Origin: Sphaerisporangium sp. TRM90804
GTDB taxonomy: Bacteria; Actinomycetota; Actinomycetes; Streptosporangiales; Streptosporangiaceae
Length of the DNA stretch: 64,000 nucleotides
Assembly (NCBI RefSeq): GCF_029846175.1
Contig: NZ_JARWAC010000004.1
Coordinates: 372,001 to 436,000 of the forward strand
Direction of reading: 5' to 3'
Shown: piece by piece, positions 1 to 64,000 of the stretch
Numbering within the stretch: position 1 is the stretch's first letter
Layout of the letters: every line of letters begins with the position of its first letter
Notes under the pieces: generated by a model
What the model was told of the DNA's origin: nothing
The model's database searches: none
What the model saw: the letters and a program-made list of their open reading frames with translations, nothing else
Made by a program: the position numbers and the translations under genes

Positions 1-279
1 AAGTCCGCCCGTTCTGGCGTGATTCCATACGAATCAGCCACCTCTCCACGATGGCACGTTCCAAGCGATTTTTACCTTTCTTTACAGTCACACATGACTC
101 TTGGGTGCTTTGGTAGTTAATGACGGTATTGTCCACTTAGGGGGCATAAGGTGTTTTTGGGACAGCAAAAGTGCCCACTAGAAGCATCACCAAAAAGGGG
201 GCTATGATCCACTCGGCCCTCCGATACCCGGGCATTCGGGGGAAATATCAGTCAGTAATCCGAGGGAGACTCATCCCCA
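1..279. other. Intergenic entry region, comparatively AT-rich
   Basis: No convincing gene is visible here. Base composition is clearly less GC-rich than the rest of the window (T/A runs around 69-82 and 148-160). It probably carries the promoter of the small gene that follows; a GAGGGAG Shine-Dalgarno lies at 262-268. I could not fix a -35/-10 pair. Confidence 0.4.
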
Positions 280-471
280 ATGATCGTGCTATCCGCAGCG
301 TTGGTTGGTGCCGCCATGTCACTACCGACCACGTTCGCCGACTCCGCCTACGCCGAGCGGCGGTTCCCCGCCGCCCACGTCGTCTCCGACGACGTTCAGG
401 GTGATAAAAGGATCTTCATGATCAACTTCGACAACCAGAGCGCGGCCTCCAGCGCTGACCTGGAGACATAG
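280..471 (+). CDS. Short secreted peptide, unknown function
   Basis: This is a 63-residue product that I do not recognise. Residues 1-25 look like a short signal peptide: a hydrophobic stretch at 2-13 and an A-Y-A type cleavage point near residue 25. That would leave a mature peptide of about 38 polar residues with no cysteine. The Shine-Dalgarno GAGGGAG lies 11 bases before the ATG, which is rather far. The signal's N-region has no basic residue, so the gene could be the 3' remnant of a longer one. It sits in locally AT-richer DNA. Reality of the gene is uncertain. Confidence 0.4.
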   Translation: MIVLSAALVGAAMSLPTTFADSAYAERRFPAAHVVSDDVQGDKRIFMINFDNQSAASSADLET

Positions 472-482
472 ACGGCGCGGGT

Positions 483-509
483 GGTGGCCGTCCGACGACG
501 GCCGCCACC
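483..509 (+). terminator. Hairpin after the short peptide gene
   Basis: Arms GGTGGC..CGTC and GACGG..GCCACC pair with one 3-nt bulge, 11 bases past the stop codon. There is no T-tract. Confidence 0.35.
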
Positions 510-625
510 CGCGGCGCGTGCAGGCGGGACGTCAAGCCGTCTGCAACCTCGACGCCCAGTGCGCGGGGGCACGCTCGCCGCCTGGCGGTCCGGCAGGGAC
601 CGCGCCGCGAGCGAGGAGTCGAGGC

Positions 626-1858
626 ATGAACTACACAGAACAGCCCGTCAGGGGGCCGTTCTCGCCGGGGGTCACGGTGGCCGAGACGCACGGGGTGGAG
701 CGGACGGTGCTCGCCGTGGTGCACCACGGCGCCGCCGCCGGGCGGCTGGGCGACGTCGTCCCGCTGGTCGAGCGCGACCGGCGCGTGCAGGTCGTCTACA
801 CGGTCCCGCCTTCGTCGCTCTACGTCGGCGGCGCCCACGACTTCCTGCGGGACGCGCGGGCGCTGGTGATGCCCTGGCCCCAAGCCACGCACACCCGGTT
901 CGACCTGGCCGTGGCGGCCGGGCAAGGCCTCCTGGACCGGGTGCACGCCCCCGTGATGACCCTCTCCCACGGCGCCGGCCCGAACGCCTACGTGCGGCGC
1001 CGCGACGGGGACGGGCCACCCGCCGCCCGGGCCGTTACCGGGCTCGCCCCGCAGTGCCTGACCACGCACGGGCGGGTGATCCCCGCCGCGATCATGCTGG
1101 GCCACGAGGACCATCGCCGCCTGCTGGCCGGCCAGTGCCCCGAAGCCGTGCCGTCGGCCGTCGTCGCCGGAGACCCGTGTTTCGACCGGATGCTCGCCGG
1201 CCGCCACCTGCGCGCGGCGTACCGCGCCGCGCTGGGCGCCGGGCCGGGCCACACGGTGGTCGTGGTCTCCTCGCACTACGCCCCCGGCTCGCTGCTCGGG
1301 CCACCCTGCCTGCTGAGCCGCCTGGCCGCGGAGCTGGATCCCGCGCACCACCTGACCGTCGTCATCCTGCACCCTGCCGTGTGGGCCCTTCACGGACACA
1401 GGCAGATAGTCGCCTGGTTCGAGCCCCTGGCGCGGACCGGCGCCGTCCTCCTGCCGCCCGAGGAGGGCTGGCGGGCCGCGCTGGTGGCGGCGGACGTCCT
1501 GCTGGCCGACCGCGGCTCGCCCGCCTGCTACGGCGCCGCGCTTGGGCTCCCCGTCCTGCTGGCGCCCTACGACCCCGGCGACGTGATCCCCGGCTCGCAG
1601 TTCGCCGCGCTCGGCGAGATCGCACCCCGGTTGACGGGGGCGCCGCTCGCGCGCCAGCTCGAGGCCGCCCGGCGAGGGTGGCCATCCGGGGCGGCGGCGG
1701 TGATGCGCGAGCGCCTGACATCCCTGCCCGGCGGCGCCGCCCGTGTCATCCGGCAGACCATGTACCGCCTGCTGAGGCTGGCCGAACCACCGGGCTCACC
1801 GCTCACCGAGCCGGTTCCCGCGCCCGAGCCGCTCCGGTTCAGCCGGCCGGTCACGTGA
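626..1858 (+). CDS. GT-B-like (CDP-glycerol glycerophosphotransferase-like) conserved actinobacterial protein
   Basis: A cytoplasmic protein of about 410 residues. ATG 626 is chosen because GAGGAG lies 9 bases upstream; the frame is open back to 518. The family is conserved in actinomycetes and often carries the misleading label 'translation initiation factor 2'. The sequence has a GT-B layout: an N-terminal VHHGAAAGRLGDVVPL segment, LSHGAGPNAYV, AGDPCFDRML, LHPAVWALHG and a late CYGAALGLPVLLAPYD. This is similar to CDP-glycerol glycerophosphotransferases, but there are no membrane helices and I cannot name a substrate. Its TGA overlaps the GTG of the next gene by four bases, so the two are translationally coupled. 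Fold is inferred; function is unknown. Confidence 0.75.
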   Translation: MNYTEQPVRGPFSPGVTVAETHGVERTVLAVVHHGAAAGRLGDVVPLVERDRRVQVVYTVPPSSLYVGGAHDFLRDARALVMPWPQATHTRFDLAVAAGQGLLDRVHAPVMTLSHGAGPNAYVRRRDGDGPPAARAVTGLAPQCLTTHGRVIPAAIMLGHEDHRRLLAGQCPEAVPSAVVAGDPCFDRMLAGRHLRAAYRAALGAGPGHTVVVVSSHYAPGSLLGPPCLLSRLAAELDPAHHLTVVILHPAVWALHGHRQIVAWFEPLARTGAVLLPPEEGWRAALVAADVLLADRGSPACYGAALGLPVLLAPYDPGDVIPGSQFAALGEIAPRLTGAPLARQLEAARRGWPSGAAAVMRERLTSLPGGAARVIRQTMYRLLRLAEPPGSPLTEPVPAPEPLRFSRPVT

Positions 1859-2421
1859 ACGTCGTCCGCGTGCTCGTCCCCCGCGCGACGGGCGACGGGC
1901 GCCGCGAGTGGGTGCTCGTGGACGAGCACGTGCGCGCCGAGTGCGACGAACCGGCGTGGTCCTCCATCGCCGACGTGGTCGTCTGCCGCCACCCCTCGCC
2001 CCGGGAGCCGGGCGCGTCGGTGATCGCGGCGCTCCTGGCCCGCCACCCGGGCGCGCTCGTCGCGGCGAGCGTCCGGGACGACGGCACCTTCGTGGTCGGG
2101 ACGCGCGCGGGCGCGGTCGCGGCCTTCGCCGGAACGACACCCGAGTCGGTCGCGTCCCTGGCCCACGCCTGGACTGTGTGGGGCTGCTCCCCGGAAGGCT
2201 TGGCGGTCACCACACCGGCCCACGCCCGGAGGGCGCAAGGCGGTTCGCCGGAGGACCCGGCGGTCACGATCCTCGCGCACGCGTGGACGCTGTGGGACGG
2301 CGCCCCGGAGGGCGTGCCCGTCAGGGTGCGGGCGGCGTATCGCCGGGTAGAGCGGCCAACCTGTGGCGAGCCGATTCCGCCTCAGGCGCCGCCAACCGGT
2401 CGAAGATCTCCACCGCCGTGA
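1855..2421 (+). CDS. Small conserved partner of the GT-B-like protein
   Basis: A 188-residue protein starting at GTG 1855 inside the stop of the preceding gene (GTGA overlap). I know this only as the companion of the GT-B-like protein in actinomycetes; its function is unknown. Residues 1-100 look like a compact alpha/beta domain (VVRVLVPR, WVLVDEHV, ADVVVCRHP). The segment LAHAWTVWGCSPEG is followed about 43 residues later by LAHAWTLWDGAPEG, a local internal duplication absent from family members I can recall. The C-terminus is proline-rich, and its last 101 bp overlap the convergent STAND gene, so the tail may be an extended, non-conserved end. Confidence 0.65.
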   Translation: MNVVRVLVPRATGDGRREWVLVDEHVRAECDEPAWSSIADVVVCRHPSPREPGASVIAALLARHPGALVAASVRDDGTFVVGTRAGAVAAFAGTTPESVASLAHAWTVWGCSPEGLAVTTPAHARRAQGGSPEDPAVTILAHAWTLWDGAPEGVPVRVRAAYRRVERPTCGEPIPPQAPPTGRRSPPP

Positions 2422-4537
2422 CGAGGTGGCCCCTGGCGCCGGCGTGGTCACCCGTGGCCGCCAGCGCCTCCGCCAAGGACACGCGGACGTTGGCACGCTC
2501 GTACTCGGCCCCCAGCGCGTCGACCAGGATGAGTGCCGTGAGCAGAGCGGTCCGTGCCTCCTCGGGGCGGCCGGCGAGCAGGTGCGTCTGGCCCAGGCCG
2601 GTGAGTGTGCGCGCCTCGTTGTACCCGTCGGGCAGGGCCGCGAACAGCTCGCGCGCCTCGCTCAGGTACGCGACCGCCGCGTCGTGCAGGCCCATGTCGC
2701 GATGGGCCTCGCCCAGCCTGCGGGTCATCAGGGCGACGCCGCGACGCCGCCCCAAGCGCTCATGGATCTCCCGGGCCCGCCGGAACCGCTCGGCCGCCCG
2801 CTCTGGACGCCGCATGCCGAGATAGGCGACGCCCATGGTGCTCAGCGCGGCAGCCTCGTCGAGAGCGTGCCCGCCCGACCGCTCGATGTCGGCGGCGCGC
2901 TGACACAGGTCGGCCGCCACCTCGAAGTCGCGCAGGTTCAGGTGGGCGGTGGCCAGTGCCAGCAGCATGCGCGACTCGGCCCGAAGATCCCCGCAGGCAC
3001 GCGCGGAGGCGAGGCCGGTGCGGTGGGTCTCCACCCACGCGCCGTAGTGCTTGCGGTTCAGGAACAGGCCCCAGAGCGCCTCACACGTCTGCCAGGTCAG
3101 CTCGTGCAGGCCGTACTCGTGCGTCTGTGCCACGATCGCACGCAGGACGGGCAGCAGGTCCTCAAGCCGGTCAAGGGCCTCGGCGGGCCCGCCGAACGCG
3201 GGGGCCGCGCCGTCCGCCGCCTCGTAGGCGGGGCCGAGGTGCCACCGGCCGGGAACCACCACCAGATCGGCCGCGACGGCGGCGCGGAGGTACCACCCCG
3301 CGATCCGCGCGCAGGTCTCCCCGCGCTCCTCGGGCGGGTCGAGAGCGAGGGCCTTGCCGCGGGCGTGCAGGTGCAGCAGATCGTGGAAACGGAAGAGGTC
3401 GTCGTCCCCGGCCTCCAGCAGGTTGGCGGCGACCAGCTCCTCCAGGATGCGGGACGCCTCGCCCTCGCCGACTCCGCCGGCCGCGGCGGCGGCTCCGGGG
3501 CCGAAGGTCGCGCCCGGGTGCAGCCCGAGCCGCCGGTAGAGGCGGGCCTCGTCCTCGGCGAGAACCATGTAGGAGACGTCGAACGCGGCCTGGGGGGAGA
3601 CGTCGTCGTCGGCGCTCAGCGTGGCCAACCGGCGCGAGGCGTCGGCCAGCTCCCGGACCAGGCGGTCGAGGGACCACCGGGGCCGCAGCGCCAGCCGCGC
3701 GGCCGAGGCGCAGACGGCGATCGGCAGCCGGCCGCACAGCCTCACCAGTTCGAGGGCGGCCTCCGGCTCCGCCCGGGTGCGCTCGGGGCCGAGCACGCGG
3801 TCGAGCACGCCGACCGCGGCCGCGGGCGTGAGCGGCTCCAGGGCGACGTACCGGGCGCCCTCGACGACGAGCCCGGCGAGCCTGCGCCGCGAGGTCGCGA
3901 GGACCAGGCTGTCCGCTGACGGCGGCAGCACCGCGCGCACCTGGGCGGCCGAGGCCGCGTTGTCGAGCATGAGCAGCAACCGGCGCCCGGCGGTGACCGA
4001 CCGGAACATCGTCACCTGCTCGTCCAGGGCCACAGGGACGCGTTCCGGAGGGACGCCGAGCGCCCGCAGGAACCGCCCGACCACCTCGCCCGCGGCGGGC
4101 GGGACGCCCGCCGCGGACGCGCGCAGGTCGGCGTAGAGCTGGCCGTCGGCGAAATGCGGCCGGAGCCGGTGCAGCCATTTCAGGGCCAGGGAACTCTTGC
4201 CCACGCCGCCGACGCCCGTGATGACCACCAAGAACGGAGAGTCGGGCGGGTCGCCTTTCGCCCGGAAGTAGCGGTCGAGGCGCGCGAGCTCCTCTTCGCG
4301 GTTGATGAACACCGCCGGAACGGGGCCCAATTGCGCGGGAACGGGGGCGGGCACGTGCGTTCCGACATTGATCTGTACGTCGCCGTGGATCGACCGCGCC
4401 TGGACGGCCGGGCCGTAGACGGTCCCGCTGATCTCGTTGTCTACGCCCACCCCATGAGCTTCCGGATCCTCCCCTTTCTCAGGCGAATTCACCGGCGCCG
4501 CTCCTGAACTAGATTCGGGTTCACCGTGGGACTGCAC
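2321..4537 (-). CDS. STAND NTPase: NB-ARC domain with C-terminal TPR repeats
   Basis: About 738 residues from GTG 4537 (GGAGGGG 11 bases upstream); a TTG at 4564 is an alternative start. Residues 34-54 carry the ISGTVYGPAVQ / IHGDVQI motif that precedes NB-ARC domains in many actinomycete STAND proteins. The P-loop GVGGVGKSS is at about 108-116 and a Walker B LLLMLDNA at about 188-195, followed by an ARC/winged-helix region (YVALEPLTPAAAV, LPIAVCASAARL). Roughly residues 490-735 form TPR repeats. Such proteins are signal-sensing switches that oligomerise on ligand binding and are often part of regulation or conflict systems. No effector domain is fused here, so any effector must act in trans; the convergent pair at 626-2421 is the only candidate nearby. 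Confidence 0.85.
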   Translation of the reverse strand: MQSHGEPESSSGAAPVNSPEKGEDPEAHGVGVDNEISGTVYGPAVQARSIHGDVQINVGTHVPAPVPAQLGPVPAVFINREEELARLDRYFRAKGDPPDSPFLVVITGVGGVGKSSLALKWLHRLRPHFADGQLYADLRASAAGVPPAAGEVVGRFLRALGVPPERVPVALDEQVTMFRSVTAGRRLLLMLDNAASAAQVRAVLPPSADSLVLATSRRRLAGLVVEGARYVALEPLTPAAAVGVLDRVLGPERTRAEPEAALELVRLCGRLPIAVCASAARLALRPRWSLDRLVRELADASRRLATLSADDDVSPQAAFDVSYMVLAEDEARLYRRLGLHPGATFGPGAAAAAGGVGEGEASRILEELVAANLLEAGDDDLFRFHDLLHLHARGKALALDPPEERGETCARIAGWYLRAAVAADLVVVPGRWHLGPAYEAADGAAPAFGGPAEALDRLEDLLPVLRAIVAQTHEYGLHELTWQTCEALWGLFLNRKHYGAWVETHRTGLASARACGDLRAESRMLLALATAHLNLRDFEVAADLCQRAADIERSGGHALDEAAALSTMGVAYLGMRRPERAAERFRRAREIHERLGRRRGVALMTRRLGEAHRDMGLHDAAVAYLSEARELFAALPDGYNEARTLTGLGQTHLLAGRPEEARTALLTALILVDALGAEYERANVRVSLAEALAATGDHAGARGHLVTAVEIFDRLAAPEAESARHRLAALPGDTPPAP

Positions 4538-4731
4538 AGTAACCCGAGCCCCTCCGACCGACAAGGCAGCGGTCGGAGGCCTCAGCGCCGATTACGCCGA
4601 TTACGCCTGGATGCCTCCCGGCACGAATGTTATGGGCCCCGGCACCGGTGACGGCGGAATAACAGCCGATCCGCCCATCACTCGCTCATGTCTCTTCCGT
4701 ACTGTCATTCCATCGGCTCCCAACAACACCT

Positions 4732-6150
4732 TTAATAGCTTCCGTACGATGATTCCCCCCCATCGGATTCCGCGGGAGCGGTCGTGGCCGGAGCGTCACT
4801 GGCGGGGGCGTCACTGGCGGGGGTGTCTGAGGCGGGGGCGTCGGTGGGGGTGAGGGGGGTTCCCTCGGCGTTCGCGAGGGTGCAGGGGATGAAGGCCTCC
4901 AGGTCTACCGGGCTGGCGGTCGCGCGGTACAGGCGGGTCGCGATGCGCTCGGCCAGCTTCGCGCGCTTCTCGCGCAGTTCGTCCAGGAGGGACTCCTGGG
5001 CCGTCTCCGGGCTTTCCTCCTTCGCCGCGGCGGCGATCCGCCGGTCGGCCGAGGCGGCCTCCAGTTCCATGAGGCCGATGTCGCGGGCGACGTCCGAGCG
5101 CACCACGGACGGAACCTCGCCGACCCCTTCGGCCACGGGCGGGCAGACGATCGCCGACCCGGCGACGACGTTTCCGGCCTTTCCCGTGTCCGGTGCGCCG
5201 GGGCCCTCGGCGGCCGGCGGGTCGTCCGAGGCGGACGTCTCCTCCGGGGCGGCCTCGGAGGCCTCGGGCGCCGCGTCGGGGGCGGGCGCCGGGGCTGCGG
5301 TGCCGGTGTCGACGATCTCCATGGGCGCGTCGGACTTCGCGTCCGCGTCGGGCTTGGTGTCCGCGTCGGGCTTGGTGTCGGGCTTGGCGGACGTGCTCGG
5401 CTCGGCGGTCTTGGCGGGGGCCGAGCCCGCGCCCTCGTCCGCCGTGGCGGGGCCGTCCTCGCCCGGGGGGACGGTGTCGACGGGGAACGGCGCGTCGTCC
5501 GGGACGGCCGTGTCGGCCGGGGCCGCCGTGTCGGCCGGGGCCGCCGTGTCGGCCTGAGCGGGCGTGTCCGCCGGGGGCGGGGCGTCGGCCGGGGGTGCCG
5601 TGTCGAAGGGGAGGGCGGAGGCCGCGGCCGCGGCGTCGTCGGGCAGCCCTCCGGCGGCGGGCGGCGCCGGGGCGGCGGGGTCGGTGGTCAGGGACCCCGC
5701 CGGGGGCGCCACCGCTCCGGGGATCTCACACGCGACGGCCGCGTCCAGCCCCTCGGGCTTCTCCCCGGCGGCGCCGAGGATCTTGACGATCTCCTGGACG
5801 GCGACGGCGCGCTGGTTCTCCAGCGTGCCGAGCACGGCGGTCCTGGCCGCCGCCGGGTCGGCGTCCTCACCGCGCGCGGCCAGGCGCCGGTTCGCGCCCG
5901 CGAGCTGGATCTCGATCAGGCCGAGGTTGCGGGCGACGCCGTTCACCACGTCGGACGGGACGTCCGGCAGGAGCCGCGCGATGCTCGGGCACGTCAGGGC
6001 CACCGCGCCGGCCCGGAAGGCGGACGCGCCCCCCGCGCCCTCGCCGGGGCCTCCCGCGCCGCAACCGGCGACCAGTCCGGCAACGGCCCCGGACGCCACC
6101 AGCGCCCCGGCGACCCGCCTGAGCTCCCGTCCTCGCCGGTCTCCAAACAT
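4732..6150 (-). CDS. Lipoprotein with two copies of a cysteine-paired domain and an Asp/Ala/Pro linker
   Basis: About 472 residues. ATG 6150 is preferred over GTG 6156 because GAGAGGA then sits 6 bases upstream rather than abutting the start. The signal peptide ends in a lipobox LVAGC near residue 28. Two homologous domains of about 90 residues follow, each opening with CP and closing with a second cysteine: LTCPSIARLLPDVPSDVV to VACEIPGA, and IVCPPVAEGVGEVPSVV to IPCTLANAEG. Both contain a motif of the type ARxLGLxExxxAxAxRRxAA and a long helix. About 180 residues of low-complexity Asp/Ala/Pro/Thr repeats lie between them, and a similar tail follows. This suggests an exported protein anchored outside the membrane with two disulfide-closed helical domains on a flexible wall-spanning linker. 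Family and function are unknown. Confidence 0.7.
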   Translation of the reverse strand: MFGDRRGRELRRVAGALVASGAVAGLVAGCGAGGPGEGAGGASAFRAGAVALTCPSIARLLPDVPSDVVNGVARNLGLIEIQLAGANRRLAARGEDADPAAARTAVLGTLENQRAVAVQEIVKILGAAGEKPEGLDAAVACEIPGAVAPPAGSLTTDPAAPAPPAAGGLPDDAAAAASALPFDTAPPADAPPPADTPAQADTAAPADTAAPADTAVPDDAPFPVDTVPPGEDGPATADEGAGSAPAKTAEPSTSAKPDTKPDADTKPDADAKSDAPMEIVDTGTAAPAPAPDAAPEASEAAPEETSASDDPPAAEGPGAPDTGKAGNVVAGSAIVCPPVAEGVGEVPSVVRSDVARDIGLMELEAASADRRIAAAAKEESPETAQESLLDELREKRAKLAERIATRLYRATASPVDLEAFIPCTLANAEGTPLTPTDAPASDTPASDAPASDAPATTAPAESDGGESSYGSY

Positions 6151-6532
6151 GCGCACTCCTCTCGTTCACCGCGGGTGACACGCCGGCGCCCGGTCCTGCT
6201 CCGGTCCGCACGTGGCTCACCCCTCCATCACGGAGAGATACGGGGGATCGGGGCCAGGTGTTCGATCGGATTCGGCCCGCCGCGGGATGACGGCCCCCGC
6301 CCGCCCTGCGACGGCCGCCGTCATCCCGCGCCGAGCAGCGGAGATACGGCGAAGCCGCGACGCGCCGCGACGGTGAGATCGGGCGACCCGAAAGCGTCGC
6401 GATCACCTTGGAGGGGGGCGGGATCCGGCGACCCGCCGCCGGGACGACGAAGCCGGCCCGATCAGGCAGCCCGAGCACATGGGAGATCGGGCGGCGGCCC
6501 GCGACCCGCCGCCGGCGCGACGAGGCGGTGGA
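6151..6532. other. Intergenic region with strong inverted repeat and imperfect direct repeats
   Basis: There is no gene. It holds the 14-bp inverted repeat listed separately and imperfect direct copies of GCGACCCGCCGCCGG (about 6429 and 6501) and of GAGATCGGGC (about 6374 and 6482). It must contain the end of the serine-hydrolase transcript and the promoter of the lipoprotein gene. Confidence 0.5.
6281..6330. terminator. 14-bp perfect inverted repeat
   Basis: CGCGGGATGACGGC (6281-6294) is repeated exactly inverted at 6317-6330 with a 22-nt loop. It lies about 200 bp past the serine-hydrolase stop and 131 bp before the lipoprotein start. A transcription terminator is likeliest; an operator is possible. 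Confidence 0.5.
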
Positions 6533-7858
6533 TCAGGTGATCCGGGGCGTCGCCCGGACGTTGAAGTGGACGTAGGGGGAGCCGTCGGGCAGGTCGTAGA
6601 AGACGGCGGGGAGCCACAGAGGCTCGCCCTCGGGGCGGCCGACGAAGGTGGTGGCGTCGACGGGGAACAGCTCGAACTCCACGGGGGGCTTCATCCCGGC
6701 GAGCTCGCCGAGGACCTCGTCGTGCATCCAGAGCCGGCCGTCGCGCACCCAGAACGTCAGCCGGTTGCCGGTGCGCTCGTAGACCCCGGCGAACCGCTCG
6801 ACGTCGACCTCGACCGGCTCGGCCGGCGGCTCGGGCCGGGGCGGCTTGGCGAGGCCGAGCAGCTCGCCGAACAGCTCGGCGCCCAGGGTGTGGTGCAGGG
6901 CGGCGGTGTGGCCGCCGTTGGCCAGCGCGCACACGACCGTGCCGGAGTCGGGGACGGCCCAGAGCATGGCGGCCTGGCCGATGGTGTTGCCGCCGTGCGA
7001 GACGACCAGACGGCCCTGCCACTCGTCCAGGGCCCAGCCGATTCCGTACTGGCGGCCGAGGACGTGCGGGTTGGGGATGTCGACCTGCGGGTCCCACATC
7101 ACGCGCGGGTCGGCGAGCAGACCGCCTTCCAGGTGCGCGCGGGCGAAGGCGACGACGTCGGCGGCGCGGGCGCAGACCAGCCCGGCCGGGCCGCACGAGC
7201 GCATCAGGCCCCAGACGGGCGAGGGCTCCCCTTCCAGGTGGCCCAGGGCGCCGCGGAAGCGCAGCACGTCCTCGGGCAGCGTCCAGGTGTGGGTGAGGCC
7301 CAGCGGCTCGATCACCTGCTCGCGCAGCGCGGCGTCCCACACCCGGCCGGTGAGCCGCTCCACCACCCGCCCGGCGATGATGAAGCCGGAGTTGCAGTAC
7401 GACTGCGTGGCGCCCAGCGGGTGGTTCTGCGTCAGTCCGGCGCACGCGTCGACGTATCTTTCGAGGCAGTCGTCGCCGCGCCCGGTGTCCAGGAACAGGT
7501 CGCCGTCGATCCCGGAGGTGTGGGAGAGCAGGTGCCGCAGTGTGACGGCCCGGGACACGCCGGGGTCGGCGACGCGGAACTCCGGCAGCACCTCCGCCAC
7601 GGGGGTGTCGAGCGTGACCCGCCCCTGCTCGGCCAGCAGCATGATCTGGGTGGCGGTCCACAGCTTGGTGACCGACCCGATCTGGAACAGCGAGTCGGTG
7701 GTCGCCTCCACGCCGGTGGCCGTGTTGAGCACGCCCGCGGCGAACTCGTGCAGCTCCCCCTCGTGGAACACCGCCAGGGTCGCGCCCGGCACCTCGTAGC
7801 GCTCGATCAGCTCGCCCAGCCGCGACCGCCAGCGAGCCTCGTCCACCGTCACCGCCAC
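6533..7858 (-). CDS. Serine hydrolase of the beta-lactamase / DD-peptidase (S12) family, cytoplasmic
   Basis: 441 residues from GTG 7858 with AAGGGGA upstream. There is no signal peptide, so the enzyme should stay in the cytoplasm. Catalytic motifs of the class C/S12 family are complete: SVTK at 62-65 (nucleophile Ser62, Lys65), YCN at 154-156 and HGG at 288-290 in SHGGNTIG. The last 120 residues form an extra C-terminal domain, as in esterase-like members of the family. The substrate is unknown; esterase or D-aminopeptidase activity is more plausible than penicillin hydrolysis. It stands alone between an intergenic region and a small divergently controlled gene on the same strand. Confidence 0.85.
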   Translation of the reverse strand: MAVTVDEARWRSRLGELIERYEVPGATLAVFHEGELHEFAAGVLNTATGVEATTDSLFQIGSVTKLWTATQIMLLAEQGRVTLDTPVAEVLPEFRVADPGVSRAVTLRHLLSHTSGIDGDLFLDTGRGDDCLERYVDACAGLTQNHPLGATQSYCNSGFIIAGRVVERLTGRVWDAALREQVIEPLGLTHTWTLPEDVLRFRGALGHLEGEPSPVWGLMRSCGPAGLVCARAADVVAFARAHLEGGLLADPRVMWDPQVDIPNPHVLGRQYGIGWALDEWQGRLVVSHGGNTIGQAAMLWAVPDSGTVVCALANGGHTAALHHTLGAELFGELLGLAKPPRPEPPAEPVEVDVERFAGVYERTGNRLTFWVRDGRLWMHDEVLGELAGMKPPVEFELFPVDATTFVGRPEGEPLWLPAVFYDLPDGSPYVHFNVRATPRIT

Positions 7859-7914
7859 CTCGTTCCCCTTCCGCGTCGCCCGCGCGCGTCACGTCACGAT
7901 GGAGCCGGTCGCCG

Positions 7915-8199
7915 TCATGGGCGCGGCCACCTGAGCCGCTCGCGCAGCCGCGGCGGAAGGCGGCGCGTGAGACGGCCGAGTGGTGTCGCCGAGCCCGGCG
8001 TCGCGAGGCCGGAGGTCACGGACGCCGAGGTCGCCGGGCCGGGCGACGGGTCGGCGGCCTCGGCCAGGCGGGCGCGCAGGCGCCCGCGGATCTGGTCCGG
8101 CGTGTAGGAGAGGCGGCGGCGCTCGGCGCGCGCGACCACGACTCCGGTTGCGGCGACGCCCGTGAAGGCGGCCAGTCCGAGTATCTTCCACCAGCGCAT
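7915..8199 (-). CDS. Small single-pass membrane protein, unknown function
   Basis: 94 residues. A hydrophobic helix at about 4-24 (ILGLAAFTGVAATGVVVA) is followed by a basic stretch and a motif YTPDQIRGRLRARLAEA, then a proline/serine/arginine-rich tail. This predicts an N-terminally anchored protein with a cytoplasmic tail. There is no Shine-Dalgarno before ATG 8199; a TAGCGT -10 box lies 6 bases upstream, so the mRNA is probably leaderless. It is divergent from the papain-like protein at 8217 with only 17 bp between the start codons. Confidence 0.7.
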   Translation of the reverse strand: MRWWKILGLAAFTGVAATGVVVARAERRRLSYTPDQIRGRLRARLAEAADPSPGPATSASVTSGLATPGSATPLGRLTRRLPPRLRERLRWPRP

Positions 8200-8216
8200 G
8201 TCCCTACGCTACTGGG
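8200..8216. promoter_or_regulatory. Symmetric bidirectional leaderless promoter
   Basis: The 17 bp between two divergent start codons hold the heptamer TACGCTA at 8205-8211. Read rightwards it gives TACGCT and leftwards TAGCGT, each fitting TAnnnT and each ending exactly 6 bp before its start codon (8217 and 8199). Transcription should therefore begin at or next to both start codons. Neither gene has a ribosome binding site. The -35 regions would lie inside the opposite coding sequences. Confidence 0.65.
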
Positions 8217-8894
8217 ATGTCTGGCGCAAGCATCAGCCTCGACGAGGCCCTCGACCTCACGCGCACCGGTGACGTCTGGCTGTTCCGGGGGCGCACCGTG
8301 CCCGACCGGGCCATCCAGGTGACGACGAACAGCCCGGTCAACCACGTCGGCATGTCCGTCGTGATCGAAGACCTGCCCCCGCTGATGTGGCACGCGGAGC
8401 TCGGCCGGTCCCTGCCCGACATGTGGTCGGGCACCCACCAGCGCGGCGTCCAGCTCCACGACCTGCGCGACGCGGTGGTGGTCTGGGCCACCCGGTACGG
8501 GCAGCGGGGGTGGCTGCGGCAGCTCGACCGTCCGGTGAGCCGCGAGATGGAGGACGCCGTGCTGCGCACGATCGCCCGCCTGGACGGCACGCCGTTCCCG
8601 TCCACGGCGCGGCTGGCCGGGCGCTGGCTGCGCGGCCGGGTGCCCATCCCCAGGCGGCGGCTGACGGAGGCGGCCCTGGAGACGGCGTACTGCGCGGAGG
8701 TCGTGGCGTCGACGTACCAGGCCATGGGGCTGCTCCCGGCCGAGCGCGGCCCCCACTGGTACGACCCCGGCCGGTTCTGGAGCGGCGACGACCTGGAGCT
8801 GTCGAACGGCGCGCGCCTGGGCGGCGAGATCGCCGTCCGCATCCCCCCGGACGCCCGCGCGACGCGTGGCGCACGCGCCGAGACCGGCGCCTGA
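8217..8894 (+). CDS. YiiX/YebB-like permuted NlpC/P60 papain-fold protein
   Basis: 225 residues, leaderless ATG at 8217. GDVWLFRGRTVPDRAIQ followed by NSPVNHVGMSV matches the first half of permuted NlpC/P60-like (YiiX/YebB) proteins, where the His of NHVG is catalytic. The Cys comes late, in TAYCAEVVASTYQAMG at about residues 158-173. That His-before-Cys order is the circular permutation typical of this family. There is no signal peptide. Family members act as amidases, acyltransferases or peptidases on lipids or peptidoglycan fragments; the substrate here is unknown. It is coupled by a shared promoter to the small membrane protein at 7915, which might be a partner. Confidence 0.75.
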   Translation: MSGASISLDEALDLTRTGDVWLFRGRTVPDRAIQVTTNSPVNHVGMSVVIEDLPPLMWHAELGRSLPDMWSGTHQRGVQLHDLRDAVVVWATRYGQRGWLRQLDRPVSREMEDAVLRTIARLDGTPFPSTARLAGRWLRGRVPIPRRRLTEAALETAYCAEVVASTYQAMGLLPAERGPHWYDPGRFWSGDDLELSNGARLGGEIAVRIPPDARATRGARAETGA

Positions 8895-8968
8895 CGTCCA
8901 AGGGCCCGGAGCCGGGGCACCCGCGCCCGGGCCAGGCGAACGCGGCGACGGGCCCACCGCTCCGGAGG

Positions 8969-9052
8969 GCGGGTCGCGGGGCAGGGCGGATCGTCCCGGA
9001 AAGCGGGTCGCCGCACAAGGCGGATCGCCCCGCGAGGCGGGTCTCCGCGCGG
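8969..9052. repeat. 34-bp imperfect tandem repeat, 2.5 copies
   Basis: Units starting GCGGGTC begin at 8969, 9003 and 9037 and share a GGCGGATCG core. They fill the space between two convergent genes and stop at the hemerythrin stop codon. Confidence 0.6.
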
Positions 9053-9637
9053 TCAGACCTGCTTGTTCATGACCATCCGCACGACGTCGCGCGCGCGGTC
9101 GATGAGGGCGGCCGTCGGGCCGAGCAGGAGGTTCCTGGCGGCCGACTCCACTCCCGGGTGCGGGTGGGTGGGGGCGAGCGCCTCGGCCGCCCTGACCCCG
9201 GCCGCCATCGCGCGGCGCTCGGCCGGGTTGGTTCGTTCGAGCAGCAGGGGGAACTCGTCGCGCTCCTCGGCCCAGGCGTGGGCCAGCACCACGTTGCGCA
9301 GTTCCAGGAACTCGCGCGCGAAGTCGGGGTGGCCGGTGCCCGCCCGCTCCAGCCGGGTGAGCAGCATCTTGGCGTGTTTCTCCTCGTCGAGCCGCCGGTC
9401 GACCACCGCGCCGCCGTCCTCGGCGAGCAGTCGCGCGTACGGGTGCACGATCTCCTCCTCTGCGGTCTCGTGCACGGCGAGCAGCCGGACCAGGCGCTGG
9501 AACGCCTCTTCCCGCTCGTCACCGACGGCGCCCCTGACCTCGGCGAACAGCTCCTGGATCATGGCGTGCTGGCGCACCAGGAGGTCGATGACGTCGTTCT
9601 CGTTCATCACCTCGGGCGTCGCCTGACGGTCGTCCAT
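9053..9637 (-). CDS. Hemerythrin HHE-domain protein
   Basis: 194 residues from ATG 9637 (GGAAGGA upstream). It has the four-helix HHE pattern of carboxylate/histidine ligands: LLVRQHAMIQELF near residue 25, VHETAEEEIVHPY near 55-67, DEEKHAKML near 85 and AHAWAEERDEFP near 120. These residues would bind a non-heme di-iron centre able to carry O2 or NO or to sense redox state. Actinomycete members are linked to oxidative or nitrosative stress, though nothing nearby proves that role. It is monocistronic and divergent from the amylase genes. Confidence 0.85.
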   Translation of the reverse strand: MDDRQATPEVMNENDVIDLLVRQHAMIQELFAEVRGAVGDEREEAFQRLVRLLAVHETAEEEIVHPYARLLAEDGGAVVDRRLDEEKHAKMLLTRLERAGTGHPDFAREFLELRNVVLAHAWAEERDEFPLLLERTNPAERRAMAAGVRAAEALAPTHPHPGVESAARNLLLGPTAALIDRARDVVRMVMNKQV

Positions 9638-9995
9638 GACACCATCCTTCCCCGGCGGCCCGTGAGTCGGTGCGGGACACGCGGTACGGGCCGCTCCTCC
9701 CCGTGCTCACAGCCCTATCCAGATTTGGCGTGTCGAATACGACAAAGCCGTACTTTTCACCCCTAATCTCAACGGCCCCTCGGGAAACCGTCTTTCCCCA
9801 CGACCGATATGAGCACGCAGAGCACACGATCGACAGCGTTCGGTGATGCTCGCTGAGCATGGCCGGACACCCTTGGAGGGTGCCTCATGGCACTCTTTGC
9901 TGATTTTCAGGAAATTTCAGTAAGGCATTGCATAGATCCAGTCTTCTGAGTAACTTCCGGGCAACACCCTCGAAATACGACAAGTGGAGGCCCTC
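9638..9995. promoter_or_regulatory. Divergent regulatory region between hemerythrin and amylase-pullulanase genes
   Basis: There is no gene. Three perfect inverted repeats are visible: TGTCG-AATA-CGACA at 9731-9744, ATGCTC-GCT-GAGCAT at 9846-9860 and CACCC-TTGGA-GGGTG at 9868-9882. A direct repeat TTTCAG-GAAA-TTTCAG lies around 9905-9920, and AATACGACAA occurs at both 9737 and 9974. The TTTCAG pair resembles degenerate MalR-type half sites but does not match the TTGCAG elements found at the transporter locus. No good -35/-10 pair could be fixed. Confidence 0.5.
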
Positions 9996-12900
9996 GTGGT
10001 CTGGCCGCTCCCCCCACGGCCCTTGAGAAGGTCTCCCGCACGCCGGTCCGGCCCCCTGGTCGCCGCCGCGCTGGCGGCGGTCCTGTGCGCGTCGCCGGTC
10101 GCCCTCTCCCCCGCCTCCGCCGAGACGACCGCGCCCGCGGCGCCCACCGGCACGGTCGCGCCCGCCGCCCCGCCGCGGGACGCGGCGCCGCTGGTCTCGG
10201 CCGTGAGCACCGCGGCGGACCCGTCCGACAAGGAGCTGGCCAGGGACGCCCTGCGCTCCGACCTGTCGCGCGAGCGCTTCTACTTCCTGATGACCGACCG
10301 CTTCGCCAACGGCGAGACCGGCAACGACCGCGGCGGCCTGACCGGCGACCGGCTCGCCACCGGCTTCGACCCCGCCGACAAGGGCTTCTACCAGGGCGGC
10401 GACCTCAAGGGCCTGATCGGCAAGCTCGACTACGTCAAGAACCTCGGCAGCACCGCGATCTGGCTGACCCCGGCGTTCCGGAACCGGCCGGTGCAGGGCA
10501 CCGGCGCGAACGCGTCGGCCGGCTACCACGGCTACTGGATCACCGACTTCACCTCGATCGACCCGCACCTCGGCACCAACGCGCAGATGAGGCAGCTCGT
10601 CCGCGAGGCGCACCGGCGCGGGATGAAGGTCTTCTTCGACATCATCACCAACCACACCGCCGACGTCGTCGACTACCGGGAGAAGACCTACTCCTACCGG
10701 TCCAAGGCCGCCTACCCGTACGTCGACGTCGACGGCCGCCCGTTCGACGACACCGACTTCGCGGGCGAGGACGACTTCCCGAAGGTCGGCCTCGGCTCGT
10801 TCCCCTACACGCCGGTCGCGCCCAAGGGCGTCAAGACGCCGTCGTGGCTGAACGACCCGACGATGTACCACAACCGGGGCGACTCCTCCTTCAGCGGCGG
10901 CGAGAACGACGAGTACGGCGACTTCTCCGGCCTGGACGACCTGTGGACCGAACGCCCCGAGGTCGTCAAGGGCATGATCGACATCTACCGCACGTGGGTC
11001 CGCGAGACCGGCATCGACGGCTTCCGGATCGACACCGCCAAGCACGTCGACATGAGGTTCTGGGAGCGCTTCTCCCCCGCGCTGGACGGCTACGCGGCGC
11101 GCCTCGGCAACGACCGGTTCTTCATGTTCGGCGAGGTCTACTCCGGCGACCCCGCCGTGACCAGCCGCTACTCCACGCGCGGCGGCATGGACGCCACCCT
11201 GGACTTCCCGTTCCAGGAGGCGGCGCGCTCGTTCAGCGGCGGCACGGCCGGCGCCGCGCGCCTGGCCCAGCTCTACGCGGGCGACGACCACCACACCGAC
11301 GCCGACGGCAACGCGTCCTCGCTGCCGACCTTCCTCGGCAACCACGACATGGGCCGGATCGGCCGGTTCGTCACCCAGGACAACCCCGGCGCGCCGGAGG
11401 CCGAGCTGCTCAGGCGCGACCTGCTCGCCCACGAGCTGATGTACCTCACCCGCGGCCAGCCGGTGGTCTACTACGGCGACGAGCAGGGCTTCACCGGCAA
11501 GGGCGGCGACAAGGACGCCCGGCAGACGATGTTCGCCTCCCGGACCGAGAGCTACCTGTCGGACCCGCTGATCGGCACGGACGCCACCCACGCCCAGGAC
11601 AACTTCACGCCCTCCCACCCGCTCTACCAGGGCATCGGCGCGCTGGCCGAGCTGCGCGACGCCCATCCCGCGCTGGCCGACGGCGCGCAGGTCGAGCGCC
11701 TGGCCACCGGCGGCCTCTACGCCTTCTCGCGCATCGGCGCCAAGGAGCAGGTCGAGTACGTGGTCGCGGTGAACAACGCCGAGACGGCCGCCACCGCCGG
11801 CGTCCCCACCTACTCCGCCGGCATGGCCTTCACCAAGGTGCACGGCGAGGGCGCGGCCACGGCCACCTCGGGCGCCGACCGGGCGCTGCGGGTCACCGTC
11901 CCCCCGCTGTCGGCGGTCGTCTACCGCGCCTCCGCCAAGCTGGCCGCCCCGGCGGCCGGGCCGGCCGTCTCGGTCGCGCTCCCGGGCGCCGAGATCAGCG
12001 GCCCGCCCGGCGACGGGCGCGTCCCGGTGACCGCGACGGTGCCGGGCACCGGGTTCGACCAGGTCACGTTCGCCGCCAAGGCCGGCGACGGCCCGTGGAG
12101 GGTGCTGGGCACCGACGACGCGCCCACCCCGGCCGAGGGCGGTCGCGCCTTCCGGGTGTTCCACGACCTGTCGGGGCTCGCGCCGGGCACGAAGGTGACC
12201 TACAAGGCCGTGGTGAAGGACTCCGCGGGCCGGTTCGCCGCCGCCACCGCGGCCGCCACCGTCGCCGCGCCGCCCGACCCGCAGGACCCGGGCGCCGTCA
12301 CCCGCGACTGGCTGGTGGTTCACTACCAGCGCGCCGACTACGACGGCTGGGGCCTGCACGTGTGGGGCGACGTCGAGCAGCCCACCGAGTGGGGCTCGCC
12401 GCTCCCGCTGCGCGGCGAGGACGCCTACGGCAGGTTCGCCTGGATCAAGCTGAAGCCGGGCGCCACCAGCGTCGGGATCATCGCCCACCGGGGCGACGAG
12501 AAGGACGGCGGCGACCGCCTGGTCAACCCGGCCAGGAACGGCGAGGTGTGGCTGGCCGAGGGCAGGCCTGACACCTTCGCCTCGCGCGCCGCCGCGCAGG
12601 GCTACGCGACCGTCCACTACAACCGCCCCGACGGCCAGTACGACGGCTGGGGCCTGCACCTGTGGGGCGACGGGCTGGCCGACGGCGCCGGCACCGACTG
12701 GGCCACCCCCCGCCCGCCCGACGGCGCCGACTCCTTCGGCCCGTTCTGGAAGGTGCCGCTGAAGGACGCCACCGTCCCGCTCAACTACATCGTGCACAAG
12801 GGCGACACCAAGGACCCCGGCCCCGACCAGTCGTTCACCCCCGCCGCCCAGCCGGAGGCGTACGTCAACTCAGGCGAGGCGCGGGTCCACCCGACCAGGG

Positions 12901-15863
12901 CCGCCGCCGAGAACGTGGCCGTGGTGCATTACCACCGCCCGGACGGGAACTACGACGACTGGGGACTGCACGTCTGGGGCGGCGCGGCGAACCCGACCGA
13001 ATGGGCGGCACCGGTGCGACCCGCCGGGACCGACGGCTTCGGTGTCTACTATCGGGTGCCGCTGGCCGAGGGGGCGACGAGCCTGAGCTACATCATCCAC
13101 AAGGGGGACGAGAAGGACCTCCCGGACGACCAGTCACTCGACGTGACCACCGCGGGCCACGAGGTGTGGCGGCTGGCGGCGACGCCGGGCCACCTGCTGC
13201 CGCAGCCTCCCGCGCGCGGCGCGGACGCCGACCTGTCCAAGGCGAGCGCCCACTGGATCGACCGGGGCACGCTCGCGTGGAAGGTGACCCCGTCGGCGTC
13301 CCAGCGCTACTCGCTGGCGTTCTCCGCCAAGGGCGACATCGTCCACGAGGACGGCGAGCTGACCGGCGACATCCGGCTCATCCGCCTGGTCGCCTCCCCC
13401 GCCGGGCTGAGCGACGCGCAGAAGGCCAAGTGGCCGCACCTGGCCGCCTACGCCGCGCTCACCGTCGACCCGCGTGACACCGGCCTGGTGCGCGAGGCGC
13501 TGCGCGGTCAGGTCGTCGCCGTCGAGCGTGACGCGGCCGGCCGCCTGCTCACCGCCACCGGCGTGCAGATCCCGGGCGTGCTGGACGACGTCTTCGCCAA
13601 GGCCGCGGACGCCAGGCTCGGCCCGGTGTGGCCGTCCTCGGGCGGTTCGGGCCCCACGGTCTCGGTGTGGGCGCCGACCGCGCAGGAGGTCGAGCTGGCG
13701 CTGTACCGCGGCCCGTCGGGCGGCGAGCGCACCGTCGAGCGCATGCGGCGCGACGACGCCACCGGCGTGTGGTCGGTGCGCGGCACGCCCGCGTGGAAGG
13801 GGCGGTACTACACGTTCCTGGTGACGGTGTACTCCCCGGCGGCGGGCGAGCGGGTCACCAACGAGGTGACCGATCCCTACAGCCTGTCGCTGGCGGCCGA
13901 CTCCACCCGCAGCCAGCTCGTCGACCTGGCCGACCGCGCGCTGAAGCCCGCCGGCTGGGACGGCCTGCGCAAGCCGGGGGCCGTGCGCCAGGACCAGGCG
14001 TCGGTGTACGAGCTGCACGTGCGCGACTTCTCCGCCTCCGACGCCTCGGTGCCGGCCGACCGGCGCGGCACGTACGCCGCGTTCGGCGGCGGCTCCGCCG
14101 GCATGCGGGAGCTGCGGTCGCTCGCGGCCGACGGCCTGACCCACGTCCACCTGTTGCCGGCGTTCGACATCGGCAGCGTCCCCGAGAAGCGAGCCGACCG
14201 CACCGAGCCGTCCTGCGATCTGGCGGCGATGCCGCCCGACTCCGAGGAGCAGCAGGCGTGCGTCGCGCGGACGGCGGCAAAGGACTCCTTCAACTGGGGC
14301 TACGACCCGGTGCACTACACCGTGCCTGAGGGCTCCTACTCGTCCGACCCCGACGGGTCGCGCCGCGTCGGGGAGTTCCGGTCGATGGTCGCCTCGCTGA
14401 ACGGCGCGGGGCTGCGGGCCGTCATGGACGTCGTCTACAACCACACCTACGCCGCCGGGCAGGACCCCAGGTCGGTGCTCGACAGGATCGTGCCCGGCTA
14501 CTACCACCGCCTGCTGGAGGACGGCACCGTCGCCACCTCCACCTGCTGCGCCAACACCGCGCCCGAGCACGCGATGATGGGCAAGCTGGTGGTCGACTCG
14601 GTTATCACCTGGGCCAGGGACTACAAGGTCGACGGCTTCCGCTTCGACCTGATGGGCCACCACCCGAAGGCCAACATGGTGGCGGTGCGTGCCGCGCTCG
14701 ACCGGCTGACGCCCGCGCGCGACGGCGTCGACGGCAAGGCGGTCGTGCTGTACGGCGAGGGCTGGAACTTCGGCGAGGTGGCGAACGACGCCCGCTTCGT
14801 CCAGGCCACCCAGGCCAACATGGCCGGCACCGGCATCGGCACCTTCAACGACCGGCTGCGCGACGCCGTGCGCGGCGGCGGGCCGTTCGACGAGGACCCC
14901 CGGGTGCAGGGCTTCGGCTCGGGCCTGGCCGGCGCGCCCAACGGCTCCCCGGCCAACGGCACCGCCGAGCAGCAGCGGGCCAGGCTGCTGGCCTACCACG
15001 ACCTGATCAAGGTGGGCCTGGCCGGCAACCTGCGCGACTTCCGGTTCACCGCCTCCTCGGGCAGGGAGGTGAAGGGCTCGGAGGTCGACTACAACGGCTC
15101 CCCGGCCGGTTACACCGCCGCGCCCGGCGAGGCGGTGACCTACGTCGACGCCCACGACAACGAGACCCTGTTCGACGCCCTAACCTACAAGCTGCCGCAG
15201 GCGACGCCGATGGCCGACCGGGTGCGCATGCAGGCGCTGTCCCTGGCCACGGCCGTGCTGTCGCAGGGCACCGCGTTCGCGCACGCCGGGAGCGAGCGGC
15301 TGCGCTCCAAGTCGCTCGACCGCAACTCCTACGACTCCGGCGACTGGTTCAACCGGCTGCTGTGGGACTGCGCGGCGGGCAACGGCTTCGGCGCCGGGCT
15401 GCCGCCCGAGGCCGACAACGGCCCCAAGTGGCAGTACGCCAGGCCGCTGTTGGCCGACCCGGCGCTCAAGCCCGACTGCGCGGCGATCAACGCGACCAGG
15501 GCGCGGTTCGGCGAGCTGCTGCGGATCCGCTCCTCCTCGCCGGTGTTCGCGCTCGGCTCGCTCGCCGAGGTGCAGAAGCGGCTGTCGTTCCCCGGCGGCG
15601 GCCCCGCCGAGACCCCCGGCCTGGTCACCATGCACCTGGACGCCTCGGGGATCGACCCGCGCTGGAAGTCGGTGACCGTCGTCTTCAACGCCACGCCCGA
15701 GCGGCGGTCGCAGACCGTGCCCGCGCTGAAGGGGGCCCAGGCGAACCTCCACCCCGTGCAGGCGTCCTCCGGCGACGCCGTCGTCAAGGCGTCCGCGTTC
15801 GACTCCTCGACCGGCACCCTGACCGTCCCGGCCCGCACGGTCGCGGTCTTCGTGCGGTCGTAG
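9996..15863 (+). CDS. Secreted bifunctional alpha-amylase / pullulanase with three CBM41 modules
   Basis: About 1955 residues, secreted. GTG 9996 is chosen because GGAGG at 9986-9990 sits 5 bases before it; the in-frame GTG 9984 would have no ribosome site. A signal peptide spans 1-42. First GH13 domain (about 90-640): Asp346 in GFRIDTAK, Glu380 in FGEVY and Asp451 in NHD. Three PUD/CBM41 starch-binding modules start at about 771, 868 and 972 (each with [11 protein letters not shown] or a close variant). A CBM48-like domain is near 1222 ([12 protein letters not shown]). The second GH13 domain, of the pullulanase subfamily, spans about 1330-1900: Asp1551 in [10 protein letters not shown], Glu1588 in YGEGWNFG and Asp1721 in AHDNE. 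It should cut alpha-1,4 and alpha-1,6 bonds of starch and pullulan. It is followed by another secreted amylase. Confidence 0.92.
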
Positions 15864-15924
15864 GCACGAGCCCCTCCCCCGGCACGGCCCTCGCGACCCG
15901 AGACGGCCCGGCGGGAGGGCGCGG

Positions 15925-15957
15925 GCCGGGCCGGGTGCCGCAAACACCCGGCCCGGC
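15925..15957 (+). terminator. 13-bp GC hairpin between the two amylase genes
   Basis: GCCGGGCCGGGTG (15925-15937) pairs perfectly with 15945-15957 across a 7-nt loop. It ends 33 bases before the next start codon. It could terminate the upstream transcript or attenuate read-through. Confidence 0.6.
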
Positions 15958-15990
15958 AGGGAACCCGTCCATCAACCCTGGAGGCCCCAC

Positions 15991-17751
15991 GTGAGATCCT
16001 ACGAATCCCGCTCCTCCCGGCGGCCGGAGGCGTCCCCGCGCCTGGCCGTCGCCGCCCTGCTGGCCCTGCTGCTGTCCCTGCTGGCCGTCCCGCTGACGGC
16101 CGCGCCCGCGCAGGCGGCCCCGCCCGGCGACAAGGACGTCATCGCCAACCTCTTCGCCTGGAACTGGCCCTCGGTGTCGGCCGAGTGCACCAGCGTGCTG
16201 GGCCCGGCGGGGTACGGCGGCGTGCAGGTGTCGCCGCCGCAGGACTCGCTGAAGCGGTCGGGGGTGCACTCGTGGTGGGAGCTGTACCAGCCCGCCGCGT
16301 ACGACATCAACGGGCGGCTGGGCACCCGCGCCCAGTTCGCCTCCATGGTGCAGGCGTGCCACGCGGCCGGGGTCAAGGTGTACGCCGACGCGGTGATCAA
16401 CCACATGACCGGCCAGGGCGCCACGTCCTACGGCGGCAAGACGTTCAGCAAGTACGACTACCCGGGCACCTACTCCGCGGCCGACTTCCACTACTACCCG
16501 GACGACTGCGGCAACGGGGACAACGTCATCCACGACGTCGACTACGGCGGCAGCGCGCGCAACGTGCAGCAGTGCGAGCTGGTCGGCCTGTCGGACCTGG
16601 ACACCGGCGCGAGCTACGTGCGCTCGCGGCTGTCGGCGTACCTGAACGACCTGAGCAGCCTGGGCGTGGACGGCTTCCGCATCGACGCGGTCAAGCACAT
16701 GAGCCCGGCCGACCTGTCGGCGATCTACGGCGGGCTCAGCGGCTCGCCGTACATCTTCCAGGAGGTCATCTACGGCGCCGGCGAGGCCGTCCAGCCGAGC
16801 CAGTACACCGGCCTGGCCGACGTGATGGACTTCCAGTACGGGCGCTACCTCAAGCAGAAGTTCGAGGGAAACATCTCCGAGCTGCAGACCTTCGGGGCGT
16901 CCTGGGGCGGGATGCAGCCGAGCGACAAGGCCGTCACCTTCGTCACCAACCACGACACCGAGCGCAACGGCTCGACCCTGACCTACAAGAACGGCGCCAC
17001 GTACACGCTGGCCAACATCTTCCAGCTCGCGTGGACGCACGGCTCGCCGCAGGTGTACGACGGCTTCACCTTCACCGACCACGACTCCTCCCCGCCGTCG
17101 GACGGCAACGGGTACGTGACCGCGGCCAACTGCTCAAACGGGTGGACGTGCCTGCACCGCGACGGCGCGATCAACGGCATGGTGGGCTTCCGCAACGCGG
17201 TCAGGGGCACCTCGGTGGCCAACTGGAGCGCCCCCACCTCCAGCGTCATCGCCTTCAGCCGCGGCAACAAGGGGTGGGTGGCGATCAACAACGGCGGCGG
17301 CTCCCACACCGGCACGTTCGCCACCGGCCTGCCCGCCGGCACGTACGCCAACCTGACCGGCGCCGGCTCGGTGACGGTCGCCGCGAACGGCACCGCCACC
17401 GTCACCGTCCCGGCCAAGGCCGCGGTAGCCATCCGCACCGGCGGCCCCACCCCGCCCGCGTCGGTCGCCACGTCGTTCAACGTGAACGCCACGACCGCGT
17501 GGGGCCAGAACGTGTTCGTCACCGGCAACGTGGCCGAGCTGGGCAACTGGAGCCCCGCGGCCGCGGTGCCGCTGTCGTCGGCCGCCTACCCCGTGTGGCG
17601 CGCGACGGTGAACCTGCCCGCGAGCACGGCGGTGCAGTACAAGTACATCAAGAAGGACGGCGGCGGCGCGGTCGTCTGGGAGAGCGACCCCAACCGTTCT
17701 TTCACGACCCCCGCGAGCGGCACCGCCACGCGCAACGACACCTGGCGCTGA
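15991..17751 (+). CDS. Secreted alpha-amylase with C-terminal CBM20
   Basis: 586 residues from GTG 15991 (GGAGG 6 bases upstream). A signal peptide spans 1-42 and ends at AQA. The GH13 catalytic domain has Asp232 in GFRIDAVKHM, Glu258 in FQEVI and Asp322 in TNHDTER, all three catalytic residues of alpha-amylase. A CBM20 starch-binding domain fills about 492-586 (FNVNATTAWGQNVFVTGN, ELGNWSP, YKYIKKD). It should liquefy starch outside the cell. It lies 127 bp downstream of the amylase-pullulanase gene in the same direction. Confidence 0.93.
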   Translation: MRSYESRSSRRPEASPRLAVAALLALLLSLLAVPLTAAPAQAAPPGDKDVIANLFAWNWPSVSAECTSVLGPAGYGGVQVSPPQDSLKRSGVHSWWELYQPAAYDINGRLGTRAQFASMVQACHAAGVKVYADAVINHMTGQGATSYGGKTFSKYDYPGTYSAADFHYYPDDCGNGDNVIHDVDYGGSARNVQQCELVGLSDLDTGASYVRSRLSAYLNDLSSLGVDGFRIDAVKHMSPADLSAIYGGLSGSPYIFQEVIYGAGEAVQPSQYTGLADVMDFQYGRYLKQKFEGNISELQTFGASWGGMQPSDKAVTFVTNHDTERNGSTLTYKNGATYTLANIFQLAWTHGSPQVYDGFTFTDHDSSPPSDGNGYVTAANCSNGWTCLHRDGAINGMVGFRNAVRGTSVANWSAPTSSVIAFSRGNKGWVAINNGGGSHTGTFATGLPAGTYANLTGAGSVTVAANGTATVTVPAKAAVAIRTGGPTPPASVATSFNVNATTAWGQNVFVTGNVAELGNWSPAAAVPLSSAAYPVWRATVNLPASTAVQYKYIKKDGGGAVVWESDPNRSFTTPASGTATRNDTWR

Positions 17752-17764
17752 CCCGCGCCACCCG

Positions 17765-17791
17765 CCCCGGCCGCCGTCGAGGCGGCCGGGG
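17765..17791 (+). terminator. 11-bp GC hairpin after the amylase gene
   Basis: CCCCGGCCGCC / GGCGGCCGGGG with loop GTCGA, 13 bases past the stop. A typical GC-only actinobacterial terminator without a T-tract. Confidence 0.65.
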
Positions 17792-17845
17792 TCGCGGGCC
17801 GTCACGAGTGGACGGGCGGGCGAGGTCGCGGACCGTCACGAGTGG
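17791..17845. repeat. 21-bp direct repeat
   Basis: GTCGCGG(G/A)CCGTCACGAGTGG occurs at 17791-17811 and 17825-17845, with one difference and a 34-bp period. Confidence 0.6.
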
Positions 17846-17910
17846 GCAGCCGGCCCGGGTTCGAGAGGTGACCGGGTCAGAGCCGGCCGAGTCCGAGGCG
17901 GTCCGGGCCC

Positions 17911-17970
17911 AAGGCGATCCGGGCCAAGGCGATCCGGGCCAAGGCGATCCGGGCCAAGGCGATCCGGGTC
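17911..17970. repeat. 15-bp tandem repeat, four copies
   Basis: AAGGCGATCCGGGCC repeats head to tail at 17911, 17926, 17941 and 17956. Only the last copy differs (GTC ending), and there the final bases become the stop codon region of the EEP gene. A decayed fifth copy precedes it. Confidence 0.8.
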
Positions 17971-18916
17971 AGAGGCGGAAGCGGGCGATGACCGGGGCGT
18001 GGTCGGAGTCGGCGGCGTCGCGGCGGCCGGTCGGGTCCTCGGTGACCGACGGCAGGCCGTGGTCGACGACCGAGCGGACCTCCTCGACGCGTTCGATGAG
18101 GGCGCGGCTGACCAGGATGTGGTCGATCAGCTCGCCCTTGCCGTGGTGAACCCGGGAGTAGCGCTCGGCCTCGGGGATGAGGGTGTCGAGGTTCCACAGC
18201 CGCCAGGCGTCGCCCTTGTCGGGGCGCAGCGCGCCCGCCGTGCCCAGCGCCGACCCGGGCGGGCCCAGCAGGATCTGCGTGGTGGCCGCCTGCGCCTCGT
18301 CGTTGAGATCGCCGACCACCACCACGGCCCGTTCCTGCCCGCGCCCGTCCACCAGCCGGTCGGCCAGGCCGCGCAGCGTGGTGGCCTCGGCGGCGCGCCG
18401 GTACAGGGCGTACGCGCCGTACCTGGCCCGCTCGCCCTCGTCGCGCGCGGCGAACCTGCCGCCGGGGAAGCTGAGCAGCTTGGACTTCAGGTGGCAGACC
18501 GCGAGGTCCAGCGTGACGCCCGGGGTGGGCTCGACCCGCACCGCGAGCATGCCGCGGCTGGTCTGCGCGGCGCCCGGCCCGGTGTCGGCGTTCTGCACGG
18601 CGGCCAGCGGCGCTTCGAAGGCGGTGACGTCCTCCACCACGGTGACCGGCATCCGGCTGAGCACGCCCACCCGGATGCCGCGCGCGTCGGGGTGCCGCGA
18701 CAGCGCCGTGTGCCAGTCGCCGCTGAGCGACGACGCGAGGTCCGACAGCGCCTCCGGCTCGCCCACCTCCTGCACACCGAGCACGTCGACGCCGAGCGCC
18801 CCGATCGTCGCGGCCAGCGCTTTGAGCTTGCCCAGGTACGCGTTCACGTCTCGTGGCCCGTACTTCCCCCCCGGCCGGTACAGGTTCTCCAGATTCCATG
18901 TGCCGACGACGACCAT
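17969..18916 (-). CDS. Endonuclease/exonuclease/phosphatase (EEP) family protein
   Basis: About 315 residues. ATG 18916 is chosen: GGGAG lies 8 bases upstream and the conserved domain starts at once (MVVVGTWNLENLY). EEP motifs are complete: Asn in WNLEN, Glu in GVQEVG, VCHLKSK, VVGDLND with catalytic Asp and Asn, and the final SDHAPVIARF Asp-His pair. Members hydrolyse phosphodiester or phosphomonoester bonds with Mg2+. With no signal peptide in this form it should be cytoplasmic. An upstream extension to 19093 stays open and would add a hydrophobic stretch (RRFVAGAGVGMVVVG), but it lacks a ribosome site. The substrate is unknown. Confidence 0.8.
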   Translation of the reverse strand: MVVVGTWNLENLYRPGGKYGPRDVNAYLGKLKALAATIGALGVDVLGVQEVGEPEALSDLASSLSGDWHTALSRHPDARGIRVGVLSRMPVTVVEDVTAFEAPLAAVQNADTGPGAAQTSRGMLAVRVEPTPGVTLDLAVCHLKSKLLSFPGGRFAARDEGERARYGAYALYRRAAEATTLRGLADRLVDGRGQERAVVVVGDLNDEAQAATTQILLGPPGSALGTAGALRPDKGDAWRLWNLDTLIPEAERYSRVHHGKGELIDHILVSRALIERVEEVRSVVDHGLPSVTEDPTGRRDAADSDHAPVIARFRL

Positions 18917-19518
18917 GCCCACTCCCGCTCCCGCCACGAACCTCCGGAAACAGACCCCCATCACGTTCCGCTGCTCCACTATGACCGGTCGTACCGCCAT
19001 TTCGGATGCTTTCCACATTCTTTGCCACACGTGTTGTGGAAGCCGCCGCCCGGCCGGCTGGTCCCGACAGCCGCGCCGCGCCGCAAAGTACACGAAAGGG
19101 CTTGAACCTCCCGCTACGGGGGAGTTCCCACGTGGGCCACGTGGACGAAGCGGACGGCGACGGGACCTGCGGCGGTTGTACCGGGGTGCGGGCCCTGCGG
19201 TCGCTCGGGCTGCCGCTCAAGGACATCGCGGACGTGCCGGCCCGCCTTGGCGGGGGGATCTCGTGGGCTGTCGGGAGTCGGTGGTGCGGGATGGTCTGGT
19301 GGACGACGTGTCTCGGCACGCCGGATCAGCCTCTCAAGGCGAATCGAACCTGCGTCCGCAGGGCATCGGCCGTCTCCGGTCGAAGCCCTGCGGCACGTTT
19401 CCGCCGGCTCTCAGGTCTTCGTCAGCGACGCTCGGCAGTATTGCTCAACCAGTGAGCGGCCACTTCGGGCGGTCAAGCATCGCGCGAGCATCCGTAAGCC
19501 TGCCCCCAGCCCATCGGA
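18917..19518. other. Intergenic region holding a decayed MerR gene
   Basis: This 602-bp stretch has no intact gene. It contains the promoter of the EEP gene near its left end and the MerR remnant around 19141-19260. The rest (19261-19518) is open in several frames but shows nothing recognisable. Confidence 0.5.
19141..19260 (+). pseudogene. Remnant of a MerR-family regulator
   Basis: Frame 1 reads VDEADGD from 19141, frame 3 continues DLRRLYR at 19164-19184, and frame 1 resumes VRALRSLGLPLKDIAD from 19186. Joined, this gives the stretch from the end of the MerR winged helix to the start of its coiled coil (YDEADLRRLYRVRALRSLGL-type). Two compensating frameshifts break it, and no N-terminal HTH or C-terminal effector domain could be found. 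It is a relic rather than a working gene. The match is to a family pattern from memory. Confidence 0.45.
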
Positions 19519-19983
19519 TTACGGGCAGGCCCCGTACCTCTGTGCCTCCACGATTGCGCGGAACGCATTTTCAACCTTGATGTAACCGGGAGTGGACTGT
19601 CCCACCCGGCTGTACGTGTGCCTCCAGTCGGATTGAAGCGGAGCGTCGAATTTGAGCCGGTAGCAGTAACCAGCGTCTACGCGGACGGCATCCCAGTCCT
19701 CGTTTGCCGGGGTCCTGCCGCCGTTGGCGGCGATCCACTTCGTGTGGGTGAGGGAGACGCACCCCGTGCGCAGAGTGCCGGTAGTGCCGTCAGTGCAGGT
19801 CCAGTCGCGAACCACATATACGCTTCCCGGGCTGCTGTTGGTCGTCGCCGAACAACCCACCGCGCTGCACGATGAGCCCAGCGGCTCGACCGGGTCGTCA
19901 GCGTTGGCGGTGCCGCCCATCCAGAGTGTGCCGGCAGCCGCGAAGCTCACAGCGAACGCGATCGGTGCCTTGTGTTTCCTCAT
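19519..19983 (-). CDS. Secreted six-cysteine protein, unknown function
   Basis: 154 residues from ATG 19983, set by AGGAAA 5 bases upstream; the longer open frame to 20307 is not supported. The signal peptide is clear (MRKHK, hydrophobic 6-27, cleavage near TANA). The mature part has six cysteines (SSC, VGC, WTC, TGC, GYC, GAC), enough for three disulfides, and many Trp/Tyr residues. I do not recognise the family. Its GC content is lower than that of its neighbours, which hints at recent transfer. It lies 98 bp downstream of the sulfatase gene on the same strand and may be cotranscribed. Confidence 0.7.
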   Translation of the reverse strand: MRKHKAPIAFAVSFAAAGTLWMGGTANADDPVEPLGSSCSAVGCSATTNSSPGSVYVVRDWTCTDGTTGTLRTGCVSLTHTKWIAANGGRTPANEDWDAVRVDAGYCYRLKFDAPLQSDWRHTYSRVGQSTPGYIKVENAFRAIVEAQRYGACP

Positions 19984-20081
19984 TCGATTTCCTGCGGCGG
20001 AACTCGGGGCGGCGTCTGCGCCTTCCACGTGCCACCGCCTCGCTGTGGCGCGCAGATACCGGTCCGGGGCGGCTATGACGC

Positions 20082-21596
20082 TCAGTCTTCGGGGCCGGCT
20101 ACCGGGGTCCAGCGGCGGCAGGCGTCGCCGGCGCAGGTGCGGAGGGTGGCCAGGCGGTTGGCCAGGGCCTTGCGGACCTTCGCGTACCGCGGGTCGTCGT
20201 GGGCGCTGGTGAGCTCGTGCGGGTCCTCCTGGAGGTCGTACAGCTCGCGCTCGCCCGAGGCGTGCTCGACGTACTTCCACCTGGGGGCGCGCAGGCCGAC
20301 GTACCACCTCGCGGCCTGCTTGGGGCCGGTCTCGATGACGATGGCGCGGTTGAACGCCTCGTCGCCGGAGGCGATCGGCAGCAGCGAGCGGCCGTCGAGC
20401 GTCACGCCCGGGGTGGCGCCGGCGGCGTCCAGGACGGTCGGGGCGAGGTCGATGTTGCCCGCCAGGGTGCTCACGTGCCCGCCCTCGGGGATGCCGGGCC
20501 CCCGGATGATCAGCGGGACGCGGATCGACGGCTCGTACGGCACCATCTTGCCGCTGACGAGGCGGTGCTCACCCTGCATCCACCCGTTGTCGGAGGTGAA
20601 CACGATGTAGGTGTCCTCCAGCTCGCCGGAGGCCTCCAGGGCGGACACGATGTCGGAGACGGCCTCGTCCACCGACAGCAGCGACTCCAGGCGCCCCTTC
20701 AGGCGGACGTTCTCCATCTTGGCCTCGGCCGCCGGGGTGATGCGCGGCTTGTTCCGGATGGCCAGCGGCTTGTCGGAGACGTCCTGCTCGTCGTAGCCGG
20801 GCGGCTTGGGAAGCTCGGCCCCCTCCAGCTCGCCGCGGTGCCGGGGCGCGGGGCGGGGGTTGCGCTCGGACAGGTCGGCCCCGGCGGCCGCGCCCTCGCC
20901 GTGCGGGGCGAGCGGCGCGAAGGACAGGAAGAACGGCTTGTCGGCCGGCGCCTTGCGCTCGATGTAGTCGACGGCCTTACCGGCGTAGACGTCGGTCTGG
21001 TAGAACTCGGGATCCTCGACGTCCGGCTCGCCGTACGTCTGCAGGGTGCCGTTCTCGTTGAGCGTGTAGCCCCACATGCGGTACGTGGTGGGGTCGACCG
21101 AGGCGTACCACTCTCCCCACCCGGGCGGCACCTCGGTGGGGCGGGCGCGGCCGTACCCGTTGAGGAACTTGCCGACGTGCCCGGTGGCGTAACCGGCGCG
21201 GCGCAGCCAGACCGGCAGGGTCTCGTCGGTGCGCAGCCGGGCGTACCCGCCGTCGGGCGAGCGGTTGCTCAGCACGCCGTGGTTGTGCGCGTACTGCCCG
21301 GTCTGGAAGGTGGCGCGCGACGGGCAGCACAGCGGGTAGGAGACCACGCTGTTGTCGAAGGTGGTGCCGCGCTCGGCGAGCAGCGACCGCACGTTCGGCA
21401 TGTACTCCAGGGCGGACACGTTCATGTCGTCCACCATGATCACAACCACGTTCGGCTTCGTCGCGCGCGCCGCGGAGGTGTGGGCGGGCGACTCGGCGAG
21501 CGCTCCGGCCTGCGGGCTCGCGGCGGTGACCGTGAGCGTGACGACCGCCGCCATGACGGTGGAGATCGCTGCGGACGGGCGTCGGCGTGCGGTCAT
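20082..21596 (-). CDS. Secreted type I sulfatase
   Basis: About 504 residues from ATG 21596 (GAAGGAG 5 bases upstream). A signal peptide spans about 1-35. The sulfatase signature LCCPSRATFQTGQYAHNHG carries CxPSR with Cys90, to be converted to formylglycine. The metal-binding DD pair lies in IMVDDMN near 56-57. Later motifs fit the N-acetylglucosamine-6-sulfatase/choline-sulfatase-like class (GHVGKFLNGYG, FTSDNGWMQGEHR). It should release sulfate from an external sugar sulfate or similar ester. No sulfatase-modifying enzyme gene lies in the window. Confidence 0.88.
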   Translation of the reverse strand: MTARRRPSAAISTVMAAVVTLTVTAASPQAGALAESPAHTSAARATKPNVVVIMVDDMNVSALEYMPNVRSLLAERGTTFDNSVVSYPLCCPSRATFQTGQYAHNHGVLSNRSPDGGYARLRTDETLPVWLRRAGYATGHVGKFLNGYGRARPTEVPPGWGEWYASVDPTTYRMWGYTLNENGTLQTYGEPDVEDPEFYQTDVYAGKAVDYIERKAPADKPFFLSFAPLAPHGEGAAAGADLSERNPRPAPRHRGELEGAELPKPPGYDEQDVSDKPLAIRNKPRITPAAEAKMENVRLKGRLESLLSVDEAVSDIVSALEASGELEDTYIVFTSDNGWMQGEHRLVSGKMVPYEPSIRVPLIIRGPGIPEGGHVSTLAGNIDLAPTVLDAAGATPGVTLDGRSLLPIASGDEAFNRAIVIETGPKQAARWYVGLRAPRWKYVEHASGERELYDLQEDPHELTSAHDDPRYAKVRKALANRLATLRTCAGDACRRWTPVAGPED

Positions 21597-21730
21597 GCTG
21601 CTCCTTCGGGGCATGGCGGCAGGCGCCGTGGCGGGAGAACACTATCGCGATCCAAATACCTACTAAACCAGTAGAGTAAGCGGGTATTTGGGGGCCTGTA
21701 AAGAAGCCCGAGGCCCGCCGGGGCGCCCCT

Positions 21731-22357
21731 TTACGACCCGCAGGAGAACGACGCGTCGACGAGGTGCGGCAACGGCAGATCCTCGCCCGAACGTGTCGGC
21801 AGAGCGAAGGCCACCGCCTTGGCGGGCGCGCCGGTGATGATCGTGCGGGTGGGGTAGGCCCGGCAGCGGCCGTCGGAGAGCTGGTAGGCGAGCAGCAGGC
21901 CCCGGCCGCTCTCGGCGAACAGGTCGAGCCCCTCCGCCCGGGCGTACACCACCCCCTCGGCCTCCTGGAGCCCCACCGCCTCGCCGTCATCGCCGTCGCG
22001 GGCGCCCAGGGCGGGGCCGACCTTCAGGCGCAGGACGTCGAGCACCCGGGAGACCTCGCCGAGGTCGGGATCGGCGTCCACGATCTCACACCAGATGGGG
22101 ACGTCCCCCAGGCTGAGGACGCGCAGCTCGTACGGCTGGCGCGCGTGCCGTTCGCAGTTGGCGGCGAGCTCGGCCACGACGATCTCGGCGTCGCCGATGG
22201 CGGGCTCCCGCACCCCCGCGCCCTGGAGCGCCTCCCTGATCACCGCGCGTGCCCGGCGCGACGCCGAACCGGGCGGCAGGATCCTGACCAGCACGCTGAG
22301 ATCGTCATGGGGCCGGCCCCCGGAAACGTCGGCCGGGCCGGTGTCGGCTGGTCGCAT
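21731..22357 (-). CDS. Anti-sigma-type ATP-binding protein (HATPase_c_2)
   Basis: 208 residues from ATG 22357 (GGAG 5 bases upstream); the ORF stays open further up without a ribosome site. It is a stand-alone GHKL ATPase domain as in RsbW/SpoIIAB-like proteins: N-box VVAELAANCERHA near residues 65-77 and G-box ESGRGLLLAYQLSD near 150-165. Such small ATPases in actinomycetes are commonly paired with XRE regulators, and one is encoded divergently at 22564. It would act by binding or phosphorylating a regulatory partner in the cytoplasm; the partner is unproven. Confidence 0.75.
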   Translation of the reverse strand: MRPADTGPADVSGGRPHDDLSVLVRILPPGSASRRARAVIREALQGAGVREPAIGDAEIVVAELAANCERHARQPYELRVLSLGDVPIWCEIVDADPDLGEVSRVLDVLRLKVGPALGARDGDDGEAVGLQEAEGVVYARAEGLDLFAESGRGLLLAYQLSDGRCRAYPTRTIITGAPAKAVAFALPTRSGEDLPLPHLVDASFSCGS

Positions 22358-22563
22358 GCACGCTCCATTCACATCGGTGATCGCGCACAGCAGGAAACGC
22401 CATGTAGCCAGGGTGGCAAAGGCTGATTTCACTCCCTTTCCACCTCGCCGGAGCCCTTGCCGATCTGGTGCCGTTTTCCGGACGTTTCCTGAGCCCGGAT
22501 GGCGGCACCCGCATACTGCCATGACAATCTGTAGTCATTCGATTACCCAAGAGGAGCGTGGCG

Positions 22564-23943
22564 ATGCGTGCGATGCGCCGTTACACGGGTCGTCCGGGTC
22601 TGGTCAGGGCGCGCAAGCGGCTCGGCATGAGCCAGGAGGCGGCGGCCGAGGTCGTCGGCGTGACGCCGAGAACGTGGGGGCGGTGGGAGCGCGGCGACCA
22701 GGGCGTCCGCCCCGTCTACCGCAGACGCCTGGCCGTCATGTTCGACGTCGACCCCGCCGAGGTCGAGCGGTGGCTGGAGGGCGAGACCCTCACTCCGGCC
22801 ACCAAACTGTCCCCGATGACGGACTTCGGGCGCGGATCGCTGGTCGCTACGGTGAGGACGGCCGAGCATCTGTGGAGGTGCGACATGGACCTGTCCCGCC
22901 GTCACGTCCTCACCGCGCTGCCCTTCGTCCCCACGGCCCTGGGCGAGTGGCTGTCGGGCTGGGCCTACGACACGCCGGGCTCGCCTGCGGTACACGAGTC
23001 GGCCGCCCCGTCGGTAGGCTTCGGCGACGTCACCCGGATCAATGAGGCACGGCACGCCTTCGAGCAGATGGACAACCAGTTCGGCGCCGCGCTCGTCCGA
23101 CCGGCCGTCGTGGACTACCTGAACACCGACGTGGGCCCCCTGTTGCGCGGCCAGTACGGCGGCAAGGTGGGGCCGTCCCTCATGACGGCCGCCGCCGGGA
23201 TGACCGAGATGGCAGGCTGGACGGCCTTCGACCTCGGTCATCAGGGGCTCGCCCAGTACTACCTCGGCCAGGCGTTGAAGCTGTCGCAAGCGGGCGACGA
23301 CCCGATGATGGTCGTCCGGGCGCTGAGCACCCTCACCGTCCAGGCCATTCACCTGGAGCAGCCCCGGTGGGCGGTGCGGCTGGCACGCGCGTCCGTCGAC
23401 GCGGCGACTCAGGCGCACGCCTCGCCCCGCTACATGGCTTTGCTGCTGGGACGACAGGCATGGGCTCAAGCCCTTCAGGTGAACCTGGCGGATACACGCG
23501 ACGGGCACGGTGCCACCGAGGTGGAACACCTGCTCACCCGAGTTGAGGACGCGTATCAGGCGGGGCCCTCCGAACGTGACCCCCGGTGGGCCTACTGGTA
23601 CGGAACAGCGGCCCTGGCCGCCGAGACCGGCCGCGTCTGGCATCTCCTGGGCGAGCACCGGCGGGCGGCGAGTTGCGCGGAGACGGCGGCGCGAGAGTAC
23701 GGTCAGGCGTTTCCCCGCGGGATACAGATCTCCCATGTGAACGCCGCCGAGGCGTACCTCGGGATGGGCGAGCTTGAGCGGGCGCTGGACCTCGCGGGGG
23801 CCTCGGTCTCCATGGCGCGGACCCTGACCTCAAGTCGCTCGCTCGAACGGCTGCAACGCTTTTCCAAGCGACTCGACCCGTACGCGGGCACCGTCCAGGT
23901 CCGCGAGTTCCGCGACCGCATGCGCCACGAACTCGCCGCCTGA
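22564..23943 (+). CDS. XRE-family regulator with TPR-like C-terminal region
   Basis: 459 residues. ATG 22564 is preferred because GAGGAG lies 7 bases upstream; GTG 22558 would leave only one base. The N-terminal HTH (residues 10-65) reads RARKRLGMSQEAAAEVVGVTPRTWGRWERG. The rest is helical and TPR-like, with an internal RRHVLTALPF motif often seen in this actinomycete group (NsdA-like). These proteins act as developmental or secondary-metabolism regulators whose TPR part may bind a peptide or partner. Divergent from the HATPase gene with 206 bp between start codons, suggesting joint control. Confidence 0.8.
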   Translation: MRAMRRYTGRPGLVRARKRLGMSQEAAAEVVGVTPRTWGRWERGDQGVRPVYRRRLAVMFDVDPAEVERWLEGETLTPATKLSPMTDFGRGSLVATVRTAEHLWRCDMDLSRRHVLTALPFVPTALGEWLSGWAYDTPGSPAVHESAAPSVGFGDVTRINEARHAFEQMDNQFGAALVRPAVVDYLNTDVGPLLRGQYGGKVGPSLMTAAAGMTEMAGWTAFDLGHQGLAQYYLGQALKLSQAGDDPMMVVRALSTLTVQAIHLEQPRWAVRLARASVDAATQAHASPRYMALLLGRQAWAQALQVNLADTRDGHGATEVEHLLTRVEDAYQAGPSERDPRWAYWYGTAALAAETGRVWHLLGEHRRAASCAETAAREYGQAFPRGIQISHVNAAEAYLGMGELERALDLAGASVSMARTLTSSRSLERLQRFSKRLDPYAGTVQVREFRDRMRHELAA

Positions 23944-23983
23944 CCGGTCCCCGAAGGCGATCAGGTGGGGGCGTGGTCGTCGG

Positions 23984-24006
23984 CGGTGCCCCTGGCGGGG
24001 GCACCG
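23984..24006. terminator. Convergent terminator hairpin
   Basis: CGGTGCCCC / GGGGCACCG with loop TGGCG, between the convergent XRE and HesB-like genes. It could serve both. Confidence 0.6.
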
Positions 24007-24023
24007 GGTGTGGGAGTGCCGGG

Positions 24024-24311
24024 TCAGACGATCTGGTTCTCCACGTGGAAGGAGACGCCGCCCTGGTCGTCGATGTCGGCGTCCAGGGCCTTGTCGTCGA
24101 GGACGGTGGCGGCTACGGGGTCGAGGTAGACCCTGGCGCCGGCGCTTTCGATCACCTTGTCGGTGTTCTCCGGGCCCTCGGCGACCGAGAGCATCAGGGA
24201 GCCGGCGTCCTCGCCCTGCGAGGAGATGCGGATCCCTCGCTCGGCGGGCCCCTCGGCCTGGCCGTTCAGGTCACGGATCACCTTCGCGGCGGTGTCTGTC
24301 AGCGTGAGCAT
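24024..24311 (-). CDS. HesB/IscA-like protein lacking all cysteines
   Basis: 95 residues from ATG 24311. The fold signature of A-type Fe-S carriers is clear: LTLTDTAAKVIRDL, RGIRISSQ, YLDPVAATVLDDKALD and a C-terminal GGVSFHVEN. However, there is no cysteine anywhere, so the three cluster ligands of IscA/SufA/ErpA are missing. The final CGCG-type segment is replaced by FHVENQIV. It therefore cannot carry a cluster in the usual way. Cys-less HesB-like proteins recur in actinobacteria; their role is unknown. Monocistronic. Confidence 0.8.
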   Translation of the reverse strand: MLTLTDTAAKVIRDLNGQAEGPAERGIRISSQGEDAGSLMLSVAEGPENTDKVIESAGARVYLDPVAATVLDDKALDADIDDQGGVSFHVENQIV

Positions 24312-24471
24312 GTCCGTCTCCTCGCGGTGGTGGATTTGTCCCGCTTAGTCCGGCTTTGCCGCCCGTCACATGTCTAAAACCGCCACGCCGGGCGATGCGA
24401 GGTCCAAAGTAGACAAAACCCTTTGGCACCCCGTTGACACGACCACCGGTGACGAAGAGCCGGGTGGACGG

Positions 24472-24882
24472 TCAGCGGCCCCGGGCGGAGATCTGCTGGA
24501 CGGCCCAGGCGTTGCCGTCGGGGTCGTTGAAGAAGAGGAAGCCGACGTTGTCCAGCGGGTCGAGCGTGGGGGTGCGGCTCTCGCCCAGCACCTGCACCTC
24601 GCCGACGTCCACGCCCCGGTGTGCCAGCTCGGCGCGGGCCTTGCGAATGTCGGGCACCACGAGCTGCAGGCCCTTGAGGGACCCCGGCGCCATCTCGGGC
24701 GCGACGCCCGTGCCGATCACGATCGAGCACCCCGACCCCGGCGGGGTCAGCTGGACGACGCGGAAGTCCTCGCTGGCCCGGGTGTCGTGGTCGACGTGGA
24801 ACCCAAGCTGGTCGGCGTAGAAGGCCTTGGCCCGGTCGACGTCCGACACCGGCACCACCACGACCTCAAGCGTCCAGTTCAC
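24472..24882 (-). CDS. VOC-family (glyoxalase/bleomycin resistance-like) protein
   Basis: 136 residues from GTG 24882, set by GAGGAG 4 bases upstream (a TTG at 24894 is the alternative). It is a single vicinal-oxygen-chelate unit: VVVPVSDVDRAKAFYADQLGFHVDHD at the start and NVGFLFFNDPDGNAWAV at the end, with the closing beta strand. A metal-dependent or substrate-binding role is typical, but the substrate cannot be told from sequence. Confidence 0.82.
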   Translation of the reverse strand: MNWTLEVVVVPVSDVDRAKAFYADQLGFHVDHDTRASEDFRVVQLTPPGSGCSIVIGTGVAPEMAPGSLKGLQLVVPDIRKARAELAHRGVDVGEVQVLGESRTPTLDPLDNVGFLFFNDPDGNAWAVQQISARGR

Positions 24883-24994
24883 AATGCTCCTCAAAGCTCT
24901 CCGCCGACCACGATTCCGGCCGGTCGCCGCCCCATCCTGCCGCGCGACGGGGCCGGGCCGAGCAGCTCTCAGAACACCAGCGCGATCAATGGCC

Positions 24995-26542
<1,548 letters not shown>

Positions 26543-26544
26543 GG

Positions 26545-28317
26545 TCAGCCCGCCCTGAGCCGGTGGTACTCGGGCGACCACATCGCCGCGGCCACCTGCG
26601 CGGGGATGTCGTGCAGGTCGGCGCGGGCCAGCCCCTCCTCGGCCGCCTGCCGGGCGACGGCGACCGCCACCGCGGCCGAGACCTCCCGCAGGTTGTCCAC
26701 CTGCGGGAGCAGGGAGGCGCCTGGCGCGCGCACGTCCACCAGGCCCGCGACCGCCTCGGCCGCGGCGGAGAACATGCCCGCGCTGATCCGCCGTGCCCTC
26801 GCCACGACCGCGCCCAGCCCGAGGCCGGGGTAGAGCAGCGCGTTGTTGGCCTGGGCGATGACGTGCGTGACGCCGTCCACGGTCACCGGGCCGACCGGGA
26901 TGCCGGTGGCGACCAGGGCACGCCCGCCGGTCCACCGCAGGACGTCGCCGGGCATCGCCTCGATGCGCTCGGTCGGGTTGGACAGCGGGAAGATCACCGG
27001 CCGCTCGACACGCGCCGCCATCTCCCGGACGATCTCCTCGGTGAAGGCCCCGCGCGCGGTGGAGGTCCCGACCAGCATGGTGGGCCGCACCCGCGCGACC
27101 ACCTCCCGCAACCCGATGCCGCCCTCCCCCGCCGTCGAGGCCGCGCCGGACGCCGCTCCCCGGCCGGGCCGCGCGCCCGCCCCCGCCCAGGACGCCACCT
27201 CGGCCGCGGGGCGGGCGTATGGAACCTGGTAGTCACGCAGATCCGGCATGTCGTCGGTGAGCAGGCCCTGCTTGTCGACGGCCCAGACGCGGCGGGTGGC
27301 CGTCTCGGCGTCCAGGCCGTCGCGGACCATCGCGTCGCGGAGCTGGTCGGCGATGCCCATGCCCGCCGTCCCCGCCCCGAAGACGACGACGCGCTGGTCG
27401 CGCAGCGGCGTGCCGCTCGCGCGGACGGCGCTGAGCAGCGCGGCCAGGGTGATGGCGCCGGTGCCCTGCATGTCGTCGTTGAAGGTGGCCACCCGGCCGG
27501 CGTACTTCTCCAGGATGCGCCGGCCGTTGCCCGGCCCGAAGTCCTCCCAGTGCAGCACGGCCGAGGGGAACATGCCGGTCACCGTCGACACGTAGGTCTC
27601 GATGAAGTCGTCATAGGCCCGCCCGCGCACCCGCGCGTGCCGGTTGCCCACGTAGAAGGGGTCCTCCAGCAGGGCCGGGTTGTCGGTGCCGACGTCCAGC
27701 GCGACCGGAATCACCCGCGCCGGGTCGATGCCCGCGGCGGCGGTGTAGACGGCGAGCTTGCCGACGGCGATGCCGATCGCGCCGCCCGCCCCCCAGTCGC
27801 CGATCCCCAGGATCTCCTCGGCGTCCGACGCCACGATCAGGTCGACGTCCCCCGGCCCCAGCCCGAGGTTGGCGAACGCCGTCGCGACACCGCCCGGGTC
27901 GTCGACCGACAGGTACACCCCCCGTGGCCGGCGGTACTCGTGGCTGTACCGTTTGATCGCCTCGCCCACGGTGGGGTCGTAGACGATCGGCAGCATCTCA
28001 CGCAGGTGATCGGCGAGCAGCCGGTAGAACAGCACCTCGTCTCGGTCGTGCAGCGCGGTCAGGTAGACGTTCTTCAGCAGGTCGCTCGGCTGGGCCAGGT
28101 ACTGCTCGTACGCCCGTCGCGCCTGCTCCTCCAGCGACTGGACGGCCGCCGGCAGCAGCCCGTCGAGCCCCAGCTCCGCGCGCTCGGCCTGGGTGAACGC
28201 CGTCCCCTTGTCCAGCAGCGGATCGCGAAGCACCTCCATCCCCCTGGCGGAGGTGACGTAGGCGCCGTCCGGCTCCTCACGGAAGACATGATGCGCTCCA
28301 GTCGATCTGGCGGTCAC
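26545..28317 (-). CDS. NAD-dependent malic enzyme
   Basis: About 590 residues from GTG 28317, set by GGGAGG 5 bases upstream; the frame is open to 28386. It is the large (malolactic/maeA-like) form: YDPTVGEAI, RPRGVYLSVDD, SDAEEILGIGDWGAGGAIGIAVGKLAVY, FNDDMQGTGAITLA and the nucleotide fold VVFGAGTAGMGIA. It decarboxylates malate to pyruvate with reduction of NAD(P). A stretch rich in Ala/Gly/Pro (SWAGAGARPGRGAASG) is inserted near residue 400. First gene of the operon with fumarase, linking TCA intermediates to pyruvate; ppdK for pyruvate to PEP lies 29 kb away. Confidence 0.92.
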   Translation of the reverse strand: MTARSTGAHHVFREEPDGAYVTSARGMEVLRDPLLDKGTAFTQAERAELGLDGLLPAAVQSLEEQARRAYEQYLAQPSDLLKNVYLTALHDRDEVLFYRLLADHLREMLPIVYDPTVGEAIKRYSHEYRRPRGVYLSVDDPGGVATAFANLGLGPGDVDLIVASDAEEILGIGDWGAGGAIGIAVGKLAVYTAAAGIDPARVIPVALDVGTDNPALLEDPFYVGNRHARVRGRAYDDFIETYVSTVTGMFPSAVLHWEDFGPGNGRRILEKYAGRVATFNDDMQGTGAITLAALLSAVRASGTPLRDQRVVVFGAGTAGMGIADQLRDAMVRDGLDAETATRRVWAVDKQGLLTDDMPDLRDYQVPYARPAAEVASWAGAGARPGRGAASGAASTAGEGGIGLREVVARVRPTMLVGTSTARGAFTEEIVREMAARVERPVIFPLSNPTERIEAMPGDVLRWTGGRALVATGIPVGPVTVDGVTHVIAQANNALLYPGLGLGAVVARARRISAGMFSAAAEAVAGLVDVRAPGASLLPQVDNLREVSAAVAVAVARQAAEEGLARADLHDIPAQVAAAMWSPEYHRLRAG

Positions 28318-28478
28318 GGCGACCTCCCAGGACACGCGGCGGCGGGTCGAGGCCGCCTGCTGAAAGCCTAGGCGCCCGGCCTCCAACCCCCGGTCAACAC
28401 CTGGTCACCTCGAACCGGTCGAATCACACCGGACGGCGATCACAAAGAGCGCCGTCGTCACAGCTCACCCCCGGCCGG

Positions 28479-29486
28479 TCACCGCGCCGGACGGCGATCG
28501 CGGGGCGGGCCGCCGCCGTGCGTCTGGGCCGTGACCAGGATGTCGCCGGCGTCCGTGCGGTGGTAGAGCACCGAGCGGCCCGCGCGGCGGCGCCGCACCA
28601 GGCCGGCGTCCAGCAGCACCTTCAGGTGACGGCCCACCGAGCCAAGGCCCTGGCCGGTCAGCGCGACGAGCTGCGTCGTGCTCACGGGCGTGCCCAGCAG
28701 CACCAGCACGCCCGCCCGCGCGGGGCCGAGCAGCCGCGACAGCGCGCCAGGCACGGCGACCGCCGGCCCGACGTCCGCCAGCGCGCCCGTGCAGGGGTAC
28801 ACCGCCGCGTACCGGTGCGGCTCGTCCCAGGAGACCCAGCCGTGGCGCGAGGTGACCGGGACGAACATCAGCCGCGCGCCGGAGATCTCCCGGGGCGGAT
28901 AGTCGTACGCGTTGATCTGCAGCCGGCCCTCGCCGAGCCACCGCATGCCCGGCCGCAGCTCGTCCAGCGCGGCGGCCCAGCCGCCCTGGCTCAGCCGCGT
29001 CGTGCGGGCCACGATGTCGGCCTCGATGATCCGCCGCCGTCGCGGCCAGTACGGGACGACGGTCTCCTCCCACACCCACTCCAGCAGCCCGGCGGCGCGC
29101 AGCGGCAGGTCGGCGCGCTGCAGCGCGGCGGGCAGCGGCCCGCCGAGCGAGACCGACACGTCGGCGCGCGCCACCTCGGGCGGCGTCTCGCGAACCCGGG
29201 CCAGCTCGGCCGCGAAGTCCGGCTCGCCCTCCCCGGTGGGCGTGGGCAGGAGGAAGTCCGACAACCACGGCCCGCTCAGCGCCACCCGTATGAGCAGCGC
29301 CGTCACCGGGTCGTCCGCCAGCCGCTCGCGGAACGCGGGCCGGTGGTCGTCCAGCCACGCCCGCTCGGCGGGATGCGCGGCCGCCCCTTTGACGAGCGTC
29401 ATCAGGCTCGCGGTGGCCTCGGCGATCGGCGACACCACGAACCGGCTCCGCGCCAGCGTGTCCGCGCTGACCTGCCACCACCCCAT
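28479..29486 (-). CDS. ArsR-like regulator with N-terminal DUF5937 domain
   Basis: 335 residues from ATG 29486. Residues 1-235 are the conserved domain seen in actinomycete ArsR regulators with a long N-terminus (ADTLARSRFVVSPIAEATASL, PYWPRRRRIIEADI). The C-terminal winged helix (about 260-320) reads RAGVLVLLGTPVSTTQLVALTGQGLGSVGRHLKVLLDAGLVRRRRAGR. No Cys cluster for arsenic is present. It is divergent from an MFS exporter and probably represses it through the inverted repeat at 29647-29668. Confidence 0.85.
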   Translation of the reverse strand: MGWWQVSADTLARSRFVVSPIAEATASLMTLVKGAAAHPAERAWLDDHRPAFRERLADDPVTALLIRVALSGPWLSDFLLPTPTGEGEPDFAAELARVRETPPEVARADVSVSLGGPLPAALQRADLPLRAAGLLEWVWEETVVPYWPRRRRIIEADIVARTTRLSQGGWAAALDELRPGMRWLGEGRLQINAYDYPPREISGARLMFVPVTSRHGWVSWDEPHRYAAVYPCTGALADVGPAVAVPGALSRLLGPARAGVLVLLGTPVSTTQLVALTGQGLGSVGRHLKVLLDAGLVRRRRAGRSVLYHRTDAGDILVTAQTHGGGPPRDRRPAR

Positions 29487-29646
29487 CCCCCACCCCCCGT
29501 GAGATCGCACCGTCCTGTCCGGGCCCGGCCGCCCCCGGCGTGCGGCGGTACCAGGCGGGCGCCGCCCCGAGGGATCATGCCGTCGGCGCCCACCGGGCGC
29601 TCCCCCGCGAGACGCATGACCGTACGCGCCGGGGCCACCGTCCCGA

Positions 29647-29668
29647 AGTTTCGCCCTCACGCGAAACT
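29647..29668. promoter_or_regulatory. Operator: 8-bp perfect inverted repeat for the ArsR-type regulator
   Basis: AGTTTCGC (29647-29654), spacer CCTCAC, then GCGAAACT (29661-29668). It lies 40 bp before the MFS start and 161 bp before the regulator start, in a divergent pair. This is a good position for ArsR-family repression of the exporter. Confidence 0.65.
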
Positions 29669-29707
29669 GTAACGCCCGCGGCGGTGGCCGCCCGAGACTT
29701 CCCGGCC

Positions 29708-30904
29708 ATGCGCACCTATCGGGAGCTGTTCGGCACGCCGGAGTTCACCCCACTCTTCCTGACCGTGTCGGCGCAAGTCGCGGGCGGCACCGTGAGCGGT
29801 CTGGCGCTGGCCACCCTCATGTACGCCGCCACCGGGTCGCCGCTGCTGAGCGCGCTCGCCATGTTCGGCCCCGCCCTGGCCCAGCTCGTCGGCGCGACCA
29901 CGCTGCTGTCGGCGGCCGACCGGCTGCCGCCGCGCGCCGCGCTGAGCGCCCTGGCGCTGCTCTACGGCCTCGGCGTCGCCGCCCAGGCGATCCCCGGGAT
30001 GCCCGTGTGGGGCGCGTTCGCGATCCTGCTGGCCCAGGGGATGCTCGGCGCGCTCGGCGGCGGGGTGCGGTTCGGCCTGCTGAACGAGATCCTCTCCAGG
30101 GACGGCTTCCTGCTGGGCAGGTCGGTGCTCAACATGTCGGTCGGCACCGTGCAGATCTGCGGGTTCGCCCTCGGCGGCCTGCTGGTGACCACGCTGTCCC
30201 CGCCCGGCACGCTGCTCGCGGGCGCCGCCCTGTTCGCCGTCGCGGCGGCGGTCGCCCGGTTCGGCCTCACCCGCCGCCCGCCCCGCGCCACCGGCCGCCC
30301 GTCGGTCGCCGCGACCTGGCGGACCAACGGCCTGCTGTGGTCCTCCCGCCCCCGCCGCTACGTCTACCTGGCCCTGTGGGTGCCCAACGGGCTGATCGTG
30401 GGCTGCGAGTCCCTGTTCGTCTCCTACGCCCCCCGCCACGCGGGCCTGCTCTTCGCCTGCGCCGCCGCCGGCATGCTCGCCGGCGACGTCCTGGCCGGCC
30501 GCTTCCTGCCGCCCCGGTGGCGCGAACGGCTCGGCGCGCCCCTGCGCCTGCTGCTGGCCGCCCCCTACCTGGTCTTCCTGCTCGCCCCTCCGCTGCCGGT
30601 CGCCGTGGCCGCGGTCACGCTGGCGTCGGTCGGCTACTCGGCCAGCCTCCTGCTCCAGGAACGCCTGATGTCCCTCACCCCCGACCACCTCAGCGGCCAC
30701 GCCATGGGCCTCAACACCTCAGGCATGCTGGCGGGCCAGGGCGTCTGCGCCGCCCTCGCCGGCACCGTCGCCCAGTTCACCACCCCCGCCACCGCCATCG
30801 TCGTGATGTCCGCCGCCTCCCTGGCCGTCACCCTGGCGCTGGCGAACGGCCTGCGCCCCCGCCCCGACGTCCTCGTTCCCGGGGACCCGGCGCGGCGGAC
30901 GTGA
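29708..30904 (+). CDS. MFS transporter, probable drug exporter
   Basis: About 398 residues from ATG 29708. Around ten to twelve hydrophobic helices are visible (VAGGTVSGLALATLMYAA; PVWGAFAILLAQGMLGALG; LPVAVAAVTLASVGYSASLL). The N-terminal RELFGTPEFTPLFLTVSAQ is typical of actinomycete MFS exporters encoded next to DUF5937 ArsR regulators. The substrate is unknown. It converges on the cNMP/LuxR regulator gene, with 29 bp between stop codons. Confidence 0.85.
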   Translation: MRTYRELFGTPEFTPLFLTVSAQVAGGTVSGLALATLMYAATGSPLLSALAMFGPALAQLVGATTLLSAADRLPPRAALSALALLYGLGVAAQAIPGMPVWGAFAILLAQGMLGALGGGVRFGLLNEILSRDGFLLGRSVLNMSVGTVQICGFALGGLLVTTLSPPGTLLAGAALFAVAAAVARFGLTRRPPRATGRPSVAATWRTNGLLWSSRPRRYVYLALWVPNGLIVGCESLFVSYAPRHAGLLFACAAAGMLAGDVLAGRFLPPRWRERLGAPLRLLLAAPYLVFLLAPPLPVAVAAVTLASVGYSASLLLQERLMSLTPDHLSGHAMGLNTSGMLAGQGVCAALAGTVAQFTTPATAIVVMSAASLAVTLALANGLRPRPDVLVPGDPARRT

Positions 30905-30933
30905 GGCGACGGTTCACCTGGCCCTCGATGTCC

Positions 30934-32532
30934 TCACCGGGCCGCCATTATCTTCATGACGGCCGCCACCCGTGACGAGACACCGAGCTTGGTGAAGATA
31001 CGCGAGAGGTGGTTCCGAACCGTACTGACGGAGAGGTACAGCGCCTCGGCCATCTCGCGGTCGCTGTACCCCTTCGTCATCAGCATCGCGACCTCCACCT
31101 CACGGGACGTCAGTCCCAGCAGGCCCGACTTGACGCCCCAGTCGGACGGGAAGGCGACCCACCCGTCGAGGTTGCCTTCCTTCACACCGATACTCATCGG
31201 CGTGAATGCGGAGCCGGGCAGGCCCTCGTACTGGGTGGAGAAGCTCTCCTCGTAGAGGTCGTTGGAGACGATCAGGCCAAGGGAGGCGGGCCTCGCCGAG
31301 AAGGCCGACCTGAACTCGTCGGCGTCGAGCATCCTGAAGGCGTTGACGATGGCGCGCCCGGTCATGCCGTTGGCGTCCGTGTGCACCACCCCCACGTCGA
31401 TCGCCATGCGCAGGCGAATCCGTGCCCGTTCTGAGGAGGTCTGGTTGTGCTGCCGCAGGTGGCCGAGGAGCCGGTCGACCAAGGCGGTGATCGTGAGCGG
31501 GTCCACGCGCGCGGAGTCGAGGACGACGACGGCGCCGTCCCCCTGGTCCTGGACGATGGCGCCGTCCCAGCCGAGGCCCACCTCGTCGAACGAGCGGCGC
31601 AGCATTCGGTACAACGCGTCACGGATGTGCAGTTGCACGGCGTCGGCGCGGCTGCTGTATTCGAAGACGTCCACCGCGATCACCACGCTGCGGCCGGCGA
31701 CGGAGGGAACCTCCCGGAGGTCGCCGCCCGCCACCCACTTCGTCCCGCGCTCCGCACTGTCACCCTCTGCTGTGCCGGGCTCGTATCCGGAGAACGGAAT
31801 GTCCACGTACCCCGCCGGCACCAGTTCCTCGGGTGTTAGTCGCGCCACCTGACGCAGCGCCTCGACATCGGCGAGCGTGACACGACCGCGACCAGTGCCG
31901 ACCACACCCGCTTCGCGTAGTGAGCGCAGGGCTCGGGCGACCGAGGGCAGCGAGGAGTCGGTCAGACCGGCGAGGTGGGACTGGGTCAACGGGAAGGGGA
32001 TCTCGGCGACGCCGTCCGCCGGGCCGTGGCGGGCCGCCAGCAGAGCCAGTGTCGCGGCCAGACGTTCCCTGGCGTCGCCCGAGGCGTTCAACTTCGTTCG
32101 CCGGTCGGCCTCGTCGAGGCGGAACTGCAGTACCTGCCACAACGCCAGCCAGGCTGTTGCACTGCGTCGCAGGAGGTCGATGAACCGGGTGACCGGGACC
32201 AGCAGGGCGCTCACGTCGGTGAGCGTCCTGCTGGTCTCCCGGATCACTCCCGGCCGGTTCAGGGGCGCCACCGCCGATTCCCCCACCAGGTCACCCGGCC
32301 CGTACACCCGCAGCACGGACTCGACGCCCTCGCGGCCGGCGGCGGCCAGGGCCCACCCGCTGCGGAGGATCAGCACGTGGCCGGTGACGGCCCCTTCGCT
32401 CATGAGCACGTCCCCGGCCTTGTAGAGGGCCGGGGCCGACATCGACATGAGGGCTACCCGGGCGTTCGGCGACAGCAGGGTCAGAAAACTGTCGCGCCGA
32501 ACCCCGCCCTGAACGCCCGGGCGCCCGCTCAC
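30934..32532 (-). CDS. Three-domain regulator: CRP-like sensor, class III cyclase-like domain, LuxR HTH
   Basis: 532 residues from GTG 32532. Residues 15-130 are a cyclic-nucleotide-binding domain (KAGDVLMSEGAVTGHVLIL, VYGPGDLVGE). Residues 180-235 are a CRP-type winged helix (PLTQSHLAGLTDSSLPSVARALRSLREAGVV). Residues 285-430 resemble a class III nucleotide cyclase: VIAVDVFEYSSR with Asp288, QDQGDGAVVVL with Asp341, and GRAIVNAFRML; the substrate-specifying residues are not conserved. Residues 473-530 are a LuxR/GerE HTH (LTSREVEVAMLMTKGYSDREMAE). It thus carries two DNA-binding domains around a nucleotide domain. Start overlaps the stop of a small membrane protein gene by four bases (GTGA), so both are made together. 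The targets are unknown. Confidence 0.82.
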   Translation of the reverse strand: MSGRPGVQGGVRRDSFLTLLSPNARVALMSMSAPALYKAGDVLMSEGAVTGHVLILRSGWALAAAGREGVESVLRVYGPGDLVGESAVAPLNRPGVIRETSRTLTDVSALLVPVTRFIDLLRRSATAWLALWQVLQFRLDEADRRTKLNASGDARERLAATLALLAARHGPADGVAEIPFPLTQSHLAGLTDSSLPSVARALRSLREAGVVGTGRGRVTLADVEALRQVARLTPEELVPAGYVDIPFSGYEPGTAEGDSAERGTKWVAGGDLREVPSVAGRSVVIAVDVFEYSSRADAVQLHIRDALYRMLRRSFDEVGLGWDGAIVQDQGDGAVVVLDSARVDPLTITALVDRLLGHLRQHNQTSSERARIRLRMAIDVGVVHTDANGMTGRAIVNAFRMLDADEFRSAFSARPASLGLIVSNDLYEESFSTQYEGLPGSAFTPMSIGVKEGNLDGWVAFPSDWGVKSGLLGLTSREVEVAMLMTKGYSDREMAEALYLSVSTVRNHLSRIFTKLGVSSRVAAVMKIMAAR

Positions 32533-32720
32533 GCGCCGAAGACCGCGTACAGCACGGCGGGCAGGGCTACGAGGATCGGCGCCAGTGAGGCGATGATCAC
32601 GGCCGGCCTCGTCCGCTCGGAACGCGTGACGATATAACCGACCAGGAAGAACAGCGAGAGACAGATGACCACGATGCCTAAAACAGGCACGACGGAATCA
32701 ACCAGTTGGGCGGACCACAT
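32529..32720 (-). CDS. Small two-helix membrane protein coupled to the three-domain regulator
   Basis: 63 residues from ATG 32720; AAGGAG lies about 11 bases upstream. It has two hydrophobic helices (about 10-30, VVPVLGIVVICLSLFFLVGY, and 41-61, PAVIIASLAPILVALPAVLY) joined by a short basic loop TRSERTR. It is the first gene of a two-gene unit, and its TGA overlaps the regulator GTG by four bases. This arrangement suggests the membrane protein passes a signal to, or tethers, the regulator. I know no named family. Confidence 0.7.
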   Translation of the reverse strand: MWSAQLVDSVVPVLGIVVICLSLFFLVGYIVTRSERTRPAVIIASLAPILVALPAVLYAVFGA

Positions 32721-32898
32721 GGGACGTCGGCTCCTTCACGGTGTTCGGCTGGGATCTGGACTTGCCCGCCGCGGGAGCCGGTAGGGACCGGGAATTGTGC
32801 TGTCGAAGTCCGGTCCGTCACCTCGCCGACAGCGAGTAACAAAGACGGTATCCGCATCGGAGAGTTAAAACCAGTGCACCCAGAGCGCATGAAAAGGC

Positions 32899-32932
32899 GG
32901 GCCCCCTCGGACTTCGACCTCCGAGGGGCCCC
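32899..32932 (-). terminator. 12-bp hairpin with T-tract on the minus strand
   Basis: GGGCCCCCTCGG and CCGAGGGGCCCC pair with one mismatch across a 10-nt loop. Read leftwards it is followed by GCCTTTTC, so it looks like an intrinsic terminator for leftward transcripts. Confidence 0.6.
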
Positions 32933-33176
32933 ACCTGGGCAGACGCCAGATCCCAGCCAGGACGCCAACGTCTGTAGTCCGAGTTAACCGCGACGCCGCT
33001 CCGCTCTCCATATCAGATGACATCATTGGAGGCTCTTATGCATCGGCGATTGTCAAATAGTTGAACGAAGCGGGGACTGTGCACACGTGGTCGACAGGGA
33101 TACCCCGCGAGATGACGGCCGGCGCCCGCGTCACCGAAAGCCCCCGAGTCCGGCAGGGCCCGCACAGGGCCGTGCC

Positions 33177-33207
33177 CCCGGAGGAGAGGGGATTCCTCTC
33201 CTCCGGG
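33177..33207 (-). terminator. 13-bp perfect hairpin after the GH87 gene
   Basis: CCCGGAGGAGAGG / CCTCTCCTCCGGG with 5-nt loop GGATT, about 130 bp beyond the GH87 stop. Confidence 0.6.
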
Positions 33208-33334
33208 AGCGTTGGCGCCGGGCCAGTCCAGGTTGGCCCGGGTCTTTGGGGGGGCGGCACGTGGCGGGCCGGGGGGAGGGCCTCGGGGGCGGGTGCGTCC
33301 TGCCGTCCCCGAGGGCCCGGTCCGCGTCCCCGGG

Positions 33335-35710
33335 TCAGGAGCTGTAGACCTCGAACTCCGAGAGCTGGCCCGCCGGCCAGCCGGTGTTGGCGGTGAAGTT
33401 CAGGCGCAGGTAGCGGCGGTTGGTGGGCGTGAAGGTGATGGTGGCGGTGTTGCCGGTCGCCGGGTTGAAGGTGTGGGACGCGGGGCCGGTGACGGTGCTG
33501 AAGGAGCCGCCGTCGGTGCTGCCCAGCACGGCGATCGTCTGCGAGCGGGTGGCCCAGGCCGCCGCCGGGGGCAGCTTGAGCACGACCCTGCCGACGGTCG
33601 CGGTCGTGCCGAGGTCGACCGTCAGCCACTGCGGGAAGGCGTTGTTCGGGCTCTCCCAGTAGGTGTTCGCGTCGCCGTCGACCGCGTTGCCCGAACCGTA
33701 GTTCTGGGTGTGGCCGCTCTCGCTGGTCGCCTTGCCGCGCGCCAGGTTGCCGGTCGGCGGCGTGGGCGTCGGGGTGGGGGTGGGCGTGACGGTCGGGGTG
33801 GGCGTCGGGCCGGGGTTGCCGCCGCCACCGGGATAGATGTAGTTCGGCGCCGGCCAGGTGCCGGTGCAGGTGGTGGAGCTCGGGCTCCAGCCGGAGTTGC
33901 CCGAGCCCTGGGTGATGTTGAGACCCTGACCCACGCAGTTGTGGATGGCGACGCCGGCGCCGATGTGGTCGGCCCGGGTGTTGGTGAACGACACGTTGGC
34001 CGCGGCCTGCGCCTGGATCATGTAGGTGCCGGTGCCGTCGACGCGGACGTTGTTGAAGTTGACCGTGCTCGTGCTGCCCTCGATGAAGTGGATGGCGGCG
34101 TACGAGCTGTCCAGGATGTCGGTGTCGGTGACGTTGATCGTGGCGTTGACCGGTTCGTTGAGCCCGCTGAACCAGATGGCGCCGACGCCGAAGTTCCAGT
34201 TGTAGTCGGAGTTGCCCGCCCGCAGCAGCGTGTTGCGCGCCACGGTGTGCGTTCCGGAGACCGCGGTGCCGCGTCCGGAGTTCACGTTGGTGTACCGGTT
34301 GGCGATGTGGATGCCGCCGCCGTTGGTGACGGTGTCGGTCACCACGTTGTCGGTGATCTTGATGTCCCTGCCGCCGTACGTGACGATGTTGTTCGCCAGG
34401 ATCGGCGCCACCACGGTGTTGCGCGTGAAGGAGTTGTTCACGTTCGGCACGCTGTCGGACCACATGGCCAGGCCGTCGTCGCCGGCGTTGCGCACGAACG
34501 TGTTGGTCACCGTCGAGTTGGTGACGCCCCAGTGGAAGTTCACGCCGTCCGCGGTCTGGTCGAGGATGCGGCTGTTCCTGATCGTGAAGTTGTTCATCGG
34601 GCCGTCCATCCAGGCGCCGACCTTGGTGTGCTGCATCCAGACGTTGTCCACCACGGAGTCGCTCATCGCGCCGCCCATGGCGTTGACCTGGTCGTTGTCC
34701 ACGCGCTCGGTGATCTCGCCCATGATGGCGAAGTCCCGCAGGGTGACGTTGCGGCTCGGGCCGTTCGCCTCGTGCGAGCGCACGCCGCCGCCGTAGCCGC
34801 CGCCGGGGACGTACTTGCCGTACACGCCGACGGCCCTGCTCCGGTCGGTCGGGTGGCGCCCGGTGAGCACGCTGTACCAGGGGCCGGCGCCGGCGAGCGT
34901 CACGCCGTCGACCACCACGTGGTCCCACAGGGTGTAGGTGCCCTCGGGGATGTAGACGACCTTGCCCTGCGCCTTGCCGGCGTCGACCGCGCGCTGGAAC
35001 GCCGCGGTGGAGTCGGTCGTGCCGTTGCGGACGGCGCCGAAGTCGTCGACCGACAGCGAGCCCGAGGGCCGGCCGATCGGGGCGGGCACCAGCTCGAAGT
35101 CGGCCAGGTCGACGGTGATGGAGTTGGTCACCGCGGTGGTGGAGACCTGGATGCGGACCTTGGCCCCGGCGGGCAGCGTGGACCCGAACATGGTGCGGGT
35201 CTCGTCGTAGAAGTGGTGCGGGTTGTTGCCCGGCTGGTTGGTGAAGGGGTAACCGCCGTAGTACCAGCCGTACCGCGAGGTGAACGACAGGTCCTTCAGC
35301 CGCGAGCCGTTGACCCGCAGCTCGACCGGGGTGGTCAGGCCGGTGCCGGACGGGCTGTCGGGGATGCTGTAGCGCACCACCATCGCGTTGGCGGGCTTGG
35401 TGAGGGTGAACTCGACGTACTGGCCCACCGCCGACAGGCGCACCGCGCGCCGACCGGAGGCCTCGGAGGGCAGCCGGCCGTAGATGCGGTCGGGGCCGAT
35501 GACCTGGCCGTTGTGGGTGGCGTGCGCCGTGTCCTCGGCCTCGAACTCGGTGAACGGGACGGTGGCGCCGCGCCCCGAGAAGTCCCAGGGCGTGTCCGCC
35601 GCGGCCGCCGCCACGGCGTCCGTCGGCAGCAGCGGCAGGGACACCGCTCCCGCCGCCAGAGCCGTGATCGCGGCGATCGTCCAGGCGCGAAGCCTGCCGG
35701 TCGTCTTCAT
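33335..35710 (-). CDS. Secreted GH87-type alpha-1,3-glucanase (mutanase/mycodextranase-like)
   Basis: 791 residues. A signal peptide spans 1-38. Residues 45-210 are a CBM35-like domain in the form attached to alpha-1,3-glucanases (FTEFEAEDT, SEASGRRAVRLSAVGQYVEF, YGWYYGGYPFTNQPGNNPHHF). Residues 215-610 are a right-handed beta-helix (DFGAVRNGTTDSTAAFQRAV, MGEITERVDNDQVNAMGGA, RNAGDDGLAMWSD) that fits family GH87. A Pro-Thr linker (about 625-650) leads to a C-terminal F5/8 type C (CBM32-like) domain. It should digest alpha-1,3-glucan of fungal walls or biofilm. It is divergent from the sugar ABC operon and shares its control region. A related beta-helix lyase function is the main alternative. 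Confidence 0.82.
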   Translation of the reverse strand: MKTTGRLRAWTIAAITALAAGAVSLPLLPTDAVAAAAADTPWDFSGRGATVPFTEFEAEDTAHATHNGQVIGPDRIYGRLPSEASGRRAVRLSAVGQYVEFTLTKPANAMVVRYSIPDSPSGTGLTTPVELRVNGSRLKDLSFTSRYGWYYGGYPFTNQPGNNPHHFYDETRTMFGSTLPAGAKVRIQVSTTAVTNSITVDLADFELVPAPIGRPSGSLSVDDFGAVRNGTTDSTAAFQRAVDAGKAQGKVVYIPEGTYTLWDHVVVDGVTLAGAGPWYSVLTGRHPTDRSRAVGVYGKYVPGGGYGGGVRSHEANGPSRNVTLRDFAIMGEITERVDNDQVNAMGGAMSDSVVDNVWMQHTKVGAWMDGPMNNFTIRNSRILDQTADGVNFHWGVTNSTVTNTFVRNAGDDGLAMWSDSVPNVNNSFTRNTVVAPILANNIVTYGGRDIKITDNVVTDTVTNGGGIHIANRYTNVNSGRGTAVSGTHTVARNTLLRAGNSDYNWNFGVGAIWFSGLNEPVNATINVTDTDILDSSYAAIHFIEGSTSTVNFNNVRVDGTGTYMIQAQAAANVSFTNTRADHIGAGVAIHNCVGQGLNITQGSGNSGWSPSSTTCTGTWPAPNYIYPGGGGNPGPTPTPTVTPTPTPTPTPPTGNLARGKATSESGHTQNYGSGNAVDGDANTYWESPNNAFPQWLTVDLGTTATVGRVVLKLPPAAAWATRSQTIAVLGSTDGGSFSTVTGPASHTFNPATGNTATITFTPTNRRYLRLNFTANTGWPAGQLSEFEVYSS

Positions 35711-35797
35711 GCAGTTGACCTTTCCGGGGAGGGGGGAAGCCGGACGTTTCGCGGTCGGGGACGCGCGGACCGTCGCCTGCCCGGCGGACTGGCCAAC

Positions 35798-35826
35798 ACC
35801 CTAAGATGACAGACAGATAACTGCAA
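35798..35826 (-). promoter_or_regulatory. Promoter of the GH87 gene
   Basis: On the minus strand TTGCAG (35826-35821), a 17-bp spacer and TAGGGT (35803-35798). The -35 box coincides with one of the two TTGCAG elements, so a bound LacI-type repressor would block polymerase directly. Confidence 0.6.
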
Positions 35827-35936
35827 TGTTTCGACGGAAATCTGCAACGTAACGACCAGGCGCCGGGAACTTCGCCCCATTCCACCTGCGGTGCCGGGTT
35901 CCGACGGTCGCTACGCCAGCCGCACGGCTACATCTC

Positions 35937-35949
35937 GCAAGTAACTTGC
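35937..35949. promoter_or_regulatory. Operator-like palindrome GCAAG-TAA-CTTGC
   Basis: Perfect 5-bp arms with a 3-bp spacer; the right half reads AACTTGCAG, identical to the element at 44544-44552 near lacI. Likely binding site of the LacI regulator at 43287-44315. Confidence 0.55.
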
Positions 35950-36178
35950 AGAATCCTGACAAGTATTTGCGACATCTCTACCCGTCCGGTGTGTCAACGA
36001 CCGCCCCATCGCACGCCACGGCGCGCGGCAGGCCCCGCATCCGGCCACACCCCCTCCCGTGAGGGCGTCCGCCATGGACGGCCCGGGCTGGATCCGTGGC
36101 CGCTCGGGACCCCAGGGACGCCCGTTCCCCATGCGCCGGAGAGCACTGTCACTTTCTTGCATCATGTTCGGCGGGCTC

Positions 36179-36207
36179 TTGCTGTCATATGTCCCCCTCT
36201 ATATGTT
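36179..36207 (+). promoter_or_regulatory. Promoter of the sugar ABC operon
   Basis: TTGCTG (36179-36184), 17-bp spacer, TATGTT (36202-36207), 73 bp before the binding-protein start. The leader contains AACCGGTT and further operator-like sequence. Confidence 0.5.
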
Positions 36208-36280
36208 GCTCCCAACCGGTTCGCGAAGTGCTAACAGATCTTGAGCCCGGCCTCGGGGGAAGTCCAGGAGGGAAACACCC

Positions 36281-37657
36281 ATGAAACCCCGCAACCTCGC
36301 GATCCTGCTCAGCGCAGGACTCGCTTTCGCCGCCGCGGGATGCGGCAGCGACTCTGGCTCCACCCAAAGTGGCGCGTCGCCCTCGGGCTCCGCGGCCGGC
36401 GCCGCCGCCCCCGTGACGATCAGCGTGGGCTGCCAGCCGCCGAAGTCGAACCCGAAGGAACGCGCCCAGTGGGACGCCGACGTCGCCGAGTTCCAGAAGG
36501 CGAACCCGACCGTCACCGTCAAGGGCAACGACGCGTTCCCGTGCATCGTCCCTGAGACCTTCCAGGCCAAACTGGCCGGCGGCGACATGGACGACGTCTT
36601 CTACGTCTACTACACGGACGTGCGCAAGATCATCCAGGCCGGGCAGGCCGCGGACATCTCGCCGTACCTCAGCGAGGTCCCCGCGCTGGCGAACATCCGT
36701 CCCGACGTGATGAGCGTCTTCAAGGACGGCGAGAAGGTCTACGGCCTGCCGAGGACCAACTACTCCACCGGCCTCGTCTACAACCGCAAGCTCTTCACCC
36801 AGGCGGGCCTGGACCCCGACGCCCCGCCGAAGACCTGGGCCGAGGTCCAGGAGGCCGCCAAGAAGATCGCCGGCCTCGGCGCGGGCTACGTCGGATTCGG
36901 CGAGTACAGCGCCGGCAACACCGGCGGATGGCACTTCACCTCCTCGCTCTACGGGCGCGGCGGCGAGGTCGTCAGCCCCGACGGCAAGACGGCCGCGTTC
37001 AACTCGCCCCAGGGCAAGGCGGTCCTGGAGAACCTCAAGACCATGCGCTGGACGAACGACAGCATGGGCACCAAGCAGCTGCTGCGCTGGGAGGACCTCA
37101 TGCGCATGATGGGCAGCGGCAAGCTCGGCATGATGATCGGCGCCCCGGACGTCGTCAAGGAGGTCAACAACACCTTCAAGGGCAAGTTCGAGGACTACGG
37201 TGTGGCCGGCCTGCCCGAGGCCACCGCCTCGCTCAGCGGCGGCGACGGTTACATGTTCAACCCGAAGGCCACGCCCGACCAGATCAAGGCCGGTCTGAAG
37301 TGGCTGGAGTTCAAGTTCCTCACCCCCGGCAAGGGACAGTTCAACTACGAGCGCGCCAAGAACGACGGGCTGCCGGTCGGCCTGCCCGACACCGACCTGT
37401 TCGGCAGCACCGAGCCGGGCGCCAAGGTGCAGGAGCTGCGCAAGCAGTTCGCGACGGTCCCGGTGGAGCACTTCCAGCCCTACGTCGACGCCAACGCCAA
37501 CGTGCAGTTCAAGCTGGAGCCGCCGAAGGCGCAGGAGATCTACGCCATCCTCGACACGGCCATGTCCGCCGTGCTGACGAGGCAGGACGCCAACGTCGAC
37601 CAGCTCCTGGCGGACGCTGAGAAGAAGGCCAACAACGTGCTGGCCAGGTCGAGCTGA
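36281..37657 (+). CDS. Sugar ABC transporter solute-binding lipoprotein
   Basis: 458 residues from ATG 36281 (AGGAGG upstream). The signal peptide ends in lipobox FAAAGC near residue 21, so it is a lipid-anchored extracellular binding protein of the SBP_bac_1 type. Typical motifs are NPTVTVKG, YGLPRTNYSTGLVYNRKLFTQAGLD and GKLGMMIGAPDVVKEV. The operon (two permeases plus an alpha-glucosidase) and the LacI regulator point to maltodextrins or another alpha-glucoside. No ATPase subunit gene lies in the operon; actinomycetes usually supply a shared MsiK ATPase encoded elsewhere. Confidence 0.88.
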   Translation: MKPRNLAILLSAGLAFAAAGCGSDSGSTQSGASPSGSAAGAAAPVTISVGCQPPKSNPKERAQWDADVAEFQKANPTVTVKGNDAFPCIVPETFQAKLAGGDMDDVFYVYYTDVRKIIQAGQAADISPYLSEVPALANIRPDVMSVFKDGEKVYGLPRTNYSTGLVYNRKLFTQAGLDPDAPPKTWAEVQEAAKKIAGLGAGYVGFGEYSAGNTGGWHFTSSLYGRGGEVVSPDGKTAAFNSPQGKAVLENLKTMRWTNDSMGTKQLLRWEDLMRMMGSGKLGMMIGAPDVVKEVNNTFKGKFEDYGVAGLPEATASLSGGDGYMFNPKATPDQIKAGLKWLEFKFLTPGKGQFNYERAKNDGLPVGLPDTDLFGSTEPGAKVQELRKQFATVPVEHFQPYVDANANVQFKLEPPKAQEIYAILDTAMSAVLTRQDANVDQLLADAEKKANNVLARSS

Positions 37658-37666
37658 CCATGGACT

Positions 37667-37696
37667 CCGGGTGCCGGCCTGCAGGCCGGCACCCGG
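37667..37696 (+). repeat. 30-bp perfect palindrome between binding-protein and permease genes
   Basis: CCGGGTGCCGGCCTG (37667-37681) is followed directly by its exact reverse complement. In RNA it would form a very stable hairpin with a minimal loop, 10 nt past the binding-protein stop and 31 bp before the permease ATG. Such intergenic stems (as between malE and malF in enteric bacteria) protect the upstream message and lower downstream expression. Confidence 0.8.
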
Positions 37697-37727
37697 CCGG
37701 TCCAGGTCCGGATCAGGAGTTCCTTCG

Positions 37728-38645
37728 ATGACCACAATGACCGCGCGCGGCTCGCGGCGGCGCACCCCGGGGGCGGTGCGACGCGGCCTGCGCCGGAACC
37801 TGACGGCGTACGGGTTCCTCTGCGGGGCGCTGATCTGCTTCGGCTTCTTCTCCTGGTACCCGATGGTGCGGGAGTTCCTCCTCAGCTTCCAGAAGACCAA
37901 CTTCGTCGGGCCGCCCGAGTGGGTCGGCCTGCAGAACTTCCAGACGGTGATCGAGGACTCGGCGTTCGCCCAGGCGTGGATCAACACCGCCGCGTTCACC
38001 GGCCTCGCCCTGGTCATCGGGTACGCCATCCCGTTCGTCGTGGCGATCGTGCTGAACGAGCTGCGGCACGCCAAGGGCTACCTCCGGTTCGTCGTCTACC
38101 TGCCCGTGATGCTGCCTCCGGCCGTCGCGGTGCTGCTGTTCAAGTGGTTCTACGACCCGGGGCCCGGCCTGTTCAACCAGATCCTCAGCACGGTGAACCT
38201 GCCCACGCTGAGCTGGCTGGACTCCACGAGCACCGCCCTGATCTCGCTGGTGCTGGTCTCCACCTGGATGAACCTCGGCACCGGCACGCTGATCTACCTC
38301 GCCGCGCTGCAGAGCATCCCGAGCGAGCTGTACGAGGCGGCGGAGCTGGACGGCGCGAGTCTGCTCAGGCGGGTGTGGCACGTCACCATCCCGCAGACCA
38401 AGCTCATCCTGCTGGTGATGCTGCTGCTGCAGATCGTCGCCACCATGCAGGTGTTCATCGAGCCCTACCTCCTCACCGGAGGCGGCCCGGAGGACGCGAC
38501 GGTCACCGTCGTCTACCTGATGTACCAGTACGCCTTCAGCTTCGGGAACTTCGGCGGCGGCGGCGCGCTCGGCCTCATGCTCATGATCGTTCTGATGGTC
38601 TTCTCGGCCATCTACCTGCGTGTCTCGCGGGACAACCAGACCTAG
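37728..38645 (+). CDS. Sugar ABC transporter permease (MalF-like)
   Basis: 305 residues from ATG 37728 (AGGAG 8 bases upstream). Six membrane helices, the first at about 25-45 (YGFLCGALICFGFFSWYPMV). The EAA loop for ATPase contact is present as YEAAELDGASLLRRVWHVTIPQ near 200-221. It pairs with the permease encoded 15 bp downstream to form the import channel. Confidence 0.9.
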   Translation: MTTMTARGSRRRTPGAVRRGLRRNLTAYGFLCGALICFGFFSWYPMVREFLLSFQKTNFVGPPEWVGLQNFQTVIEDSAFAQAWINTAAFTGLALVIGYAIPFVVAIVLNELRHAKGYLRFVVYLPVMLPPAVAVLLFKWFYDPGPGLFNQILSTVNLPTLSWLDSTSTALISLVLVSTWMNLGTGTLIYLAALQSIPSELYEAAELDGASLLRRVWHVTIPQTKLILLVMLLLQIVATMQVFIEPYLLTGGGPEDATVTVVYLMYQYAFSFGNFGGGGALGLMLMIVLMVFSAIYLRVSRDNQT

Positions 38646-38660
38646 GAGGGGGGCCGACCG

Positions 38661-39665
38661 ATGTCGCACACAGTTCAGTCGTCGGGCACCGGCGTCCGGC
38701 CGGACCGGCCGCTCCGGGCCGTCCCGCCGCGCGGGGACGGCGGCGGGGCCTCCCGCCGCCGGCCGCGCAGGAACAAGGCCCTGGAGCGCCGCGAGTTCCG
38801 CGGGCTGGTCTCGCCGCACTCGCTGAACACGCCGCGCGGGCGGATCATCTACTGGATCGTGCTCGTCACGATCGTGGTGTTCTTCACCGCGATCTTCGTG
38901 TTCCCGCTGTACTGGATGGCCACCGGGGCGCTGAAGTCGTCGGAGGAGATCGCCCAGATCCCGCCCACGTTCTTCCCCACGTCGATCGACTTCTCGGTCT
39001 ACGCGGAGGCCTGGGACCAGCTCGAACTGGGCACGTTCCTGCTCAACACGGTCATCTACGCGGGCGGCGCCTGGCTGTTCACGCTCGCCATCGACGTCAC
39101 CGCCGCCTACGCGCTGTCGAAACTGCGCCCGGTGCTCGGCAAGGTCGTGCTGGCGCTGATGCTGTCGACCCTGATGATCCCGCCGATGGTGATCCTGCTG
39201 CCGGCCTACCTGACGGTCAAGGAACTGCCGATCCTCGGCTGGAACCTGCTGAACACCCCCTGGGTGATCTGGCTGCCCGCCGCCGCGAACGGGTTCTTCA
39301 TCTTCCTGCTCAAGCGCTTCTTCGACTCCATCCCCCGGGAGCTGCTGGAGGCCGCCCAGATCGACGGCGCCGGCTCCGTCCGGATCCTGTGGTCGGTCGT
39401 TCTGCCGATCTCGCGGCCGATCATAGGCGTCGTCTCCATCCTCGCGGTGGTGTCGGTGTGGAAGGACTTCGTCTGGCCGCTGCTCGTGCTGCCGGACGGC
39501 GAGAAGATGCCGATCAGCGTCGGCATCGCCTCGCTGGCGGCTCAGATGCCGCAGAACGTGCTCATGGCCGCGCTGGTGATCGCCAGCATCCCGGCCATCG
39601 TGGTCTTCTTCGTCTTCCAGCGCAGCATCATGGCCGGTCTCACGGCCGGAAGCCTCAAGGGATGA
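38661..39665 (+). CDS. Sugar ABC transporter permease (MalG-like)
   Basis: 334 residues from ATG 38661, with AGGAGG about 12 bases upstream. A basic, Pro/Arg-rich cytoplasmic tail of about 60 residues precedes the first helix (IVLVTIVVFFTAIFVFPLYW). The EAA loop reads LLEAAQIDGAGSVRILWSVVLP. It forms the channel with the upstream permease. The long N-terminal tail is unusual for MalG. Confidence 0.9.
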   Translation: MSHTVQSSGTGVRPDRPLRAVPPRGDGGGASRRRPRRNKALERREFRGLVSPHSLNTPRGRIIYWIVLVTIVVFFTAIFVFPLYWMATGALKSSEEIAQIPPTFFPTSIDFSVYAEAWDQLELGTFLLNTVIYAGGAWLFTLAIDVTAAYALSKLRPVLGKVVLALMLSTLMIPPMVILLPAYLTVKELPILGWNLLNTPWVIWLPAAANGFFIFLLKRFFDSIPRELLEAAQIDGAGSVRILWSVVLPISRPIIGVVSILAVVSVWKDFVWPLLVLPDGEKMPISVGIASLAAQMPQNVLMAALVIASIPAIVVFFVFQRSIMAGLTAGSLKG

Positions 39666-39753
39666 CCCGGCGCGGGCCGCACCCACCGAACCGCGCGAGC
39701 CGCACCACCCAGCGGCGCGAGCCGTACATCGAATCCTAAGGAGAGACTCCAGC

Positions 39754-41304
39754 ATGTCCGAAACGTGGTGGCGGGGAGCCGCGATCTACCAGGTCTACCT
39801 GCGCAGCTTCGCCGACGGCAACGGCGACGGCATCGGTGACCTGGCGGGGCTGCGGGCTCGTCTGCCCTACCTCTCCGAGCTGGGTATCGACGCGATCTGG
39901 CTCAATCCCTGGTATCCCTCGCCGATGGCCGACGGCGGCTACGACGTCGCCAACTACCGCGACATCGAGCCGACGTTCGGCACCCTGGCGGAGGCGGAGG
40001 TCTTCATCCAGGAGGCGCACGCCGTGGGGATCAAGACGATCATCGACGTCGTGCCCAACCACGGGTCGGACCAGCAGGAGTGGTTCGTCCAGGCCGTCGC
40101 GGCCGGACCGGGCTCCCCCGAGCGCGACCGGTTCTGGTTCGCCGACGGCCGGGGCGACCTGCCGCCCAACGACTGGAAGTCGATCTTCGGCGGTCCCGCG
40201 TGGACCCGGGTGCCCGACGGGCAGTGGTACCTGCACCTGTTCGCGCCCGAGCAGCCCGACTTCAACTGGAGCAACCCCGAGGTCGCCGAGGAGTTCCACG
40301 ACGTCCTGCGCTTCTGGTTCGACCGGGGCGTGGACGGCATCCGCATCGACTCCGCGGCCGTGCTGATCAAGGACTTCACCAGCGTCGAGGAGTCCTACAC
40401 CGACCACGACGGCGTGCACGACATCTACCGCGGCTGGCGGCGGGTCGCCGAGGAGTACGACAACCGGCTGCTGGTCGGCGAGGTGTGGCTGCCCGACCAG
40501 GAGCGCTTCGCGCTCTACCTGCGCTCGGACGAGCTGCACACGGCCTTCAACTTCGACTTCCTGGCCTGCCCGTGGGACCCGACCGCGCTGCGCAAGTCGA
40601 TCGACACCACGCTCGCCACCCACCTGCCGGTGGGGGCGCCGCCCACGTGGGTGCTGTCCAACCACGACGTGACCCGGCCGGTGACCAAGTACGGCAGGCA
40701 GGACACCTCCTTCGACCACGCCGACCGCAAGCACGGCATGCCGTCCGACCCCGTGCTCGGCGTGCGGCGGGCCCGGGCCGCGGCGCTGCTGGCCATGGCC
40801 CTTCCCGGCAGCGTCTACGTCTACCAGGGCGAGGAGCTCGGCCTGCCCGAGGTCGAGGACCTGCCCGACCACCTGCGCCAGGACCCGATCTGGACCCGCT
40901 CGGGCCACACCGACCCGGGCCGGGACGGCTGCCGGGTGCCGCTGCCGTGGTCGGGCTCCGCGCCGCCGTTCGGCTACAGCACCGGCGAGCCGTGGCTGCC
41001 GCAGCCCGCCGACTGGGGCACGCTGACCGCCGAGGCGCAGAAGGCCGACCCGGGCTCCATGCTGCACCTGTACCGGGCCGGCCTGCGCATCCGCGGGGAG
41101 CAGCTCGGCGACGGCACGCTGCGCTGGCTGGACGTGCCCGAGGGCGTGCTCGCCTTCACACGCGACTCCGGGCTCACCTGCGTGGTCAACCTCACCCCCG
41201 ACCCGGTGCCGCTGCCCGCGCACACCGAGGTCCTGCTGGCCAGCGGCCCGCTGGACGGCGACCTGCTGCCCTCCGACACCACCGCCTGGATCCGCACCGG
41301 CTGA
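39754..41304 (+). CDS. Intracellular GH13 alpha-glucosidase
   Basis: 516 residues from ATG 39754 (AAGGAG upstream), no signal peptide. GH13 oligo-1,6-/alpha-glucosidase type: WWRGAAIYQVYLRSFADGNG, the region I motif VVPNHGSD, Asp199 in GIRIDSAA, Glu243 in VGEVWLPD and Asp305 in SNHDVTR. It would split imported maltodextrins or alpha-glucosides into glucose. Last gene of the ABC operon, 88 bp after the second permease. Confidence 0.9.
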   Translation: MSETWWRGAAIYQVYLRSFADGNGDGIGDLAGLRARLPYLSELGIDAIWLNPWYPSPMADGGYDVANYRDIEPTFGTLAEAEVFIQEAHAVGIKTIIDVVPNHGSDQQEWFVQAVAAGPGSPERDRFWFADGRGDLPPNDWKSIFGGPAWTRVPDGQWYLHLFAPEQPDFNWSNPEVAEEFHDVLRFWFDRGVDGIRIDSAAVLIKDFTSVEESYTDHDGVHDIYRGWRRVAEEYDNRLLVGEVWLPDQERFALYLRSDELHTAFNFDFLACPWDPTALRKSIDTTLATHLPVGAPPTWVLSNHDVTRPVTKYGRQDTSFDHADRKHGMPSDPVLGVRRARAAALLAMALPGSVYVYQGEELGLPEVEDLPDHLRQDPIWTRSGHTDPGRDGCRVPLPWSGSAPPFGYSTGEPWLPQPADWGTLTAEAQKADPGSMLHLYRAGLRIRGEQLGDGTLRWLDVPEGVLAFTRDSGLTCVVNLTPDPVPLPAHTEVLLASGPLDGDLLPSDTTAWIRTG

Positions 41305-41328
41305 TCCCGCCGTCGGAGCCACGCCCTC

Positions 41329-41353
41329 GGCCGCGGGCACGCCGCCCGCGGCC
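41329..41353 (+). terminator. Hairpin 1 after the alpha-glucosidase gene
   Basis: GGCCGCGGGC / GCCCGCGGCC with a 5-nt loop, 24 bases past the stop. Confidence 0.6.
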
Positions 41354-41424
41354 AGGTCACCGCCCTCCCCGAGCGGCCGAGGCCCGGACCCCCGACGCAC
41401 GGGGGCCCGCGCCCGGTGACGGAC

Positions 41425-41463
41425 GTACGGCTCGCGCCCCTGGACGCGGGGCGCGAGCCGTAC
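41425..41463. terminator. Hairpin 2: 16-bp perfect stem between convergent genes
   Basis: GTACGGCTCGCGCCCC (41425-41440), 7-nt loop, exact complement 41448-41463. It ends 18 bp before the TetR stop and can terminate from both sides. Confidence 0.75.
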
Positions 41464-41481
41464 CCGTTTCGCCAGGCCGCC

Positions 41482-42132
41482 TCACGGTGACCCCGCCGCG
41501 TCCCCGGCCGGTTCCGGCTCCGCGAGCAGCCGCTTCCAGCCCCGCTCGACCGAGGCGCGGCACCTGCCGGGCTCGTCTCCCGCGCTGACGAACAGCGCGG
41601 CGAGCATGGGGGCGCAGTGGTCGAGCGTCTGGCGGGGCAGGGGGCCGTTGGCGACCAGCGAGACGAGCCCGTGGCCGATGGCCCAGCTCTGGATCGCCAG
41701 CTCCAGCGGGTCGACGCCCGCGCCGAAGCGGCCGGCGTCCCTGGCCCGCCGCACGGCCTGGACCAGATGCTCCAGGGTCGCGTCCGCGGCCGTGAGGTCT
41801 TCGAGGTCGAAGCTCGCGTCGAACATCACCCGGTACAGGTCGGGGTGGTCCAGGGCGTTGCCGAGATAGCCGGCGACCAGCACGGTCAGATCCTCGACCG
41901 GGTCGCCGGAGCCGGTCACCGTCGCGAACCTCGCGGCCAGGCGGGTGAAGCCCTCCTGCCGCAGCGCCTTCCACACCCCGTCCATGCCGCCGAAGTAGGT
42001 GTAGACGCACATCGTGGACATCCCGGTGCCGGCCACCAGCGAGCGCAGGGTGATGGGCTCGCGGGTGCGGAGCATCTGGGCGGCCCGTTCGATGAGCAGG
42101 ATGCGGACCGCCGGATCCTTCGTCCTCGCCAT
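41482..42132 (-). CDS. TetR-family regulator
   Basis: About 216 residues from ATG 42132; the open frame to 42222 is not used because the promoter lies there. The N-terminal HTH is ILLIERAAQMLRTREPITLRSLVAGTGMSTMCVYTYFGGMDGVWKAL, near residues 8-55. The C-terminal ligand domain is unspecific (DPVEDLTVLVAGYLGNALDHPDLYRVMFD). No Shine-Dalgarno is visible, and TATTCT lies 7 bases before the ATG, so the mRNA is probably leaderless. It likely represses itself through the palindrome at 42146-42165; other targets are unknown. Confidence 0.85.
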   Translation of the reverse strand: MARTKDPAVRILLIERAAQMLRTREPITLRSLVAGTGMSTMCVYTYFGGMDGVWKALRQEGFTRLAARFATVTGSGDPVEDLTVLVAGYLGNALDHPDLYRVMFDASFDLEDLTAADATLEHLVQAVRRARDAGRFGAGVDPLELAIQSWAIGHGLVSLVANGPLPRQTLDHCAPMLAALFVSAGDEPGRCRASVERGWKRLLAEPEPAGDAAGSP

Positions 42133-42139
42133 GGCGCTC

Positions 42140-42165
42140 AGAATACATAGCATTGCATTGTTATG
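42140..42165 (-). promoter_or_regulatory. TetR promoter with overlapping operator
   Basis: The -10 box TATTCT (minus strand, 42145-42140) is directly preceded by a 20-bp imperfect palindrome at 42146-42165 (CATAGCATTG / CATTGTTATG on the plus strand, 16 of 20 positions symmetric). The -10 ends 7 bp before the start codon, giving an essentially leaderless, autorepressible gene. Confidence 0.55.
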
Positions 42166-42268
42166 GTTTGACCGCGCGGCGCCGCCGATCACCCGGTCGG
42201 CCGCGACTACGCCCGGCCCCACGGGTCGGACGGCCGGGTGAGCCGCGCCTTTGCGAGCCGACCGGCCC

Positions 42269-43123
42269 TCAGGGGCCGAACAGGCCGGTCTCGCGGCCGT
42301 CCTCGCCGGCGGGCCCCGGCTCGCCGGCCAGCAGGGTGTAGTACTCCTCGCCGAGGACCGGCTGCCCCACGTCGTTGGACAGGGCGAAGTAGCCGCCGCT
42401 GACGCTGAGCTGCGTGCGGTGCGCGCGCAGCGCGGCGATCTTGGCCTCGACGTGCGCGGTGGCGTCGACGCGCGTGGTGACCTGCTCGTCGGGGACGCCG
42501 AAGCCGAACTCCTCGACCGTCGCCAGCCGTTTGAACGGCCCGGTGTCCACGGCCCGCGCGAGCACCGACAGCGGCATGGCGGTCGCGTAGAACCTGGACG
42601 GCGTCCACGGCTCCTCCTCGCCGAAGGACGGGTCGCCCGCCTTCTCGAAGGCCCGCCACGCCACCCGGTGCGCCTGGATGTGGTCGGGGTGGCCGTAGTA
42701 GCCGTTGTCGTCGTACGTCACCACGACCTGCGGCCGCACCTCCCTGATGACGCCGACCAGCTCCGCGGCGGCGAGGTCGAGGTCGGCCTGCCAGAAGCAG
42801 GCGGGGTCGTCGTTGGTGGGCGCGCCCATCATGCCGGAGTCGCGCCAGCGCCCCGCGCCGCCGAGGAACCGGTGGTCGTGCACGCCGAGGGCCGCGCAGG
42901 CGCGGGCCAGCTCGCCGACGCGGTACTGGCCGAGCCGGTCGTCGCGGTCGGCGCCGAGGTGCCGCAGCTCGGAGGGGATCACGTCGCCCTCCTCGCCGCG
43001 GGTGCAGGTGACCAGCACCACGTGCGCCCCCTCGGCCGCGTACCTGGCCATGGTGGCGCCGGTGCCGATCGACTCGTCGTCGGGATGGGCGTGGACGAAC
43101 AGGATCCGCCGCTCGGACGTCAT
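42269..43123 (-). CDS. mshB: N-acetyl-1-D-myo-inositol-2-amino-2-deoxy-alpha-D-glucopyranoside deacetylase (mycothiol biosynthesis)
   Basis: 284 residues from ATG 43123, where the domain begins; the ORF extends upstream without support. It belongs to the PIG-L/LmbE fold: HAHPDDES gives zinc ligands His13 and Asp16, and [14 protein letters not shown] near 141-154 supplies the third (His148). The [12 protein letters not shown] stretch fits MshB rather than the conjugate amidase Mca. It deacetylates GlcNAc-inositol, the second enzymatic step toward mycothiol, the actinobacterial thiol buffer. Confidence 0.9.
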
Positions 43124-43286
43124 GCCCCCGCCTGCCTTTCGCTGTGTGATTACCCCCGCGGGACCGTCGCCGGGAAACCCGCTACCCGAATCTTGCCCTG
43201 CCCCGCGGCCCCGGCGCACCGGAAGCGGCCGGTGGGGCCCCTGGTGGCTGCGCCGAGGCCGGCGCGGGACCGGACTCCCATGAGGT

Positions 43287-44315
43287 CTAGCGGACCGAGG
43301 CTACCGGGCGGACCTTGGCGGGCGCCGTGGAGCCGCGGACGACCAGCTCGGGCTCGAACAGCAGCTCCTCGGCCGTCACGGTGGCGCCCTCTATCTGGCT
43401 GACCAGCAGCGTGACCGCCGTGCGTCCCATGGCCTCGATCGGCTGCCGGACGGTGGTCAGCGGCGGGTTGGTGCAGTTCATGAACGCCGAGTCGTCGAAG
43501 CCGACCACCGAGACGTCCTCGGGCACCGACATGCCGACCCGGCGCACCGCGCGGATGGCCCCGAGGGCGAGCGGGTCGCTGGCGCAGATCACGCCCGTGA
43601 CGCCCTTCCTCAGCAGCCTGCTGACGACGGCCTGGCCCCCCTCGGGGGAGAACAGCGTGCGCTCCACGAACTCCGGCTCCACCCCGAGGCCGGCCTTCTT
43701 CGCCGAGGCGACGAACGCCGCGAGCTTGCGCCGGGACGGGATGTGGTCCTCCGGGCCGAGCACCAGGCCGATGCGCTCGTGGCCGAGCGAGGTGAGGTGG
43801 CCGAACGCCTGCTCGACCGCGACGGCGTCGTCGGTGGACACCCGGGGGAACTCCAGGCTGTCGGTGGCGGCGTTGACCAGCACGACGGGCAGCCGCAGCT
43901 CCAGCAGGCGGTGGTAGTGCTCGTGCGGCGCGTCGGCCTCGGCGTAGTGGCCGCCGGCGAACACCACCCCGGAGACCTGCTGCTCCAGCAGCATCTCGAC
44001 GTAGTCGGACTCCGACAGACCGCCCGCGGTGCGCGTGCACAGCACCGGCGTGAACCCCTGCTGGGCGAGCGCGCCGCCGACGACCTCGGCCAGCGCCGGG
44101 AAGATCGGATTGCCCAGCTCGGGCAGCACGAGGCCCACCAGCCGGGCACGCTCGCCCCGCAGCTGGGTGGGGCGCTCGTAGCCCAGCACGTCGAGCGCCG
44201 TCAGCACGGCCGCGCGGGTGGCGTCGGCCACCCCGGGTTTGCCGTTCAGCACCCGGCTCACCGTGGCTTCGCTGACGCCGACCTTCTTCGCAACTTCCGC
44301 GAGTCGCCGAGTCAC
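43287..44315 (-). CDS. LacI-family regulator, probable alpha-glucan/maltose repressor
   Basis: 342 residues from GTG 44315. The Lac[35 protein letters not shown] is at the N-terminus, followed by a periplasmic-binding-protein-like effector domain ([38 protein letters not shown]). There is no ribosome binding site; a near-consensus TATGAT lies 6 bases before the GTG, so it should be leaderless. An operator-like palindrome sits at 44339-44353 just above. Similarity to MalR/AglR regulators, nearby sugar genes and shared TTGCAG elements suggest it controls the ABC operon, GH87 and perhaps the distant amylases. Confidence 0.87.
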
Positions 44316-44602
44316 GGCGTAATCATAAGGCAGCGGACTGCAAACCGCTTACATCTCAGCCGTTCATCATGAAATCAGACGACATCGTGATCGGCCGGAT
44401 CACACCTTCCAGAGGTGACGGGCCCTCGACTCGCCTTCGAATTGCCGCGGTCATTCGGCGCGACCGGCCGGCGATGCACCGTTCCCACCTCGTGTTTGCC
44501 GGAGCCCTCTCCGGCCGGCGGTGGCGTGCGCCGCGAATGCTGAAACTTGCAGGGGTTTACACAGATTTGCAACTACAAGCAGTGACGCCTGTCATGGCCA
44601 CC
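44316..44602. promoter_or_regulatory. Control region upstream of lacI with several operator-like elements
   Basis: No gene. From the lacI start outwards: -10 TATGAT (44327-44322), operator 44339-44353, then at a distance AACTTGCAG at 44544-44552 and TTTGCAACTACAAGCAG at 44566-44582. The distal pair is about 230 bp upstream and could allow looping or belong to a lost gene. Confidence 0.5.
44322..44353 (-). promoter_or_regulatory. Leaderless lacI promoter with autoregulatory operator
   Basis: TATGAT (minus strand 44327-44322) ends 6 bp before the GTG. The 15-mer TGTAAGCGGTTTGCA (minus strand 44353-44339) fits the LacI-family pattern TGnAAnCGnTTnCA and covers the -35 area. Confidence 0.6.
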
Positions 44603-45532
44603 TCACAGAGCGTCGCCGGGCCCGGTGATGACGGCGACGACGCGGGTGCCGGGCGCGAAAGCCCCCCGCGCGGCCAGCGCGAAAACGCCGTACATCATCT
44701 TGCCGACGTACACCCGGTCGAGCGCGACGCCGTGCCGCTCCCCGAAGTCGCGGACGAACGCGTCCAGCTCGGGGGTGCTCCTGGCGTAGCCGCCGAAGTG
44801 GAAGCCGCACTCCAGCGCCCAGTCCCCGCGCACCCGGCCGAACGCCTCGCGCTGCAGGCGCTCGACCTCCTCCGCCAGGAACCCGCCGCCCTTCAGCACC
44901 GGGAACCCGATCGCCCGGGCCCCGGGCGGCAGCCCGCCCGCGACGCCCGCGATCGTGCCGCCGGTGCCGCAGGCGCAGCAGACCACGTCGAACCCGGGCG
45001 CTCCCCCGCCGGGGCCCCGCGCGCCCGCGGTCTGCGCCACCAGCTCGGCGGGCAGCTCGGCGCAGCCCAGAACCCCCTGGACGTTGCTGCCGCCCTCGGG
45101 CAGCAGGTAGAAGTCGCCCCACCGGTCGCGCAGCCGCGAGAGCAGCTCGGGGTCGCGTTTGGCGCGGTAGGCGGCGCGGTCGAGGTAGGTCAGGCGCATG
45201 CCGCGCGCCGCCGCGTACGCCAGGGACGGGTTGAGCGGCGTGTGCTCCTCGCCGCGGATCACGCCGATCGTCGCGAACCCGAAGAGGCGCCCGGCGGCGG
45301 CGGTCGCGCGGATGTGGTTGGAGTAGGCGCCGCCGAAGGTGAGCAGCGTGCGCCTGCCCTGCCTGGCCGCCTCTGCGAGGTTGCGCTCCAGCTTGCGCCA
45401 CTTGTTGCCCGGCAGCTCGGGGTGGAGGAGGTCGTCCCGTTTGACCAGCAGCCGTACGCCGCCGAGCCGCTCGTCGTGGATCTCCTCCAGAGGGCTCGGC
45501 AGCAGGGCGGGGGTGCGCACGCCGTCGTCCAC
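44603..45532 (-). CDS. PLP-dependent ACC deaminase / D-cysteine desulfhydrase family protein
   Basis: About 309 residues from GTG 45532 (GTG 45538 also possible; no strong ribosome site). Fold type II PLP enzyme: VKRDDLLHPELPGNKWRKL carries the Schiff-base Lys, followed by FGGAYSNHIRATAAAG, LLPEGGSNVQGVLG and ACGTGGTIAGVAGGL. It breaks down 1-aminocyclopropane-1-carboxylate or D-cysteine; sequence alone does not separate these. It is divergent from galactokinase, and the two share a symmetric -10 element. Confidence 0.85.
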   Translation of the reverse strand: MDDGVRTPALLPSPLEEIHDERLGGVRLLVKRDDLLHPELPGNKWRKLERNLAEAARQGRRTLLTFGGAYSNHIRATAAAGRLFGFATIGVIRGEEHTPLNPSLAYAAARGMRLTYLDRAAYRAKRDPELLSRLRDRWGDFYLLPEGGSNVQGVLGCAELPAELVAQTAGARGPGGGAPGFDVVCCACGTGGTIAGVAGGLPPGARAIGFPVLKGGGFLAEEVERLQREAFGRVRGDWALECGFHFGGYARSTPELDAFVRDFGERHGVALDRVYVGKMMYGVFALAARGAFAPGTRVVAVITGPGDAL

Positions 45533-45572
45533 AGGCACCAGCCTGGCACGCCGGGGCCGCGCGGCGGGTCGG

Positions 45573-45579
45573 TAGGCTA
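45573..45579. promoter_or_regulatory. Symmetric bidirectional -10 element between ACC deaminase-like gene and galactokinase
   Basis: TAGGCTA gives TAGGCT rightwards and TAGCCT leftwards, both TAnnnT. It lies 34-40 bp from the start codons, so short leaders are expected on both sides. Same logic as the element at 8205-8211. Confidence 0.45.
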
Positions 45580-45613
45580 CGAGCCCGCCCCCGAACCAGA
45601 GGAGATCTGCGTC

Positions 45614-46738
<1,125 letters not shown>

Positions 46739-46773
46739 CGCACCGCCGCCTCACCGGCGACCCCGACGGCCGT

Positions 46774-46826
46774 CCCCGCCGAGAGGCGGGGTGCCCGCCG
46801 GCGGGCCGGTGGCGGGGCCGGCGGGC
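46774..46826 (+). terminator. Two consecutive GC hairpins after galactokinase
   Basis: CCCCGCC-GAGA-GGCGGGG at 46774-46791 (GNRA tetraloop), then GCCCGCCGGC / GCCGGCGGGC at 46793-46826 with a 14-nt loop. Confidence 0.6.
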
Positions 46827-46936
46827 AGGGCGCACATGACGACGCCGCCCACCGGGGGCACGCGCGTGTCGCGGCGCCGGCGGTGGGCGGGTGAGGAAAC
46901 GTGTGGGGTCCGGCGGTCGTCCGGCGGATCGCCGCG

Positions 46937-47287
46937 CTAGTCGCGGGCGACCAGGACGCGCAGGCCGGGGTCGGTCGAGGGGTTCGGGGCCACGGAGAAG
47001 CGCATGGCGAGGCCGCTGGCCTGCAGGACACGCTTGACCGGTGATGACGGGGCCAGGAGGCGGACCGCGCCCCCCAGAACGGTGGAGCGGCGGCGTGCGG
47101 CCATAAGGGCTCCCAGGCCGCTGGCGTCCATGAAGGTGACGCCGGAAAGGTCGACGACGAGGTGGACCCGGGGATGCTGGAGCACGGCGAGCAGCCGTTC
47201 TCGCAGCAGGCCGGAGGTGGAGATGTCGACGTCCCCGCTCACCCGGCACAACGTCGACTTCGACTGCGCGATCACGATCAGGTCCAT
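46937..47287 (-). CDS. STAS-domain anti-sigma factor antagonist
   Basis: 116 residues from ATG 47287, with GGAGGT 4 bases upstream. SpoIIAA/RsbV type: TLCRVSGDVDISTSGLLRERL and the phosphorylation loop VDLSGVTFMDASGLGALMAA with the target Ser in DASGLG. It would free a sigma factor by binding an anti-sigma kinase when dephosphorylated. No sigma or kinase gene is adjacent; the HATPase protein at 21731 is one possible but unproven partner in the window. Confidence 0.88.
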   Translation of the reverse strand: MDLIVIAQSKSTLCRVSGDVDISTSGLLRERLLAVLQHPRVHLVVDLSGVTFMDASGLGALMAARRRSTVLGGAVRLLAPSSPVKRVLQASGLAMRFSVAPNPSTDPGLRVLVARD

Positions 47288-47401
47288 ACGGACCTCCTAT
47301 CGATGAACGCCGGGACCGCTCGCACGATGTGCGAGCCGTCCCTCACGCGTCCGTCAGGTCGAGGTGGGGTGGCCACCTCGTGGTGCCTCGCGGCGTGAAA
47401 G

Positions 47402-47605
47402 TCAGAGCGGACGAACCTGCTCTGCCTGGGGGCCCTTCGGGCCACGCGTCGTGGTGAAGTCGACGCGCTGGTTCTCTTCCAGCGTGCGGTAGCCGCTGGA
47501 GTCGATGGCGGAGAAGTGCACGAACACGTCGGCACTGCCGTCATCGGGAGCGATGAAACCGAAGCCCTTTTCGGCGTTGAACCACTTAACGGTTCCCTGA
47601 GCCAT
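47402..47605 (-). CDS. Cold-shock protein (CspA family)
   Basis: 67 residues from ATG 47605. Complete cold-shock domain with RNP1 KGFGFIAP and RNP2 VFVHFSAI. It binds single-stranded RNA/DNA and melts mRNA structure. AGGGGA lies about 11 bases before the ATG. A long untranslated leader is likely (upstream region of over 300 bp containing CCCACG-AA-CGTGGG at 47641-47654), as in regulated csp genes. Confidence 0.93.
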
Positions 47606-47931
47606 GTAACACAATCCCCTTACGAGACGATCTTCGAGAGCCCACGAACGTGGGATCCCGGTTGCTGCGTGCGACCGACCGCCCCTTGATAAGCCATTGG
47701 AAGGCACGTGCGCTTCGCGCGGTGGAACGCCCGCTGCCAGAACCTCACAGGCGCTACTGCGATGACGAACCTCCACTGCAACCGCCTCTCATTCAACACC
47801 ATGAAGGCGCGTCATGGCCAACGCGGGGGGCGACTGGTCTCCGCGCCAATCGAACTCCCCCGTTGACAGCCTGAGAAACCTCCCGAGTTCGCGACACGGC
47901 GCGCGGCCGTGAAACACCTGGCAGAGGCGCC
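47606..47931. promoter_or_regulatory. Leader/promoter region of the cold-shock gene
   Basis: 326 bp without a gene. It holds a 14-bp palindrome CCCACGAACGTGGG at 47641-47654, close enough to the start to act in the leader RNA. No certain -35/-10 pair could be set. Confidence 0.4.
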
Positions 47932-48708
47932 CTAGGCCAGTGGCGGGAAGGCCGGGGGGCGGCGCTCGACAAAGCTGGCTACGCCTTCGGCGAAGTCGGG
48001 GCGCCGGAAGGCTTCAAGCATGAGGCCGAAAGCGTCGGTGGCGGACGCCTCGAAAGATTTGTCCCAGTCGCCCCAGACTTGCCGCTTAATCACCGCCATC
48101 GACGCGGGCGAGCTGTGGACCGCCAGCTCGCGCGCGTAGGCCAGCGCCTCGTCCAGCAGCCGCTCCCCCGGCAGGACGCGGAGGGCGAGCCCCAGCTCGC
48201 CCGCCTCCGTCCCGGTGAACGTGCGGCCGGACAGCAGGATGTCCATGGCCCTGGCCTGGCCGATGAGCCGGGGCAGCAGCCACGCCATGCCGTACTCGGC
48301 GATGAGGCCGCGGCGCGCGAACGCCGTGGTCCACTTCGCGTCGGCCGCCGTGAAGACCAGGTCGCACGCCAGCGCGTGGATCATGCCGAGCCCGGCGCAG
48401 GCGCCGTTGACCGCCGCGATGACCGGCTTGCGGATCGTGGTGGCGTAGCTGGCGGGCCGCTTGTCCGGCTCCTCGTCGTAGGTGCCGTCCTGCAGCGCGC
48501 TCAGCGTGTCGAAGTCGGCCCCCGCGCAGAAGGCCCGGCCCGCGCCGGTGACCACGATCACCCGCACCTCGGGGTCGCGCTGGGCCTGCTCCAGCAGGTC
48601 GAAGTAGCGGCGGCCCATGGCGTCGGTCCAGGCGTTCATGCGGTCGGGCCGGTTGAGCGTCAAAGTCAGGACGCCCTCCGCCAGGGAGGACAGGACGAGC
48701 TCGGACAT
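47932..48708 (-). CDS. Enoyl-CoA hydratase/isomerase family protein
   Basis: 258 residues from ATG 48708 with GGAGG upstream. Crotonase fold: LTLNRPDRMNAW, oxyanion-hole segments GAGRAFCAGADF and AVNGACAGLGMIHALACD. The usual second catalytic Glu region reads FARRGLIAEYGMAWLLPRLIG, keeping one acidic residue (Glu in AEYG). It acts on an acyl-CoA in fatty-acid or other catabolism. It follows the nitric oxide synthase gene by 36 bp on the same strand, so cotranscription is likely, though a functional link is unclear. Confidence 0.9.
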   Translation of the reverse strand: MSELVLSSLAEGVLTLTLNRPDRMNAWTDAMGRRYFDLLEQAQRDPEVRVIVVTGAGRAFCAGADFDTLSALQDGTYDEEPDKRPASYATTIRKPVIAAVNGACAGLGMIHALACDLVFTAADAKWTTAFARRGLIAEYGMAWLLPRLIGQARAMDILLSGRTFTGTEAGELGLALRVLPGERLLDEALAYARELAVHSSPASMAVIKRQVWGDWDKSFEASATDAFGLMLEAFRRPDFAEGVASFVERRPPAFPPLA

Positions 48709-48744
48709 GGAGCCTCCAGGGGTTCGGGGTCACCGAACTATGTT

Positions 48745-50019
48745 CTACACCACCGCGCCCGGCCTGGTGAACGGCGGTCCGTCCGCGTACGGGTTCTCGC
48801 GACGGTGGTGGACGAAGGCCGGCCAGAGCCGGACGTCGTCGTAGTAGCGGTGGAAGACCGGCGTGGCCGCCCCCGACAGCGGGGGGACGATCCACGACCA
48901 GTCGGCCGGGCAGACCCGCCCCGAGCGCTCCTCACGCTCCAGGTGGGCCATGAAGCGGCGCGACTCGGTGTGGTGGTCGGTGATCGTCACCCCGGCCCGC
49001 GTGAACGAGTGCAGGACGGCGACGTTCAGCTCCACCAGCGCGTGGTCCTTCCACAGCGTGCGGTCGTCGGAGGTGTCCAGGCCCAGCCGGTCGGCCACGA
49101 CCCGCAGCCGGTCGTAGCGGCCCTCGTCGGCGAGGTTCCTTGCTCCGATCTCGGTGCCCATGTACCAGCCGTTGAACGGCGCGCAGGGGTAGCAGACGCC
49201 GCCGATCTCCAGGCACATGTCGGAGACCGCCGGCACCGCGTGCCAGCGCAGGCCCAGCTCGGCGAACCACCCGTGGACCGGGTGGGTCAGCGGCACCTCC
49301 AGGACGGCGTCCCCGGGGACGGCGGCGAGCAGCGGCGGCCGTCCGCCCGCCTCGATCACCAGCGGCAGCACGTCGAAGGCGGTGCCCTCGCCGCCGGGCC
49401 ACCCCAGGCGGCGAGCCGCGGCGGTGAGGCCGGCGCCGCGCGGGTCGCCGTTCACCGTCCCGTCCGGCCGCTCGTATCCGGCGTACCGGACGAGCTGCTC
49501 GTTCCAGATGCGCGGCCCGGGACGGCCCGGACGGTCCTGGGCGAAGACGGTGATGGTGGGACGGATCCTGCCCGTCCCGGTGGCCGCCCGGAGGTGCTCG
49601 ACGCACTCCAGCGCCACGCCCTCGGCGCTCGCGACCGAGCGGCGGTCGCGCACGTGCAGCGACCTCCAGTAGAGGCGGCCGATGCACCGGCCGCTGTTGC
49701 GCCAGGCCACCCGCGCGCCGTAGGCAAGCTCCTCGGCGGTGTGGGTGTAGGTGCCGTGCCGGGCGATCTGCCCGAGCACCTCCCGCAGCCGCGGCTCCAC
49801 CGGCCCCGCCGACCGGTTCTCGGCGTGGAACAGCCGCAGGAATCCCTCGGCCTCCGCCGCGTCGACGACGCCGGTCCCGGCGCCCCCGTGGCGCGCCGCC
49901 GGCTCGCCCGCGGGCCGTGGGCAGCCGGTCGCGCCGGATGCCCGCCCCGGCTCGTCGCCGGGCGACGTCCGCCTCTCCGCGACGCCCGGCGCCGCCTTCC
50001 CGCCGTCCACGCCGGGCAT
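48745..50019 (-). CDS. nos: Bacterial nitric oxide synthase, oxygenase domain only
   Basis: About 424 residues from ATG 50019 (no strong ribosome site; frame open upstream). Residues 1-60 are a Gly/Pro/Ala-rich extension. The oxygenase domain starts at DAAEAEGFLRLFHAEN. Heme-thiolate Cys112 lies in WRNSGRCIGRLYW. The arginine-binding Glu290 lies in FNGWYMGTEIGARN. The pterin/dimer region VCPADWSWIVPPLSGAATPVFH is intact. It makes NO and citrulline from arginine, borrowing electrons from a separate reductase. Such enzymes occur in a minority of actinomycetes and serve stress defence or nitration. No nitration cluster is visible here. Confidence 0.92.
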   Translation of the reverse strand: MPGVDGGKAAPGVAERRTSPGDEPGRASGATGCPRPAGEPAARHGGAGTGVVDAAEAEGFLRLFHAENRSAGPVEPRLREVLGQIARHGTYTHTAEELAYGARVAWRNSGRCIGRLYWRSLHVRDRRSVASAEGVALECVEHLRAATGTGRIRPTITVFAQDRPGRPGPRIWNEQLVRYAGYERPDGTVNGDPRGAGLTAAARRLGWPGGEGTAFDVLPLVIEAGGRPPLLAAVPGDAVLEVPLTHPVHGWFAELGLRWHAVPAVSDMCLEIGGVCYPCAPFNGWYMGTEIGARNLADEGRYDRLRVVADRLGLDTSDDRTLWKDHALVELNVAVLHSFTRAGVTITDHHTESRRFMAHLEREERSGRVCPADWSWIVPPLSGAATPVFHRYYDDVRLWPAFVHHRRENPYADGPPFTRPGAVV

Positions 50020-50369
50020 CGTGTGCCCGCGGGCCCCGGGTCGCTCAGGGAGCGAGACGGGCCGAGGGCCGGACACCGGACGTCGAGTTCTCCACCAGGC
50101 CAGCACGAAACGACCGCCGTAAGGTCCACGAGCGTCCGGCACCGTTCCGGCGGTGCGGGCGCCCTGACGCGTGGCGGCCCTGCCCGCCACGCCTGCATGA
50201 TCCGCGGCCGCCGCGCCGTCGCACCCTCGGACCGCCACCGGTCACGGGGAGCGGCGGCGCGTGCGCGTGGCGCTACGAAGCGCGGCAGACCCACATCTTG
50301 GGCCATCGCGGATGATTTGTCGTGCCATATGACGGAAGAGGATGCCTTCGCCGGGCATGGCAGGTCGCC
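50020..50369. other. Intergenic region upstream of nos
   Basis: 350 bp. The nos frame remains open to 50238 without a supported start. I see no other gene and could not identify a promoter. Confidence 0.4.
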
Positions 50370-50370
50370 C

Positions 50371-50406
50371 CAAAACAGAACAGCCCCAGGGAGATCACCC
50401 TGGGGC
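50371..50406 (-). terminator. Intrinsic terminator of tRNA-Asn
   Basis: On the minus strand GCCCCAGGG, loop TGATCT, CCCTGGGGC (9-bp perfect stem, 50406-50383), followed by TGTTCTGTTTTG. A true T-rich terminator 12 nt past the tRNA. Confidence 0.85.
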
Positions 50407-50417
50407 CGTGGGACCAG

Positions 50418-50490
50418 CTCCCGCGATAGGACTCGAACCTATAACCTGCCGGTTAACAGCCGGCTGCTCTGCCGATTGAGCTACACGGGA
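50418..50490 (-). tRNA. tRNA-Asn (GTT)
   Basis: 73 nt; CCA is not encoded. The 7-bp acceptor stem TCCCGTG/CGCGGGA has one G-T pair, discriminator G. D-arm GCTC..GAGC, anticodon stem GCCGG/CCGGC around loop CTGTTAA (anticodon GTT), T-arm ATAGG-TTCGAGT-CCTAT. Single-copy here, transcribed towards nos but separated from it by a terminator. Confidence 0.96.
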
Positions 50491-50544
50491 TCGCGCTGTG
50501 CGCCGCGGCTGGAGGGGCTCTGCCCTTCCTTGCGGCGCGGAACC

Positions 50545-50550
50545 AGGTTA
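50545..50550 (-). promoter_or_regulatory. Probable -10 box of tRNA-Asn
   Basis: TAACCT on the minus strand, about 54 bp before the mature tRNA. No clear -35. A hairpin GGGGTGCG-TGT-CGCACCCC lies just upstream at 50562-50580. Confidence 0.35.
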
Positions 50551-50718
50551 GCGCATTCCGGGGGGTGCGTGTCGCACCCCGATCCATCGGACACCCCCGC
50601 AAACCGGTGCACGTCGCCCGACTTTCCCAAAGGTCCCCCGCGTGAGAACCATAACCGCGTCCAGTGAGGGTAGGGCACCTTGCAGAGCGGGGATGCCAGC
50701 GGGACGCGGAGGTGAAGG

Positions 50719-51021
50719 ATGCGATATCGATTGACGTTCGCCGTGGGGATGGCCGTGGGCTATGTCCTCGGCAGCAGAGCCGGCCGTGAGCGGTATGAGC
50801 AGATCAAACGGCTCAGCCAGCGGGTGACCGACAATCCGATGGTCCAGCAGGCGGCGGGCCTCGCGGGCGCCCAGGCGTCCAAGGCCGCGGAGGTGACCCG
50901 GCACAAGCTCGGCGACGTGCTGGGTGACAGGGTGCCGTTCCTGCAGAGGAACGGCTGGCACGTCAGCCCGGACGACACGGGAACGGGGTGGCCGGAGACC
51001 CAGACCAACCGCGTCACCTGA
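50719..51021 (+). CDS. YtxH-like small membrane-associated protein
   Basis: 100 residues from ATG 50719 (GGAGG 6 bases upstream). The N-terminal hydrophobic segment LTFAVGMAVGYVLGSRAGRERYEQI is the glycine-rich YtxH signature. A helical, charged domain and the tail GDRVPFLQRNGWHVSPDD follow. Function is unknown. Monocistronic with its own strong terminator. Confidence 0.82.
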   Translation: MRYRLTFAVGMAVGYVLGSRAGRERYEQIKRLSQRVTDNPMVQQAAGLAGAQASKAAEVTRHKLGDVLGDRVPFLQRNGWHVSPDDTGTGWPETQTNRVT

Positions 51022-51033
51022 CGCGAAAGGCAA

Positions 51034-51078
51034 GGCGGCGGCCCGCGTGATCTACTCACACGCGGGCCGCCGCCTTTT
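51034..51078 (+). terminator. Terminator: 16-bp perfect stem plus T4
   Basis: GGCGGCGGCCCGCGTG (51034-51049), 9-nt loop, exact complement 51059-51074, then TTTT. Among the strongest intrinsic terminators in the window. Confidence 0.85.
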
Positions 51079-51185
51079 CGCGCGCCGCCCGGCGGCGAGT
51101 GCTTGCCAGGCGCGGCGACCGGCGGCCGGGCGGAGACGTCGGACGGCGGGCGGAGACGGCGGGCGGGGACGTCGGACGGCGGGCG

Positions 51186-51665
51186 TCAGACCCCGAGGGT
51201 GCGGCGGAGCTGTTCGAGGACCTGCTCGGCGGCGGCGCGCAGCCCGGGGTCGTCGGCGTCCAGGCCGGGGTCGAACACCAGGTCCCACCGCGCCGTGTCC
51301 TGGCCGGGCACCCGGCGCGCGACCATGCGGACCCCGCCGTGGTCGCCGAGGCGCACGTGGCGGTTGACCAGGATCGAGGAGGTGACGCGCTCGCGCACCG
51401 CCTCCGGGACGCGCCCGGGGTCGGGCAGCGCCGCGCGCCACTCGGCGCCGTCGACCGCCACGACGTGCAGCCCCACCTCGTCCCACTGCGCCCGGTCGAT
51501 GCGGTGCCATGGCAGCGGCTCCTCGCCCGGCAGGTACAGCGCGAGGTCGGTGGCCACCACGTAGCCGCCGCCGGGGGTCCGCGCGTGGACGAGCACCCGC
51601 TCACCAGAGGTGAGAGTGACGCCGGCCTCGGCGGGCAGGGCGCGGGAGCGCCAGGGAAATCGCAT
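51186..51665 (-). CDS. Conserved hypothetical protein downstream of rpoD
   Basis: 159 residues. It is an all-beta-looking protein (SGERVLVHARTPGGGYVVATDLALYLPG, WHRIDRAQWDEVGLHVVAVDG) resembling a PH-like domain, with a helical end (AAAEQVLEQLRRTLGV). I know it only as an actinobacterial conserved protein; function unknown. It follows rpoD on the same strand with 119 bp and a hairpin between. Confidence 0.75.
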   Translation of the reverse strand: MRFPWRSRALPAEAGVTLTSGERVLVHARTPGGGYVVATDLALYLPGEEPLPWHRIDRAQWDEVGLHVVAVDGAEWRAALPDPGRVPEAVRERVTSSILVNRHVRLGDHGGVRMVARRVPGQDTARWDLVFDPGLDADDPGLRAAAEQVLEQLRRTLGV

Positions 51666-51743
51666 GGCTGAAAGCTACCCGCCGGGTGGCCGGGCCCGTC
51701 CGCCGCCGTCGCGCCGGCGTACCGCGGGCCCGTGCCGCGCCCG

Positions 51744-51760
51744 CCCGTGACCCTCACGGG
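51744..51760 (-). terminator. Hairpin after rpoD
   Basis: CCCGTGA-CCC-TCACGGG, nested in a wider CGCCCGTG/CACGGGCG pairing, about 25-40 bp past the rpoD stop. Confidence 0.55.
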
Positions 51761-51784
51761 AGCCACGGGCGGAGCGCGGGCCGC

Positions 51785-52933
51785 TCATTCGAGATAGTCG
51801 CGCAGCATCTGGGCCCGTGTCGGGTGGCGCAACTTGGCGAGCGTCTTGGACTCGATCTGCCGGATGCGCTCGCGTGTCACGCCGAACTCCCTGCCGACCT
51901 CCTCCAGCGTCCGCGGGTGGCCGTCGGCCAGCCCGAAGCGGAGCTGGATGATGCGCTGCTCGCGGTCGGACAGGGTGGCCAGGATGTCGTCGAGCTGGTC
52001 CTGCAGCATGATGAACGCCGCGGCCTCGATGGGGACCACCGCGTCGGCGTCCTCGATGAAGTCGCCGAGGTCGGAGTCCTCCTCGCCGATCGGCGACTGG
52101 AGAGAGACCGGCTCCTGGGCGATGCGCTGGATCTCCACCACGCGGTCCACGGGGAGGTCCATCTCCATCGCGATCTCTTCGGGAGCGGGCTCCCTGCCCA
52201 GGTCCTGGTGGAGCTGACGCTGCACCCGCACGAGCTTGTTGATCGTCTCGACCATGTGCACGGGAATGCGAATGGTCCGCGCCTGGTCGGCGATGGCCCT
52301 GGTGATCGCCTGGCGAATCCACCACGTCGCGTACGTCGAGAACTTATATCCCTTGGTGTAGTCGAATTTCTCGACCGCGCGGATGAGGCCCAGGTTGCCC
52401 TCCTGGATGAGATCCAGGAACAGCATTCCGCGCCCGACATAGCGTTTCGCGATCGAGACGACGAGCCGCAGGTTGGCCTCGATGAGACGTTGCTTGGCCC
52501 GGACGCCCTCCCAGACCAGCTCCTCGAACTCGGGCTTGACGACCCGCGCGCCGAGGTCGCACAGCTTGTCCTCGGCGAAGAGGCCGGCCTCGATGGCCTT
52601 GGCGAGCTCCACCTCCTCCTCGGCCGTCAGCAGCGGCACCCGTCCTATCTCGCGCAGATAGATTCGGACGAGATCGCTGGTCGGCGCGCGTTTGCCGACA
52701 TCCTCCTCATCGGGTCGGACGGTGTCGTCGTCGCCCTGGGGCTCGAGCACCTCCACACCCTTTTCGGCGAGCATGCGCACGACGCGTTCCAGCGCGTCGG
52801 CCGGCAGCTCGGAGCGGTCGAGCGCGGCGGCCACGTCGTCGACGGTGACGCTCCCGCGCTCCCTTCCTCTCGCGACGAGATCCGCCACCTGGTCTACCGA
52901 TGGCGGTCCGCTTGGCAGCACCGATGCACCCAC
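51785..52933 (-). CDS. rpoD: RNA polymerase sigma-70 factor, primary type (RpoD/HrdB-like)
   Basis: 382 residues from GTG 52933. A short region 1.1-like N-terminus ([32 protein letters not shown]) is followed by region 1.2 ([22 protein letters not shown]) and region 2 ([36 protein letters not shown]). Region 3 ([21 protein letters not shown]) and region 4.2 ([20 protein letters not shown]) complete it. It recognises housekeeping promoters. At 382 residues it is much shorter than HrdB of Streptomyces; it could be a second, HrdA-like factor, but the dgt-dnaG-rpoD position supports a principal role. Confidence 0.88.
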
Positions 52934-53065
52934 GGAAGACAGTCTGCGGTATGGCGAGGATAAAAGGGCAGGCCTATTTTTGGCACGGAAGGTAAGGCCG
53001 AGACCATTACCGAATCGATATCAAAGTCGAGTTTGACGACTGTGAGCAGCGGATAGTAAAGATTA

Positions 53066-54958
53066 TTACGCTCCGAGGGCGCGTTCTCTTAAGACCCGCC
53101 GTTGTTGTTCAAGGGCGACCAGTTCACCGAACAGCCGGTTGTACTCCTGCTGCTGCTCAACCGGGTTGAGCCGCTCCATGCGGGCCTTGATCTGGACGAG
53201 CGCGCGCGTGACCGCGACCTCGGCCAGCCGGGCGAGCACCGCGGCGCCGTAGCGCTCCTCGTTGGCCAGCTCCGACCGCAGGGGCTCGACCGCGAACCGG
53301 GTGGCCAGCGTGCGCAGGCCGGTGTCCTCGGTGGCCTTGAGCAGGAGGTCGACCCAGTCGCGCCCGCCGGGACCGCCCGCCACCGTGCCGCCCGCGGCGA
53401 TGACGAGCTCGTACAGCGCGACGTGCTCGGGAGTGGTGAACGCCTGCGCGCCCAGGGCGTCGAACTCCGGGCCCATCAGGGCCGGGCGCTGCACCGCCAG
53501 CTTCAGCGCCTCGGACTCCACCCGGATCACGGGGTCGGCCGGATCGGGCGCGGGGCGCGCGGAGGCCCTGCCCCGGGCGCCGCCCGGTCGCCCGGACGGG
53601 CGCTCGCCGGCGGGACGGCCGCCTCCCGAGCGGGCGGCGACCTCCTGGATGCGCGCCAGCACCAGCCGCTCGTCCATGAACCCCAGCCAGCGGTCGAGGT
53701 CGACGGCGTACCTGCTGCGCAGCGCCGGGTCCTTGATGCCGGCCACGAGCGGCGCGGCGGCGTCGAGCGCGGCCAGGCGGCCCTCGTTGGAGTCGAGCTC
53801 GTAGCGGGAGATGACACTGCGGATGGCGAACGCGAACAGCGGCTCGCGGCTGGCCACCAGGTCGCGCACGGCGCCGTCGCCCCGCTTGACGCGCAGGTCG
53901 CAGGGGTCGAGGCCGTCGGGCTGCACGGCCACGAAGGTCTGCGTGACGAACTTCTGCTCGTCGGCGAAGGCGCGCAGCGCGGCCTTCTGCCCCGCCGAGT
54001 CGCCGTCGAAGGTGAAGACGACCTCGCCGCGGAACTCGGCCTGGTCGAGCAGGAGCCGCCGCAGGACCTTGATGTGCTCCTCGCCGAAGGACGTGCCGCA
54101 GGTGGCGACGGCCGTGGGAACGCCGGCCAGGTGGCAGGCCATCACGTCGGTGTACCCCTCGACGACGACGGCCTGCGAGCGCTTGGAGATCTCGCGCTTG
54201 GCGAGGTCGATGCCGTAGAGGACGGCGCCCTTCTTGTAGATGGGCGACTCGGGGGTGTTGAGGTACTTGGGGCCGTCGTCGCTTTCGAGCAGCTTGCGCG
54301 CCCCGAAGCCGATCACCTCGCCGGTGATGTCGCGGATCGGCCAGACCAGCCGGCCGCGGAAGCGGTCGACCGGCCCCCTGCGGCCCTCCCTGGCCAGGCC
54401 GCCCTTGATGAGCTCCTGGGTGGTGAAGCCCTTGGCCAGCAGGTGGCGGGCCAGGCGATCCCACTCGGCGGGGGCGTAGCCGACGCCGAAGCGCTCGGCG
54501 TCGACCCGCTCGAAGCCCCGCTCGGACAGGAACGCGCGCCCCGGCGCGGCCTCTGCCTCGGCCAGCAGGGAGGAGTAGAACTCGGCGGCGACCCGGTGGG
54601 CGTCGATCAGGCGGCTGCGCTCGCCGTGCTCGCGGCCCGGGACGTAGCCGCCCTGCTCGTAGCGGAGCTGGATGCCGGCCCGCTGCGCCAGCCGCTCGAT
54701 GGCCTCGGTGAACGACAGGTGCTCCAGCTTGCGGACGAACGTGATGACGTCGCCGCCCTCGGCGCAGCCGAAGCAGTACCAGTAGCCGCGCGAGGGGGTG
54801 ACGTTGAACGAGGGCGACTTCTCCTCGTGGAAGGGGCACAGGCCCTTGAGGTTGCCGCCGCCCGCGTTGCGAAGCTGGATGTGCTCCCCCACGACCTCGG
54901 CGATCGATGAGCGCTCCCGCACGAGCGCGATGTCCTCGTCACTGATCCGCCCTGCCAC
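53066..54958 (-). CDS. dnaG: DNA primase
   Basis: 630 residues from GTG 54958. CHC2 zinc finger with Cys41, His44, Cys62 and Cys65 ([22 protein letters not shown]). The catalytic core has TOPRIM motifs ([28 protein letters not shown]). The C-terminal helicase-binding part follows an Arg/Gly/Pro-rich linker near 445-465. It makes RNA primers for replication. There is no ribosome site; TAGACT 6 bases upstream indicates a leaderless mRNA. It lies upstream of rpoD with 132 bp between them, the dnaG-rpoD order also found in enteric bacteria. Confidence 0.95.
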
Positions 54959-54964
54959 GCCGCG

Positions 54965-54970
54965 AGTCTA
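54965..54970 (-). promoter_or_regulatory. Leaderless promoter of dnaG
   Basis: TAGACT on the minus strand ends 6 bp before the GTG, so transcription should start at the initiation codon. Same spacing as at 8205-8211 and lacI. Confidence 0.5.
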
Positions 54971-55091
54971 CGGCTCCCCCGCGACAACCTGGGCGATCGC
55001 TGTCCACGATGGGGGATTTTCCGCGAATGGGTCATGGTGACGCTGGTGGTCGGTTACAAAGGAAACGCTCGTTTTCGATAATGTCCAACGG

Positions 55092-56087
55092 ATGGGGATC
55101 ATGCGATCGGGGCGACTCGCCGCCATTGCCGTGACCGCGCTGGTCACGGCCGCCTGCGGCACGCCCGGCGGGGTGGCCGGCATCAGCACCCTGCCCCCGC
55201 CGCCGCCCTCGGGGAGCACGACCCCCACCGCCGCGTCCGCGACGGACGGCACGGCGACCGGGGACGACGCGTCCGCCGGGGCCACGGCCACGACGACGCC
55301 CGCCGCCGCCGGGACGCCGGAGGCGCCCACCGCGTCCCCCACCGCGACCGATCGCGACGACCTCGACGCGGCGAGTCTGGAGCCCGAGGCGTCCCCGAAG
55401 CCGGTCGCCGTCACCCCGCCGCCCGGTGACGACCCGGTGCGGATGCCGCCGCCGAAGGTGTCGCGCTACAGCTACCTGTTCCCGGTGCGCGGCTGCCGGG
55501 TCGACTACGCCCGCACGGCGGGCTCTCCGCCCAAGACCACGATCTGGGCGGGCAGGGGCTGCGCGTTCGTCGCGCCGGTCGACGGAAGGGTGCACGAGGT
55601 CAACGCCCTCAACCGCTGGCGGCCCTCCACCGACCGCGGGGCCGACCGCGAGGGCCGCTTCGTCTCGATCATCGGCGCGGACGGCGTCCGCTACCTCGGC
55701 GGCCACCTGGAGGCCGTCTCGGCGGGCATCCGCCCCGGCGTCCCGGTGCGGGCCGGCCAGGTGCTCGGGACCGTCGGCAACTCGGGCGACGCCAGGGACG
55801 GGGCCCCCAACCTGCACTTCGCCGTCTCGTGGCCGACCGACTCCCGGTACTGGTGGGTGCGGCGCGGCATGGTCGACCCGTGGAGCTACCTCGACGCGTG
55901 GATGAGCGGCAACCGCACGCTGTCCCCCGGCGACCAGGTGGCCGCCGTGCGCGCCCAGGTCGGCAGCACGCCACCGTGCCGCGTGCTGTGCGCCTCCAAG
56001 CCGGTGAAGCAGCGCCCGAAGCCGCGCAGCTCCCCCACCGGCGACCCGTCGCCCGTCGTCACCAGAGGCGCCGGAACGGCGTCCTAG
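55092..56087 (+). CDS. M23-like (LytM) lipoprotein with incomplete zinc site
   Basis: 331 residues from ATG 55092, or 328 from ATG 55101. Lipobox VTAACG near residue 22, then about 100 residues of Thr/Ala/Pro linker. The LytM-like domain spans about 135-275: VAPVDGRVHEV, YLGGHLEAVSAGIRPGVPVRAGQVLGTVGNSG and APNLHFAVSWP. The usual first ligand motif HxxxD is absent (TIWAGRGCAFVAP stands there), and the HxH motif is reduced to NLH. It is probably not a peptidase but may bind wall or activate amidases. Its 3' end overlaps the convergent dgt gene by 29 bp. Four cysteines may form disulfides. Confidence 0.78.
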   Translation: MGIMRSGRLAAIAVTALVTAACGTPGGVAGISTLPPPPPSGSTTPTAASATDGTATGDDASAGATATTTPAAAGTPEAPTASPTATDRDDLDAASLEPEASPKPVAVTPPPGDDPVRMPPPKVSRYSYLFPVRGCRVDYARTAGSPPKTTIWAGRGCAFVAPVDGRVHEVNALNRWRPSTDRGADREGRFVSIIGADGVRYLGGHLEAVSAGIRPGVPVRAGQVLGTVGNSGDARDGAPNLHFAVSWPTDSRYWWVRRGMVDPWSYLDAWMSGNRTLSPGDQVAAVRAQVGSTPPCRVLCASKPVKQRPKPRSSPTGDPSPVVTRGAGTAS

Positions 56088-57321
56088 AGTTGCGGCGGCC
56101 GAGCTCGCGGTGCAGGGCCACGGCCGAGACGTCGGTCAGGGAGGCGAGCTGGTCGACGACGACGCGCAGCCGCGTGGCGTCGTCCCGCGCCTCGGTGAAC
56201 AGCGGGCGCAGGGCCGGCTCCAGGGTGCCGGGCGCGCCCAGCATGATCATCGACGCCAGCTCCGCGATCAGCTCGCGCTGCCGGGCCTGGTTGGCGTTGT
56301 GGTCGTCGCGTGACATCACGTAGTGCGCGGTGATCCCCTTGACCAGCGTGCACTCCATGCGCGTGCGCTCGGGCACGATCAGCCGGGCGCCGTGGCGGGT
56401 GCGGCCGGGGCCGTACGCCTCCAGGGTGGCGGCCTGGGCGTCGTTGCAGAACCGCCCGATGAGACCGCTGGTGAGCGACTTGAGCGCCACCAGGTCGGCC
56501 ATGGTGCCCTGGAAGCGCGGCAGCCACAGCGGGTCGGCGATCAGGCCCGCGAGGACCTCCTCCAGCTCGTGGACGTCGGCGTCGCCCGCGTACCACTTCA
56601 GGGTGCGCTCGGCGACGCAGCGCCGCTCCCCGGCGTCGCGCAGCATCGCGGGCGTGACGTGCCCGGAGTGGATCGCGTCCTCCAGGTCGTGCACCGAGTA
56701 GGCGACGTCGTCGGCCCAGTCCATGATCTGGGCCTCGAAGCTCGCCTGCCGCGGCGGCGCCCCCCGCCTGACCCAGTCGAAGACCGGGAGGTCGTCGGGG
56801 TAGACGCCGAACTTGGCGCCGCTCCCGGGGGGCCAGGGGTACTTCAGCGCCGCGTCGAGCGTGGCCCGGGTGAGGTTCAGCCCGGCGCTCCTGCCGTCCT
56901 CGGTGAGCACCTTGGCCTCAAGCCGGGTCAGCAGCCGCAGGCTCTGCGCGTTGCCCTCGAAGCCGCCGCACCTGGCGGCCAGCTCGTTGAGCACGCCCTC
57001 GCCGTTGTGCCCGAATGGAGGATGGCCGAGGTCGTGCGCCAGGCAGGCGGTCTCCACCAGATCGGGGTCGCAGCCCAGGGCCTTGCCCATCTCCCTGCCG
57101 ACCTGGGCGCACTCCAGGGAGTGGGTCAGGCGGGTACGCGGGATGTGACGGCCGTGGTCGGGGATGTCTCCCGGGCCCACGACCTGGGTCTTGGCCGCCA
57201 GCCTGCGTAGCGCGGAGCTGTGCAGCACGCGCGCGCGGTCGCGTTCGAACGCGCCGCGCTCGGGGTTGCCGGGAGGTTCCGGCACCCATCGCGCCTGGTC
57301 CAGTTCGTCATAGCCGCTCAT
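56059..57321 (-). CDS. dgt: Deoxyguanosinetriphosphate triphosphohydrolase-like protein
   Basis: About 420 residues from ATG 57321, where the conserved start SGYDELDQARWVPEPPG begins. HD-domain metal ligands: THSLECAQVGREMGKAL and CLAHDLGHPPFGHNGEGVLNEL, later IMDWADDVAYSVHDLEDAI. It hydrolyses dNTPs to nucleosides and triphosphate, controlling dNTP pools. A TAGCAT box 10 bp before the ATG suggests a very short leader. It lies upstream of dnaG on the same strand, interrupted by the convergent M23-like gene. This dgt-dnaG neighbourhood is common in actinobacteria. Confidence 0.92.
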   Translation of the reverse strand: MSGYDELDQARWVPEPPGNPERGAFERDRARVLHSSALRRLAAKTQVVGPGDIPDHGRHIPRTRLTHSLECAQVGREMGKALGCDPDLVETACLAHDLGHPPFGHNGEGVLNELAARCGGFEGNAQSLRLLTRLEAKVLTEDGRSAGLNLTRATLDAALKYPWPPGSGAKFGVYPDDLPVFDWVRRGAPPRQASFEAQIMDWADDVAYSVHDLEDAIHSGHVTPAMLRDAGERRCVAERTLKWYAGDADVHELEEVLAGLIADPLWLPRFQGTMADLVALKSLTSGLIGRFCNDAQAATLEAYGPGRTRHGARLIVPERTRMECTLVKGITAHYVMSRDDHNANQARQRELIAELASMIMLGAPGTLEPALRPLFTEARDDATRLRVVVDQLASLTDVSAVALHRELGRRNSRTPFRRLW

Positions 57322-57322
57322 C

Positions 57323-57339
57323 GGTAGCGGGATGCTACC
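57323..57339 (-). promoter_or_regulatory. dgt promoter with inverted repeat
   Basis: GGTAGC-GGGAT-GCTACC. Read leftwards it contains the -10 TAGCAT. The repeat lies directly against the start codon and could be an operator or fold in the short leader. Confidence 0.4.
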
Positions 57340-57513
57340 CCCGCCGGGGCGTTCACACGACAAACATGGGGGAAACTCACGAAGTCCGACCCTACCCGCC
57401 TATCCGCAGGTCAGGCGACCCCTTTCACCCCCCTGAAAACGCCGCGCCGACCCCCGCGCCGGACGGCGCGGGCACCCGGCCGGCGTCGACCGCCCAGGGC
57501 CCGCGCCCGCGCC

Positions 57514-60186
<2,673 letters not shown>

Positions 60187-60363
60187 TCGAACTCCTTCAA
60201 CGACCTCAATGCATGTGATTCCGGCACTCTACCTATGATTTCAAGCAGGAAACGTCACCGGCAGTGCGTGAGGATGTTCGCGCAGCTAGAGACCAATATA
60301 GCGGTCTAATCCATTCCACTCCGCGACGGAGGGACGACGGCCGGAACGGGTGGGTGCCGGCGC

Positions 60364-60375
60364 TGGTATATACCA
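60364..60375. promoter_or_regulatory. GntR/DasR-like palindrome TGGTATATACCA
   Basis: Perfect 12-bp palindrome. In its 16-bp context it matches 12 of 16 positions of the DasR site ACTGGTCTAGACCACT as I remember it. 177 bp upstream of ppdK. Confidence 0.5.
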
Positions 60376-60425
60376 ATTCAGCCCGCCATTCAGCCGCGTT
60401 CGCCGCCCATTCAATGGCCGCGGAA

Positions 60426-60437
60426 TGGTGTAGACCA
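60426..60437. promoter_or_regulatory. GntR/DasR-like palindrome TGGTGTAGACCA
   Basis: AATGGTGTAGACCAGT (60424-60439) matches 13 of 16 positions of the DasR consensus. It lies 62 bp from the first copy, and the flanks of both copies are alike (AATTCAGCC versus AGTTCGACC). Confidence 0.5.
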
Positions 60438-60583
60438 GTTCGACCGGCGACGGCGAATCCCGCCGCCTGCCGGGCTTCGCGGCCGGCGCGCCGGGGGCCC
60501 CGCGGCACCGTCCGCGTCACGCCTCGGGCGAACAGAGGCCCGTGGCGGCCGGGGCGCCGCGCGGGAGCTGCCAGGATGGCCGG

Positions 60584-61375
60584 ATGATGGAGCTGAACGG
60601 ACGTCCCGTCACAGCCGAGGAGCTGCGAGCCCTGGCGTTCGCCAACTACGGCCACTTCACCTCCATGCGCGTGGAGGGCATGGGCGTGCGCGGCCTCGCA
60701 CTGCACCTGGAGCGGCTGCAGGGCGACTGCCGCATCCTGCACGGCGTCGACCTCGACCTCGACCGGGTGCGCCACCTCGCCCGGCGCGCCGCCGCTGCGG
60801 CGCCGTCTCCGGTCATGATCCGGGTCACCGTGTTCGACCCCGAGCTCGACGTGGCCCGTCCCGCGGCCGACGCCCATCCGGAGATCCTCGTCAGCACCCG
60901 GCCGGCGCCGCCCGACGGCCCGCCGCCGCTGACGCTGGGCACAGCCGACTACGAGCGCGACATTCCCGAGATCAAGCACACGGGCCTGTTCGGCACGGTC
61001 ATGCAACGGCGGTTCGCCCAGCTCACCGGCAGCGACGACGTGCTGTTCACCGACTCCGTCGGCCGCATCCTCGAAGGGGCGACCTGGAACATCGGCTTCG
61101 TGCGCGACGGTCGTGTCGTCTGGCCCGGCTCGGGCTGCCTCAACGGCGTGACCATGCGCCTGCTGAACGGCGTCATGGAGCGCGCCGGCATCCCGCACAC
61201 CACGGCCGAGGTCGACCTCGACGACATCCACCGCGTCTCGTCCGCGTTCGTCACCAACGCCGCGGCGGGCCCGCGCCCGGTGCGGTCGATCGACGGCGTG
61301 GAGCTGGACGCCGACGCCCCGATCCTGACCACGCTCAGGCGGGAGTACGCCGCCATCCCCGGCGACCCGCTGTAG
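60584..61375 (+). CDS. Class IV PLP-dependent aminotransferase family protein
   Basis: 263 residues from ATG 60584 (AGGATGG upstream; ATG 60587 possible). Class IV fold shared by aminodeoxychorismate lyase (PabC), branched-chain and D-amino acid aminotransferases. The PLP Lys is in DIPEIKHTGLFGTVMQRR and the signature VLFTDSVGRILEGATWNIGFV includes the conserved Glu. The N-terminus (MELNGRPVTAEELRALAFANYGHFTSM) is typical of a distinct actinomycete subgroup whose substrate is unknown. Divergent from ppdK with a shared control region. Confidence 0.82.
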   Translation: MMELNGRPVTAEELRALAFANYGHFTSMRVEGMGVRGLALHLERLQGDCRILHGVDLDLDRVRHLARRAAAAAPSPVMIRVTVFDPELDVARPAADAHPEILVSTRPAPPDGPPPLTLGTADYERDIPEIKHTGLFGTVMQRRFAQLTGSDDVLFTDSVGRILEGATWNIGFVRDGRVVWPGSGCLNGVTMRLLNGVMERAGIPHTTAEVDLDDIHRVSSAFVTNAAAGPRPVRSIDGVELDADAPILTTLRREYAAIPGDPL

Positions 61376-61524
61376 ACGGACGTCCGGCCGCCGTCGACGC
61401 CCCCGGCACCCGCGTGAGGGCGGGCGTGAAACATGTCGGAAATCCTCCGCATTGAGGATGGCAGCGTAGATCCTGGCCGTCAGAATCGTCCTTCTTCGTT
61501 CAGCGATCGCAGGGGGATGCACGT

Positions 61525-62805
61525 ATGACGTCGGCTGCCCGTTTCTCGACCCTTCGCATGGTGACCGCCGGGCTTGCGCTCGGCGCCTCGCTCGCCGCGG
61601 GGACGGCCGTGGCCGTGCCCGCCGCCGCGGAGCCCGCCCCGGCGGGCCTCGACCGCGCCGCCCTGCGGTCCTCGCTCGACGCGGTGCGCGACGCCGGCAT
61701 GTACGGCATCTACTCCAGCGTGCGCGACGGGCGCGCGACCTGGCAGGGGGCGTCGGGCGTCGCCGACGTGCGCACCAGGCGTCCCGTGCACCCGACGATG
61801 GCGCACCGCATCGGCAGCGTCAGCAAGACCTTCACCGCCGCGGCGGTGCTGCAGCAGGTGGCCAAGGGCCGGGTCGACCTGGACGCCCCGATCGGGCGCT
61901 ACCTCCCCGGGCTGGTGCCCGGCGAGCGCGGCGAGACCGTCACGGTGCGGATGCTGCTCAACCACACCAGCGGCATCGGCGACTACATCGGCGGGGCCTT
62001 CCCCTCGCTGACCATCCCCAACGGGGACAGCCTCGACGACAACCGGTTCCGCACCTTCCGCCCCGAGGAACTGGTGAGCTTCGGCCTCGCGGCCCCCGCC
62101 CCCGGCGCGCCCGGGCAACTGTGGTCCTACTCCAACACCAACTACATCCTCGCCGGACTGCTGCTGGAGAAGGTGACCGGCACCGGCGCCGAGTCCTACA
62201 TCACCCGGCACGTGATCCGCCCGGCGGGCCTGCGGAACACCTCGTTCCCGCGCACGCCGTTCATCCCCGGCCCGCACTCCAAGGGCTACGAGGCGCTGTA
62301 CGGCCTCATCGACCCGCCCAAGGACTACAGCGTCTACAACATGTCGTGGGCATGGACCGCCGGGGCGATGGTCTCCACCATGGACGACCTGAACACCTTC
62401 TACCGCGCCCTGCTCGGCGGCAGAATCCTCGACCGCGAGCGGCTCGCCGAGATGCAGCGCACCGTGCCCGTCAGCGACCCGCAGGGCAACGTGTACATGC
62501 ACTACGGCCTCGGCATCTACGCCCAGGATCTGCCCTGCGGCCGGTTCTGGGGCCACGACGGCGGCGTCTTCGGCTACGGCACCTACTCCATGTCCAGCGC
62601 CGACGGCCGCAAGCAGGTCTCCCTCGGCTTCAACCTGATGAAGTACCAGGAGCTCGACGAGAACGGCGTCGTTCCGCACGCGATCGACTTCGCGCTGGGC
62701 GGCCACCTCCTCCAGGCCACCTGCGGCTCCCAGCCCACCACCCGCGCCCAGCGGCCGCTGCCCTTCCTCCCCACCGCCCACCTCTCCATCCCGGTCGGCA
62801 AGTAG
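61525..62805 (+). CDS. Secreted serine hydrolase (beta-lactamase/DD-carboxypeptidase, S12)
   Basis: 426 residues from ATG 61525 (AGGGGG 8 bases upstream). A signal peptide spans 1-36 (ending AAAEPAPA). S12 motifs are SVSK at 98-101, YSN at 202-204 and HDGG at 344-347. Two cysteines near the C-terminus may pair. It resembles Streptomyces R61-type D-alanyl-D-alanine carboxypeptidases and related esterases. It should act outside the membrane on peptidoglycan or D-amino-acid peptides. Monocistronic with a strong terminator. Confidence 0.88.
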   Translation: MTSAARFSTLRMVTAGLALGASLAAGTAVAVPAAAEPAPAGLDRAALRSSLDAVRDAGMYGIYSSVRDGRATWQGASGVADVRTRRPVHPTMAHRIGSVSKTFTAAAVLQQVAKGRVDLDAPIGRYLPGLVPGERGETVTVRMLLNHTSGIGDYIGGAFPSLTIPNGDSLDDNRFRTFRPEELVSFGLAAPAPGAPGQLWSYSNTNYILAGLLLEKVTGTGAESYITRHVIRPAGLRNTSFPRTPFIPGPHSKGYEALYGLIDPPKDYSVYNMSWAWTAGAMVSTMDDLNTFYRALLGGRILDRERLAEMQRTVPVSDPQGNVYMHYGLGIYAQDLPCGRFWGHDGGVFGYGTYSMSSADGRKQVSLGFNLMKYQELDENGVVPHAIDFALGGHLLQATCGSQPTTRAQRPLPFLPTAHLSIPVGK

Positions 62806-62810
62806 CCGGC

Positions 62811-62850
62811 GCGTCCCTCGCCCGCGCCTGTACGCGCGGGCGGGGGACGC
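62811..62850 (+). terminator. 17-bp hairpin after the secreted serine hydrolase
   Basis: GCGTCCCTCGCCCGCGC (62811-62827) pairs with 62834-62850 with one mismatch and a 6-nt loop. A smaller copy CGCCCGC-ACGC-GCGGGCG follows at 62886-62903, near the end of the convergent WD40 gene. Confidence 0.7.
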
Positions 62851-62932
62851 GCTGGAGACGGCCCGGGTCATGGCCCCGCACACCGCGCCCGCACGCGCGG
62901 GCGAGGGACGCCTTCACCGGCGGTTCGCCCGG

Positions 62933-64000
62933 TCACGGGCAGGGCGGGCGGTAGGGGACGTCGCGAAGGTGGCGGCTCCAGTCCGCGCGGGAGACGCGGG
63001 GGTGGGCGAGCGCGCAGACCCGCGCGGCGGCCCGTTCGGGGTCGGTCTCCCACAGGCGCACCGTGGCGTCGACGCCGCCGGTGGCGAGGGTGTGGCCGTC
63101 CGGGGCGAAGGCCACGGCGTAGACGCGGTCGGCGTGCCCGCTGAGGGTCGTGGCGGCGTCCGGGTGGCCGGGACGGGTGAGGTCCCACAGTCGGACGGTG
63201 GTGTCCAAGGCGGTGGAGGCCAGCGCGCGGCCGTCCGGGCGGAAGGCCAGGCCGGTGACGGCGTTGGTGTGGCCGGTCAGCGTCGCCAGGCCGCGCGAGC
63301 GGCGCGGGGCGGTGACGTCCCACAGCCGCACGGTGCCGTCGGCGGCGCCGGAGGCGAGGCTGCGGCCGTCGGGGCTGAACACGACGTCGTTGACGGCGTT
63401 GGTGTGGCCCGTCAGCGTGGCGAGCGGGGCCGGGCGGCGCGGGTCGCTCACGTCCCACAGCCGGACGGCGCGGTCGGCGGAGCCGGTGGCCAGGACGCGC
63501 CCGCCGGGGGCGAAGGCGACCGACAGGACGGTCTCGGCGTGGTCGTCCGCGGACGCCAGCCGCCGGGGCCGTCGCGGGTCGGCGGCGTCCCACAGCCGCA
63601 GGGCGCGGTCGGCGCCCACGGTGGCGAGCACGCGCCCGTCGGGGCTGAACGCGGCGGCGTAGGCGTTGTCGGTGTGCGCGTCGATCGACGCCAGCGGCTC
63701 GGGGTGGCCCGGGTCGGCGACGTCCCACAGTCGCACGGTGAAGTCCAGGCTGGCGGTGGCGAGCACCCGGCCGTCCGGCCGGAACACCGCCCGCATGACG
63801 CCGTCGGCGTGGCCCGCCAGCGTGCCCAGCGCACCCGGACGGCCCGGCAGCGTGGCCACCCCGGGAGGCGCGCCCGGCGGGGCGGCCAGAGGGCGAGGGC
63901 CGCCCGGCGGGGTGGCCCTCGCGCGAACGTCGCCGGGTGCGGTGGATTGCGCGCCGGGGCCGACCGGCGAGGTGGCCAGGGCACGAACGTCGCCGGGAGC
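62933..64000 (-). CDS. WD40-repeat protein, C-terminal part (runs off the right edge)
   Basis: Partial: the frame is open from the stop at 62933 to the window end, with a GTG at 63859 as a poor internal start candidate. Six to seven WD40 blades of about 45 residues are visible, e.g. LATLTGHTNAVNDVVFSPDG followed by TVRLWDV, with TVRLWD or a close variant in each. Upstream, Pro/Gly/Ala-rich degenerate repeats (APGDVRALATSPVG, APGDVRARATPPGG) look like collapsed inter-blade segments. It is a scaffold propeller; such tails are often fused to kinases, STAND ATPases or caspase-like domains in actinomycetes, but the N-terminus is outside the window. Confidence 0.85.
   Translation of the reverse strand, partial: APGDVRALATSPVGPGAQSTAPGDVRARATPPGGPRPLAAPPGAPPGVATLPGRPGALGTLAGHADGVMRAVFRPDGRVLATASLDFTVRLWDVADPGHPEPLASIDAHTDNAYAAAFSPDGRVLATVGADRALRLWDAADPRRPRRLASADDHAETVLSVAFAPGGRVLATGSADRAVRLWDVSDPRRPAPLATLTGHTNAVNDVVFSPDGRSLASGAADGTVRLWDVTAPRRSRGLATLTGHTNAVTGLAFRPDGRALASTALDTTVRLWDLTRPGHPDAATTLSGHADRVYAVAFAPDGHTLATGGVDATVRLWETDPERAAARVCALAHPRVSRADWSRHLRDVPYRPPCP

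Follow-up and report, generated by a model that had tools for sequence, protein, structure and literature searches.

Mycobacterial mclx proteins, in which a cyclase domain and a LuxR helix-turn-helix share one chain, carry an ATPase between the two and are not known to have a CRP domain. Among them, Rv0386, Rv1358 and Rv2488c are cyclase-LuxR proteins, and Mclx2 and Mclx3, which lack some catalytic residues, are suggested in the available part of their description to be nucleotide-responsive regulators (PMC4452763). The DUF2652 cyclase-like proteins are divergent soluble class III relatives, whose mycobacterial members keep the Arg with the Asn replaced, and the accessible text on them also records active cyclases that lack the transition-state Asn (PMC4886424). 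The substrate residues of the Pycsar cyclase PycC are named in the accessible portion of PMC11224242, and Streptomyces is credited, in the available excerpt, with a single adenylyl cyclase (PMC2447327). The actinobacterial conflict systems of Kaur et al. 2020 hold cyclases together with NTPase, Band 7 and TPR parts, some of the cyclases being inactive and a CRP-like factor being linked to some of the systems; neighbours similar to these were found in the present work, and the available part of that paper makes no mention of a CRP-cyclase-LuxR protein or of the gene pair described below (PMC7159879).

The locus analysed here lies in a window of 64,000 nucleotides from Sphaerisporangium sp. TRM90804 and consists of a regulator gene and, overlapping its start, the gene of a small membrane protein that we call SM (Table 1). 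The preliminary description had read the regulator as a CRP sensor, a cyclase-like domain and a LuxR helix-turn-helix in one protein, with a GTGA overlap to a 63-residue membrane gene; Pfam, profile and fold searches confirmed that build, and the overlap is present in the sequence. What we have, then, is a set of known domains in a new arrangement, with a small unnamed partner family. The protein belongs to CRP/FNR by PF00027 (45.4 bits, cut-off 27.5) and PF13545 (50.4, cut-off 27), with mycobacterial CRP-type 3h3u (9.4e-9) as a PDB match, and to LuxR/GerE by GerE (51.9 bits, cut-off 23.5). With the CRP/FNR factors it shares the cyclic-nucleotide-binding roll and the Crp winged helix, but it differs from them in an out-of-place Arg in the phosphate cassette, in the added cyclase fold and LuxR domain, and in the overlapping gene of a two-helix membrane partner. 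With the mclx proteins it shares a cyclase domain and a LuxR helix-turn-helix in one chain; unlike them it shows no ATPase family in the Pfam scan, residues 465-474 forming a short join, and its cyclase domain comes from a family with no Pfam match. A full-length model (mean pLDDT 82.9, pTM only 0.50) is confident for the CRP, middle and LuxR parts each, but not for their mutual arrangement. The flanking genes are an MFS-like gene on the opposite strand and a large upstream gene, a secreted enzyme by eye. In the stretch upstream of SM the promoter-site scan found no sigma-70-like consensus site, and the inverted repeats are GC-rich, with no tie to the regulator; terminator-like sites numbered 1 against 0.7 expected.

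Table 1. Features of the SM-regulator locus, in positions of the window
Feature	Position	Strand	Basis
532-aa regulator, CRP - cyclase fold - LuxR	30934..32532	-	ORF, Pfam, structure models
SM, 63-aa two-helix membrane protein	32529..32720	-	ORF and 12 homologues aligned
GTGA overlap, regulator start GTG and SM stop TGA	32529..32532	-	sequence
Intergenic stretch upstream of SM, presumed promoter region	32721..33334	-	site and inverted-repeat scans
CRP-type cyclic-nucleotide-binding fold, residues 37-123	32164..32424	-	Pfam PF00027 (cNMP_binding) 7.9e-12
Phosphate-binding cassette, residues 78-100 (GPGDLVGESAVAPLNRPGVIRET)	32233..32301	-	E85 kept, Ile at Arg column, Arg one residue later
Crp-type winged helix (HTH_Crp_2), residues 156-228	31849..32067	-	Pfam PF13545 2.2e-13
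Low-confidence linker, residues 241-278	31699..31812	-	pLDDT <50, full-length model
Class III cyclase-fold domain, residues 281-465	31138..31692	-	profile match, model, fold search
D288, first metal Asp	31669..31671	-	D in 29/30 clade members, 35/36 others, one gap
D332, second metal Asp (QGDG)	31537..31539	-	D in 30/30 clade members, 33/36 others
Q328 (clade: Glu in 28/30); Q330 (clade: Arg in 29/30)	Q328 = 31549..31551	-	column counts
V396 at transition-state Asn column	31345..31347	-	Asn in 16/30 clade members
R400, transition-state Arg column	31333..31335	-	Arg in 29/30 clade members
LuxR/GerE helix-turn-helix, residues 474-526	30955..31113	-	Pfam PF00196 5.8e-14

Taken alone, the middle domain matches no family in Pfam, NCBIfam or PADLOC. 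When 38 of its relatives were run against Pfam, a single one reached PF00211, at E 0.048, and none matched DUF2652, which differs moreover in being single-domain and a separate Pfam family. A profile of the 38 run against the PDB found 3mr7 (6.4e-7), the natriuretic peptide receptor (5e-6) and Ma1120 (7.5e-6); in the best match shown, the two sets of metal Asp positions line up. The alignment to class III cyclases on which the preliminary description had staked its reading was thus obtained. The predicted domain (mean pLDDT 92.2) gave a Foldseek match at E 1.5e-9 and, in a fold search, Ma1120 as the best among the matches listed (Z 16.8, rmsd 2.2 over 155 residues), together with the uridylate cyclases AnPycC (8jsz, Z 15.4) and BcPycC (7r65, Z 15.0). 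The fold is that of a class III cyclase, as in Pycsar, and both metal Asp are there; the first is residue 288, as proposed earlier, but the second is D332 of the QGDG motif and not residue 341. The earlier remark that the usual specificity residues are gone holds up, in that Q328 and Q330 replace the Glu/Arg pair of the clade and neither of the canonical base-selecting residues, Lys or Glu, stands before GD. Of the class III transition-state pair, the Arg is present and the Asn is not, Val standing at the position that we equate with it from the class III motif. K451 is kept, the clade having Lys there in 28 of its 30 other members. A tree built from 67 middle domains puts the window's own in the basal position of a 31-member clade (SH-like support 0.981), which takes in all seven CRP-fused domains and the LuxR-fused one. 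Set against the 30 other members of this clade, its metal- and phosphate-side residues are retained and its base-side residues are gone, and because of that split the domain may well bind an NTP, with turnover doubtful.

In the CRP part the Arg column is Ile, which puts it outside the cNMP-binding subset defined by the acid and the Arg of the phosphate cassette; weak cNMP binding is nonetheless possible, since the acid is kept and an Arg stands one residue from the expected place. In column counts with identical domains merged and partial matches dropped, both residues are kept in all 29 CRPs that lie beside a separate cyclase-like gene, in each of the 3 CRP-cyclase fusions lacking SM that got through the length filter, and in 18 of 21 CRPs with neither neighbour. 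Among 22 SM-linked CRPs, 8 have both, 12 are without the Arg, 12 without the acid and 14 without at least one; Arg is kept in 10 of these 22 as against 29 of 29 cyclase-adjacent CRPs (Fisher p 4e-6). Since 8 of the 22 keep the acid and the Arg, loss of cNMP binding is not general among SM-linked CRPs. The CRPs of loci L138 and L145 lack both residues, and those of L134 and L127 have both. In a CRP tree the window's domain clusters with the SM-linked L138 and L145 (SH-like support 0.893), and the next node (0.846) adds the CRP of L134 and five CRPs without SM. By its cassette residues, then, the window's CRP resembles the SM-linked group and not the cyclase-linked group, despite its own cyclase fold.

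This bears on the reading in which the protein is a feedback loop in itself, the cyclase fold making the cNMP that the CRP part of the same chain senses and SM merely bringing the protein to the membrane. We regard it as quite unlikely, although it would account for the two metal Asp, the transition-state Arg and K451, and for the frequency with which CRP and cyclase fold are fused or neighbours (36 fused and 11 directly after a CRP gene, with 35 neither and 1 LuxR-fused, among 83 domains at the best 80 named loci, which are mostly from Actinomadura and Streptomyces and come from a scan biased to E-type motifs), the adjacent CRPs keeping their cNMP residues without exception. What speaks against it is found at both sites at once, namely the Ile in the Arg column of the CRP part and the absence of the E328/R330 pair and the Asn on the cyclase side. 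The earlier suggestion that the regulator could bind one nucleotide and make or sense another is weakened by the same substitutions (Ile, Q328/Q330 and V396), E85 being kept.

SM has helices at about residues 11-31 and 42-62 joined by a basic loop, TRSERTRPAV, and over 13 aligned rows, whose start codons were chosen by the analyst, the mean net charge is +2.1 for the loop versus -0.3 for the N-terminal segment, because of which the loop is probably cytoplasmic. No accepted family match was found for SM in Pfam, NCBIfam, PADLOC or PHROGs; tried as a PycTM it gave no Pfam match at cut-off, and tried as part of a known defence model it matched none in PADLOC. A first round of searching, with the window's sequence as query against 338 genomes, led to 12 homologues 26-41% identical to it. 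The profile was then made from 13 sequences picked for their resemblance to SM, whatever their neighbours, 2 of which have no CRP gene after them, and it matched at E 0.001 in 31 of 250 genomes of the family. A CRP gene lies directly downstream on the same strand in 18 of the 30 loci listed (window included), with the CRP-profile match beginning 14-157 bases past the SM stop; the fraction is 13 of 17 for the strongest loci and 10 of 20 for those not used for the profile. The chance of such adjacency would be about 8e-29 at a base rate of 1%, a rate that is assumed and not measured, for loci that are related and include near-duplicates such as L164 and L165. The other 12 SM-like loci, 4 of them among the 17 strongest, have no CRP gene downstream, and no common neighbour was found for SM-like genes without CRP (L152, L153, L159, L160, L166, L167, L169-L173); L175 is not a small gene. 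Hence the conservation of the small gene with the regulator that the preliminary description had made a touchstone holds for CRP genes as a group, but not for those 12 loci and not for the full build. In the traits that we propose for the family, the window's protein is typical: a two-helix hairpin of 50-76 aa, a PA[IV]-type end to the second helix and a CRP gene directly downstream. A search of 246 genomes of the class brought up no more small genes of the SM type; beyond two family members there were five weak matches (7e-5 to 6e-4), all in frames of at least 230 aa and taken as chance. Seven of the loci without a CRP neighbour (L166, L167, L169-L173) form a second group of about 58-aa two-helix genes that match the SM profile and have a VAYYAIRR-type first helix.

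Which part of the regulator SM goes with can be read from the other pairs, since most SM partners are CRPs without a cyclase domain. In L134, SM overlaps by TGATG the gene of a 310-aa CRP-LuxR protein that has no cyclase domain, and in L129 it precedes a protein with two CRP domains and a region that is NB-ARC-like by eye, and because of these two cases we take the partner to be the CRP part and not the cyclase domain. The simplest history is that an SM-CRP pair gained a cyclase fold and a LuxR domain, or that an SM-CRP-LuxR cassette like that of L134 took in a cyclase fold. The L134 cassette runs in the opposite orientation, flanked on one side at roughly 0.5 kb by a minor tail gene (1.4e-75), which follows a tape-measure gene (1.3e-82), and on the other by an endolysin gene (8e-42). 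An SM and CRP-LuxR cassette of this kind, inverted between minor tail and endolysin genes, spans L262:17086-18179 with L263:3579-4436 in an Actinomadura genome (genus inferred from shared contigs). As the cassette stands between phage tail and endolysin genes, it is probably prophage cargo and looks lysogenic in kind.

Our favoured reading, which we put forward tentatively, is that the two genes form a membrane-gated transcription switch of the CRP type, in which the cyclase fold serves as an NTP-binding dimeriser or switch. SM would be an integral two-helix hairpin with its short basic loop facing the cytoplasm, made together with the CRP-type factor by translational coupling, and by contact would hold or gate the regulator at the membrane. 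Since CRPs of this lineage have often lost the cNMP site, the main input to the CRP domain would be this membrane partner and not a cNMP. The window's version would have gained a cyclase fold and a LuxR domain at the CRP C-terminus; the former may bind a metal-NTP and dimerise while probably having little or no cyclase activity, and the latter would contact DNA a second time or act as the output. Release of the dimer from SM and its binding to DNA would then depend on a membrane signal and the NTP state together. Textbooks present CRP as the cyclic-nucleotide switch, and a branch with a tiny membrane protein of its own and a partly lost nucleotide site would show how that switch is re-wired to a membrane input. 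It is conceivable, if rather doubtful, that the point is a wider one: that the SM-CRP pairs make up a so far undescribed class of transcription factors from a single actinomycete family, each gated one-to-one by its membrane partner, in which a hairpin of about 60 residues replaces the cNMP as ligand of the CRP fold. The class would also travel on prophages and, by recombination with LuxR, cyclase-fold and NTPase parts, would have given rise to conflict-signalling receptors, and the window's protein would be one of these, reading a membrane event together with the NTP state.

The phage setting and the company of the cyclase family bring up another role for SM, that of a membrane effector, a pore or membrane-disturbing toxin under the regulator's control in the manner of Pycsar, with the cyclase fold sensing infection or NTP state and the CRP and LuxR domains repressing or inducing SM. 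Of 60 PycTM places listed, at least 9 have a cyclase-fold place from the corresponding list no more than 10 kb away (counted by hand), and PycTM, confirmed by Pfam, ends operons of the order CRP, cyclase-like gene, large protein and further genes in L033 (1.2e-13), L102 (5.6e-16) and L099 (7.4e-14). The inverted cassette between phage tail and lysis genes would fit such a role, as would a length that amounts to two helices. Against it, SM matches neither PycTM nor any other Pfam family at cut-off, most of the CRPs that it accompanies are without a cyclase domain, and no defence gene model in PADLOC matched SM or the cyclase domain. In the comparison with Pycsar, moreover, the relatives of the window's domain lie near PycTM genes, but the locus itself has no PycTM or PycTIR, neither SM nor the regulator matches PF18967, and the one PycTM listed for this genome is on another contig (C16). 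We keep the effector role, as unlikely, on account of the prophage case and of the Pycsar genes that accompany the cyclase family.

Among 11 genomes of the genus the ortholog search returned only the window's own protein; no second CRP-cyclase-LuxR protein was among the matches listed for 341 genomes of the family (top candidates per genome, to E about 5e-29), and no second full build was listed in 394 genomes of the class. A first pattern scan of genome contigs matched 24 stretches and 0 relatives, and a second gave no second full build among the best 80 of 338 relatives, with a pattern, ED[RQ]GDG..., that cannot match the window's QDQGDG and so could miss window-like copies. The plasmid collection held one partial relative at more than 80% coverage, from Nonomuraea, 29% identical over residues 28-462 and without LuxR; the phage collection yielded nothing beyond CRP-type matches to the CRP-LuxR protein of L134, all of them below 80% coverage. 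The parts recur, as does SM upstream of a CRP gene, but no second three-part protein was listed. In the open-access literature we found no description of the SM-CRP pair and no CRP-cyclase-LuxR protein, in agreement with the earlier statement that no system of this build has been described, which needs the qualification, from the available part of the source, that cyclase-LuxR fusions as such have been (the mycobacterial mclx proteins, PMC4452763). A one-off fusion in decay or drift, whose three-part build has no maintained function, would explain both the lack of a second copy among the matches listed for genus, family and class and the diverged active-site columns. We nevertheless think it very unlikely, in view of 532 codons that run without an internal stop and with coding-like usage, two Pfam helix-turn-helix domains well over cut-off, invariant fold residues that are kept, and the retained overlap with SM.

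The cyclase-fold family itself is common in actinomycetes and has no Pfam model: at E 1e-10 or better, at least one domain is present in 102 of 150 genomes of the window's family. It ties CRP regulators to large NTPase-like proteins and PycTM effectors, and in this way may point to a relative of Pycsar that has not been catalogued. The operons L099, L100, L101, L102, L103, L033 and L076 run from CRP through the cyclase fold, a protein of about 550-830 aa, one of about 250-350 aa and membrane proteins to PycTM, the last being assigned by position in L076, L100, L101 and L103; the large protein has weak nSTAND3 or HEAT matches in some of them (L033, L099, L102). Operons of this CRP, cyclase-fold and PycTM order are possibly such an uncatalogued relative with its own transcription factor. 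L075 encodes a 1468-aa protein of CRP, cyclase-fold, NTPase-like and TPR parts. A cyclase fold with LuxR recurs here in other contexts solely in L078/L190 of Actinomadura rubrisoli, and since L078 also has a helix-turn-helix at its N-terminus, by a weak match (HTH_31, E 0.007), this is a second case of two such domains flanking a cyclase fold. The 1036-aa protein of L086:5694-8804 carries the cyclase fold twice; in one copy the second domain is without one of the metal Asp (SGNG), and from these residues the duo is likely an active/inactive pair. In the window's own genome and two others of the genus (L095, L049, L114), a CRP and cyclase-fold pair lies divergently next to two membrane genes that look by eye like subunits of a cytochrome bd oxidase. 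Finally, in L077, L080 and L082, all from one genus, membrane genes of 65-76 aa lie just upstream of a stand-alone cyclase-fold gene, and their sequence is unlike that of SM.
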